Positions 1-36,723 of a DNA stretch of 36,723 bases are shown here, in pieces. Position numbers and translations under genes: made by a program. The DNA is from Bacteriovoracaceae bacterium (GTDB taxonomy: Bacteria > Bdellovibrionota > Bacteriovoracia > Bacteriovoracales > Bacteriovoracaceae). How positions within the stretch are numbered: the stretch's first letter is position 1; every line of letters begins with the position of its first letter. Location: positions 24,609-61,331 of the forward strand of contig JAHDBN010000015.1 of assembly GCA_020630335.1 (NCBI GenBank), read 5' to 3'. The notes beneath the pieces are model-generated. The model ran no database searches and had not been told where the DNA came from. It saw nothing but the letters and a program-made list of their open reading frames with translations.

Positions 1-102
1 ACCTCCAGAACTTGAACCTCCAGAACTTGAACCTCCAGAACTTGAGCCTCCGTCATCTGAGCCTCCGTCATCTGAGCCTCCGTCATCTGAGCCTCCGTCA
101 TC
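1..102 (-). repeat. In-frame 15-base tandem repeats coding a DDGGS/SSGGS linker
   Basis: Read on the minus strand, four units coding Asp-Asp-Gly-Gly-Ser are followed by three units coding Ser-Ser-Gly-Gly-(Ser). Units of each type are nearly identical at the DNA level, so copy number could change by slippage without breaking the frame. The array runs to the window edge and may continue. It codes a flexible acidic linker of the prepilin. Confidence 0.9.
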
Positions 103-903
103 TTCGTTGATTGAATCGCCTACAGGAGGAGTTTGGTTGCAATTTCGGTTTCCATTTAAACTGATTACTCCATTCTCTTCACTTGGACCACCATTAAAAC
201 AGTTCTTCTGTTCTGGCGAGGTATCTTGGGGATCATCGTTGCTTGCAGTTAAATCATATGCTTTATTTATACAATTTCCATTTTCATCCAAAACATTGGA
301 GCTTTCATCACTTCCTTTACCATTGATTTCAGAACAAGCATCAGCAATGACTCTATCTCTTAAATTGTAAATATCAGAGTAGCATGCAATCAATATATTA
401 TTCTGATCAAACTCGGCATATAAATTCAAAGTTCTCTTTATAGCTTCTATTCCAAGTCCTTTAGCTTTTTTAAAAATAATATTCAGAGTTACTCTTTTAG
501 ATTCATCTTTTTTTTCAAGATATAAATCTTCTACAAAATAATCATGTGAGAATGGGCGGTTAGGAGAGATAATACTCGAGCCTTTTCCGACTAGTACCAG
601 AGGAGTGGGAGATTTTGATCTATAGTTTTGTATATTAGAAAGACTAACCTTGTTATTTACAAGCTCAAGGTTTTTGAAATTTTTAGTACAATGCATGCTA
701 TCAAGAAGAGAGGTAGAAAGCCTACTCATAAAAGTATCAACCTCTATAGTATTTTCAATTTGCTTTGTTGCAGTAGTAACTTGTTTCATTATTTGCATAG
801 ATAAAATTGACAATAATCCTATTATTGCAAGGGCTACAACAATTTCCATAAGGCTCATCCCTTGATTGTTAAGAATGCTAAAAAATGAATTGTTTTTTTT
901 CAT
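1..903 (-). CDS. Prepilin-like protein with Gly/Ser/Asp linker (C-terminus outside window)
   Basis: The frame starts at ATG 903 and stays open for 301 codons to the left edge, so the gene is partial. It begins with a class III signal: a short basic leader, Gly15 before Met16, Glu20 at +5, then a hydrophobic helix to about residue 38. Prepilin peptidases cut and methylate such proteins before assembly into pili or type II-like pseudopili. Cys72 and Cys174 line up with Cys65/Cys158 and Cys74/Cys180 of the two neighbouring prepilins. The segment around Cys174 (Lys-Gly-x-Gly, Arg, Leu, Asp, Cys-x-x-Asp) resembles residues 154-182 of the giant prepilin. Residues 268-301 are DDGGS and SSGGS repeats. 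The giant prepilin has a similar linker just before its Cys-rich part, so another domain probably follows beyond the edge (inference). It lies 16 bases after the leftward prepilin gene at 920-1804, with a purine-rich ribosome site, so the two likely form one operon. Confidence 0.82.
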   Translation of the reverse strand, partial: MKKNNSFFSILNNQGMSLMEIVVALAIIGLLSILSMQIMKQVTTATKQIENTIEVDTFMSRLSTSLLDSMHCTKNFKNLELVNNKVSLSNIQNYRSKSPTPLVLVGKGSSIISPNRPFSHDYFVEDLYLEKKDESKRVTLNIIFKKAKGLGIEAIKRTLNLYAEFDQNNILIACYSDIYNLRDRVIADACSEINGKGSDESSNVLDENGNCINKAYDLTASNDDPQDTSPEQKNCFNGGPSEENGVISLNGNRNCNQTPPVGDSINEDDGGSDDGGSDDGGSDDGGSSSGGSSSGGSSSGG

Positions 904-919
904 ATTTCTCTCTTTTTAA

Positions 920-1804
920 TCAAGATGCACTGGAATGATTAATTATATCTCCGGCAGCAGGAGCATCATCAGCCTTAATAGGTTCACAAATCAAGCTTCC
1001 ATCTTCGTTAACTCCGGTCATCATAAGATTTTTAGGACATCTTTTCCCTGGCATATAAAGAGGATTTTTTTTACAAATAGGAACCAGTTCTTGTTTGTTT
1101 CCTTCTACGGTATTAATGGCATATCTTTCTATTGCATATCCAATAGGACATGAAACTTTTTTTGATGTATCAAATCCTATGAAATGACAATCCATTGACT
1201 TTGAATTTAATGATGCTCCGGCGATATTGGCATCTATTTCAATTCCTGTGTTGCAAATTTTACGTATGCTCTGTGAAATAACTCCATTGGGTACATCATC
1301 TTTATAATTTTCATCATAAGGATCATAATAACAATTAATAACCCTTCTTGATTTATCAATTTTAGCGAACAGATGGATTTCATTTTTTATTTCTTCAGGA
1401 AAATAAACACTTTTTTGAAATTCTTCTTTTAGTTTTAGATAGTATTCAAGCTTGATAAATCCAGTGTCTTTATCTGTGAGTTTTATACTTGTAACAGTGA
1501 AGGCTTTATTGGATCCAACTTGTTCATTTTTTTTAAATAATGTACCAAATCTACTAGAGCTTAGTTCTACATAATCACTTCCAATTGAGAAGCCCGAGAA
1601 GGCTTCTGTGCAAATATCCATATTTGTTAAATAATCCTTAAGCTTTTGATTATATGTATAGAGCTCTTGTCTATAATATGATGCTTTTATAGATTTCGTT
1701 GCGATGCCAGATCTCTCAAAAAGGAAAGTAGCCATAGCGGTTAATAACCCAATTATAATTAATACTTGTGCTAATCCAAAACCAGCGTTGTTCAACTTTT
1801 TCAT
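920..1804 (-). CDS. Prepilin-like protein with Gln in place of Glu at +5
   Basis: A 294-residue protein. The start is placed at ATG 1804 because this gives a short basic leader (MKKLNNAG) before the cleavage site Gly8/Phe9; a TTG 87 bases upstream would add a long, unlikely leader. A hydrophobic helix spans about residues 9-29. The +5 position is Gln13, not the usual Glu. In type II secretion, the tip pseudopilin GspK is the known member lacking Glu5, so a tip role is possible (inference). Cys65 and Cys158 match a cysteine pair in both neighbouring prepilins. The C-terminal third has six more cysteines and ends with Asp/Ala/Ser-rich residues. It is first of a leftward pair and divergent from the giant prepilin at 2001. 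No clear ribosome site precedes it; an extended -10-like box sits 10 bases upstream of the ATG. Confidence 0.8.
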   Translation of the reverse strand: MKKLNNAGFGLAQVLIIIGLLTAMATFLFERSGIATKSIKASYYRQELYTYNQKLKDYLTNMDICTEAFSGFSIGSDYVELSSSRFGTLFKKNEQVGSNKAFTVTSIKLTDKDTGFIKLEYYLKLKEEFQKSVYFPEEIKNEIHLFAKIDKSRRVINCYYDPYDENYKDDVPNGVISQSIRKICNTGIEIDANIAGASLNSKSMDCHFIGFDTSKKVSCPIGYAIERYAINTVEGNKQELVPICKKNPLYMPGKRCPKNLMMTGVNEDGSLICEPIKADDAPAAGDIINHSSAS

Positions 1805-1814
1805 ACGATGTTTA

Positions 1815-1823
1815 ATTTTAACA
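1815..1823 (-). promoter_or_regulatory. Extended -10-like element close to the start codon
   Basis: On the minus strand the sequence reads TGTTAAAAT, a TGn-TAnAAT extended -10 with one mismatch, ending 10 bases before ATG 1804. A transcript from here would begin only a few bases ahead of the ATG, which has no visible Shine-Dalgarno site. The sequence is very AT-rich, so chance is a real alternative. Confidence 0.35.
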
Positions 1824-1969
1824 CTATGTTTTTTATTCTGAAACAATCTTTCAATTTTCAATTCAAGGATAATCAAGGCAAGCTTTTGCAAACTTAATTT
1901 GTCAGATATTAGCTTTAAGAAAAGAAGGTCTTTTTTTTTAATAAATATTTCTAATTCTGGGTGCTTATG

Positions 1970-1975
1970 TATAAT
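1970..1975 (+). promoter_or_regulatory. Candidate -10 box for the giant prepilin gene
   Basis: A consensus TATAAT lies 25 bases upstream of ATG 2001, preceded by TG but without the usual one-base gap. No convincing -35 is seen. The gap 1805-2000 must hold promoters for both divergent prepilin transcripts. Confidence 0.35.
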
Positions 1976-2000
1976 TATTTAAGTAGATAAAATAGATAGA

Positions 2001-5000
2001 ATGAGGTTTTCATTGCTTAAAAGATACAAGCAAAAATTTAACAATAAAGGTTTTTCAATTATTGAATTAATGATTGCAGGATCTTTATTGGGAATGTCTG
2101 TTCTTTTTTTTAATCAAATAAGAAAAGATATAGCTAAGGAGACTACTGCTATTCAAGCTGATTCTAAATCTGTTTCAGTATTTAATGAAACCTTCAATTA
2201 TTTAAGTCAGGTACCTATTTGTGAGAGTTATTTCAAAGGTTTAATACTTGAACCTAATAAAGAATACTTCTTTGAAGATGGAGAAGATGATTTTGATGCA
2301 ATTAGTACAGATGGGATTGACGAAAGTGGAGAAGATCTTGGTTATGTGATCTTAAAAGAAGATGAATTTATCGATAAAACACAATCTCTGAGAATTAAAG
2401 AGATAGGCGTAAGAACTGATGATATAAAAGCATATTTTGTTTTAGATCTAGAACGTGTTAAAGGTGCAGGCCTTAAAGAGGTAAGAAGAGAGTTTAGTTT
2501 AAATATTTATAAAGACGCCGATCATAAAGTGACAAGTTGTTTTGACGTTAACGCAAATATTGCATTAACTGTTAAAGCAAAGTCTTGCCAAGGTTTTGAT
2601 GGGTTAACTTATGATAGAGAAACTGGTGAGTGTACTGCCCGGATAGGAATGGATTCTAATGGTGGAGGTGGTTCTGATGTAGCTGTTGATATGTATTATG
2701 ATCCATCTACTCATTCATGGAAAATAAAATTAAAGGACCCAACTGGTCTAATGCCTAATGGTAGCTCTACAACTTCATTGGATGATGGTGGAAGTGATGG
2801 CGGAAATGACAGTGGGGAAGGAATTGAAGAAAACCCTTTAGGTTGTCCTGAAACAAGTAATGATTGTGTTGTTGTTGGTTTTGATAATGCAGGGTGTGTA
2901 TTATGTGAGGATCTTGATACATGTGATTTAATGTCTGCTTTCTCCCAAGGAAACTTGGAAAGTTGTAGTGATATACAAACAGATCCAGAGACTGGATGTG
3001 ATTTTTGTAATGATCCGCAATGCTCCCCTGTTCCCTCTGATTGTACAAATGTAAAAGTAGATCCAGCAACAGGCTGTGAGTATTGTAATCCTTGTGCAGA
3101 AACAACTTGTATCGCTGATTTTTCAATGGTTATAGTTGACGGGTATTACCAGGCTCAGTGTGAAGAAGTTGAACCAATTATTGACTGTAAGACAAATTGG
3201 ATAATAAAAGAACGAGTTGAACAACCTATACCTATTGGTGAAATGTCTGTAGATATAGAATTTGAAGAAGAGGCTAGTCCTAATCAAGAAGCTTATAGTC
3301 TTTGTGAATGTATAGAAGGTGAGCCTTTATTAAAATCTTGTCCTCGTCAATTTAAAGCAGAAATTGAGCAAGAAGCAAATGAGTGTGGAGTGAATTGTAA
3401 TGACCCTGAGCTTGAAGTTGCTCCAGTTGATTCAATTAAATACATGAAAGAAACATTTGCGATTGAAAATGGGAATTGTGAAGATTCAACGAGTGAGGAT
3501 ACTTTTAGTGATTGTGATTGTTCTAATTCCACAGAAACAATTACTTGTAATTCTTGGAAAACTTTAGAGATAACAAAAGAAACTGGAGAGTGTGGAGATT
3601 CTTGTTCGCTACCAGATGGAACTATTTATAAAAATAATGATCCTTGGGAAGTTTACGATGATGATGAAGCGGATTCTGGAATATTTTTTATAGAAAAAAC
3701 AGAGCACAATTGTAATTGTGGAAGTAACGATCCAGCAAACTCAGGATGTCCTGAAGATGTAGAGTTATGTGGAAATCCAGGCCAGCCTTGTTGTTCAGAA
3801 CCTGGCGAGGAAAGCTGTAGTACAGATGAAGGCTTTGAAAGTGTATGTGTTGAAAATACTTGTGAATCTTGTGGTGGACCAGGTGAGCCTTGTTGTAGTG
3901 AAGGAGGCGAGTTCAGTTGTAGTAGTGGTATAGCTTGTAATGAAGAACAAACGGTTCCAACTTGTTGTGGAGGAGTAGGTCAGCCTTGTTGTGAAACTGA
4001 GGAAGAAGAAGGTGAAGAAGGAACAGTAATTGCTTGTACAGAGGGAGGTCTTTGTACACAAAATGAGAATGAAGAAAATGAATGCGTAAGTTGTGGTGGT
4101 TTTGAAGAACCTTGTTGTGTTGATGAAGATGATAATGAAAGCTGTGAGCCTAATGGAGAGAATGAAGAGGGAGAAGTCGTTAGTTTAACTTGTCTTGCAA
4201 ATGATACATGCGCTCCTTGTGGAGGAGATGATGAAGCTCCTTGCCCTTGCCCAGAAGGACAAGATTGTACAGAACTTACAGGTGGAGTAGTTGATAGTGG
4301 AGGAGAAGGAACAGGTGGAACGGATGGAGAATATTTTGATTGTTATTGTTTAAATGGGAAGGAATTAAGGGGAGATTGTTTAACAGGAACTTGTAATGAG
4401 TGTGGTGGAGAAGGAGAGGAGTGTTGTCATGGTGACTGGGATGATCATACTACTCATAGTTGTGTAGATGTTAGCGATGAGGATGGGAATATAACTCAGG
4501 CACTTCAGTGTGTGGATGATGAAGAAGGCTTTATTCCACAAACTGGAATTTTAGAACCAAGTTGTTCAGCTTGTGGAGGCAATGATCAAAGATGTTGTGA
4601 AAATGAAGGGCAACAGGAGTGTTCTTCAAGTGATCAAGCGTGCAATACTCATTTGGAAATATATCCTGGTGGTTTTCATACATGTACTGATTGTGGGAAA
4701 GAAGCAGGACAGCCATGCTGTAAAGATGAGAGTGGTAACAATATTTATGAGAGTGAAAATTTATACCCTCAAGAAGCTTTATTATGTCATGGAGGTGAAA
4801 TTATTTCTTGTGGTGGTTTAGGGGAAAAATGTTGTTTTACTGTAAAAGATGAATCAAGTGTTATGACAAATGTTTCTTGTACTGAAGGAAAATGTAAATC
4901 AAGTTTCTCAGATCCCTATATATTTTTGAAAGAAAATACAGATTATTCAGTTTCCCACTCTATGGCTATCTGTGAGAAGTGTGGAGGTGAAGGAGAACAG

Positions 5001-6071
5001 GCTTGCAATGGATTAGATGAAGTATGTGATGAAGGTCTAGTTCTAAATGAAGATGAAACATTATGTGTCTTAGCTTCTCCTCTTTTAAAGCAATGCGAGA
5101 TCTGTGATCCAGACAGTGAAGATATTTCGTGTGAAAGTGGGAACGTATGTGCTTCTGTTGATGTAGAGTGCTACTCAGGCTCTAATTCAGGATCATGTAT
5201 TGAAGTGTATATATGTCAGCCTCTAGGCAGTGCTGTTGGTAAGGAAGGTAATTCAACATTTGATATTTGTACTTGTAACCCAATATGGGAAGGTAAACAA
5301 GATGGCCTAAATTTAATTATAGGTTGTCCTCCTCCTAGTTCAGGTTTGAAATGGTCCGATGATTGGACAACAATTGAGTCTTGCCCTCCTTTGGGTTCTA
5401 GTTCTGAAATGGTAGAAGTTAAAATGTGTGAATATGAAGGCATACCAATTGCTATACATAGCTGTGTGGAAGCTGGTTTGGGGAATCAACCGAGAAAAAT
5501 AACCTCTTGCCCAACTGAATTAGAATGTTCTAATGATTGTCAGGTAATAGAGGGTACTCCATTTGAAGGAACAATTTGTGCCCCAATGGGAAATACGACA
5601 ATTGTAACCAATACAGTTGCTTGCATGGATACAAGTTGCCCTCAACATGGAGAGACTGAAAGTGTTGATCTTTGTTGTGGGAATCAGTCACTTTGGTATT
5701 CTTATGATCCAAAAGATGGAGCATGTGAATCTGATACTGCTGGAGATTATTGTACTCCAGCATGTGAATCCGATGAAGAGTGTGCCTCATCTGCTGATGG
5801 CCAACAACATTATTGCTGTACTAAAGAAAACGGGATTCATATTAATGGAGCTCCATGTTGTGTTGGTTTGATTCCGTTTAAAGGGAAATGTGTTATTAGT
5901 ATGCCTTCTACAACTTTAAGCACTACTACTACTTCTACTACTACAACGACGGAAATAATAGAACTGCCAAATTATTGTGATGAACAATCAGACTGTTCTT
6001 CTGATAACTCATTTTGCTGTCTTCAAAATGAATGCGTGGTAAATACTTCAGGAATGGATTGCATTCAATAA
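2001..6071 (+). CDS. Giant cysteine-rich prepilin-anchored surface protein
   Basis: A 1356-residue protein, several times longer than a normal pilin. Residues 1-40 are a class III signal (Gly17/Phe18, Glu22 at +5, hydrophobic helix). Residues 18-215 look like a pilin head with Cys74 and Cys180 at the positions shared with the two neighbouring prepilins. An acidic Gly/Ser/Asp linker (about 258-278) leads into a very long Cys-rich region; I count about 128 cysteines in total. Residues 281-370 carry repeated Asp-x-x-Gly-Cys-x-x-Cys motifs. Residues 590-1009 hold about ten CGG-x-x-x-x-CC modules. A Thr-rich stretch near 1305-1320 precedes a final small Cys-rich knot. The architecture suggests a disulfide-stabilised stalk or adhesin held by a pilus or pseudopilus base (inference). 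The start at ATG 2001 lacks a clear ribosome site; a TTG nine bases later is an alternative. It ends five bases from a convergent gene, with no terminator between. Confidence 0.85.
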   Translation: MRFSLLKRYKQKFNNKGFSIIELMIAGSLLGMSVLFFNQIRKDIAKETTAIQADSKSVSVFNETFNYLSQVPICESYFKGLILEPNKEYFFEDGEDDFDAISTDGIDESGEDLGYVILKEDEFIDKTQSLRIKEIGVRTDDIKAYFVLDLERVKGAGLKEVRREFSLNIYKDADHKVTSCFDVNANIALTVKAKSCQGFDGLTYDRETGECTARIGMDSNGGGGSDVAVDMYYDPSTHSWKIKLKDPTGLMPNGSSTTSLDDGGSDGGNDSGEGIEENPLGCPETSNDCVVVGFDNAGCVLCEDLDTCDLMSAFSQGNLESCSDIQTDPETGCDFCNDPQCSPVPSDCTNVKVDPATGCEYCNPCAETTCIADFSMVIVDGYYQAQCEEVEPIIDCKTNWIIKERVEQPIPIGEMSVDIEFEEEASPNQEAYSLCECIEGEPLLKSCPRQFKAEIEQEANECGVNCNDPELEVAPVDSIKYMKETFAIENGNCEDSTSEDTFSDCDCSNSTETITCNSWKTLEITKETGECGDSCSLPDGTIYKNNDPWEVYDDDEADSGIFFIEKTEHNCNCGSNDPANSGCPEDVELCGNPGQPCCSEPGEESCSTDEGFESVCVENTCESCGGPGEPCCSEGGEFSCSSGIACNEEQTVPTCCGGVGQPCCETEEEEGEEGTVIACTEGGLCTQNENEENECVSCGGFEEPCCVDEDDNESCEPNGENEEGEVVSLTCLANDTCAPCGGDDEAPCPCPEGQDCTELTGGVVDSGGEGTGGTDGEYFDCYCLNGKELRGDCLTGTCNECGGEGEECCHGDWDDHTTHSCVDVSDEDGNITQALQCVDDEEGFIPQTGILEPSCSACGGNDQRCCENEGQQECSSSDQACNTHLEIYPGGFHTCTDCGKEAGQPCCKDESGNNIYESENLYPQEALLCHGGEIISCGGLGEKCCFTVKDESSVMTNVSCTEGKCKSSFSDPYIFLKENTDYSVSHSMAICEKCGGEGEQACNGLDEVCDEGLVLNEDETLCVLASPLLKQCEICDPDSEDISCESGNVCASVDVECYSGSNSGSCIEVYICQPLGSAVGKEGNSTFDICTCNPIWEGKQDGLNLIIGCPPPSSGLKWSDDWTTIESCPPLGSSSEMVEVKMCEYEGIPIAIHSCVEAGLGNQPRKITSCPTELECSNDCQVIEGTPFEGTICAPMGNTTIVTNTVACMDTSCPQHGETESVDLCCGNQSLWYSYDPKDGACESDTAGDYCTPACESDEECASSADGQQHYCCTKENGIHINGAPCCVGLIPFKGKCVISMPSTTLSTTTTSTTTTTEIIELPNYCDEQSDCSSDNSFCCLQNECVVNTSGMDCIQ
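3768..5027 (+). repeat. About ten diverged CGG-x(4)-CC protein modules
   Basis: Within the giant prepilin, residues 590-1009 contain successive modules of the form Cys-Gly-(Gly/Asn)-x-(Gly/Glu)-(Gln/Glu)-(Pro)-Cys-Cys followed by further cysteines after 6-20 residues. Examples are CGNPGQPCC, CGGPGEPCC, CGGVGQPCC and CGGLGEKCC. Two late copies have lost one of the paired cysteines (CGGDDEAPCPC, CGGEGEQAC). DNA identity between copies is modest, so this is an old protein-level repeat. Confidence 0.85.
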
Positions 6072-6076
6072 GAAAA

Positions 6077-6913
6077 TTACAAAGACATATAATAATCTTT
6101 AAGCATTTTTGCATCTACCTCAAGGTTAGGGCTGTTACAAATCATATATCCTTTACAACCTTTATCTTTAAGAGCTTTCATTAATTCTTTCCAATTAAAA
6201 TCAGAGTCAGAAAGATTTAAATGTTTTAAATCACCTTTAGAATTTGATGAAATTCCAGAGATATGCATGTGAAGATTATTAACAGATTCATCTCCAAGTT
6301 CTTTTTGAACTGTTTCGATGACTTCAATAAATTCTTCATAAGTATTATATTTTCCAGTTCTTGCATAAAGATGAGAAAAATCTAAACAAGGCTGGCAAGA
6401 ACCAATATTTTTAGAAAGATTTAAAAGCTCTTCAAGGGAACCGAACTGAGAAGTTTTTCCTGTAAGTTCAGGTCTAAGTTCGATTTCAATATCAAGACGA
6501 GATAATCTTTCTTCAATAACATTCATACTTTTTTCAACAAGATCGAAAACATCATATGGAGAATCTTTCATATAAAAAGCAGCGTGAAAAGTCATAGACT
6601 CAGCTCCACACATATCTGAAATTTTTGCTGTTTGAATGATTCTTTCAACAGATGAATCAATTTTATCTTGCTCTCTAGCGTTTAAATTAATGTAGTAAGG
6701 GCCGTGGCTTGTAAGAGGGATATTAAGTTCATAAGAAACTTTTCTAAGAGCAGAAGAAACTTCATCTTTCATCCTAACTCCATGAGCAAATTCTAATTGC
6801 ATACAATCAAGGCCATACTTATGTATATTGATTACGCCTTCTACTGGAGAGTTTTTTTTCTCTGTAAAAGTTGGTACACCTGCTGTTCCAAAAAGAATTC
6901 TATCAAAAGCCAT
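6077..6913 (-). CDS. Endonuclease IV / xylose-isomerase-like TIM barrel protein
   Basis: A 278-residue protein of the AP endonuclease family 2 (Nfo-like) TIM-barrel superfamily, which cleaves abasic sites in DNA or isomerises sugars using a metal cluster. Family marks seen in order: Ser-His-Gly-Pro-Tyr-x-Ile-Asn-Leu (first metal His), Thr-Phe-His-Ala (second His), Arg-Pro-Glu-Leu-Thr-Gly-Lys, Cys-Leu-Asp-Phe-Ser-His (Asp and His), His-Met-His and His-Leu-Asn-Leu. The last motif, which in Nfo-like proteins contains a metal-binding Glu before Ser/Thr-Pro, here reads Ile-Cys-Asn-Ser-Pro. That apparent Glu-to-Asn change could alter activity. The start has a good AGGAG site located in the end of the upstream gene, two bases away, so the pair is co-translated. 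DNA repair is the default guess; a sugar-phosphate role cannot be excluded. Confidence 0.75.
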   Translation of the reverse strand: MAFDRILFGTAGVPTFTEKKNSPVEGVINIHKYGLDCMQLEFAHGVRMKDEVSSALRKVSYELNIPLTSHGPYYINLNAREQDKIDSSVERIIQTAKISDMCGAESMTFHAAFYMKDSPYDVFDLVEKSMNVIEERLSRLDIEIELRPELTGKTSQFGSLEELLNLSKNIGSCQPCLDFSHLYARTGKYNTYEEFIEVIETVQKELGDESVNNLHMHISGISSNSKGDLKHLNLSDSDFNWKELMKALKDKGCKGYMICNSPNLEVDAKMLKDYYMSL

Positions 6914-6915
6914 TT

Positions 6916-7158
6916 TTACTCCTTTAATTTCTTATATAACTGATTTATTTCTATATCTTTTAAACAGCTTCCACATCCTGATCCAACCTTAAGTTCTTTT
7001 AAAAGATCATCAAATGCTTCCAAGCTTGTGAGTTTTGCTTTAATCTCTTTTTTGCTGACTAGATTGCATTCACAAAATAATCCACAATCTTGCTCTGGTA
7101 TTAAATCCTTGTAATTGTCAATTTGTTGCGCAATGCGACAAGGTTTTTCTGTATCCAT
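6916..7158 (-). CDS. BFD-like [2Fe-2S]-binding protein
   Basis: An 80-residue protein with the BFD (bacterioferritin-associated ferredoxin) pattern: Cys29-x-Cys31 in Cys-Glu-Cys-Asn-Leu-Val-Ser-Lys-Lys-Glu-Ile, then Cys62-x-x-Cys65 in Gly-Ser-Gly-Cys-Gly-Ser-Cys. In known BFD domains these four cysteines hold a [2Fe-2S] cluster. The domain fills the whole protein, as in free-standing BFD proteins that partner ferritins or nitrite-reductase-like enzymes. An extra Cys25 and Cys7 are present. It is the first gene of a leftward pair with the endonuclease-IV-like gene; no ferritin is nearby. No strong ribosome site precedes the ATG. Confidence 0.75.
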   Translation of the reverse strand: MDTEKPCRIAQQIDNYKDLIPEQDCGLFCECNLVSKKEIKAKLTSLEAFDDLLKELKVGSGCGSCLKDIEINQLYKKLKE

Positions 7159-7290
7159 AAGTCAAAACTCAATAAAGTTTCTAATACTAATACGTGTAAA
7201 AGTCTATGGCAATCTTGTAAGATGTGTAATATGTAAACTTACTGTGAAAAGAGCACAGCGTTAGCAAGAGTATGAATTAAAGATGACACA

Positions 7291-9150
7291 ATGCTAAAAA
7301 AATTAAACATTCAGGGTTTTTATCGTTTTTTTTTCACAGCTGTGTTTATTTTTATTCTTATTCAATTTCCTTTTCATAATTTTGAATCAATTTTTTATGA
7401 TTTATGGATAAAGGTTACTCCTAAATCTAAGCCGGCATTATCATTTAGTCTGATTGGGTTAGATGAATCTAATGATCAGATTTTAGGAGAATACTATCCT
7501 TATTCTTATGCAACTCATTTAAAATTTATAAAAAAAATTATTGATGATGAACCAGCAGCAATTATCTACTTGGTAAATTTTGAAGAACCTAGTGTAGAGG
7601 AAGACAATATTTATTATGAAGAGTTTGCTGAGTTTATTGAGCAATACAAAAATAGAGGTGGAGTTTTTAGGTTTGGAACGGGCTTAGATCTCTGGGGAGA
7701 ACAAGTTCCTCCTGAAGCATTAAAGCGATTAGAATATTCACCTGCTCTTATTCATGTTGATGGTGAGAGTTTTTCTAAAGATGGAATTCACAGGAAAGCA
7801 ATTTTAAATATATCAGGAGAAGATTCACTTCATCTCTGGCTGTCTAATAAAATTAAAGAAAAGAATAACCTTGAATCCATCCCTGCAAATGAAACTTGGG
7901 GTGCTTATTATTCCAATGATGCCGATGCTGTTTTTGCAAACTATCGTCATAAATTAAAATTTGTAGGTGAGAGTAAAACAGTAGAAACTCTTCCTTTTTA
8001 TAAAGTTTTAAGTGGAAATTTCCCTCCAAAACATTTTAGTAAAAAAATTGTCATCATTGGGCCTAATTATCTTTCAAATGTAGATGATTTTGCCCTAACT
8101 CCCTTTGATAGAGATAGAAAGGTACCCAAATTACTAGTCCACTCTTCTATTGTTAATTCGTTATATAGAGGAAAAACTTTATTTAAAATCCCAGAATTTA
8201 TAACTCATATCTTAACTTTATTATTAGCTCTTGCTCTTTCTTTGGTAATTTCAAAATATAATCCAGCTAGAGGTTTATTGATTTCATTAATAGTTTTAGC
8301 TGGGATACTTATTTTAGCATTTTTCTTATTTGCATTTGGAGGAATGTGGCTAAAGATAGCGCATTTATTATTATCAGTATTCATTGTTGTCTATGTATGG
8401 TTTCCACTAAAAGCTATGAGTGAATATCAAACAAGATTTGCTATAGAAGAAGAGTCTAAAATTTTAAAGAAAGTAGAAAATTTAAAGCAAAATTTTATAT
8501 CTCTTATGAGTCATGATTTAAAAACTCCTGTTGCAAAAATTCAAGGGATAGCAGATATTTTAAATTTAAAACTTAAAGATGATGAACCTAAAAAATTAGT
8601 TGGTGATATAACAGCTTCAACTAAAGAATTAAATTCTTTTATTACTTCTATTTTGGATTTAACAAAAATTGAATCAAGTAATTTAAAGCTTAACTTTCAA
8701 TCAATTGATATTAATAAAATTATAGAAGATGCAGTTTATGGATTAGAATTTGAAAGATCATCTAAAGAGATTATAGTTAACAAAGAACTTTCACCTTTAT
8801 ATCCGATAAAAGTAGACGAAAAATTAATTCACAGAGTGATAGCAAATATTGTTGAAAACGCTATTAAATATACTCCAGAGAAAAGCTCAATTGATATAAA
8901 GACAGAAGATGATGAGAATTGGGTATATATATTTATTACGGATAATGGACCTGGAATTCCTCAAGAAGATGTAGAACATATTTTTGATAAATTTTATCGA
9001 GTGAAAAATGATGACTCGCACAAGATCAAAGGTTCAGGTCTCGGACTTTATTTGGTAAAATATTTTGTAGAACTTCATGAGGGAACAATTGGAGTTGAGT
9101 CTGAAGTTGGAGTTGGCACGACTTTCAAGATTAAATTAAGAAATGAGTAG
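7291..9150 (+). CDS. CHASE2-domain sensor histidine kinase
   Basis: A 619-residue membrane kinase. One helix at about 10-28 is followed by an extracytoplasmic CHASE2-type sensor domain (about 30-300) and three closely spaced helices (about 304-373), the usual CHASE2 layout. The cytoplasmic part has the H-box Met-Ser-His408-Asp-Leu-Lys-Thr-Pro, the N-box around residue 521 (Asn-Ile-Val-Glu-Asn-Ala), the G1 box Asp-Asn-Gly-Pro-Gly-Ile-Pro near 550 and the G2 box Gly-Ser-Gly-Leu-Gly-Leu near 580, all intact. It should autophosphorylate at His408 and pass phosphate to the regulator encoded eight bases downstream. The ligand cannot be read from sequence. It heads an operon with the regulator, lspA and an lgt-like gene, and is divergent from the BFD pair across about 130 bases. 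The ribosome site is weak. Confidence 0.9.
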   Translation: MLKKLNIQGFYRFFFTAVFIFILIQFPFHNFESIFYDLWIKVTPKSKPALSFSLIGLDESNDQILGEYYPYSYATHLKFIKKIIDDEPAAIIYLVNFEEPSVEEDNIYYEEFAEFIEQYKNRGGVFRFGTGLDLWGEQVPPEALKRLEYSPALIHVDGESFSKDGIHRKAILNISGEDSLHLWLSNKIKEKNNLESIPANETWGAYYSNDADAVFANYRHKLKFVGESKTVETLPFYKVLSGNFPPKHFSKKIVIIGPNYLSNVDDFALTPFDRDRKVPKLLVHSSIVNSLYRGKTLFKIPEFITHILTLLLALALSLVISKYNPARGLLISLIVLAGILILAFFLFAFGGMWLKIAHLLLSVFIVVYVWFPLKAMSEYQTRFAIEEESKILKKVENLKQNFISLMSHDLKTPVAKIQGIADILNLKLKDDEPKKLVGDITASTKELNSFITSILDLTKIESSNLKLNFQSIDINKIIEDAVYGLEFERSSKEIIVNKELSPLYPIKVDEKLIHRVIANIVENAIKYTPEKSSIDIKTEDDENWVYIFITDNGPGIPQEDVEHIFDKFYRVKNDDSHKIKGSGLGLYLVKYFVELHEGTIGVESEVGVGTTFKIKLRNE

Positions 9151-9158
9151 GAGAAAGC

Positions 9159-10652
9159 ATGTATAAAGTATTAGTAGTTGATGATGATAAGATCTTGCAA
9201 CAGTCTGTTAAAGATGCTTTGGAATATCACCAATTTCAAGTTGAAGTAGCTGATAATGGAAAAATCGCTGTAGAAAAAGTTTACGGATCAAAATTTGATT
9301 TAGTTGTTATGGATGTAAACATGCCGCAAATGTCTGGTATGGAAGCTCTTGTTGAAATGAAAAAGCATGATCCAAGTTTAATAGTTCTCATCATGACTGC
9401 TTACTCCAATGTCAATGATGCAGTAAAGGCAGTAAAAGAAGGGGCTTATAATTATTTAGAAAAGCCAATTACTTCTGAAAATTTAGTAGCACTTATAAAA
9501 AGAGCATTAAAGGCAAGATCACTTGTTGAAACTACTGCTTTTTCTGCTCCAAAAATTTCAGTTGATGGTGAATCAACAGAAGGAAAATTTATTGGTGAAT
9601 CTAATGAGATGAAAAAAGTTTTTAATATCATCTCAAAACTTGCAAAGGTTGCAACACCTGTTCTTATTAGAGGTGAGTCAGGAACAGGAAAAGAATTAGT
9701 TGCAAGAGCTATTCATTTTAATTCTCCAAGAAAAGATGAAAAACTTGTAACTATTAACTGTGGATCAATTCCTGAAACGCTAATAGAGTCAGAACTTTTT
9801 GGTCACGAAAAAGGTGCTTTTACAGGAGCTGATTCAAGAAAAATTGGTAAGTTTCAATACGCAAATGGAGGAACGTTATTTCTAGACGAAATTGGAGATA
9901 TTTCTCATGCTATGCAAGTAAAGCTATTAAGAGTTTTACAAGAACAAACCTTTACTCCTATTGGATCAAATAGGGAAGTTAAAGTTGATGTGCGTATAAT
10001 TGCAGCTAGCCATAAACCTTTTGAAAAAATGATCTCAGAAGGGACTTTTAGAGAAGATCTTTTTTATAGATTAAATGTTTTACCAGTTTATCTTCCAGCT
10101 CTAAGAGAAAGAACAGGTGATATACCTCACTTAGTTGAATATTATGTTAAGTACTTTAATTCTGTTCACAACTTAAATATTTCAGGTTTTAGTCCAGAAG
10201 CATTAGAAGTTTTAAAAGGATATGGCTGGCCAGGAAACATTAGGGAACTAAGAAATGTTGTAGAACATTGTTTTATTATGGAATCTGGAGATCAGGTAAG
10301 TGTAGAATCTCTACCTGCGGTATTATTAAATTCTAATGGAGAGAAAGAAGCAAGTGAGAGATCTGATGTTATAGATATTGAAGGAATCAGAAATTCTGTT
10401 ATTGATGATCTTCACAAAGATGACGGAAGATTATCACAATACACATTTAAGTTTGCTCAAATTGGTGAAGGTGACTCTGTAAAGTTAGATTTTCAAAGAT
10501 CAAAAGAAGAGTTTGAAAAAGAATTTATAACGAAGGCCTTAAAACTTCACAAAGGGAAAATTAATCAAACTGCATTACATGCTAATATCCCTAAAAAAAC
10601 ACTACTTAGAAAAATTGAAAAATATGGATTAGTTCCAAAAGAATTTTATTAG
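9159..10652 (+). CDS. NtrC-family sigma-54-dependent response regulator
   Basis: A 497-residue activator. The receiver domain (1-120) has the acidic pocket Asp8-Asp9-Asp10, phosphoacceptor Asp52 and Lys102. The AAA+ domain shows Walker A Gly-Glu-Ser-Gly-Thr-Gly-Lys near 172, the sigma-54 contact loop GAFTGA near 218, Walker B Leu-Phe-Leu-Asp-Glu near 240 and the arginine-rich Arg-Glu-Asp-Leu-Phe-Tyr-Arg segment. A longer than usual spacer (about 388-455) precedes a Fis-type helix-turn-helix at the C-terminus. It should activate sigma-54 promoters when phosphorylated by the adjoining CHASE2 kinase. A sigma-54-type promoter does occur in this window at 33905, but no link is shown. AGGAG-like ribosome site, eight-base gap from the kinase. 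Confidence 0.93.
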   Translation: MYKVLVVDDDKILQQSVKDALEYHQFQVEVADNGKIAVEKVYGSKFDLVVMDVNMPQMSGMEALVEMKKHDPSLIVLIMTAYSNVNDAVKAVKEGAYNYLEKPITSENLVALIKRALKARSLVETTAFSAPKISVDGESTEGKFIGESNEMKKVFNIISKLAKVATPVLIRGESGTGKELVARAIHFNSPRKDEKLVTINCGSIPETLIESELFGHEKGAFTGADSRKIGKFQYANGGTLFLDEIGDISHAMQVKLLRVLQEQTFTPIGSNREVKVDVRIIAASHKPFEKMISEGTFREDLFYRLNVLPVYLPALRERTGDIPHLVEYYVKYFNSVHNLNISGFSPEALEVLKGYGWPGNIRELRNVVEHCFIMESGDQVSVESLPAVLLNSNGEKEASERSDVIDIEGIRNSVIDDLHKDDGRLSQYTFKFAQIGEGDSVKLDFQRSKEEFEKEFITKALKLHKGKINQTALHANIPKKTLLRKIEKYGLVPKEFY

Positions 10653-10659
10653 GATTTAT

Positions 10660-11157
10660 ATGAAACGGTTATGGTGGCTACTTGTTCTTATTGTTTTTTT
10701 AATAATCGCAGATCAGATGAGTAAGGGTTATATAGAATCAAATTACCAATTAGGTGAAAGTACTCAGGTTATTAAAAACTTTTTTCATATCACTTATGTT
10801 CAAAACAGAGGAGCTTTTTGGGGGATAGGTCAGGAATGGTCTGAGATGATGAGAAAGTTTGTTTTCTTATTTTTATCTTCAGGCATAGCACTCTTTGTTT
10901 TCTATCTTCTTTTTAAATCCTTAAAGGATGTATTTATACAATCTTTTGCTTACGCCCTAATTATTGCTGGAGCTATAGGAAATCTTATTGATAGATTTTT
11001 ACTTGGATACGTTATAGATATGTTTGATTTTTTTATAGTAACAGGGGAAACAACTTATAGATGGGCAGTTTTTAATGTTGCTGATGCTTGTATTAGTGTT
11101 GCTATAGGACTTCTTATTTATGAAGAGTTATTTTTAAGAAAAAAACAAAAAGCTTAA
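10660..11157 (+). CDS. lspA: Lipoprotein signal peptidase (signal peptidase II)
   Basis: A 165-residue inner-membrane aspartyl protease that removes the signal peptide from diacylglyceryl-modified prolipoproteins. Four hydrophobic helices are visible. The family boxes are present: Asp18-Gln near the N-terminus, Gln-Asn-Arg-Gly-Ala-Phe-Trp-Gly, Gly-Asn-Leu-Ile-Asp-Arg, and the catalytic pair Asp120 (Val-Ile-Asp) and Asp142 (Phe-Asn-Val-Ala-Asp). The length is typical. It starts seven bases after the response regulator stop with an AGGA site, and its stop overlaps the next start (TAATG), so it is the third gene of the operon. Placement behind a two-component system is unusual and may tie lipoprotein maturation to envelope signalling (inference). 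Confidence 0.95.
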   Translation: MKRLWWLLVLIVFLIIADQMSKGYIESNYQLGESTQVIKNFFHITYVQNRGAFWGIGQEWSEMMRKFVFLFLSSGIALFVFYLLFKSLKDVFIQSFAYALIIAGAIGNLIDRFLLGYVIDMFDFFIVTGETTYRWAVFNVADACISVAIGLLIYEELFLRKKQKA

Positions 11158-11813
11158 TGTCTATTCACGTATATCCATTTCTTGTGGGTATTGCATGTGG
11201 AATTTCTTTTTTTTATTTTAACTCTTATTCAAAGAATAAATTCTCTAAAAATCTTCTTTTCTTATTTCTAGTACTAACTTCTTCTTTTTTGGGAGCAAAA
11301 CTATTATTTCTATTAACTCTACCAAAGCATATTAAATTCTCGATAAGCAGTGTTAGTTTTTTGAATAGTGGTGGATATGTTTTTTATGGTGGACTTATCT
11401 TAGGAATAATAAGCTTTTATTTTTTTACAAAGTTAAATAAAAATTTTTCAAAAAAATTTATTATTCCTGCTCTTTGCTTAGGCCATGGAATTGGAAGGCT
11501 AGCTTGCTATCAAGCTGGTTGTTGTTATGGATTAAATTACAAAGGAATAGTTTTACCTGTTCAACTACTAGAAGCTTCTATCTTATTTTTGATGTTTCTA
11601 TTTTTTCATAATCGAAAAAATAAAAATTTTTTCTATCAATCGAAACAATACTTGCTTATTTATTCTTCTGTGAGATTTCTATTAGAATTTTTAAGAGATG
11701 ATCAGTTAAGAGGTTTTTATTTCGGTTTAAGTACTTCTCAAATTATTTCTATATGTATTTTGTTTGGCCTTGCTATCGAAAAAACGCTTAATAAAAAATC
11801 ATCTTTAAATTAA
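11157..11813 (+). CDS. Short Lgt-like prolipoprotein diacylglyceryl transferase family protein
   Basis: A 218-residue polytopic membrane protein, shorter than classical Lgt (about 260-290). It keeps the Lgt signature Gly-His-Gly-Ile-Gly-Arg114-Leu-Ala-Cys with the following Ala-Gly-Cys-Cys-Tyr-Gly, plus Pro-Val-Gln-Leu-Leu-Glu and Glu-Phe-Leu-Arg-Asp-Asp motifs and a late Ser-Gln segment. In classical Lgt a His-Gly-Gly-Leu motif carries an important His; here it reads Tyr77-Gly-Gly-Leu. It may still transfer diacylglycerol to lipobox cysteines, or act on another thiol or hydroxyl acceptor. Its start overlaps the lspA stop by one base (TAATG), so the two lipoprotein-maturation enzymes are translationally coupled. 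Confidence 0.8.
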   Translation: MSIHVYPFLVGIACGISFFYFNSYSKNKFSKNLLFLFLVLTSSFLGAKLLFLLTLPKHIKFSISSVSFLNSGGYVFYGGLILGIISFYFFTKLNKNFSKKFIIPALCLGHGIGRLACYQAGCCYGLNYKGIVLPVQLLEASILFLMFLFFHNRKNKNFFYQSKQYLLIYSSVRFLLEFLRDDQLRGFYFGLSTSQIISICILFGLAIEKTLNKKSSLN

Positions 11814-11893
11814 GGCCATTAAAACCTTACAAGAATACTCATGAATTTCATTTAATGCTATTTTTTACGGGTTTAATATCCAAAGGAGAAGGA

Positions 11894-13303
11894 ATGTTTA
11901 AAGTATTATGTTTTTTATTGCCATTTGTTGGTTTTTCTAAAGTGGCTTTATCGCCAGAGAGTATGTTGAGAAACGCGAAGGGAACTTTTTTACAATTAGA
12001 TGAAGCAGGAGGAGATTGGTTTAATTCTTCGCCAGATGAGTCTATTGAAGGGGCAAGTGTAAATAAAGTATATGAAGAGTTTGGTGCACCTAAAAATGAA
12101 ATTATTGTAGCAGTTATTGATTCTGGTGTTGATGTTAATCATGAAGATTTAAAAGGAAAAATTTGGATAAATAAAAATGAAATTCCAAATGATGGAAAAG
12201 ATAATGATGGTAATGGTTATATTGATGACTATTATGGATGGAACTTTCTAGGAAGTAAGCTTGGAATGGGTAAGGTTTTAGAAAATAAAACTTTTATAAA
12301 GGGTGAAGACAAGTATCAAGTTAATGATACTAACCTTGAGTTTGCAAGAGAGTTAAAAAGATTAGGCGAACTTAATAGAGATCTTACTCAGGAAGAAAAA
12401 GATTTAATTGTAAAACTTAAAAAATATGAAAGAGAGACTTGTGATTTTATGACTAGGTTACAGCGTCCTTATTGGTGTGACGGAGATCATACAAATCTTG
12501 CTAAGGATCTTGTAGCTAAAGAGAAAAAGAAAGTAAAAAAATATAATTATGGAAATAATGATATTATAGGACCTGATTCAAGTCATGGGACTCATGTTGC
12601 GGGAATAATTGCAGCTAATAGAAAAAATAATTTAGGTATGAAAGGTGTTGCTTCAAATGTAAAAATTATGGCAATTAGAGCTGTACCCAATGGGGATGAA
12701 TTAGATGAAGATGTTGCAAATGCAATTGTCTACGCAGTTGATAATGGTGCGAAAGTAATTAACATGAGTTTTGGTAAAGCATTCTCTCCAAAAAAATCAA
12801 TGGTTAATAGAGCAGTAAAATATGCTAGAAAGAATGGTGTTTTACTCGTACATGCTGCAGGTAATGATGGAAAAGAAAATTTTATTGATAATAACTTTCC
12901 TAATAAAAGAATAACTAAAAAGACTAATGCAAGTAATTGGATAGAAGTTGGAGCGTCATCAAGATCAGCTGGATCAAGATTATCTGCAAACTTTTCAAAT
13001 TATAGCGAAATTTTTGTTGATTTATTTGCTCCTGGAGTTGGAATTTATTCAACAACTCCTAATAATAGATATAAATCTTTCAGTGGAACATCTATGGCAT
13101 CACCTGTAGTAGCGGGATGTGCAGCATTATTACTTGGTTATGATAATACCCTAGAAGCTAAAGAGATTAGAGCAGTTCTAAACTTAAGTGTTAAGAAATA
13201 CGAGGGATTAGAAGTTGATGCACCGTTAAATGGATTCTTTGAAGATCTATCAAAAACTGGTGGAATTATTGATATTTATAAAGCAGTTAAATCTATAAAA
13301 TAG
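11894..13303 (+). CDS. Secreted subtilisin-like serine protease (S8 family)
   Basis: A 469-residue protease. The start at ATG 11894 is chosen because a strong AAAGGAGAAGG site precedes it and a signal peptide (about 1-18) follows at once; an in-frame ATG 39 bases upstream lacks both. The triad is Asp76 (Ala-Val-Ile-Asp-Ser-Gly), His231 (His-Gly-Thr-His-Val-Ala-Gly) and Ser400 (Gly-Thr-Ser-Met-Ala-Ser-Pro), with an oxyanion Asn in Ala-Ala-Gly-Asn. Between Asp and His lies an Asp-Gly-Asn-Gly-Tyr-Ile-Asp-Asp segment, then a charged helical insertion with two cysteines, making the Asp-His gap far longer than in subtilisin. There is no long pro-domain. A terminator follows at 13331. Likely an exported nutrient or prey-protein protease (inference). 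Confidence 0.92.
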   Translation: MFKVLCFLLPFVGFSKVALSPESMLRNAKGTFLQLDEAGGDWFNSSPDESIEGASVNKVYEEFGAPKNEIIVAVIDSGVDVNHEDLKGKIWINKNEIPNDGKDNDGNGYIDDYYGWNFLGSKLGMGKVLENKTFIKGEDKYQVNDTNLEFARELKRLGELNRDLTQEEKDLIVKLKKYERETCDFMTRLQRPYWCDGDHTNLAKDLVAKEKKKVKKYNYGNNDIIGPDSSHGTHVAGIIAANRKNNLGMKGVASNVKIMAIRAVPNGDELDEDVANAIVYAVDNGAKVINMSFGKAFSPKKSMVNRAVKYARKNGVLLVHAAGNDGKENFIDNNFPNKRITKKTNASNWIEVGASSRSAGSRLSANFSNYSEIFVDLFAPGVGIYSTTPNNRYKSFSGTSMASPVVAGCAALLLGYDNTLEAKEIRAVLNLSVKKYEGLEVDAPLNGFFEDLSKTGGIIDIYKAVKSIK

Positions 13304-13330
13304 TAGAATATTTAAAAATTATTCTTGAGA

Positions 13331-13357
13331 GGCCATCTGTAAGAGATGGCCTTTTTT
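13331..13357 (+). terminator. Rho-independent terminator
   Basis: An 8-bp perfect stem GGCCATCT/AGATGGCC with a five-base loop, directly followed by six T. It lies 27 bases after the subtilase stop and closes that transcript. Confidence 0.92.
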
Positions 13358-13405
13358 ATGCAAAGTGTAAAAGAGTGACACTACGTGAAAACTAAACATT
13401 TGTTT

Positions 13406-13435
13406 ACTGACACACTAAAAAATTTGTCCTAAGTT
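13406..13435 (+). promoter_or_regulatory. Promoter-like element shared by two paralogous genes (copy 1)
   Basis: Begins ACTGACACACT and has TAAGTT at offset 25. The same two blocks at the same offset occur before the downstream paralogue (14463-14492). CTGACA is one base from a -35 consensus, and the box around TAAG would be the -10, though the 15-16 base spacer is short. The first block ends 51 bases before the start codon of the gene at 13468. Confidence 0.45.
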
Positions 13436-13467
13436 TCATTTACTTTAAAAACGTATAGGAGGTTTTT

Positions 13468-14364
13468 ATGAAAACAATGATTTTATCATTTGTTATGCTT
13501 TTTTCTTTAAGTTCTTTGGCTCAATACACTCCACGAGTAGATGTAAATATGGGTCTACAAAAAGTTGGGGATTATGTTGATGTTTTAATTAAGACTCAAG
13601 GTTATGCTTACGCTGGATCAACAACAAGGTTTGAGAGACTTTATATTTTAAAGTTTAAAGCAGAAGGAGCAGGTAATAGCTCTGGAATAGGCGATAATAT
13701 TTCATCTATTGGTGTTGAAGCATCTCTACTTCAAGGAGATTTAATCTATGATTACTCAGCGGAAGGTGGGGTTCATTTTGGTTTCTCCCTTCTTGATTAT
13801 CAATACAATAAAAATATTGATATTAATCAAGGTGGCACAGCAACGCTTACAGTTCTTGGTGTGAGAGCTGGTGGGGCAGTAAGTCTTAATGATGAAAACA
13901 GCATGAAGTTATTTGTTAATACAGCTGCCTCTTTTGGAGGGATTCTTTTAAATACTGAAAGAATGGATGATGGACAAGGACATACTGGACTAGGAAGAAG
14001 TGGAGCGACTACTTATGATGCTGAGTTAGGATTGATCGTAAAGAAACTTAAGTTTTCTGTAGGTGTTAGAGGTCAAAATATCAGAAGCCAAGGATATGAT
14101 GAATATTATGGTGTTCAGTGTGATCGGTATTATGGTTGTTATGATGTTTTTGGAACTGAATTCTCAGAGCATCACAGGTTCAGAGAATTATTTGTTAAGC
14201 TTGTTTGGAAAATTTCTCCAAGATTTCAAGTTTATGGAAAAGTTGCATCTAGAAGATATAAAGTTGATGATTACTATGGAGTGATTGATTCTTCAAATGA
14301 TTCTGCTACTTACCTTCAAGTTGGAGCGAAGTATAGGTTTGGTGGAAAGAAGAAAAGAAAATAA
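13468..14364 (+). CDS. Putative outer-membrane beta-barrel protein, paralogue 1
   Basis: A 298-residue exported protein with a signal peptide (about 1-18, cut after Leu-Ala before Gln-Tyr-Thr-Pro). The rest alternates polar and hydrophobic residues with many Gly and aromatic residues, as expected of a transmembrane beta-barrel, and ends Lys-Tyr-Arg-Phe-Gly-Gly followed by a basic tail. A loop near 210-240 is rich in Tyr, Asp and Cys. It has no recognised family. The next gene (14524) is clearly a paralogue: both mature proteins open Gln-Tyr-Thr-Pro-(Arg/Lys)-Val and share Gly-Leu-Gln-Lys-Val-Gly-Asp, Asn-Ile-Asp-Ile and Arg-Ala-Gly-Gly. A strong TAGGAGG ribosome site sits seven bases before the ATG. 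It is a single-gene unit between two terminators. Surface porin or structural barrel is a guess. Confidence 0.75.
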   Translation: MKTMILSFVMLFSLSSLAQYTPRVDVNMGLQKVGDYVDVLIKTQGYAYAGSTTRFERLYILKFKAEGAGNSSGIGDNISSIGVEASLLQGDLIYDYSAEGGVHFGFSLLDYQYNKNIDINQGGTATLTVLGVRAGGAVSLNDENSMKLFVNTAASFGGILLNTERMDDGQGHTGLGRSGATTYDAELGLIVKKLKFSVGVRGQNIRSQGYDEYYGVQCDRYYGCYDVFGTEFSEHHRFRELFVKLVWKISPRFQVYGKVASRRYKVDDYYGVIDSSNDSATYLQVGAKYRFGGKKKRK

Positions 14365-14394
14365 AATAAATCTTAAAAACATATATTAATGATG

Positions 14395-14420
14395 AAGGGC
14401 CTTTCTAAAAGGCCCTTTTT
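14395..14420 (+). terminator. Rho-independent terminator
   Basis: A 10-bp perfect stem AAGGGCCTTT/AAAGGCCCTT with a three-base loop, running into five T (which overlap the last stem pairs). It separates the two paralogous membrane-protein genes, so each is its own transcript. Confidence 0.9.
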
Positions 14421-14462
14421 ATTTTTTGTAAGAAATATTCTCAATTTTAGTGTCGTTCTGCC

Positions 14463-14492
14463 ACTGACATACTTTTTCTATATTTATAAGTT
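14463..14492 (+). promoter_or_regulatory. Promoter-like element shared by two paralogous genes (copy 2)
   Basis: Begins ACTGACATACT with TATAAGTT ending the 30-base element, matching the copy at 13406-13435 in content, internal spacing and distance to the gene (first block ends 50 bases before ATG 14524). TATAAG is a good -10; CTGACA is a near-consensus -35. Confidence 0.5.
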
Positions 14493-14523
14493 CGTAAAAA
14501 AATCATCTAAAGGGAGGAGCAAG

Positions 14524-15474
14524 ATGAACTTTTTGTATGGGCTATTATTAATAGCAATTAGTGCTTTTGGACAATACACACCAAAGGTTGAGGTGGGAAC
14601 TGGACTTCAAAAAGTTGGGGACAGAGTTGATGTTTTAGTGAAAGTTAAAGGTTATGGACTTAAATTTAAAGACGACTACAATAGAGTTTATGTTTTAAGT
14701 TTTAAAGGCGAAGCTGCTAAAGGGCTTGAGAATAATTCTGAGTTATCTTCAGTTTCAATTGAAGCTCAATTACTTAATTATAATGTTGTAGGTTCAGGAG
14801 AGCATGGAAATGCTTATGTAGGTTTTAATCTTTTTGATTATAAATTAAAAAAGAATATCGACATTGATCAAGAAAATATGCAATCTTTCACAGTTTTTGG
14901 GATTAGAGCTGGTGGTGAAGTTAAGCTTGGTGGGAAAAAAGATATTAAGATTTTTGCGAAAGCAGCTATAAACTTTTTTGATATGTTAATGAAATCAAAA
15001 AGACTTAGTGATGGACAGATGAATTCTCAATTAGGAGAAACATTTGGTGGAAGTTATAACTTAGAAGCAGGAATTCAATTTAAAAAATTAAAATTAAGTT
15101 TTGGATTGAGCGGAATTGAACAATATGCAAAAGGTGAAACATACTATACGCACACTACTTGTTCTGAATATGCTACAGATTATTATCATGATGATGGAAG
15201 CTATGCTTTCACAGAATATACTGAGTATTGTGATGATCATTATAATACTGATTATGATGAGTTTCATACTTTTCAAAAATCTTTTATTCAATTAACTTAT
15301 GAAGTTACTGATAAAATGACTTTGTTTGCTGCCTATGTAGTTAAAAAGTTTGATATTACTGATCAAACGGGAGCAATTACTGGCTCATCAAATAAAGCAA
15401 AATATGTACAAGTAGGTGTTAAGTATAGATTCGGAGGAAAAAAGAAAAAGAATAAGCCTGAGGTTTCTTTTTAG
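14524..15474 (+). CDS. Putative outer-membrane beta-barrel protein, paralogue 2
   Basis: A 316-residue exported protein. The start at ATG 14524 is chosen because a GGGAGGAG ribosome site precedes it and a signal peptide follows immediately; an in-frame start at 14389 would run through the terminator hairpin. The mature protein begins Gln-Tyr-Thr-Pro-Lys-Val and is paralogous to the gene at 13468 along its whole length, including Gly-Leu-Gln-Lys-Val-Gly-Asp, Asn-Ile-Asp-Ile-Asp, Gly-Ile-Arg-Ala-Gly-Gly and a terminal Lys-Tyr-Arg-Phe-Gly-Gly-Lys-Lys-Lys. A variable Tyr/Asp/His-rich loop with two cysteines occurs near 205-245. No family is recognised. The stop overlaps a convergent lipoprotein gene by four bases. 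Confidence 0.75.
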   Translation: MNFLYGLLLIAISAFGQYTPKVEVGTGLQKVGDRVDVLVKVKGYGLKFKDDYNRVYVLSFKGEAAKGLENNSELSSVSIEAQLLNYNVVGSGEHGNAYVGFNLFDYKLKKNIDIDQENMQSFTVFGIRAGGEVKLGGKKDIKIFAKAAINFFDMLMKSKRLSDGQMNSQLGETFGGSYNLEAGIQFKKLKLSFGLSGIEQYAKGETYYTHTTCSEYATDYYHDDGSYAFTEYTEYCDDHYNTDYDEFHTFQKSFIQLTYEVTDKMTLFAAYVVKKFDITDQTGAITGSSNKAKYVQVGVKYRFGGKKKKNKPEVSF

Positions 15475-15659
15475 TTCTGATTTTCTCTTTCTTCTAATTC
15501 TCTTGCTTGGAGATCAATTTGTTCTTCAAGTGGGAGATTTTCAAAATCTTTTATGCTCGCAATTCCTCTAGATTGTTCAGGTTTTTTTTCTATGACTTGA
15601 GCCGTTTTTTTAGGGCCAAAACAAGAAAATAAAAATAATAAGGGTAGCAAATATTTCAT
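15471..15659 (-). CDS. Small lipoprotein of unknown function
   Basis: A 62-residue protein with a lipoprotein signal: MKYLLPLLFLF followed by Ser-Cys13, a fair lipobox. The mature part is about 50 residues, charged, ending in a Glu/Gln-rich helix. An AAGGA ribosome site precedes the ATG. Its stop overlaps the convergent barrel gene by four bases. It would be acylated by Lgt and cut by LspA. No homologue is recognised. Confidence 0.7.
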   Translation of the reverse strand: MKYLLPLLFLFSCFGPKKTAQVIEKKPEQSRGIASIKDFENLPLEEQIDLQARELEERENQN

Positions 15660-15717
15660 AAAAAATCCTTTTTAATATTTTAGCAATGAATTTTGGGTAT
15701 TGAATAATAGGGGAAAG

Positions 15718-16119
15718 TTATTCTACTTCTTCTTTTTTCTCAAAAAGCTCAGGATCTTTTTCTTTTAACTCATCCATATCTATATAGAGTTTACTTTCTA
15801 AAGTCTCACTTCCCCAAGCTCTAAAAGCATCATCATGTTGATACATAGTAATAGTTTCCCAAGGACAGTCATGCGAACAATTTTGACAACCAATGCATCT
15901 CATTAAATCAATTTCAACAGTTTGCTGAAACGTAGGATTATTTGGATTTGGGCCAGGCACAAGCTCTATAGAATCAACAGGGCATCCAGCTATACAAACT
16001 TCACATCCTGTACAGCCACTTTGGTGGACAACAGCTAATAACTTAGGTGGTTTTTTACCTTTTCTCTTAGGTTTAAACCTTGCTGGGTGGAATGGATTTT
16101 CTACTTTTACCTTGCTCAT
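15718..16119 (-). CDS. Two-cluster [4Fe-4S] ferredoxin-like protein
   Basis: A 133-residue soluble iron-sulfur protein. A basic, Pro/Lys-rich N-terminus (1-30) precedes two bacterial-ferredoxin motifs: Cys-Thr-Gly-Cys-Glu-Val-Cys-Ile-Ala-Gly-Cys-Pro and Cys-Ile-Gly-Cys-Gln-Asn-Cys-Ser-His-Asp-Cys-Pro-Trp-Glu. The spacing between the clusters is longer than in clostridial ferredoxin. The C-terminus is acidic (Glu/Lys/Asp-rich). It should carry electrons; its partner is not shown. It is divergent from the mutase gene across 59 bases. There is no ribosome site; an exact extended -10 lies 10 bases ahead of the ATG. Confidence 0.88.
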   Translation of the reverse strand: MSKVKVENPFHPARFKPKRKGKKPPKLLAVVHQSGCTGCEVCIAGCPVDSIELVPGPNPNNPTFQQTVEIDLMRCIGCQNCSHDCPWETITMYQHDDAFRAWGSETLESKLYIDMDELKEKDPELFEKKEEVE

Positions 16120-16129
16120 ATTTTTAAGT

Positions 16130-16138
16130 ATTATAGCA
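16130..16138 (-). promoter_or_regulatory. Exact extended -10 for the ferredoxin gene, giving a near-leaderless mRNA
   Basis: The minus strand reads TGCTATAAT, a perfect TGn-TATAAT, ending 10 bases before ATG 16119. The predicted start of transcription is within about four bases of the ATG. On the plus strand the same bases give TATTAT, a possible -10 for the divergent mutase gene, so the two promoters may share DNA. Confidence 0.5.
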
Positions 16139-16178
16139 TGTATTAAGCCAATTTGGGCACTTAGAAAAGAGAAGTTTT

Positions 16179-19100
16179 ATGTCAGAAAGACTTAGATTTG
16201 TTACAGCGGCCTCATTATTTGATGGACATGATGTTTCTATCAATATTATGAGAAGAATTCTTCAGTCAAAAGGGGTTGAAGTTATACATTTGGGCCATAA
16301 TAGATCAGCTGGAGAGGTTGTAGATGCTGCTATCTCTGAAGATGCTCATGCAGTTGCTATAAGCTCTTATCAGGGTGGGCATAATGAATATTTTGCCTAT
16401 GTGAGAGAATTACTTGATCAAAAAGGTGGAGAGAAAATAAAAATTTTTGGAGGAGGAGGGGGAGTAATTACTCCAAAAGAAATCAAAGCTCTTCATGAAA
16501 AAGGTGTAACTAAAATTTATTCACCCAAAGATGGTATGGAGCTTGGATTAGAAGGAATAATCGAAGATATGATCCAAAAAGCAACTTATTCGACGCTAGA
16601 TGGGTTTGAGATTAGCTCCTATAGGGGCAAAAAATTAACAGATTACGAGTTATCTAAAGCGATTACTTATATTGAAAATAAAAAAGAACTACCTTTTGAA
16701 ATTGAAGAAAAAGTTGTTCCGGTTTTAGGAATCACGGGTACTGGTGGTGCTGGAAAATCTTCTTTAATTGATGAAATTCTTTTGAGATTTGGAAGATATT
16801 ATCAAGATAAAAAGATAGCGCTTATAAGTGTTGATCCAACGAAGAAAAAAACTCAAGGAGCTCTTCTTGGAGATCGGATACGACTCGGTAGTGCTAGTTT
16901 TGAAAATTTCTATATTAGATCTCTAGCAACAAGAGATTCGAAAACAGAATTAAGTCCTGAAATAAAAAAAGTAACAAGTTTTTTGAAATCACAGAGCTTT
17001 GATTTAATTATCGTGGAAACTTCTGGTATAGGACAAGCGAGTGATGAAATTGTAAATGTATCGGACAAATCAATTTATGTAATGACTCCAGAGTTTGGAG
17101 CTCAAACACAGTTAGAAAAAATTGAGATGATAGATTCTGCAGATTTTATTGTTTTAAATAAATTTGAAAAATCAAAAGCACAAGATGCTTTTAGAGACGT
17201 TAGAAAGCAGTATAGAAGAAATCATAAAATTTTTGATGGAGAAGATTCAGCACTCCCTGTTTATGGAACAATTGCTTCTAAATTTAATAATGATGGAGTT
17301 AATCAACTTTTCTTTGATATAGTGTCCTCTTTTGACTTTACTATTCCAAAAGATTTACAAGGTATTTCTAAGTCTAAATCATCAGAGAATATTCAAACAA
17401 TAATTGATCCTTCCAGATCTAATTATTTGAGATCTATCTCTGAGGTTTGCAAAAACTATGAAAAGAAAAACCAAGAGATTTTAAAAATTTTAAGAAGATA
17501 TGAAGTTTTAGTTGAAGCAAATAAAGAAACAGAGATAGATCTTTCAGAAAAAATAGAAGAAGTAAAAGCTCTTATTCCTTCCGAAGTTTTCAAAATGCTT
17601 GAAGATTTTGAAAGTTCTGTAAAGCAGTATGAGAAAGGAGAGTTTTCTTATGAGATTGGTTCTAAAGAAATATCAGTAAAAACAAAATATGAATCTCTTT
17701 CTGGAAAGAAAATATCTAGAGTAGGTTTTAAAAAATTTCACTACCCATCAGAGAAATATAACTTTATTTATAAAGAGAATCTTCCAGGTTTTTTTCCTTA
17801 TGCTTCAGGAATTTTTCCTTTTAAGAGAAAAGATATGGAACCCAAAAGAATGTTTGCAGGGGAAGGTGGCCCGAATAGAACAAACAAAAGATTTCACTAT
17901 CTCTCTGAGGGTGAAAAATTTAAAAGACTTTCTACTGCTTTTGATTCTGTAACTTTATATGGAGAAGATCCAGATTATAGACCTGATATTTATGGAAAAA
18001 TAGGAGAATCTGGAGTTTCCATCGCCACTCTTAAAGATATGGAAGATCTTTATGAAGGGTTTGATCTGTCTAGTAAGTTTACTTCTGTGTCTAAAACAAT
18101 TAATGGGCCAGCACCTATCATTCTTGCAATGTTTATGAATGCAGCCATTAATCAAAAATTAGAAGGCGAAGATTTAGAAGATGCTCAAAAAAGAATCGAG
18201 ATAATGAAACAGGTAAGAGGAACTGTTCAGGCAGATATTTTAAAAGAAGATCAAGCTCAGAATACTTGCATTTTTTCTTTAGAATTCGCTCTTAAAATGA
18301 TGGGTGATGTTCAAGAGTATTTTTGTAAACATGATATTAATAATTACTATACGGTTTCTATTAGTGGCTATCATATTGCTGAGGCGGGAGCTAATCCTAT
18401 TACTCAACTTGCCTTTACCTTATCTAATGGTTTTACACTTGTGGAATATTACTTATCTAGAGGTATGAAGATTGATGAGTTCTGTGATAATCTTTCTTAC
18501 TTTTTTAGTAATGGCCTTGATCCAGAGTATTCAGTACTTGGAAGAGTTGCTAGAAAAATATGGGCAGTAACCCTAAGAGATAAGTATAGTGCTAATATAA
18601 AATCTCAAAAATTAAAGTATCATATACAAACATCAGGTAGATCTTTACACGCTCAGGAAATTGACTTTAATGACATAAGAACAACTCTTCAAGCCTTCTT
18701 GGCACTTTCTGATAATTGTAATTCTCTTCATACAAACGCTTATGATGAAGCAATTACTACACCAACAGAAGAATCAGTAAGAAGAGCGATGGCCATTCAA
18801 ATGATAATTAATAGAGAGTTTGGTTTGAATAAAACAGATAATCCAATGCAGGGTTCATTTATAGTTGATGAACTTTCAGAAATTGTAGAAAAAGCAGTTC
18901 TTGATGAATTTGAAAGAATATCAGATAGAGGAGGCGTTCTAGGAGCAATGGAAAATATGTATCAAAGAGGAAAGATTCAAGAGGAATCTCTTTATTATGA
19001 AACTCTCAAAGACTCTGGTGATTTTCCAATAATAGGCGTCAATACTTTTTTAGCGGATAATGTTCATGAGCAAATGGAAGAAGAAATTGATATTACTAGA

Positions 19101-19319
19101 GCGAGTAAAGAAGAAAAAGAAGAACAGATTAATAGACTTAAAAACTTTCATGAAAAGAATAAAAAATATTCAGAAGCTTCTTTGAAGAAATTAAGAGAAG
19201 TTGCTCTTGCAAACGAAAATATTTTTGAAGAATTATTGAATACTGTAAGGTATTGCTCCTTAGGACAGATAACGAATGAGCTTTATAAAGTTGGTGGAAA
19301 GTATAGAAGGAATATGTAA
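16179..19319 (+). CDS. icmF: Fused isobutyryl-CoA mutase with G-protein chaperone
   Basis: A 1046-residue protein with all three parts of IcmF. Residues 1-140 are the B12-binding domain, with Phe-Asp-Gly-His-Asp (lower-axial His), Ser-Ser-Tyr-Gln-Gly-Gly-His and a Gly-rich Phe-Gly-Gly-Gly-Gly-Gly loop. Residues about 175-400 are the MeaI-type GTPase chaperone: Gly-Thr-Gly-Gly-Ala-Gly-Lys-Ser near 190, Glu-Thr-Ser-Gly-Ile-Gly near 280 and Asn-Lys-Phe-Glu near 327. After a helical linker, residues about 510-1040 are the substrate-binding mutase barrel, with Arg-Met-Phe-Ala-Gly-Glu-Gly-Gly, Tyr-Gly-Glu-Asp-Pro-Asp-Tyr-Arg-Pro-Asp and Ser-Ile-Ser-Gly-Tyr-His-Ile-Ala-Glu-Ala-Gly-Ala. The family interconverts isobutyryl-CoA and n-butyryl-CoA with adenosylcobalamin; some members act on longer branched acyl-CoAs. 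An adenosyltransferase gene is fused to its end without a gap. Confidence 0.96.
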   Translation: MSERLRFVTAASLFDGHDVSINIMRRILQSKGVEVIHLGHNRSAGEVVDAAISEDAHAVAISSYQGGHNEYFAYVRELLDQKGGEKIKIFGGGGGVITPKEIKALHEKGVTKIYSPKDGMELGLEGIIEDMIQKATYSTLDGFEISSYRGKKLTDYELSKAITYIENKKELPFEIEEKVVPVLGITGTGGAGKSSLIDEILLRFGRYYQDKKIALISVDPTKKKTQGALLGDRIRLGSASFENFYIRSLATRDSKTELSPEIKKVTSFLKSQSFDLIIVETSGIGQASDEIVNVSDKSIYVMTPEFGAQTQLEKIEMIDSADFIVLNKFEKSKAQDAFRDVRKQYRRNHKIFDGEDSALPVYGTIASKFNNDGVNQLFFDIVSSFDFTIPKDLQGISKSKSSENIQTIIDPSRSNYLRSISEVCKNYEKKNQEILKILRRYEVLVEANKETEIDLSEKIEEVKALIPSEVFKMLEDFESSVKQYEKGEFSYEIGSKEISVKTKYESLSGKKISRVGFKKFHYPSEKYNFIYKENLPGFFPYASGIFPFKRKDMEPKRMFAGEGGPNRTNKRFHYLSEGEKFKRLSTAFDSVTLYGEDPDYRPDIYGKIGESGVSIATLKDMEDLYEGFDLSSKFTSVSKTINGPAPIILAMFMNAAINQKLEGEDLEDAQKRIEIMKQVRGTVQADILKEDQAQNTCIFSLEFALKMMGDVQEYFCKHDINNYYTVSISGYHIAEAGANPITQLAFTLSNGFTLVEYYLSRGMKIDEFCDNLSYFFSNGLDPEYSVLGRVARKIWAVTLRDKYSANIKSQKLKYHIQTSGRSLHAQEIDFNDIRTTLQAFLALSDNCNSLHTNAYDEAITTPTEESVRRAMAIQMIINREFGLNKTDNPMQGSFIVDELSEIVEKAVLDEFERISDRGGVLGAMENMYQRGKIQEESLYYETLKDSGDFPIIGVNTFLADNVHEQMEEEIDITRASKEEKEEQINRLKNFHEKNKKYSEASLKKLREVALANENIFEELLNTVRYCSLGQITNELYKVGGKYRRNM

Positions 19320-19859
19320 TTGAAAATTTATACAAAATCTGGTGATGCAGGAAAAACATCTCTTATAGGAGGCTCTAGAGTCTCTAAGGGAAACTTAAGA
19401 ATAGATCTTTATGGTGAAGTAGATGAGCTAAATTCATTTCTTGGTTCACTTAGGTTAATTCATGATGATACTCTCTTAGAAACGATTCAAAACCAACTCT
19501 TTTGTCTTGGCTCTTTGCTTGCTTGTGAACCTAGTAAAAAAGAAGAATTTAAATTACCACCTATTAGTAATGAAATTGTTTCTAAAATAGAAGCATCTAT
19601 AGATCAAATGAATACTACTTTAGATGAATTGAAAAATTTCATATTACCTAGTGGTTGTGAAGGAGCAAATAGAGCACATTTATGTAGAGTTATAGCAAGA
19701 AGAGTTGAAAGAAAGTTAGTAAATTTCTTAGATCAAGCAGAAGATGAGGTTCCAGAACATGCAATCATTTTTCTTAATAGACTAAGTGATTACTTTTTTG
19801 TTTTAGCTAGATTTTTAAATAAAAAAGAAAATATTTCTGAAACTCTTTGGAAGTATTAA
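19320..19859 (+). CDS. pduO: PduO-type cob(I)alamin adenosyltransferase
   Basis: A 179-residue ATP:cob(I)alamin adenosyltransferase, which makes adenosylcobalamin. Motifs: Thr-Lys-Ser-Gly-Asp-Ala-Gly-Lys-Thr-Ser-Leu near the N-terminus (ATP binding), Tyr-Gly-Glu-Val-Asp-Glu-Leu-Asn-Ser, Phe-Ile-Leu-Pro-Ser-Gly, Arg-Val-Ile-Ala-Arg-Arg-Val-Glu-Arg and Leu-Asn-Arg-Leu-Ser-Asp-Tyr-Phe-Phe. The length fits the family. The start is a TTG directly after the icmF stop (no gap), with a GAAGGA ribosome site inside the end of icmF; starting here keeps the first conserved motif near the N-terminus. The arrangement couples cofactor supply to the mutase. Its stop overlaps the convergent FHA gene by four bases. 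Confidence 0.93.
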   Translation: MKIYTKSGDAGKTSLIGGSRVSKGNLRIDLYGEVDELNSFLGSLRLIHDDTLLETIQNQLFCLGSLLACEPSKKEEFKLPPISNEIVSKIEASIDQMNTTLDELKNFILPSGCEGANRAHLCRVIARRVERKLVNFLDQAEDEVPEHAIIFLNRLSDYFFVLARFLNKKENISETLWKY

Positions 19860-20299
19860 TCAACATCATCTATTTTAATATTAGGTCTTGTTAAACTTGA
19901 CCAATCAGTCTCTGATGCGTATTCATCATCTCGTCCATTAGGGCTTCGTAATTTCATTCTTGATTCAAGAGGTGTGTGATCTGCATCTATGTGAATATAA
20001 GTATCTCCTAAAGTAATAACATCATCTAAATAAAGATTGGTACGACTCGTAATTTTTACTTGATTTAGTTTTGTACCATTCTTGGAATTCAAATCATTTA
20101 TGAGAATCATGCCACCAACCATTTTAAAACTTAAGTGAGTACTACTTGCCATAGGGTCAGGGATTTGCCAGTTCGTAGCTGATGATCTTCCCAGTACCAT
20201 TATTTCACCATCTTTAATGGTAAAATACTTTTGAAATAAAACTTTAGAATTAAAATCTTCAGGGTTTTCAAATTGAACAATTCTTAGTATCGCTAACAT
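19856..20299 (-). CDS. FHA-domain protein
   Basis: A 147-residue protein that is almost entirely one forkhead-associated domain, a phosphothreonine-peptide reader. Marks: Leu-Gly-Arg-Ser near residue 37, Ser-Ser-Thr-His-Leu-Ser, Leu-Asn-Ser-Lys-Asn-Gly-Thr and a closing Leu-Gly-Asp-Thr strand. The last 35 residues are charged and probably disordered. Start at ATG 20299 is preferred because it overlaps the upstream grxB stop as TAATG; a GTG 12 bases earlier is possible. No kinase is adjacent, so its partner is unknown. Confidence 0.85.
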   Translation of the reverse strand: MLAILRIVQFENPEDFNSKVLFQKYFTIKDGEIMVLGRSSATNWQIPDPMASSTHLSFKMVGGMILINDLNSKNGTKLNQVKITSRTNLYLDDVITLGDTYIHIDADHTPLESRMKLRSPNGRDDEYASETDWSSLTRPNIKIDDVD

Positions 20300-20922
20300 T
20301 ATTTCCAGCACTCCCCAAGATAATTAAAGTCCGTTGCTTTTTTAATTTCTTGTAAGTACGTATGAATTTTTTCTGAAAATTGAAATTCATGAACTAAGTA
20401 CATGCCCCATAAGTGAGATGCAATAAGAAAATCATCCAGACCAATATTTTCAGAATTAAAAAAAGGATTTAAATTTAATTCTAAATTTTTAAGATTTGTA
20501 TTAAAATTTTCAAGGAAAAGTGAAGAGTTCTCAACAAGATCTTTAAAAGATCCTCTTGAACTTTCTTTTTTTGATCTAAAATAATTCCTAGAAGATTCAT
20601 TAAATTCGGGAGTATAAATCATATAAGGCATTGATAGTTTAAATAAATCACTTGATATTTCGTTGAGGAAATTAAAACAATCTTGACTGGGATTTAGTTT
20701 AGAGTCTTTGTCTAAATACTTAATAATATCTAAGCTTTCATTGATATACTCACCATTTTCTTTTTTTAAAATAGGAAGCATTTTTTTACCAATTAATTCA
20801 ACTGGGCCAGATTCATCGTCATAATCAAAAATGACTGATTTATATGGCAAATTTAAAAATCCACAAACCAAGCGAATTCGTATACAAAAAGGGCAATGAG
20901 GGTAGTGATATAGTGTAACCAT
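20299..20922 (-). CDS. grxB: Glutaredoxin 2 (GST-fold)
   Basis: A 207-residue protein matching E. coli Grx2 in plan: an N-terminal thioredoxin-like domain with active site Cys10-Pro-Phe-Cys13, then Gly-Lys-Lys-Met-Leu-Pro-Ile-Leu with the cis-Pro, Glu-Ser-Leu-Asp-Ile-Ile-Lys-Tyr-Leu, and an all-helical GST-like C-terminal domain with a conserved-type Asp-Asp-Phe segment. It would reduce mixed disulfides with glutathione. The start codon overlaps the extended -10 of the divergent erpA gene. No ribosome site is seen. It precedes the FHA gene with a TAATG overlap. Confidence 0.85.
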   Translation of the reverse strand: MVTLYHYPHCPFCIRIRLVCGFLNLPYKSVIFDYDDESGPVELIGKKMLPILKKENGEYINESLDIIKYLDKDSKLNPSQDCFNFLNEISSDLFKLSMPYMIYTPEFNESSRNYFRSKKESSRGSFKDLVENSSLFLENFNTNLKNLELNLNPFFNSENIGLDDFLIASHLWGMYLVHEFQFSEKIHTYLQEIKKATDFNYLGECWK

Positions 20923-20930
20923 GCTATAAT
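20922..20930 (+). promoter_or_regulatory. Exact extended -10 for the erpA-ygfZ operon
   Basis: TGCTATAAT, a perfect TGn-TATAAT, lies 36 bases before ATG 20967. Its first base is also in the start codon of the divergent grxB gene. Expected transcription start is about 20937. Confidence 0.6.
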
Positions 20931-20945
20931 GATTGCAAAAAGGGT

Positions 20946-20957
20946 TAGAATATTCTA
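20946..20957. promoter_or_regulatory. Perfect 12-bp palindrome, candidate operator
   Basis: TAGAATATTCTA is a perfect inverted repeat placed between the predicted transcription start (about 20937) and the erpA ribosome site. A protein bound here would block both transcription and the leader. It does not match an operator I know by name. Confidence 0.4.
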
Positions 20958-20966
20958 GGAAAAGAT

Positions 20967-21296
20967 ATGGAAAATATCGTAAATCTTACAGATAGTGCAA
21001 TTTCAAAAGTTAAAGAAATAATAGCTTCTGAGAATGATCAAAACAAAGGACTTAGGCTCGCAGTTGTAGGCGGAGGATGTTCAGGTTTTAGCTATAAAAT
21101 GGATTTTGATTTTGAAAAAGAAAAAGATAATATTTTTTCTTTTGAAGGCTTTAAAGTTTTCATTGATCCTAAATCATCAATTTATCTAAAAGGTATTATC
21201 TTAGATTTTAAAGATGGCTTAAATGGTAAAGGCTTTACTTTTGATAATCCCAATGCAAAAAACACTTGTGGTTGTGGAGAATCCTTCACAATATGA
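20967..21296 (+). CDS. erpA: A-type iron-sulfur carrier / insertion protein ErpA-like
   Basis: A 109-residue HesB/IscA-family protein that receives Fe-S clusters and hands them to target enzymes. The three cluster cysteines are Cys38 (Gly-Gly-Gly-Cys-Ser-Gly-Phe) and Cys101/Cys103 (Thr-Cys-Gly-Cys-Gly). The ending Asn-Pro-Asn-Ala-Lys-x-Thr-Cys-Gly-Cys-Gly-x-Ser-Phe is most like ErpA, though IscA cannot be ruled out. An AGGA site precedes the ATG. The stop overlaps the next start (ATGA), coupling it to a YgfZ homologue, which also works in Fe-S assembly. Confidence 0.9.
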   Translation: MENIVNLTDSAISKVKEIIASENDQNKGLRLAVVGGGCSGFSYKMDFDFEKEKDNIFSFEGFKVFIDPKSSIYLKGIILDFKDGLNGKGFTFDNPNAKNTCGCGESFTI

Positions 21297-22654
21297 TTTT
21301 TTTTGACCTCTATCACAATGGTGGTTACTTCCCTGTTAAATTTAAAAAAGTTCATATGTATGGGCCAGATATTAAAGCTTACTTAAATAATCAAACAACG
21401 AATTTAATATTAAAAGATAAGGTTAATTGTCATTGTATTCTCAATCTTCAAGGAAAGATTGAGGCATGCTTTTCATTAATGGAAGAAAACTCAGAAAGCT
21501 ACTTTGCCTACCTTGAAGATTATCAATTAAAAAGTTTCATAGAAAGAATAGAGAAGTATAAAGTAATAGAAGACTTTGAAATCAAGCATGAAGATTACAG
21601 TGGGTTTATAAATTTCGGAACTCCAAATCTAGATCTAATCAATTTTAATTATTACGGATTAGATGTTCTTTTATCAGATAAAAAATTAGAAGGAAGTAAA
21701 GAGTTAGAAAAAAGCTATATTGATACTTTGTTAGGAATAGATCATCAAGAATTGGGTAAACTTTATAATGAAACGAGATATCTAGATTTTACATATAATA
21801 GAAACAAGGGATGCTTTCTTGGTCAGGAGGTTGTTTCTAAAATAGATGTAAATAGAAAAGCAGCACGCTTTCCCGTTTTATTAAAAAATAATGACGATTT
21901 AAAGATAGCTCATTTAAAAAGAGAGCAGAGAGTTAATGGAAAAAAAGTTAATGGTTATGATGTTTTTACTTATCCAGTATTTGATTTAACAAAAAACGAA
22001 ATTTCTGAAGAGTATTATGATAGGGCCTTAAATCTTTTTACTCATAAAGAAGAAGTATCCAGGGCCATTGAATATTTAGAAATCTCTCTTAAATATAATT
22101 CTAAAAATGAAGATGCAATGGAATCACTTGGAGTTATGTATAGCAAAGAAGAAAAATTTCAGGATGCTATAAGTTGTATGCATAATTTACTTGAAATGAA
22201 TCCTGAATCTGTGATGGCTCATACGAATTTATCGTATTTTTATATGAAAATTGGAGATATTGAAAAAGCTGAAGAAGAGAAATCAAAAGCTACTCTTCAG
22301 CAATTCAAAGATCTTGGAAAAGAAAATGAAAAAAACAATGAATGGGAAAAAAAGAAATCCATGTTTGAGCAGGTCTTAGAAATAGACGAGTTTGATGAGT
22401 TAGCAAACTTTGGCCTTGGAGAGTATTACTTTTTAAAAAATGAATTAATGGAGTCATTATCTTTTTTCGATAAAGTTCTTTTCAAGAATAAGAAACATTC
22501 TGTTAGCTACTTAGGGAAAGCAAGAGTTTTAAAAAAACTAGGAGAGATCGAAAAGTTGAGAGAAACTCTTTTTTTGGGAATAGATATTGCTTCTAAAAAC
22601 GGTGACTTTAAACCAGCTAATGAAATGCAAGCTCTTTTAAATGAAATAGAGTAG
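21293..22654 (+). CDS. ygfZ: YgfZ/GcvT-like Fe-S assembly protein fused to TPR repeats
   Basis: A 453-residue protein. The start at ATG 21293 is chosen because it overlaps the erpA stop (ATGA) and begins at the YgfZ fold; an in-frame start 27 bases upstream lies inside erpA. Residues 1-230 are a folate-binding YgfZ/GcvT-like domain with the signature Lys-Gly-Cys-Phe-Leu-Gly-Gln-Glu near 172-179, which contains the functional Cys. E. coli YgfZ is needed for full activity of several Fe-S enzymes such as MiaB. Residues about 235-450 form several tetratricopeptide helices (for example Ala-Met-Glu-Ser-Leu-Gly-Val-Met-Tyr and Ala-Asn-Phe-Gly-Leu-Gly-Glu-Tyr-Tyr). The TPR part is not found in E. coli YgfZ and may recruit client proteins (inference). 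Confidence 0.85.
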   Translation: MIFFDLYHNGGYFPVKFKKVHMYGPDIKAYLNNQTTNLILKDKVNCHCILNLQGKIEACFSLMEENSESYFAYLEDYQLKSFIERIEKYKVIEDFEIKHEDYSGFINFGTPNLDLINFNYYGLDVLLSDKKLEGSKELEKSYIDTLLGIDHQELGKLYNETRYLDFTYNRNKGCFLGQEVVSKIDVNRKAARFPVLLKNNDDLKIAHLKREQRVNGKKVNGYDVFTYPVFDLTKNEISEEYYDRALNLFTHKEEVSRAIEYLEISLKYNSKNEDAMESLGVMYSKEEKFQDAISCMHNLLEMNPESVMAHTNLSYFYMKIGDIEKAEEEKSKATLQQFKDLGKENEKNNEWEKKKSMFEQVLEIDEFDELANFGLGEYYFLKNELMESLSFFDKVLFKNKKHSVSYLGKARVLKKLGEIEKLRETLFLGIDIASKNGDFKPANEMQALLNEIE

Positions 22655-22739
22655 AGATCTAGGGAAAGAAATTCCTTTTGTATAAATAAAAGTAAGTTTT
22701 CTTGTAAGATTAAAATAGAAATTTAAAAAGGTGATTTAT

Positions 22740-23546
22740 ATGAAACAATTCCTAATATTCCTATTATTTCTTACTTCTTTTGCTCTAGCTGATAGTGCAA
22801 GAAACCATAAGCATGTTTTTTTTGCTCATATAGATGGAGTCTCTACTCTTACTAGAGATCTAATTCCTGATGAAAAGTTTGTAAAACATTCTAAGGCTGA
22901 TAAAAAGAATTCAAAGGCAAAAGAGTATTACTCTGTTGACGCAAAGCTTGGAGAAAGTGGCGAGAAGGATGATAGGTTATATACTCATATTACTAATGGA
23001 GAAGGTAGAGAGAAGCTTATATATCAAGGGTATTTTTATGAAAGAAATGGTGAGAAGTTTCTTGAAGAAAAACTCATTTCCATGGATAGCAGTGGTGCAA
23101 TAGTCGAAGCAACATCTTGTGATAATGAGAGTTGTAGAACCTATGATCAAGCATTCTGCTCAAAATTATTAAAAATATCGAATGAAGATATCTCTAAATG
23201 TAAAAATCTTTCAGAAGAGCTATCGAAGATATATTCCTCAGAAAATGAGAGTGAGCAAAGAAAAGCTTATGAATCAAGACTTGAAAAGATAGCAGATTAT
23301 AGAAATAAAAAGTTTTCCAGGAAAGTTAGAAGTTTATGGGGAACTATTGATAACTCAAGTTCCAAAAAAATAAAAGAAGTTAGTAAAAGGTATAAAAACG
23401 ATGAAGCTTTTAAGTATTCATCAAGAACTAAAAGAGCAAGTTTTAAAGAAATCTCAACTGATTTGAGAGGTTGTGGTTCATTGAAAAAAGCAGAAGCTTT
23501 TATAGCACCTAATGATGTGTCTAAAAAGAGTGCTGTAGGTATTTAA
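22740..23546 (+). CDS. Exported protein of unknown function
   Basis: A 268-residue protein with a signal peptide (about 1-17, cut after Ala-Leu-Ala). The ATG at 22740 follows an AAAAGG site at good spacing; a GTG nine bases upstream is within that site. The mature part is charged, rich in Lys, Ser and Glu, with four cysteines clustered near 125-160 and one late Cys. A helical, basic C-terminal half is predicted. I recognise no family. Its stop overlaps a convergent small exported protein by four bases (TTAA). Confidence 0.65.
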   Translation: MKQFLIFLLFLTSFALADSARNHKHVFFAHIDGVSTLTRDLIPDEKFVKHSKADKKNSKAKEYYSVDAKLGESGEKDDRLYTHITNGEGREKLIYQGYFYERNGEKFLEEKLISMDSSGAIVEATSCDNESCRTYDQAFCSKLLKISNEDISKCKNLSEELSKIYSSENESEQRKAYESRLEKIADYRNKKFSRKVRSLWGTIDNSSSKKIKEVSKRYKNDEAFKYSSRTKRASFKEISTDLRGCGSLKKAEAFIAPNDVSKKSAVGI

Positions 23547-23833
23547 GATTTACTATTTGTGCAAAAACTTTCATCTTCAAAAGAGTGTTTGTATTGACAC
23601 TTATAAACGATGCATGGCCCTTCTCTATCGTCACTTGAATAAATATAAGCCTGTTTTTTAGAATTATAAAAAATATTTAAATCAAAAGCATAATCTAGTT
23701 CTTCTAATTCAGTATCAGAGCTTGCGTAGTTTTTTTGATAAAATATTTTAATTTTTTCTGAAGCTATTTCCCAATCACAATTAGCGAATAGAAGAGGCGA
23801 GTTCAATAGACTAAATATAAATAAAAACTTCAT
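23543..23833 (-). CDS. Small exported protein of unknown function
   Basis: A 96-residue protein with a signal peptide ending Leu-Phe-Ala before Asn-Cys-Asp-Trp-Glu. The mature domain of about 78 residues has four cysteines (positions about 19, 76, 80 and 92), which could form two disulfides in the periplasm. Its ATG is preceded by AAAGG at good spacing. It is convergent with the exported protein at 22740-23546 with overlapping stops. No family is recognised. Confidence 0.65.
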   Translation of the reverse strand: MKFLFIFSLLNSPLLFANCDWEIASEKIKIFYQKNYASSDTELEELDYAFDLNIFYNSKKQAYIYSSDDREGPCIVYKCQYKHSFEDESFCTNSKS

Positions 23834-23987
23834 ATAAATACCTTTTTTTTAATAATATAAGATTTTGAAGATTATTAGGGTTTGTATGTAAAGCTTTCAA
23901 TTGTCGTCAATAATTTAATCATCTCAGTGAAATCTATGGTTTCTATAATATTTTTGCTATCTTTAAGTATTCAATAAAGGAGAAAAA

Positions 23988-24875
23988 ATGAAGTATTTAT
24001 TACTAGTTTTATGTGCTCAATTGTCATTCGCTGGAATTATTTATGTAGCGCCTGTTGAGATAAAAGGCCCCAATCCTAATTCATTTGCAGCTGTAGATGT
24101 TTTAGTTCAAGACGCAGTGACAAAATCAGGTCATCAAATTACAAGCGACAAAAATATAGCAAATTATATATTAACACCAAGATTGTTATCACTTGGAAAG
24201 TCTTATATTTTTTCAGTTCAAAGATCTAATAAGAGTGGAATAGTAGTTGATTCTGAAAAAATGAAATCAGAAAACATGAGTGATATAGATTCTGTTATTT
24301 CTAGAGTTACAAGAGCTTCTTTAAGTACTAAGTCAGCAACTCAAAATGCTAGAATAGGAGAAGTTACAGATAATGATTCAAAGAGAAATTATTCAAGAAT
24401 TAAAACAAGAAGAAGTTTCTATCTTGGTTTTGGTCCAGCGTGGGCAGATAATTTAAACGGAAATAATGGATTATCTTTTATGGGTGGTTTTGCTTTTGGA
24501 TTAAGTCCTGAGTTTGAATTATTGCTTGAATATACTTATTTTAATGCCAAAGATTCTACATCGACGATGAATCATCTTATGTTTGGTGGAAGATATTTTT
24601 TAACTCAAAATCAACACACTCCTTACTTGCTAGGAAATCTTGGATATATGATGGGGCGATTTGGAGATGAGCAATCAATCATCTTTACTGATAGATGGAT
24701 TAATGGCTGGGGAATTGGCTTAGGAGCGGGAATGAATTTCTTCAGAGCAAATTCTGTGAGTTTTTCCTTACAGGGTAGAATGACTCATCTCTTTGATGAA
24801 GTAGAAGATATGGCTACAGGTACAGATACAGGCCAACCAAGTATTTACTTACTTGAAATGCTAGTTAACTTTTAG
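23988..24875 (+). CDS. Outer-membrane barrel-like protein with N-terminal periplasmic domain
   Basis: A 295-residue exported protein with a signal peptide (about 1-15). Residues about 16-110 look like a small alpha/beta periplasmic domain (Ile-Ile-Tyr-Val-Ala-Pro-Val, then Asn-Tyr-Ile-Leu-Thr-Pro-Arg), reminiscent of lipoprotein or TolB-N-like folds, though this is only an impression. Residues about 140-295 have alternating beta strands with Gly and aromatic residues and end in Val-Asn-Phe, the terminal Phe typical of outer-membrane barrels. An OmpA- or OmpW-like eight-strand barrel is likely. AAAGGAG ribosome site; a TATAAT at 23944-23949 could be its -10. The next lipoprotein gene starts nine bases after its stop. 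Confidence 0.7.
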   Translation: MKYLLLVLCAQLSFAGIIYVAPVEIKGPNPNSFAAVDVLVQDAVTKSGHQITSDKNIANYILTPRLLSLGKSYIFSVQRSNKSGIVVDSEKMKSENMSDIDSVISRVTRASLSTKSATQNARIGEVTDNDSKRNYSRIKTRRSFYLGFGPAWADNLNGNNGLSFMGGFAFGLSPEFELLLEYTYFNAKDSTSTMNHLMFGGRYFLTQNQHTPYLLGNLGYMMGRFGDEQSIIFTDRWINGWGIGLGAGMNFFRANSVSFSLQGRMTHLFDEVEDMATGTDTGQPSIYLLEMLVNF

Positions 24876-24884
24876 GAGATTTTT

Positions 24885-25334
24885 ATGAAATTATTTTTAG
24901 GCTTATGTTTAACAATTTTATTAATATCGTGCGGATCCGTTTCAGAGTCGGATTGTAGAAATTCTAATCTCTATGAATTGGGCCTTGAGCATGGAAGAGA
25001 AGGGATAGAGCTTTCAGAGTTTGGTGATTTTTCGAAATCATGTGCAAAGAATGGAGTTATTTTAGAAACATCAGAATACAAAAAGGGAAGATCAAGAGGA
25101 CTTGAAAGGTATTGTACTAAAGCCAATGGCTATAAGGTTTATAAAAATGATCTTGATTATAAGGACGTTTGTCCAAGAGAAACAGAAGAAGCTTTCTTGA
25201 AAGGAATGAGTTTAGCAAAAAAAGAAGAAAAATTAGAAAAAAAGAAAAAGAAAATGGCAAAAAAAGCTAAAGAGCTCGAAGAAGAAAGAAGAAAGCTTGA
25301 AGAAGAACAAAATAAGATAAAGGATAATATGTAG
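24885..25334 (+). CDS. DUF2799 family lipoprotein with C-terminal coiled coil
   Basis: A 149-residue protein with a lipoprotein signal (Leu-Ile-Ser-Cys16). The mature part matches the DUF2799 pattern: Tyr-Glu-Leu-Gly-Leu-Glu-His-Gly-Arg-Glu-Gly, Ser-Cys-Ala-Lys-Asn-Gly-Val, Tyr-Lys-Lys-Gly-Arg-Ser-Arg-Gly-Leu-Glu-Arg-Tyr-Cys, Gly-Tyr and Val-Cys-Pro. The final 40 residues are Lys/Glu-rich and form a charged coiled coil. DUF2799 lipoproteins have no firm function. A TAGGAG ribosome site and a nine-base gap place it in an operon with the barrel protein before it. Confidence 0.8.
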   Translation: MKLFLGLCLTILLISCGSVSESDCRNSNLYELGLEHGREGIELSEFGDFSKSCAKNGVILETSEYKKGRSRGLERYCTKANGYKVYKNDLDYKDVCPRETEEAFLKGMSLAKKEEKLEKKKKKMAKKAKELEEERRKLEEEQNKIKDNM

Positions 25335-25335
25335 A

Positions 25336-27810
25336 TTACTCTGCTAAATCTTTAATGAGAGTAATTTTTCCAAGCTCTCCATTAATATTAACAATTTGAG
25401 AGTTTGAGAAAATTTTACAAGCAGATTTAACTCCTACAACAGTTGGGATCTTTAACTCTCTACCAATAATAGCGGTATGACTTAATAAGCTTCCTTTTTG
25501 AGATATCAATCCTTTGCATTTTGCCATAATAAAAACCCAAGCAGGATCAGTTGTATCAGTAACAATAATTTTATTTGAAAGTTCAATATTTATTGCTTCT
25601 TCTGGAGTATTTAAAATTAGTATTTCTCCTTCTGTCTGATATGCACTTGCACCGAGGCCATAAACAATATCACCGTTTTTCAAGTTCTGTATATTGCCTT
25701 GAAAAGAATTATTCCTAGAAAGAAAATAAGGGGTATCACCTTTGGCGATAGTAAGAAATTCTGGATATGAATCTACTGTTGGGAGGGCAGGAGCACTTAA
25801 TTGATTTTTTAGTTCATCACTAGAAATATTTTGAATGGAAAGCATTTGATCTAAGCTCAAATGAAAAAAACTTGAATGGGTTTCTTTTAGATTTAAAGAT
25901 TCTTTTGAAAGCTTAACAATTTTATGAAAAGTCTGTCTTATTAGAGAATAATGTTTCCCTCGTAAAAGTCTTGAATGTTCTCTTTTTTCTATAAAGTTTC
26001 TTAAAAAATAAAGAATTATTCGACTTGATATATTTAAAGAGATCTCTTCTTGTTCATTTGATTTCTTTTTAAAACTAGTATTTGATCTTAAGTTCCAAGT
26101 AAGAAAAGTATAAAAATCTTTAGGTGAGTCAGAAAAAGTAGGGCTTTCAAATTTTAGCTCTTCAAAACATCTATCTCCGTATTTATCTAAGTAAGAGCTA
26201 AGTAAGTGTGAGATTTGATGAAAGCCCTTGTTTTGGAGAGCTTTCCACCAATCTAAATATGCTTGATCCTTAACTTTTGAAAGAATTGCTAGGACTTCCT
26301 CAGGATCTTCGCATTCTTTTTGCATTTCAGAAAATTGTTGTATTGGATCTAAAGATTTAACATTCTTGTTCGTTTCTAGGATTTTCACAAGAATTGATCT
26401 ACTTTTTATTGTTTTCTCTAATATTCCAAGACAAATCATTATGAGTAAATCGTTAATCGCAGTAATTCCGAAGCCTATATCTGTACTAGTTAAGTCTTTT
26501 AAAACTTCTTGTTGTTCTTCTAAAGATAGATCTTTTTTTAATTTGCCCAGCCTCTCTTTATGATAAAAGTGGTATTTATTAAAAAATTTATTGAATATAT
26601 ATTTATTAAAAAAGAAATACTTTGAGATAGAAAAATAAGTTTTAATATTTTCAAAAAATGAAGGAGTGAGGTCTTCAAAGTTTATGTTTATATCTTTGCT
26701 GGGCTCTCCACCTATCATTTTGTGCCAATTATCGATGTTTTTCTTCCCTCCAGGTAGAGCACTTAGCGCACTATAATAGCTCTCCAAGTGATAATAAAGA
26801 TGTCCACCTTGATCAGCTACTAAATTTGAGTAATGCTTTTTTAATTTATCAAGTTTGCTTTTGCTAGCTCCTAGCATGCTAGCTGTTTCTATGAAAATAT
26901 TTTTATAGAGTCTGTTTATAGTGCTAGATGTAAACCGAGAGACATGTCCTGGATAGCTTTCAGATAAGTTGGTGTCTACATAAAGTTCAAGAGGAGAAAA
27001 GCTTTTCGTTATGGCCCTTACTTGAAGCAAGATAATTTTTTTATTTTTCCTGCAATACGCCCACTCTATATCTACGGGGAAACCAAGTTTTTTTTCTAAA
27101 GCAATAAGAATATCTTTAATTTTATGCAACAGATTAAGATTTATAGGATTTGGTTCACAAGATTGAAGTGTAACTTTTCCATTGTTGTTAAAAAACCCTT
27201 CTGTTAGATTTTTTTCAATTTTAGAAACAACTTCCCCGAATCTATTTAGCTTGTAAGTGTTAGATTCAATGGTTCCAGAAACTAATCCTTCTCCCAGCCC
27301 AGGACAAGATTCAATTAAAAATAATGAGCTATCTCCTACAGGGCTTCTAGAAAATGCAACACCAGAGAAAACTGGATCAATCATTTCCTGGACAATGACA
27401 GCCATTTTCATTTCTTTGGTAATTGATTTTGAATCTATATAAGTTTTTAATCTATCGTTATGAATGCTTTTAAAACATGCAATAACTTTTTCGACTACTT
27501 GCGATCGATGAACATAAAGAAAAGTATCAAGTAAACCAGCGAAAGAATCATTTCTTCCATCTTCTAGATTCATAGAAGAGCGAACCGCAAAAAACTCATT
27601 GTCTTTGAAAAGAGTATTGATTTTTTTTTCTAGATCTATGGGATCAAACTTTCCTTCTCGCCATGAAAGAAAGGAATTTGTTGTACAAACAAAAAAAAGA
27701 GGGATTTGATACCCTAGGTTCATTAGCTTGAACAAACTTTTTGCTTTTCCACCTATTAGCTCTTCAGATTCATGAGAAAAGTTAGATGAGTCTATGAATA
27801 AATCAGACAT
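25336..27810 (-). CDS. PEP synthase / rifampicin phosphotransferase-like dikinase
   Basis: An 824-residue protein. The N-terminal 290 residues are a PPDK-type ATP-grasp domain: Gly-Gly-Lys-Ala near 20, Ala-Val-Arg-Ser-Ser, Glu-Asp-Gly with Ser-Phe-Ala-Gly, Gln-Glu-Met-Ile with Ser-Gly-Val-Ala-Phe, and Asp-Ile-Glu-Trp-Ala. A long helical middle region (about 300-690) has no clear signature. The C-terminus is the swivelling phosphohistidine domain, with His778 in Ser-His-Thr-Ala-Ile-Ile-Gly-Arg-Glu-Leu-Lys-Ile-Pro. The PEP/pyruvate TIM barrel of true PEP synthase is absent. ATP-grasp, acceptor domain and His domain in this order match rifampicin phosphotransferase, so an unknown hydroxyl compound may be phosphorylated. 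It lies 36 bases behind the desaturase gene on the same strand. Confidence 0.82.
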   Translation of the reverse strand: MSDLFIDSSNFSHESEELIGGKAKSLFKLMNLGYQIPLFFVCTTNSFLSWREGKFDPIDLEKKINTLFKDNEFFAVRSSMNLEDGRNDSFAGLLDTFLYVHRSQVVEKVIACFKSIHNDRLKTYIDSKSITKEMKMAVIVQEMIDPVFSGVAFSRSPVGDSSLFLIESCPGLGEGLVSGTIESNTYKLNRFGEVVSKIEKNLTEGFFNNNGKVTLQSCEPNPINLNLLHKIKDILIALEKKLGFPVDIEWAYCRKNKKIILLQVRAITKSFSPLELYVDTNLSESYPGHVSRFTSSTINRLYKNIFIETASMLGASKSKLDKLKKHYSNLVADQGGHLYYHLESYYSALSALPGGKKNIDNWHKMIGGEPSKDININFEDLTPSFFENIKTYFSISKYFFFNKYIFNKFFNKYHFYHKERLGKLKKDLSLEEQQEVLKDLTSTDIGFGITAINDLLIMICLGILEKTIKSRSILVKILETNKNVKSLDPIQQFSEMQKECEDPEEVLAILSKVKDQAYLDWWKALQNKGFHQISHLLSSYLDKYGDRCFEELKFESPTFSDSPKDFYTFLTWNLRSNTSFKKKSNEQEEISLNISSRIILYFLRNFIEKREHSRLLRGKHYSLIRQTFHKIVKLSKESLNLKETHSSFFHLSLDQMLSIQNISSDELKNQLSAPALPTVDSYPEFLTIAKGDTPYFLSRNNSFQGNIQNLKNGDIVYGLGASAYQTEGEILILNTPEEAINIELSNKIIVTDTTDPAWVFIMAKCKGLISQKGSLLSHTAIIGRELKIPTVVGVKSACKIFSNSQIVNINGELGKITLIKDLAE

Positions 27811-27846
27811 GATATTTCTTATCTCCGTTTTTAACGCAATTTATGG

Positions 27847-28791
27847 TCAGTGAGATTTTTCTTTGAACAATCTCAAGAGGCTTTTTCTACCGATAAAAAA
27901 ACTGTCAATTGTTTGATTGCTCAAAAGTTTTTTAGATTCTTCATTTTTCAAGAACAACTTCTTTGCCTTGCTGAGATTGTACCAAGGGATAGAGGGGTAG
28001 AGATGGTGAACAACATGATTGCTTGAAGAAATTGGGTATATAAAAAATCTTGTTATCAAGTTTAAGTTGTGATTAATGGTACTTTTGAGAATAGACTCAG
28101 GGTATCCAGAAAGATGCTCTCCATATCCATGAAGTCTGATCATTAGTGGTAATATAAATAGTCCTGGGAAGAACCAAAGCAAAAAAAGACTTTTGAAGCC
28201 AATCATCAAAGAAATAAGAGAAAAAAGTGTTATCCAAATTAATAAGTAGATGATTTCATTTGCAGTAATTTTTTTAATTCTTCCATCATTTTGCATTTGT
28301 GAAATGTATTTAAAGTAAACAACAAAGCTTTTGATTGTGGAATAACCAGTAATTTCTTTAAGCAGCATGAATAATAGATCTTTTTTTTTGGTAAATTGAT
28401 ACTTAAAGCCAATTTCTTTGTATATCAAAAGTTCAGGATCTTTTTCTTCTTGACCTGTAAATCTATGGTGCTGTAGATGAAAAAACTTATAAAATCTAAA
28501 AAAATTAAAAATGGGAATCCCGCAAAAAAAGTCAGCTAAAAAGTTGTTAAGAGATTTGTTTGAATGAAGTCTATCATGGGCAGCATCATGAAGTAGGGTT
28601 AATAAATGATGTTGTAACCCGGCAATGATAAACATAGAGACTATCCAAACTATAGTTTTATCTAACTTTAGGCATATAAAGAAAATTGAAATGATAGAAA
28701 TGTATGAAGCTATTAGGACTAATAAAGATTTATAATTATTTAATATTGAAAGTTTTTTTAATTCAATGGGCTGTAATGTAATTTTTTCCAT
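27847..28791 (-). CDS. Membrane fatty acid desaturase-type di-iron enzyme
   Basis: A 314-residue membrane protein with the three His boxes of the fatty acid desaturase superfamily: His68-Asp-Ala-Ala-His72, His105-Leu-Gln-His-His109 and His259-Val-Val-His-His263. Hydrophobic pairs surround them at about 22-65 and 180-218. These His bind two irons for O2-dependent desaturation, hydroxylation or, in relatives such as CrtW, ketolation; the substrate is not readable. It is probably transcribed with the dikinase-like gene downstream. The ATG at 28791 lacks a ribosome site; a TATAAT sits 11 bases ahead. Confidence 0.85.
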   Translation of the reverse strand: MEKITLQPIELKKLSILNNYKSLLVLIASYISIISIFFICLKLDKTIVWIVSMFIIAGLQHHLLTLLHDAAHDRLHSNKSLNNFLADFFCGIPIFNFFRFYKFFHLQHHRFTGQEEKDPELLIYKEIGFKYQFTKKKDLLFMLLKEITGYSTIKSFVVYFKYISQMQNDGRIKKITANEIIYLLIWITLFSLISLMIGFKSLFLLWFFPGLFILPLMIRLHGYGEHLSGYPESILKSTINHNLNLITRFFIYPISSSNHVVHHLYPSIPWYNLSKAKKLFLKNEESKKLLSNQTIDSFFIGRKSLLRLFKEKSH

Positions 28792-28802
28792 ACAATAAAC
28801 TT

Positions 28803-28808
28803 ATTATA
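28803..28808 (-). promoter_or_regulatory. -10 box very close to the desaturase start
   Basis: A consensus TATAAT on the minus strand ends 11 bases before ATG 28791. With no ribosome site visible, a near-leaderless transcript is possible. No -35 is evident. Confidence 0.35.
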
Positions 28809-28941
28809 TACGAATTCTGTAGTATTCCCTAGGAGATAGATAAGTTCGTTAGTTAGAAGTAAACTACTCAAGATTACTATTGTGAATATACATATGTTAA
28901 TTTACTTGGTTTAGTTAAAATGTATTGTAAGAGAGTTATTT

Positions 28942-29817
28942 ATGAAAAATCGAATCGTTATTTATCTAAAAGAAATGTTTCCCATTTCGTATATTGTTTT
29001 GTCTTTCTTATATACTTTAGTTGTTCTACTAACACTTCACGAGATATACAATATCGACTTTGAATTCAAGTTAGTGTATTTTTTCACTGGGTGCTCGTTA
29101 CTGTGTTTACTTCTAATTATAAGAGTGATGGATGAGTTTAAAGATTACCAAGATGACCTAATCAATTATCCTGAAAGACCTTTACCATCCAATAGAGTTT
29201 ATCATGAAGATTTAAAGTTTTTGATGAATTTCTTGATAGGCTTAGGTCTTTTGATAAGTTTAACAAATAAATATTTACTACTTAGTTACTTGGGATGCTT
29301 GGGATTTTCTTTTTTGATGTTTAAATGGTTTTTTATTGAAGAAAAAATGAGGAAAAGCTTACCTTTAGCTTTTGTTAGTCATCACCCAATAGTATTTTTC
29401 TATCTTTTTTTAATTTTTTCTCCAATGATGTTAGAGTACTCGATTACTAGTTTTAAGGAATTATGGGTGTTAATTCCTATAGGGTTATTGTCTACAAACT
29501 GGGAAATTTCAAGAAAACTTAGATCACCTGCGAAAGAAACTTTTTATACAACTTATTCTAAAATATGGGGAAGTAAAAGAGCATGTTCGATTGCTCTGAT
29601 GATTTCTATAACTTTTACGAGTTTGTTTCTGGTGTATTTCATTCAAGAAAAAAGAGTTCTAAGTTTCAGCTGTTTATATCTAGTTGTCAGTATTGTTTTA
29701 TATACTCCTTATGTAAGATTTATCAAAGATGATTCGTTGGTAATAAACTTCAAAGAGAAGGCAGAAATACTTAGTGTTTTTAATCAAATCTCATTGTTAG
29801 TTTTTTACTTTCTTTGA
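28942..29817 (+). CDS. UbiA-family membrane prenyltransferase-like protein
   Basis: A 291-residue protein with about eight hydrophobic helices. The first Asp-rich motif is Arg-Val-Met-Asp64-Glu-Phe-Lys-Asp68-Tyr-Gln-Asp-Asp72, followed by Tyr-Pro-Glu-Arg-Pro-Leu-Pro-Ser, as in UbiA enzymes. The second motif is altered to Trp-Glu-Ile-Ser-Arg-Lys (about 187-192) with a following Thr-Thr-Tyr-Ser-Lys-Ile-Trp-Gly. UbiA enzymes attach isoprenyl chains to aromatic or other acceptors; the altered second site means the activity is uncertain. It is divergent from the desaturase and convergent with the GNAT-like gene, overlapping it by 21 bases. AAGAGAG ribosome site. Confidence 0.78.
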   Translation: MKNRIVIYLKEMFPISYIVLSFLYTLVVLLTLHEIYNIDFEFKLVYFFTGCSLLCLLLIIRVMDEFKDYQDDLINYPERPLPSNRVYHEDLKFLMNFLIGLGLLISLTNKYLLLSYLGCLGFSFLMFKWFFIEEKMRKSLPLAFVSHHPIVFFYLFLIFSPMMLEYSITSFKELWVLIPIGLLSTNWEISRKLRSPAKETFYTTYSKIWGSKRACSIALMISITFTSLFLVYFIQEKRVLSFSCLYLVVSIVLYTPYVRFIKDDSLVINFKEKAEILSVFNQISLLVFYFL

Positions 29818-30906
29818 GTACAGATAATATCGAGAAACTTCTGTTTGGTTTTGTTGATCAAAAGATCTTTTACTTCTAGATTTTTTTTCTTGAAAACATA
29901 TAAAGGCTTCTTTTGGTCTAAAGAAAAAAACAAAAAATTTTAAATATGGAGAGATGACAGATTGAAACCCTTTACCTTTTGTTAGAGAAGAATCTTTGCC
30001 TACATAAACAAGAAGAAGTCTTTTAGTGTTTAATAGTAGTCTTGCTCTTAATATGATTTTCTCAAAGAACCCAAGATCTTCCTTGTAATCATTGAGAATA
30101 TGAGAAGGATCAAAATAATTAATACAAAAGCCTACAGGTTTTTTTTCACTATTAAATACAAGATAAGAAAAAAATGGATTCAAGAAGTACTTAAAATCAT
30201 CGTAATGACTTTTGAAGAATTCTAAAGAAATAAATTGAAATCCTTCCATTTTGTCGTATGATTTTAAAAATAAAAAATAAATTTTTTCAATATAATTATC
30301 CCATCTCCAAGGAAGTAAAAACTTAACTGTTAATTTCTCTTGTTGGTTTTTCTTTTGTATATTTTTAAAATCTTTGAAAGTTTTTTTTGAGTTATCTATT
30401 TTATAGCTGCTCCACTCTTTGAATACTCCAAAACCTAGCTCTTTAAAAATGTCATGGTAGTAATTCTTATAAGTTGGTTCGGAGTGAAAACTTTTTTCTT
30501 CAGAAGATTTAATCCGATAGGATAAAAAAATGGAAGCATTTACAGGGCCAGTTATCCTTGTTGATTTATATTTGTTTTCCATTTTTGAAATGAGTTGTTC
30601 TAATTTCACAGTCGGAGTTATTGGAAGAGATTCGAAGTAACCAAAAGTTAAATAGTGAAATTTTTCTTTGTGAGTAAAAAAAGCTATCCTAGCAATAGTT
30701 TCTCTCTCATTTTTTATTAAAAATGCGCTAAAAAAATAATTATTTTTTACTTCGTCAGAATTAAAGACTTTGCTAAGCGATTGAATTGATTCCTTTTCAA
30801 AGATACTTTCATTCTCATATAAACTATTTCTAAAGTCAGAGAAATCTTTGAAGAATTCCTTGTCCCACTTGTCGGTCTCTAATACAATTAAATCATCATT
30901 ATTCAC
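29797..30906 (-). CDS. GNAT-like acyltransferase family protein
   Basis: A 369-residue soluble protein. The middle segment Ile-Thr-Gly-Pro-Val-Asn-Ala-Ser, then about 25 residues later Tyr-Lys-Asn-Tyr-Tyr-His-Asp-Ile-Phe-Lys-Glu-Leu-Gly-Phe, resembles a large acyltransferase family related to YghO and GNAT folds. The second half has a Pro-Val-Gly-Phe-Cys-Ile-Asn-Tyr strand and a basic C-terminus. Two GNAT-type halves are likely. The substrate is unknown. The start is a GTG at 30906 with a stop codon immediately upstream and no ribosome site, so a slightly different start is possible. Its 5' end lies only 28 bases from the divergent P450 start, and its 3' end overlaps the UbiA gene. Confidence 0.6.
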   Translation of the reverse strand: MNNDDLIVLETDKWDKEFFKDFSDFRNSLYENESIFEKESIQSLSKVFNSDEVKNNYFFSAFLIKNERETIARIAFFTHKEKFHYLTFGYFESLPITPTVKLEQLISKMENKYKSTRITGPVNASIFLSYRIKSSEEKSFHSEPTYKNYYHDIFKELGFGVFKEWSSYKIDNSKKTFKDFKNIQKKNQQEKLTVKFLLPWRWDNYIEKIYFLFLKSYDKMEGFQFISLEFFKSHYDDFKYFLNPFFSYLVFNSEKKPVGFCINYFDPSHILNDYKEDLGFFEKIILRARLLLNTKRLLLVYVGKDSSLTKGKGFQSVISPYLKFFVFFFRPKEAFICFQEKKSRSKRSFDQQNQTEVSRYYLYSKKVKN

Positions 30907-30934
30907 TTATTAAGAATAGTTGAGGTGGCTTGAA

Positions 30935-32257
30935 ATGAAAACACCTGGTATTTACACTGGACCAATAAAAAATTTTTTGAATTATAGAAAAAATCCTCTT
31001 GGTTTTCTTAAAAATATCCATGATGAATTTGGATCACTTGCATATATCAACTTTATGAATAAAGATGTTTTTCTCGTAAGTGATCCAGAAGATATAGAAC
31101 ATATATTACTAAAGAATTCAAAAAACTATCTAAAAGGCCGTACTACAAAAAAGTTGAGTTCTATTTTAGGAAAAGGCTTAATCACAAGTGAAGGTGAGTA
31201 TTGGAAAAAAAGAAATCGTTTAATACGTTCATCTTTTACAAATAAAAAAGTATCACAATCGTCAACTCTAATATTAAAAGTTGTCGAGGAATGGATTAGA
31301 CAACTAGAAGAAAATAAAAGGTACAATCTTGTTGAAGAGATGCATAAAGTGAGTGCTGAGATTATATTTAAGTTATTGCTACAAAAAAAGCCAAATGAAT
31401 CACTCTTTAATGATGTTAAAACGTTATTAGATTATATTCTCTATAAAACGCGATCTCTTTTCCCTCTCCCTCTTTTTGTACCAACTTCAAGGAATAGAAA
31501 TTTTAAACAAGCCTTAAAAAACATTGATGACTTAATATATAATTCAATAGATAAAAGATTAGAGAAGTTACAAAATAAAGAAAAAATACCTAAGGACTTT
31601 CTTTCATTGTTATTAAACAATGAGACTCTATCAGATTTTTCTAGAATTCAGGCGAGAGATGAAGTTATAACATTAATTATGGCAGGGCATGAAACAGTAG
31701 CAAACACCTTGGCCTGGACTTGGGTTTCAATAAATGAGCGCAAAGATTTAAAGGATCAATTAAAAGAGCTTTCATCTGTAGTTTTTGAAAAGAATACATT
31801 AAAAGAAGAAATTCTTTGGGATAATAACATTGCTAAAAAAATTATCATGGAAAGTATGCGAATGCATCCTCCTGTTTGGGTTTTTATGCGAGAGAGCATT
31901 TCTGAAGATATTCTTAGATCTAAATACAAAATACCAGCGGGATCAACTTTAGTGCTGGCTCCTTATTTTACTCATAGAGATAAGACATACTGGAAAGATT
32001 CACTAGAGTTTAACCCTGAAAGATTTCAAAAATTAAACCCAAACTCTGATGTTCAAGGTATTCGATATTTTCCTTTTGGATATGGGCCAAGAGTTTGCAT
32101 AGGTCAAAGCTTGGCCTTAGTTGAATCTCAAATTGTATTACTAAAAATGATCAAAAATTTAGAGCTAATATTTGAAGGGAAAAAGAAACAAGAGTTCAAT
32201 GAAGGCATAACTCTTTCTCCAGCAACAAATACATTCTTCAGAATAAAAAAGATTTAA
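30935..32257 (+). CDS. Cytochrome P450
   Basis: A 440-residue P450 monooxygenase. The start at ATG 30935 follows GAGGTGG at proper spacing; a TTG 15 bases earlier is inside that site. Hallmarks: I-helix Ala-Gly-His-Glu-Thr-Val-Ala, K-helix Glu-Ser-Met-Arg, Pro-Glu-Arg-Phe, and the haem loop Phe-Gly-Tyr-Gly-Pro-Arg-Val-Cys388-Ile-Gly with Cys388 as the haem ligand. There is no fused reductase and no signal peptide, so an external redox partner is needed; a two-cluster ferredoxin is encoded at 15718, but a P450 role for it is only a guess. Its motifs are most like CYP102/CYP4-type fatty acid hydroxylases, which would fit the nearby desaturase. Confidence 0.94.
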   Translation: MKTPGIYTGPIKNFLNYRKNPLGFLKNIHDEFGSLAYINFMNKDVFLVSDPEDIEHILLKNSKNYLKGRTTKKLSSILGKGLITSEGEYWKKRNRLIRSSFTNKKVSQSSTLILKVVEEWIRQLEENKRYNLVEEMHKVSAEIIFKLLLQKKPNESLFNDVKTLLDYILYKTRSLFPLPLFVPTSRNRNFKQALKNIDDLIYNSIDKRLEKLQNKEKIPKDFLSLLLNNETLSDFSRIQARDEVITLIMAGHETVANTLAWTWVSINERKDLKDQLKELSSVVFEKNTLKEEILWDNNIAKKIIMESMRMHPPVWVFMRESISEDILRSKYKIPAGSTLVLAPYFTHRDKTYWKDSLEFNPERFQKLNPNSDVQGIRYFPFGYGPRVCIGQSLALVESQIVLLKMIKNLELIFEGKKKQEFNEGITLSPATNTFFRIKKI

Positions 32258-32294
32258 TTAAATCAAATTGAAAACTTAGAAAAAGACAATGTAT

Positions 32295-33800
32295 TTATAA
32301 GTACTGTCTTATATTATGAGAGCTTATTTCAATATTTTTCAGCCCTATTTCTTTGAATAGATTTTTATAATAAGAGTTCCATTCAATATTTGATAGAATA
32401 TAGAAATCAATAAACATATCATTACTTGGGTTTTTTAGAAAATCTTTAACTATTTGTATATTGTTACTAGAAACATGTTTGCTAAGAACATATTGAATAA
32501 TAGCATCTCGTGATTTTTGATTTTTACCAAGCTCTCTGATTTCTTTGTAGTTTTTAAAAAACTCACTGTGAGAATACACATATCTCGCTAGATGATAATA
32601 TTTTTTTGATTTAAATAAACTGTTAATAACTTCATTGTCATTTTTATTTAACCTAGTAGAAAATTTCTCATAGTACTTTGAGTTTTTTTCAAACCCTTCT
32701 TTTTTATAAATTTCAGATAAGAAAAAGGATGTATTTTTATTAGGGTTTAATAAGTGATGTGACTTAGCTTTTAAAAACATTTTTTGTTTTTCTGAACAAG
32801 TAGTGTTTTTAATATCAAATTTTTGAGACGGTAAAACGCTCCAATCTTTTTCTTGAAAATTTTTAATATAATTTTTAATACACGAAAGATTAGGTTTACA
32901 TTTATTAGCTATATTTTTGGCAATCTTGAATATTTTATAGCTATTTAGAATTCCAGCGCCAAGAGAGTTATTTTTGGGAAGATCTACATAGGGCTGAGCG
33001 GTCATTGTTAATAGTTTTTTTGCTTCAACAGGGAGGAGCTTATAACCTGTAATATGAGAGAAAAGAGCGAGTGTGGCACTAACTTGTGGAGTTGCAGCGC
33101 TAGTTGCTCCAAAAACATAAGGTTGAGAATTCTTATAAGCGACAATAGAGAAATCAGCAGGAGCACTAATAACAAGAGATTCACCTGAAGAGTAGGAATT
33201 ATTAATAGATCCATCTGGATTGATACTTGAAACTAAGATAGCCCCCATCTTTTCAAGTCTTTGCTTTATTTGAACAACTTCATTTTCTTGATTACCTCCA
33301 GAGATGATAAAAACAGTATCTTTGATTTTAATCATTTCACTCATCAAACTTTCAAGGTTTTGTAAGTTTTTTTTTGCTCTCCCATATTGAGGGATTAAAG
33401 ACATGGATAAATTTACATAGTGCGAGCAGTGAAATTTTTTACAAAACTCTTCTGGAGTTCTCTTAATGCTCATAAAATCGAAAATGTCATTATATTTAAT
33501 TTTCTTTACACTATTATGAGTTTTTAAATATGCAGAAGGGTTTTGACCTTGAATAATACTTCCAACATGATAAGCATGATCTTGATGAAAGGTATCCCAA
33601 ATACTTAAAAGATCTTTTCTTAACTTTACTTCACCAATCTTATTTTTAACTAAATCAATACCAGTATACTCTTGATTCCAAAAAGAGCTTACTTCATTGA
33701 AATTGGGAGAATAGCTAAAATGAGGCCCTTTTTTTATAAGTTTGCAGTCATTGGCACAAGTTAGAACACTTATAAATAAGAGAGATATCAATTTATTCAC
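32295..33800 (-). CDS. Divergent exported S8-like protease with helical C-terminus
   Basis: A 501-residue exported protein with a signal peptide (about 1-16). It matches subtilases weakly but in order: Gly-Ile-Asp49, His75-Ala-Tyr-His-Val-Gly (from His-Gly-Thr-His-Val-Ala-Gly), Asn-Leu-Ser-Met-Ser, Ser-Gly-Gly-Asn170 (oxyanion), and Gly-Ala-Thr-Ser234-Ala-Ala-Thr-Pro. All triad residues appear kept although flanking residues differ, so it may be active; Asp49 is the least certain. Residues about 290-501 are Lys/Asn-rich helices unlike any family I know. The start is a GTG with a weak ribosome site. It is convergent with the P450 gene. Confidence 0.7.
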   Translation of the reverse strand: MNKLISLLFISVLTCANDCKLIKKGPHFSYSPNFNEVSSFWNQEYTGIDLVKNKIGEVKLRKDLLSIWDTFHQDHAYHVGSIIQGQNPSAYLKTHNSVKKIKYNDIFDFMSIKRTPEEFCKKFHCSHYVNLSMSLIPQYGRAKKNLQNLESLMSEMIKIKDTVFIISGGNQENEVVQIKQRLEKMGAILVSSINPDGSINNSYSSGESLVISAPADFSIVAYKNSQPYVFGATSAATPQVSATLALFSHITGYKLLPVEAKKLLTMTAQPYVDLPKNNSLGAGILNSYKIFKIAKNIANKCKPNLSCIKNYIKNFQEKDWSVLPSQKFDIKNTTCSEKQKMFLKAKSHHLLNPNKNTSFFLSEIYKKEGFEKNSKYYEKFSTRLNKNDNEVINSLFKSKKYYHLARYVYSHSEFFKNYKEIRELGKNQKSRDAIIQYVLSKHVSSNNIQIVKDFLKNPSNDMFIDFYILSNIEWNSYYKNLFKEIGLKNIEISSHNIRQYL

Positions 33801-33872
33801 GAGTGAAACATAAGATATAAGTATAACTGAAGCAAGGTGTTAGTAGTAAGCGAGTAAATAGTAACCTTAGAC

Positions 33873-33889
33873 TGTCTATAATTTAGACA
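33873..33889. promoter_or_regulatory. 17-bp inverted repeat, candidate operator
   Basis: TGTCTA-TAATT-TAGACA is a perfect 6-bp inverted repeat around a five-base centre. It sits 15 bases before the sigma-54-type promoter and 72 bases upstream of the leftward protease start, so it could serve either. The plus strand also contains TATAAT here. Confidence 0.35.
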
Positions 33890-33904
33890 ATTTTCAATTT
33901 TTAC

Positions 33905-33920
33905 TGGCATAAAAATTGCC
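33905..33920 (+). promoter_or_regulatory. Sigma-54 (-24/-12) promoter, no gene downstream
   Basis: TGGCATAAAAATTGCC has the GG at -24 and GC at -12 with exactly the 12-base offset of the TGGCAC-N5-TTGC consensus; only the sixth base differs. Transcription would start near 33931, heading right through a gene-free stretch and then antisense to the integrase gene. I noticed no second match of this quality elsewhere in the window. Confidence 0.65.
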
Positions 33921-34092
33921 TAAAGCTCTTTTTGGTTAATGGTAGAAGCTTTTCTCAAAGTTCTTTTAGCACATATTATAAATTATTAGTAAGTTCATGA
34001 GAGGTTTTTACTATAAGAGTTCACTCTTTTAAAATGGAAAGTCACAATTGATTTGAAAAGTGGTCTCATTGACGTGAACTATAACTTTTAAC

Positions 34093-34121
34093 AGAGAGCT
34101 CTTAATACTTTGAAGCTCTCT
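34093..34121. other. Hairpin-forming inverted repeat
   Basis: AGAGAGCT and AGCTCTCT form an 8-bp stem around a 13-base loop. No T-run follows directly on either strand, so it is not a clear terminator. It would be part of any transcript from the sigma-54-type promoter. Confidence 0.4.
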
Positions 34122-34217
34122 TGAAAAATAAAAACAAAACATATGCTAACCTCAAAAAAAACATTAGTCAGAATCTGTTTTAAAAAATTGTTTCGGATTA
34201 AAAATCAAATGGCTGGC

Positions 34218-34241
34218 CCGAAAGATCATTAGTACTTTCGG
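34218..34241. other. Inverted repeat just past the integrase 3' end
   Basis: CCGAAAG and CTTTCGG form a 7-bp stem around a 10-base loop, 16 bases beyond the integrase stop. On the plus strand a T-rich run comes 10 bases later; on the minus strand there is no prompt T-run. It could be a weak terminator or part of a recombination site. Confidence 0.4.
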
Positions 34242-34257
34242 ACACTTACCAAATTTT

Positions 34258-35439
34258 TTAGTTTTTTAAAGCATATTCTTTCCTACTAGCTTCTAGTATG
34301 GACTGTTTTGGAGCTATCCCTAAGTGATTTAGACATTCAATTGCTTCAAGTTCTTCCACTCCAGCTAATCTTACATAATAATCCATCGTTCCTAAATCTC
34401 TCCAGCCACATATTTTCATAACTACTGGTGCCGAGAGACCTTTGGTTAACAATGAAGTTGCAAAACAAGCTCTTAGGGCATGAAACTTAATTGGCTTTAT
34501 TCCAATGCTTCGAAGATAAACCTTTAAGACTTTTGCTTGATACCCCATGCTCCATTCTCTAATTCTTGGAAGAATAAACTCTTGGTATTTCTCAGAGTTT
34601 CTAGGATTTTCTTTTAGCTCCCTAAATAAAGATTTGAGTTCATAAGAAATTGGAACATTTCTCCAATAACCTGCCTTGGTTGATTTCATCTCTCTTGTTC
34701 TTTTATTATAAGATCTTGAAACTCTAATAAAATCTTTTCCATCTTTTTCGCTATCCCAATCAATAACAAGGTCTTCCCATTTTAGAGCGTAGAGTTCTCC
34801 GTTTCTCATGCCTGTGAGACAAGCTGTTAACCAGATTGGATACCAAGGGTGATCGTGCTCTTTCGCTCTTTTTAAAAATTTTTGAAGTTCTTTAATGGTT
34901 AAGATGTCAGGAGACTTTTCAGAGCTTGCTTTCACTTTTAATCCATAAACAGGACTTCGGTCTACACCTCTTATAATTCCTTCTTCCAATCCATAGTTAA
35001 AAACAACATTAATCATGTGCTTAATAGATTTTAATGTCTTAGGGCTTTTACCTTCTCTCTCGGCGTCTCTAATCACCTTTACAGCATCTGCCTTTCTAAT
35101 TTTATTTGCTGGTTTCTTAAGCCAATTATAAGTCCATTTTAAAAGCGCCGCTTTGTAATCTAAAACAGTTGTTCTTTGGTAAGTTCCAACTAAGCCTCTT
35201 AAAGCATCATCAGACCATCTATCAATCACCTCAATCCAAGTAAATCCTTGGCCCTCTAGTTTAGCAATCTTTTTTGAAAGCTCTTGAAGTAGATACTTCT
35301 CAATTTTCTTTGCTTCTTTTAAAGTATCAATCTTAGTCACAGTCTTTTGAACTCTGATTCGTTTGTCTTCTTTACTTCTTAAGTTTAAGTAAACTTTATA
35401 AAATAATTTATCGTCTTGTGTGTACGTTTTTATACTCAT
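34258..35439 (-). CDS. int: Tyrosine recombinase / phage-type integrase
   Basis: A 393-residue site-specific recombinase. The start at ATG 35439 is preferred because GAAGGAG precedes it; an upstream in-frame start adds 18 residues without such a site. An N-terminal arm-binding-like segment and SAM-like core-binding domain (about 65-165) precede the catalytic domain. Catalytic residues: Arg212 (Thr-Gly-Met-Arg-Asn-Gly-Glu), Lys255 in Ser-Thr-Lys-Ala-Gly-Tyr-Trp-Arg-Asn-Val, His320 and Arg323 (His-Ala-Leu-Arg), Trp346 in Cys-Gly-Trp replacing the second His as is common, and nucleophile Tyr354. All are present. It marks an integrated element extending right. No tRNA is visible next to it. Confidence 0.92.
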   Translation of the reverse strand: MSIKTYTQDDKLFYKVYLNLRSKEDKRIRVQKTVTKIDTLKEAKKIEKYLLQELSKKIAKLEGQGFTWIEVIDRWSDDALRGLVGTYQRTTVLDYKAALLKWTYNWLKKPANKIRKADAVKVIRDAEREGKSPKTLKSIKHMINVVFNYGLEEGIIRGVDRSPVYGLKVKASSEKSPDILTIKELQKFLKRAKEHDHPWYPIWLTACLTGMRNGELYALKWEDLVIDWDSEKDGKDFIRVSRSYNKRTREMKSTKAGYWRNVPISYELKSLFRELKENPRNSEKYQEFILPRIREWSMGYQAKVLKVYLRSIGIKPIKFHALRACFATSLLTKGLSAPVVMKICGWRDLGTMDYYVRLAGVEELEAIECLNHLGIAPKQSILEASRKEYALKN

Positions 35440-35711
35440 CACAACTCCTTCGTTGTTGTCGCGATGAGGTCGATGCATCTCGTTAGTATTCAATTGTTAA
35501 AGAGCTAAGCGTATTCATACAAGTATAAATACATCTACATCATACCTCATCATGATAGTTTTTAAGAGCTAACATTTTGTAAATTTTAAAATCACGCCCT
35601 ATTTTTGATTATGGGGAACACTGTCAGAAATGGACTAATACTTAACATATTAAAATCATTAGAATCTCTAAGACTCTCGATGATTAATCGATAGCGCCCA
35701 AGTAGCGCTCA
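35440..35711. other. Integrase upstream region with short repeats
   Basis: No gene is seen. AGAGCTAA occurs twice in direct orientation (35501-35508 and 35565-35572), each with A/T bases in front. Near 35692-35709 TAGCGC is repeated directly, and AGCGC/GCGCT form an inverted repeat at 35693-35709. CATCAT-type repeats lie around 35540-35556. These could be recombinase arm sites or operators. The leftward integrase promoter must lie here. Confidence 0.35.
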
Positions 35712-36476
35712 CTAGGTAGCATCTGAGATCACCTTAAAATTAATCTTTTTCTTCTTGCTTGATTCGAAAGATACGATTTTATTTGAATTTAAAAACTCTT
35801 CTTCTGAAATATAAAACACAGTATTAGGTTCAAGGGAATAGCAATCTTGCTCAAGAGATTTAAGAGTTTTTATCAAAGCTCTAGATTTACAAACATACAA
35901 AACAGCATTTATGTCTGATTCATTTATATAATTAAAATAACTTACATATCTACTTTTAGCTTTTTGAGATGATTCATATTCAATTATTATTTTGTTGTAG
36001 ATTGTATCACCTTTACACATTTGCAAGACAAGATCAGGTTTTCTTCGATAAGAGAATCTATAACTCATACTTGGCTCAAAATCTAAAACATTTTTAGCAA
36101 CAATTTCTTGCTCAAATCTAAGATCAAGAGTTTCTTCAAAAGTTCTAAACTTTCTAGCGACCTTATTAACTGCTAAATCATGAAGGATACTATCACTTTT
36201 AAGCTTAATTCCCTTGAGCTTATCAAAGATATCTGGATATAAAGATTTAAGAGCTTTATTTGTCATCATGTAAGCCACTCTTATCCTACTGTTTTCAGTG
36301 TAGCCAACTTGTACTAGGTATTTTCTCATAATCAGCTTTCTAAGCCTTCTGTACATAGTTGAACTAGCTACGTTTGAAAAAATTGCATTCTTGATCTCTT
36401 GGCCCTCTACAATCTTTCTTTTGAATATGTATTCAAAGATTTCAAGGTCTCTTAAGTTAATAAAGACTTTTGCCAT
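35712..36476 (-). CDS. Winged-helix protein with PD-(D/E)xK-like domain, replication-relaxation-like
   Basis: A 254-residue protein. The start at ATG 36476 is preferred because AGGAGGT lies just upstream; a longer frame to 36614 has no such site. Residues 1-75 form a winged helix (Ser-Ser-Thr-Met-Tyr-Arg-Arg-Leu-Arg-Lys recognition-type helix). Residues 95-180 contain Leu-His99-Asp-Leu-Ala-Val, then Arg-Lys-Pro147-Asp148-Leu-Val-Leu, Ile-Glu166-Tyr-Glu168 and Lys172. The order PD...ExE...K is that of PD-(D/E)xK nuclease folds and of the replication-relaxation family on plasmids and integrative elements. It could control element replication or transfer, or act as a nuclease. Its own promoter should lie in 36477-36678. 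Not enough is visible to set a firm function. Confidence 0.65.
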   Translation of the reverse strand: MAKVFINLRDLEIFEYIFKRKIVEGQEIKNAIFSNVASSTMYRRLRKLIMRKYLVQVGYTENSRIRVAYMMTNKALKSLYPDIFDKLKGIKLKSDSILHDLAVNKVARKFRTFEETLDLRFEQEIVAKNVLDFEPSMSYRFSYRRKPDLVLQMCKGDTIYNKIIIEYESSQKAKSRYVSYFNYINESDINAVLYVCKSRALIKTLKSLEQDCYSLEPNTVFYISEEEFLNSNKIVSFESSKKKKINFKVISDAT

Positions 36477-36678
36477 TTTACCTCCTAGGTGAAAAATTAA
36501 AAAAGAAATGTCTCTACTAATGGGAAAAAAACAACCCCTAGGGTATTTAGTGTCCATAAATAAATGAACTAAAAACGGGGAATCATGATCAGGGTAAAAA
36601 AGAATAAGACTCAAAAGACAAAAAGAAATGATGAGTGATCAGAAAAGAGATGTTTTAAAATAGATAGATTTTGGGAAT
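36477..36678. other. Upstream region of the winged-helix gene
   Basis: No gene is seen apart from frames of about 11 codons. It contains the AGGAGGT ribosome site and a near-palindromic ACCCCTAGGGT at 36534-36544 that could be an operator for autoregulation by the winged-helix protein (inference). A terminator for an incoming leftward transcript ends this stretch. Confidence 0.35.
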
Positions 36679-36703
36679 AAAAAAACCGCGATCAAAGTCG
36701 CGG
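36679..36703 (-). terminator. Rho-independent terminator for a leftward transcript
   Basis: On the minus strand CCGCGA/TCGCGG form a 6-bp GC-rich stem with a six-base loop, followed at once by seven T. It implies a leftward gene beyond the right edge of the window. Confidence 0.88.
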
Positions 36704-36723
36704 CCTTAAGTTTATTGATTTGA

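What the first reader, a model, noticed from the sequence alone, without database searches (positions are those of the whole stretch)
2001..6071. A 1356-residue pilin-anchored protein with about 128 cysteines
A prepilin signal followed by a pilin-like head and then about 1080 residues of acidic, cysteine-packed modules is far outside normal pilin architecture. It would need extensive disulfide formation in the periplasm and could form a rigid fibre or prey-binding stalk.
Basis: partly seen in the sequence, partly recalled or inferred. Interest (0 to 1): 0.75.

Follow-up and report, generated by a model that had tools for sequence, protein, structure and literature searches.

The report
Pilus-tip pilin with cysteine-bead tail
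A relative of Bdellovibrio appears to cap its type IV pilus with a pilin that carries a roughly 1,000-residue chain of small disulfide-stapled beads, probably a tough, variable grip for touching other cells; pilins with grafted parts are known, but no such cysteine-bead tail turned up in the databases and papers searched.

Summary
Observation confirmed. ORF 2001-6071 (+) encodes 1356 aa with 128 Cys, 124 of them after residue 280. The organism is an unnamed member of Bacteriovoracaceae. The N-terminus is a class III prepilin signal (NNKG|FSIIE), a long helix and a pilin-like sheet. The rest has no Pfam, NCBIfam or PDB sequence match, but it is real: orthologues in two sister species keep 95% and 79% of aligned Cys against 45% and 29% of other residues. 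The core is eight tandem beads, C-G-x2-G-[QE]-x-CC-x(n)-C-x(n)-C-x(n)-C. An AlphaFold model of two beads resembles small disulfide-rich mini-proteins (weak scores). The gene is divergent from two further pilin genes; this trio recurs in the genus and, with a different Cys-rich cargo, in another genus. Genome-wide, the profile-detectable prepilins are PilA, four T2SS pseudopilins, and two of this trio. So the trio is the only visible candidate for the minor-pilin (tip) complex of the T4a pilus. A VKOR-DsbA protein can supply disulfides. Best reading: a modular minor pilin displaying a disulfide-bead stalk for adhesion. Carrier role likely; ligand and prey role untested. New variant of a known kind (modular pilins).

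The parts
2001..6071 (+). Cys-rich modular minor pilin (protein C), 1356 aa, 128 Cys, calculated pI 4.05, mature about 143 kDa
2001..2051 (+). prepilin leader, residues 1-17 (MRFSLLKRYKQKFNNKG), predicted cleavage after Gly17
   Evidence: sequence; invariant G17 and E22 in three orthologues
2052..2648 (+). pilin head, residues 18-216: helix 20-68 then antiparallel strands 130-181
   Evidence: AlphaFold model, pLDDT about 52-71 over most of the helix and sheet; weak top matches to solved pilins; homology to family pilins
2649..2840 (+). acidic Gly/Ser/Asp linker, residues 217-280; replaced by thrombospondin type 3-like DGDGVPD repeats in G001 and by Pro/Thr-rich sequence in G002
   Evidence: PF02412 E 0.0013 in G001, under its cut-off
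2841..3767 (+). N-terminal Cys modules, residues 281-589, including EPIIDCKTNW, ECGVNCNDP and ECGDSCSLP blocks conserved in the genus; CGxxCNDP also in G108
3768..5030 (+). bead array, residues 590-1010: eight beads C-G-x2-G-[QE]-x-C-C-x(n)-C-x(n)-C-x(n)-C, most joined by CxxC
   Evidence: two-bead model; fold matches
5082..5891 (+). C-terminal Cys region, residues 1028-1297, with a conserved W-x3-W...C block (no TSP1 profile match)
5892..6068 (+). Thr-rich linker and terminal C...DCSS...CC...C module, residues 1298-1356
   Evidence: sequence; similar ends in G001, G002 and G108
920..1804 (-). pilin-like protein A (NAGFGLAQ, Gln at +5); open frame runs from 1891 but the start conserved in the genus is the ATG at 1804
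1..903 (-). pilin-like protein B (NNQGMSLME), cut by the window edge; the contig has a run of N just beyond

Best explanation
A modular minor pilin. The prepilin leader directs the protein to the inner membrane, PilD cleaves after Gly17, and the N-terminal helix lets the head assemble with its partners A and B into the initiating, and therefore tip-located, complex of the cell's type IVa pilus. The remaining 1,076 residues are exported as a chain of small disulfide-rich modules: N-terminal Cys modules, eight six-cysteine beads of one type, a C-terminal W/Cys region and a terminal CC module. Their disulfides form in the periplasm, with the VKOR-DsbA fusion as the likely oxidant. The chain sits beyond the pilus end as a protease-resistant, acidic stalk with many variable loops and acts as an adhesin or cell-recognition surface, in the role PilY1 or grafted lectin/vWA modules have elsewhere. 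Shown by sequence: signal, head homology, conserved trio, conserved Cys, bead repeat. Inferred: use by the T4a pilus (by elimination), tip position, disulfide state, adhesion. Adhesion itself about 0.55; prey as the ligand about 0.35.
For: Signal G|FSIIE and genome-wide prepilin census: PilA, GspG/H/I/J, B and C only. The T2SS holds its own pseudopilins and secretin, so the trio is the only visible candidate minor-pilin set for the PilQ-PilO-PilN-PilM-PilD-PilA locus. Head: helix 20-68 plus sheet; the two top VIA matches are pilins (9a1f, Z 5.2, rmsd 3.5 over 106; 6qvf, Z 3.7), weak scores; homology to a short pilin-like protein of G005 at E 2.7e-10. Trio A-B-C conserved in G000, G001, G002 and, by contig ends, a second time in G002; also in G108 with a 90-Cys cargo. 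Cys conserved 58/61 while other residues are 45% identical to G001; 33/42 against 29% to G002. Beads: eight in register; two-bead model pLDDT 71.8 with matches that are mostly disulfide-rich mini-proteins. VKOR-DsbA fusion. Family-wide use of pilin heads as carriers: S74-chaperone and YadA-head tails. Precedent: PMC8179133, PMC12075869.
Against: No experiment. Curated prepilin models score the head slightly under their cut-offs. The head model rests on three sequences and has modest confidence; Foldseek alone gave nothing significant for it. Bead fold matches are weak (E 0.57 or more; Z 3.0 or less). The trio is not next to the pil locus. One genus member, G003 (94% complete), has no match to C or A, so the set is not indispensable. 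Protein A lacks a strong prepilin profile match, and degenerate signals can escape the census.
Confidence: 0.7

Rival explanations
1. The cysteines bind metal (copper, zinc, iron) or store or sense redox state at the cell surface, rather than forming structural disulfides; the pilin head merely anchors a metallothionein-like or metal-scavenging chain.
For: CC and CxxC pairs are common metal-ligand spacings and the chain is strongly acidic (pI 4.05).
Against: Six-Cys beads with a Gly/Pro framework like disulfide mini-proteins; almost no His in the chain (12 of 1076); exported to an oxidising compartment with a VKOR-DsbA oxidase encoded.
Confidence: 0.12
2. The trio belongs to the type II secretion pseudopilus or the Tad pilus instead of the T4a pilus, and the Cys chain is a substrate-docking or plug element.
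For: Both systems are encoded in the genome (GspD and GspG over their cut-offs; a Tad-like locus with a secretin and an Flp-like protein); the top structural match of the head is a chain of the T2SS pseudopilus model.
Against: The T2SS operon carries a G-H-I-J-K series of its own; the Tad locus has its own TadE/F-like genes by appearance; a 143-kDa protein with a 1,000-residue chain would be hard to fit in a periplasmic pseudopilus.
Confidence: 0.13
3. The chain is a cleaved or injected effector: toxin-like cysteine beads are delivered by the pilus and act on the contacted cell.
For: Bead spacing equals that of framework XXXII cone-snail peptides, and the C-terminal module of the G002 orthologue weakly matches cystine-knot toxin profiles (E 0.016 and 0.31).
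Against: Neither match is significant; the same mini-protein folds serve many non-toxic binding roles (colipase, Dickkopf, IGFBP); no processing site was sought or found.
Confidence: 0.05

Closest known systems
Modular type IV pilins (Streptococcus sanguinis PilB and PilC; PMC8179133, PMC9934059)
   Same: N-terminal pilin module fused to a large module foreign to pili, probably tip-exposed; carrier plus effector logic.
   Different: Cargo is a tandem array of disulfide-type beads within 1,076 Cys-rich residues, not a single vWA or lectin domain; in that survey the most extreme multi-domain case was 860 residues in all (12 copies of one motif). No database domain covers it.
Myxococcus xanthus Kil (Tad) tip complexes KilL/M/N (PMC12075869)
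   Same: Predator-associated set of minor pilins, one large with a variable C-terminal domain; predicted models rich in disulfides.
   Different: Those are Tad-pilus heterotrimers; here the best assignment is the T4a pilus, and the cargo is a repeat chain.
PilY1/PilC tip adhesin with its minor pilins
   Same: Proposed role: tip adhesin of T4a pili carried by a minor-pilin complex.
   Different: PilY1 is not a pilin and has a beta-propeller; P0001 has no PF05567 match.
Framework XXXII conotoxins (PDB 2MW7; PMC9741281) and colipase/Dickkopf/knottin-like mini-proteins
   Same: C-CC-C-C-C spacing and CGxxG[QE]-CC signature; two-bead model aligns to 2MW7 with rmsd 1.8-2.0 over 34-35 residues.
   Different: Animal peptides, single domains; sequence match E 0.41 and weak structural scores, so similarity of design, not shown ancestry.

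Membership tests
Type IV pilins (class III signal prepilins) | Basic leader ending in Gly, hydrophobic +1 residue, Glu at +5, hydrophobic helix | tested here: met
   Sequence; G17 and E22 invariant in three orthologues; helix 20-68
Type IV pilins (class III signal prepilins) | Score over the curated model cut-offs PF07963 / TIGR02532 | tested here: inconclusive
   19.7 of 21.2 and 15.6 of 16.3 bits; the GspI-position pseudopilin of the same genome is also under the TIGR02532 cut-off
Type IV pilins (class III signal prepilins) | Long helix packed on an antiparallel sheet | tested here: inconclusive
   Model shows it, but pLDDT is modest; top VIA matches are pilins at Z 5.2 and 3.7
Type IV pilins (class III signal prepilins) | Cleavage by prepilin peptidase and presence in a filament | not testable with these tools
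   PilD is encoded (PF06750 and PF01478)
Modular pilins | Pilin module plus an additional module not specific to pili | tested here: met
   Head followed by 1076 Cys-rich residues in one frame
Modular pilins | Extra module mediates a pilus function such as adhesion | not testable with these tools
   No functional data
PilY1 tip adhesins | PF05567 beta-propeller domain | tested here: not met
   P0001 has no match
Inhibitor cystine knot (knottin) proteins | C-C-CC-C-C spacing with 1-4, 2-5, 3-6 pairing | tested here: not met
   Window beads are C-CC-C-C-C; pairing not testable. One C-terminal module of the G002 orthologue has the C-C-CC-C-C spacing
Framework XXXII conotoxins | C-CC-C-C-C spacing with the CGxxG[QE] signature | tested here: met
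   Bead 624-655 is C-x6-CC-x7-C-x5-C-x8-C; listed peptides
Framework XXXII conotoxins | Common ancestry | tested here: inconclusive
   Profile hit to 2MW7 at E 0.41; not claimed as a member
Thrombospondin type 1 repeats | TSP1 profile match in the W-x3-W...C region | tested here: not met
   No Pfam match at E up to 10 and no relevant PDB sequence match

The most novel reading that the evidence does not exclude
The pilus tip of these bacteria is armed with a long chain of toxin-like, disulfide-stapled mini-proteins whose variable loops recognise (or act on) the contacted cell: an exchangeable bead library, with cargo and linkers swapped between species on a fixed three-pilin base.
Probability: 0.25. 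Interest if true: 0.75.

Novelty: new variant of a known kind. Interest (0 to 1): 0.58.

Why it matters
How Bdellovibrio-like predators recognise other cells is poorly known, although pili are required for prey entry in Bdellovibrio (PMC3818213). If this protein caps the T4a pilus, it names a single gene (and two partners) to delete, label or swap. It also gives a bacterial example of a tandem disulfide mini-protein chain, and shows that pilin heads in Bacteriovoracaceae carry many cargoes (Cys beads, S74-chaperoned tails, YadA-like heads, collagen-like repeats).

Tried and rejected
Chance Cys excess or assembly artefact: rejected (synteny). Known domain in 281-1356: Pfam, NCBIfam and PDB sequence searches empty. 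Plasmid copies of the protein or of a bead stretch: none. Viral contigs: none. Gln at +5 of protein A as a special tip mark: dropped, because many pilins in the family have it. Thrombospondin type 1 repeats at the W-x3-W block: no profile support. PilY1 absence: 0 of 39 genomes, but the 14 control genomes were silent too, so no conclusion. The first genome-contig scan with the single protein found nothing; the alignment scan gave the two named sister MAGs. Head model against PDB by Foldseek: nothing significant. Promoters and terminator by consensus scan: no excess over shuffles. No dedicated signal-peptide predictor was available. Bead distribution outside the phylum was not tested; from memory, similar CGGxGQxCC repeats occur in some myxobacterial proteins (a lead, not a test).
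Full report
1. The observation. The open frame at window 2001-6071 (+) encodes 1356 residues with 128 cysteines, 124 of them after residue 280. At the cysteine rate of the other window ORFs (112 in 9890 residues) that excess has log10 P near -80. Residues 281-1356 are also very acidic: 217 Asp+Glu against 35 Lys+Arg, calculated pI 4.05.

2. Where it comes from. The window lies on contig C5 of a 2.36 Mb, 98% complete genome. The alignment scan of named genomes returned sister contigs titled Bacteriovoracaceae (JAHDHG010000146.1, which corresponds to G001:C110, and CALHLC010000040.1, which corresponds to G002:C40). Whether this organism is a predator was not tested.

3. The head. The start MRFSLLKRYKQKFNNKG|FSIIELMIAGSLLGMSVLFF is a class III prepilin signal by inspection. 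Curated models place it just under their cut-offs but among the top seven sites of the whole genome. AlphaFold with three sequences gives a 49-residue helix (20-68) and an antiparallel sheet (130-181) at moderate confidence. Foldseek was not significant; in the VIA re-alignment the two best chains were a T2SS pseudopilus model chain (9a1f, Z 5.2, rmsd 3.5 over 106) and a Thermus competence pilin (6qvf, Z 3.7), both weak in absolute terms. The profile of three orthologues finds short pilin-like proteins across the family, for instance at E 2.7e-10 in G005.

4. The genes beside it. Divergent from it lie two further pilin-like genes, A (920-1804, -; the open frame begins at 1891 but the start shared with relatives is 1804) and B (1-903, -, cut by the window edge). 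The trio recurs in G001 and G002 in the same layout. The G001 protein is split between two contigs, whose outer neighbours (A and B on one side, the same 278-aa gene on the other) match the window. G002 seems to have a second trio, all on one strand after groEL, whose third gene runs off the contig; a separate contig begins inside a Cys-rich protein that may be its remainder. Genus member G003 has no match to A or C. In G108, a different genus, A, B and a 1173-aa, 90-Cys third protein lie in a row, with a fourth pilin-headed, collagen-like protein behind; A matches at E 2.0e-28.

5. Which filament. PilQ is over its cut-off, with PilM, PilN, PilO, a prepilin peptidase and a PilA-like major pilin in the same locus. 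A T2SS operon carries GspD and GspG over their cut-offs and its own pseudopilin series. A Tad-like locus is also present. The only prepilins that two profile censuses detect are PilA, GspG, H, I, J, and window proteins B and C. By elimination, A, B and C are the visible candidates for the minor-pilin complex of the T4a pilus. This is inference; degenerate signals can escape such profiles, as A does.

6. The cargo. Residues 590-1010 hold eight beads of the form C-G-x2-G-[QE]-x-C-C-x(n)-C-x(n)-C-x(n)-C, most joined by CxxC, with loops from 4 to 25 residues. Before them lie Cys modules with blocks conserved in the genus (EPIIDCKTNW, ECGVNCNDP, ECGDSCSLP); after them a region with a conserved W-x3-W...C block, a Thr-rich linker and a terminal CC module. 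Cysteines are kept in 58 of 61 aligned sites against G001 while other residues are 45% identical, and in 33 of 42 against 29% for G002; in the C-terminal half the figures are 49 of 60 against 30% (G001) and 38 of 52 against 25% (second G002 protein). This is what disulfides would impose. Linkers turn over: short acidic in G000, thrombospondin type 3-like repeats in G001 (PF02412, E 0.0013, under its cut-off), Pro/Thr-rich in G002. With a bead profile, 3 of 291 genomes of the phylum match at E 1e-4 or better, all of this genus.

7. What a bead looks like. A two-bead model from 13 aligned bead segments has mean pLDDT 71.8 and repeated short strands. Foldseek's matches (E 0.57 and above, none significant) are mostly disulfide-rich mini-proteins: double-knot toxin, IGFBP domains, Dickkopf, sponge and spider knottins, and Conus Mo3964 (rmsd 1.8 over 35 columns); VIA gives a prokineticin-type toxin, Mo3964, colipase and Dickkopf at Z 2.0-3.0. 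The bead profile's only PDB sequence hit is also Mo3964, at E 0.41. The published framework XXXII list shows the same spacing and CGxxG[QE] signature (PMC9741281). I read this as similarity of design, not as shared descent, and not as evidence of toxicity.

8. Disulfides are feasible. The genome encodes a VKOR-DsbA fusion (PF07884, PF13462 and PF01323 over their cut-offs).

9. Mechanism. The best-supported reading is a modular minor pilin: a pilin head that assembles with A and B as the initiating tip complex of the T4a pilus and displays a chain of disulfide beads outside the cell, as an adhesin. Streptococcus PilB shows the carrier-plus-module principle (PMC8179133), and Myxococcus Kil tips show it in predation (PMC12075869). 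Pili are required for prey entry in Bdellovibrio (PMC3818213). Steps shown: signal, head homology, trio, repeat, conserved Cys. Steps inferred: filament assignment, tip position, disulfide state, adhesion, prey as ligand.

10. Wider pattern. In the same family, pilin heads also carry S74-chaperone tails and YadA-head repeats. Among the roughly 57 matches outside the genus, about 17 frames are 400 residues or longer, but of those read only the G108 protein is comparably Cys-rich. The Cys-bead pilin is thus one case of a general use of pilins as carriers in Bacteriovoracaceae.

11. Verdict. Observation confirmed; interpretation partly supported; a new variant of a known kind (modular pilins). 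The unusual parts are the bead chain and its length, and that the protein seems to sit in the only minor-pilin set of its genome.

Noticed in passing
L067:4125-7106, L068:3685-6384, L075:3251-4705: Pilin-headed proteins of other Bacteriovoracaceae end in S74 (endosialidase) chaperone domains, one with YadA-head repeats: tail-fibre-like cargo on pilins.
   Followed up: partly
L068:977-8999: In G016 several pilin-headed proteins of about 870-910 aa stand in tandem, at least one with an S74 domain.
   Followed up: no
L065:8816-10390: G108 has a fourth pilin-headed protein (524 aa) with collagen-like GPQGPQGPAGP repeats next to its trio.
   Followed up: no
L023:9306-12441 and L024:1-1621: G002 seems to carry a second A-B-C cluster behind groES-groEL; the C gene ends in TSPTAP repeats at a contig end, and a Cys-rich remainder may sit on another contig.
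   Followed up: partly
L022:4606-8502: The G002 orthologue has long poly-Thr linkers between C-terminal Cys modules, and C-x-P-G-x2-C type repeats in place of some beads.
   Followed up: no
L066:6387-9667: G109 has two tandem pilin-headed proteins (593 and 523 aa) followed by another large one, a further possible carrier cluster.
   Followed up: no
window 1-120: Gene B runs into a GGSSS/GGSDD repeat and the contig has a run of N just beyond the window edge, so the repeat length of B is unknown.
   Followed up: no
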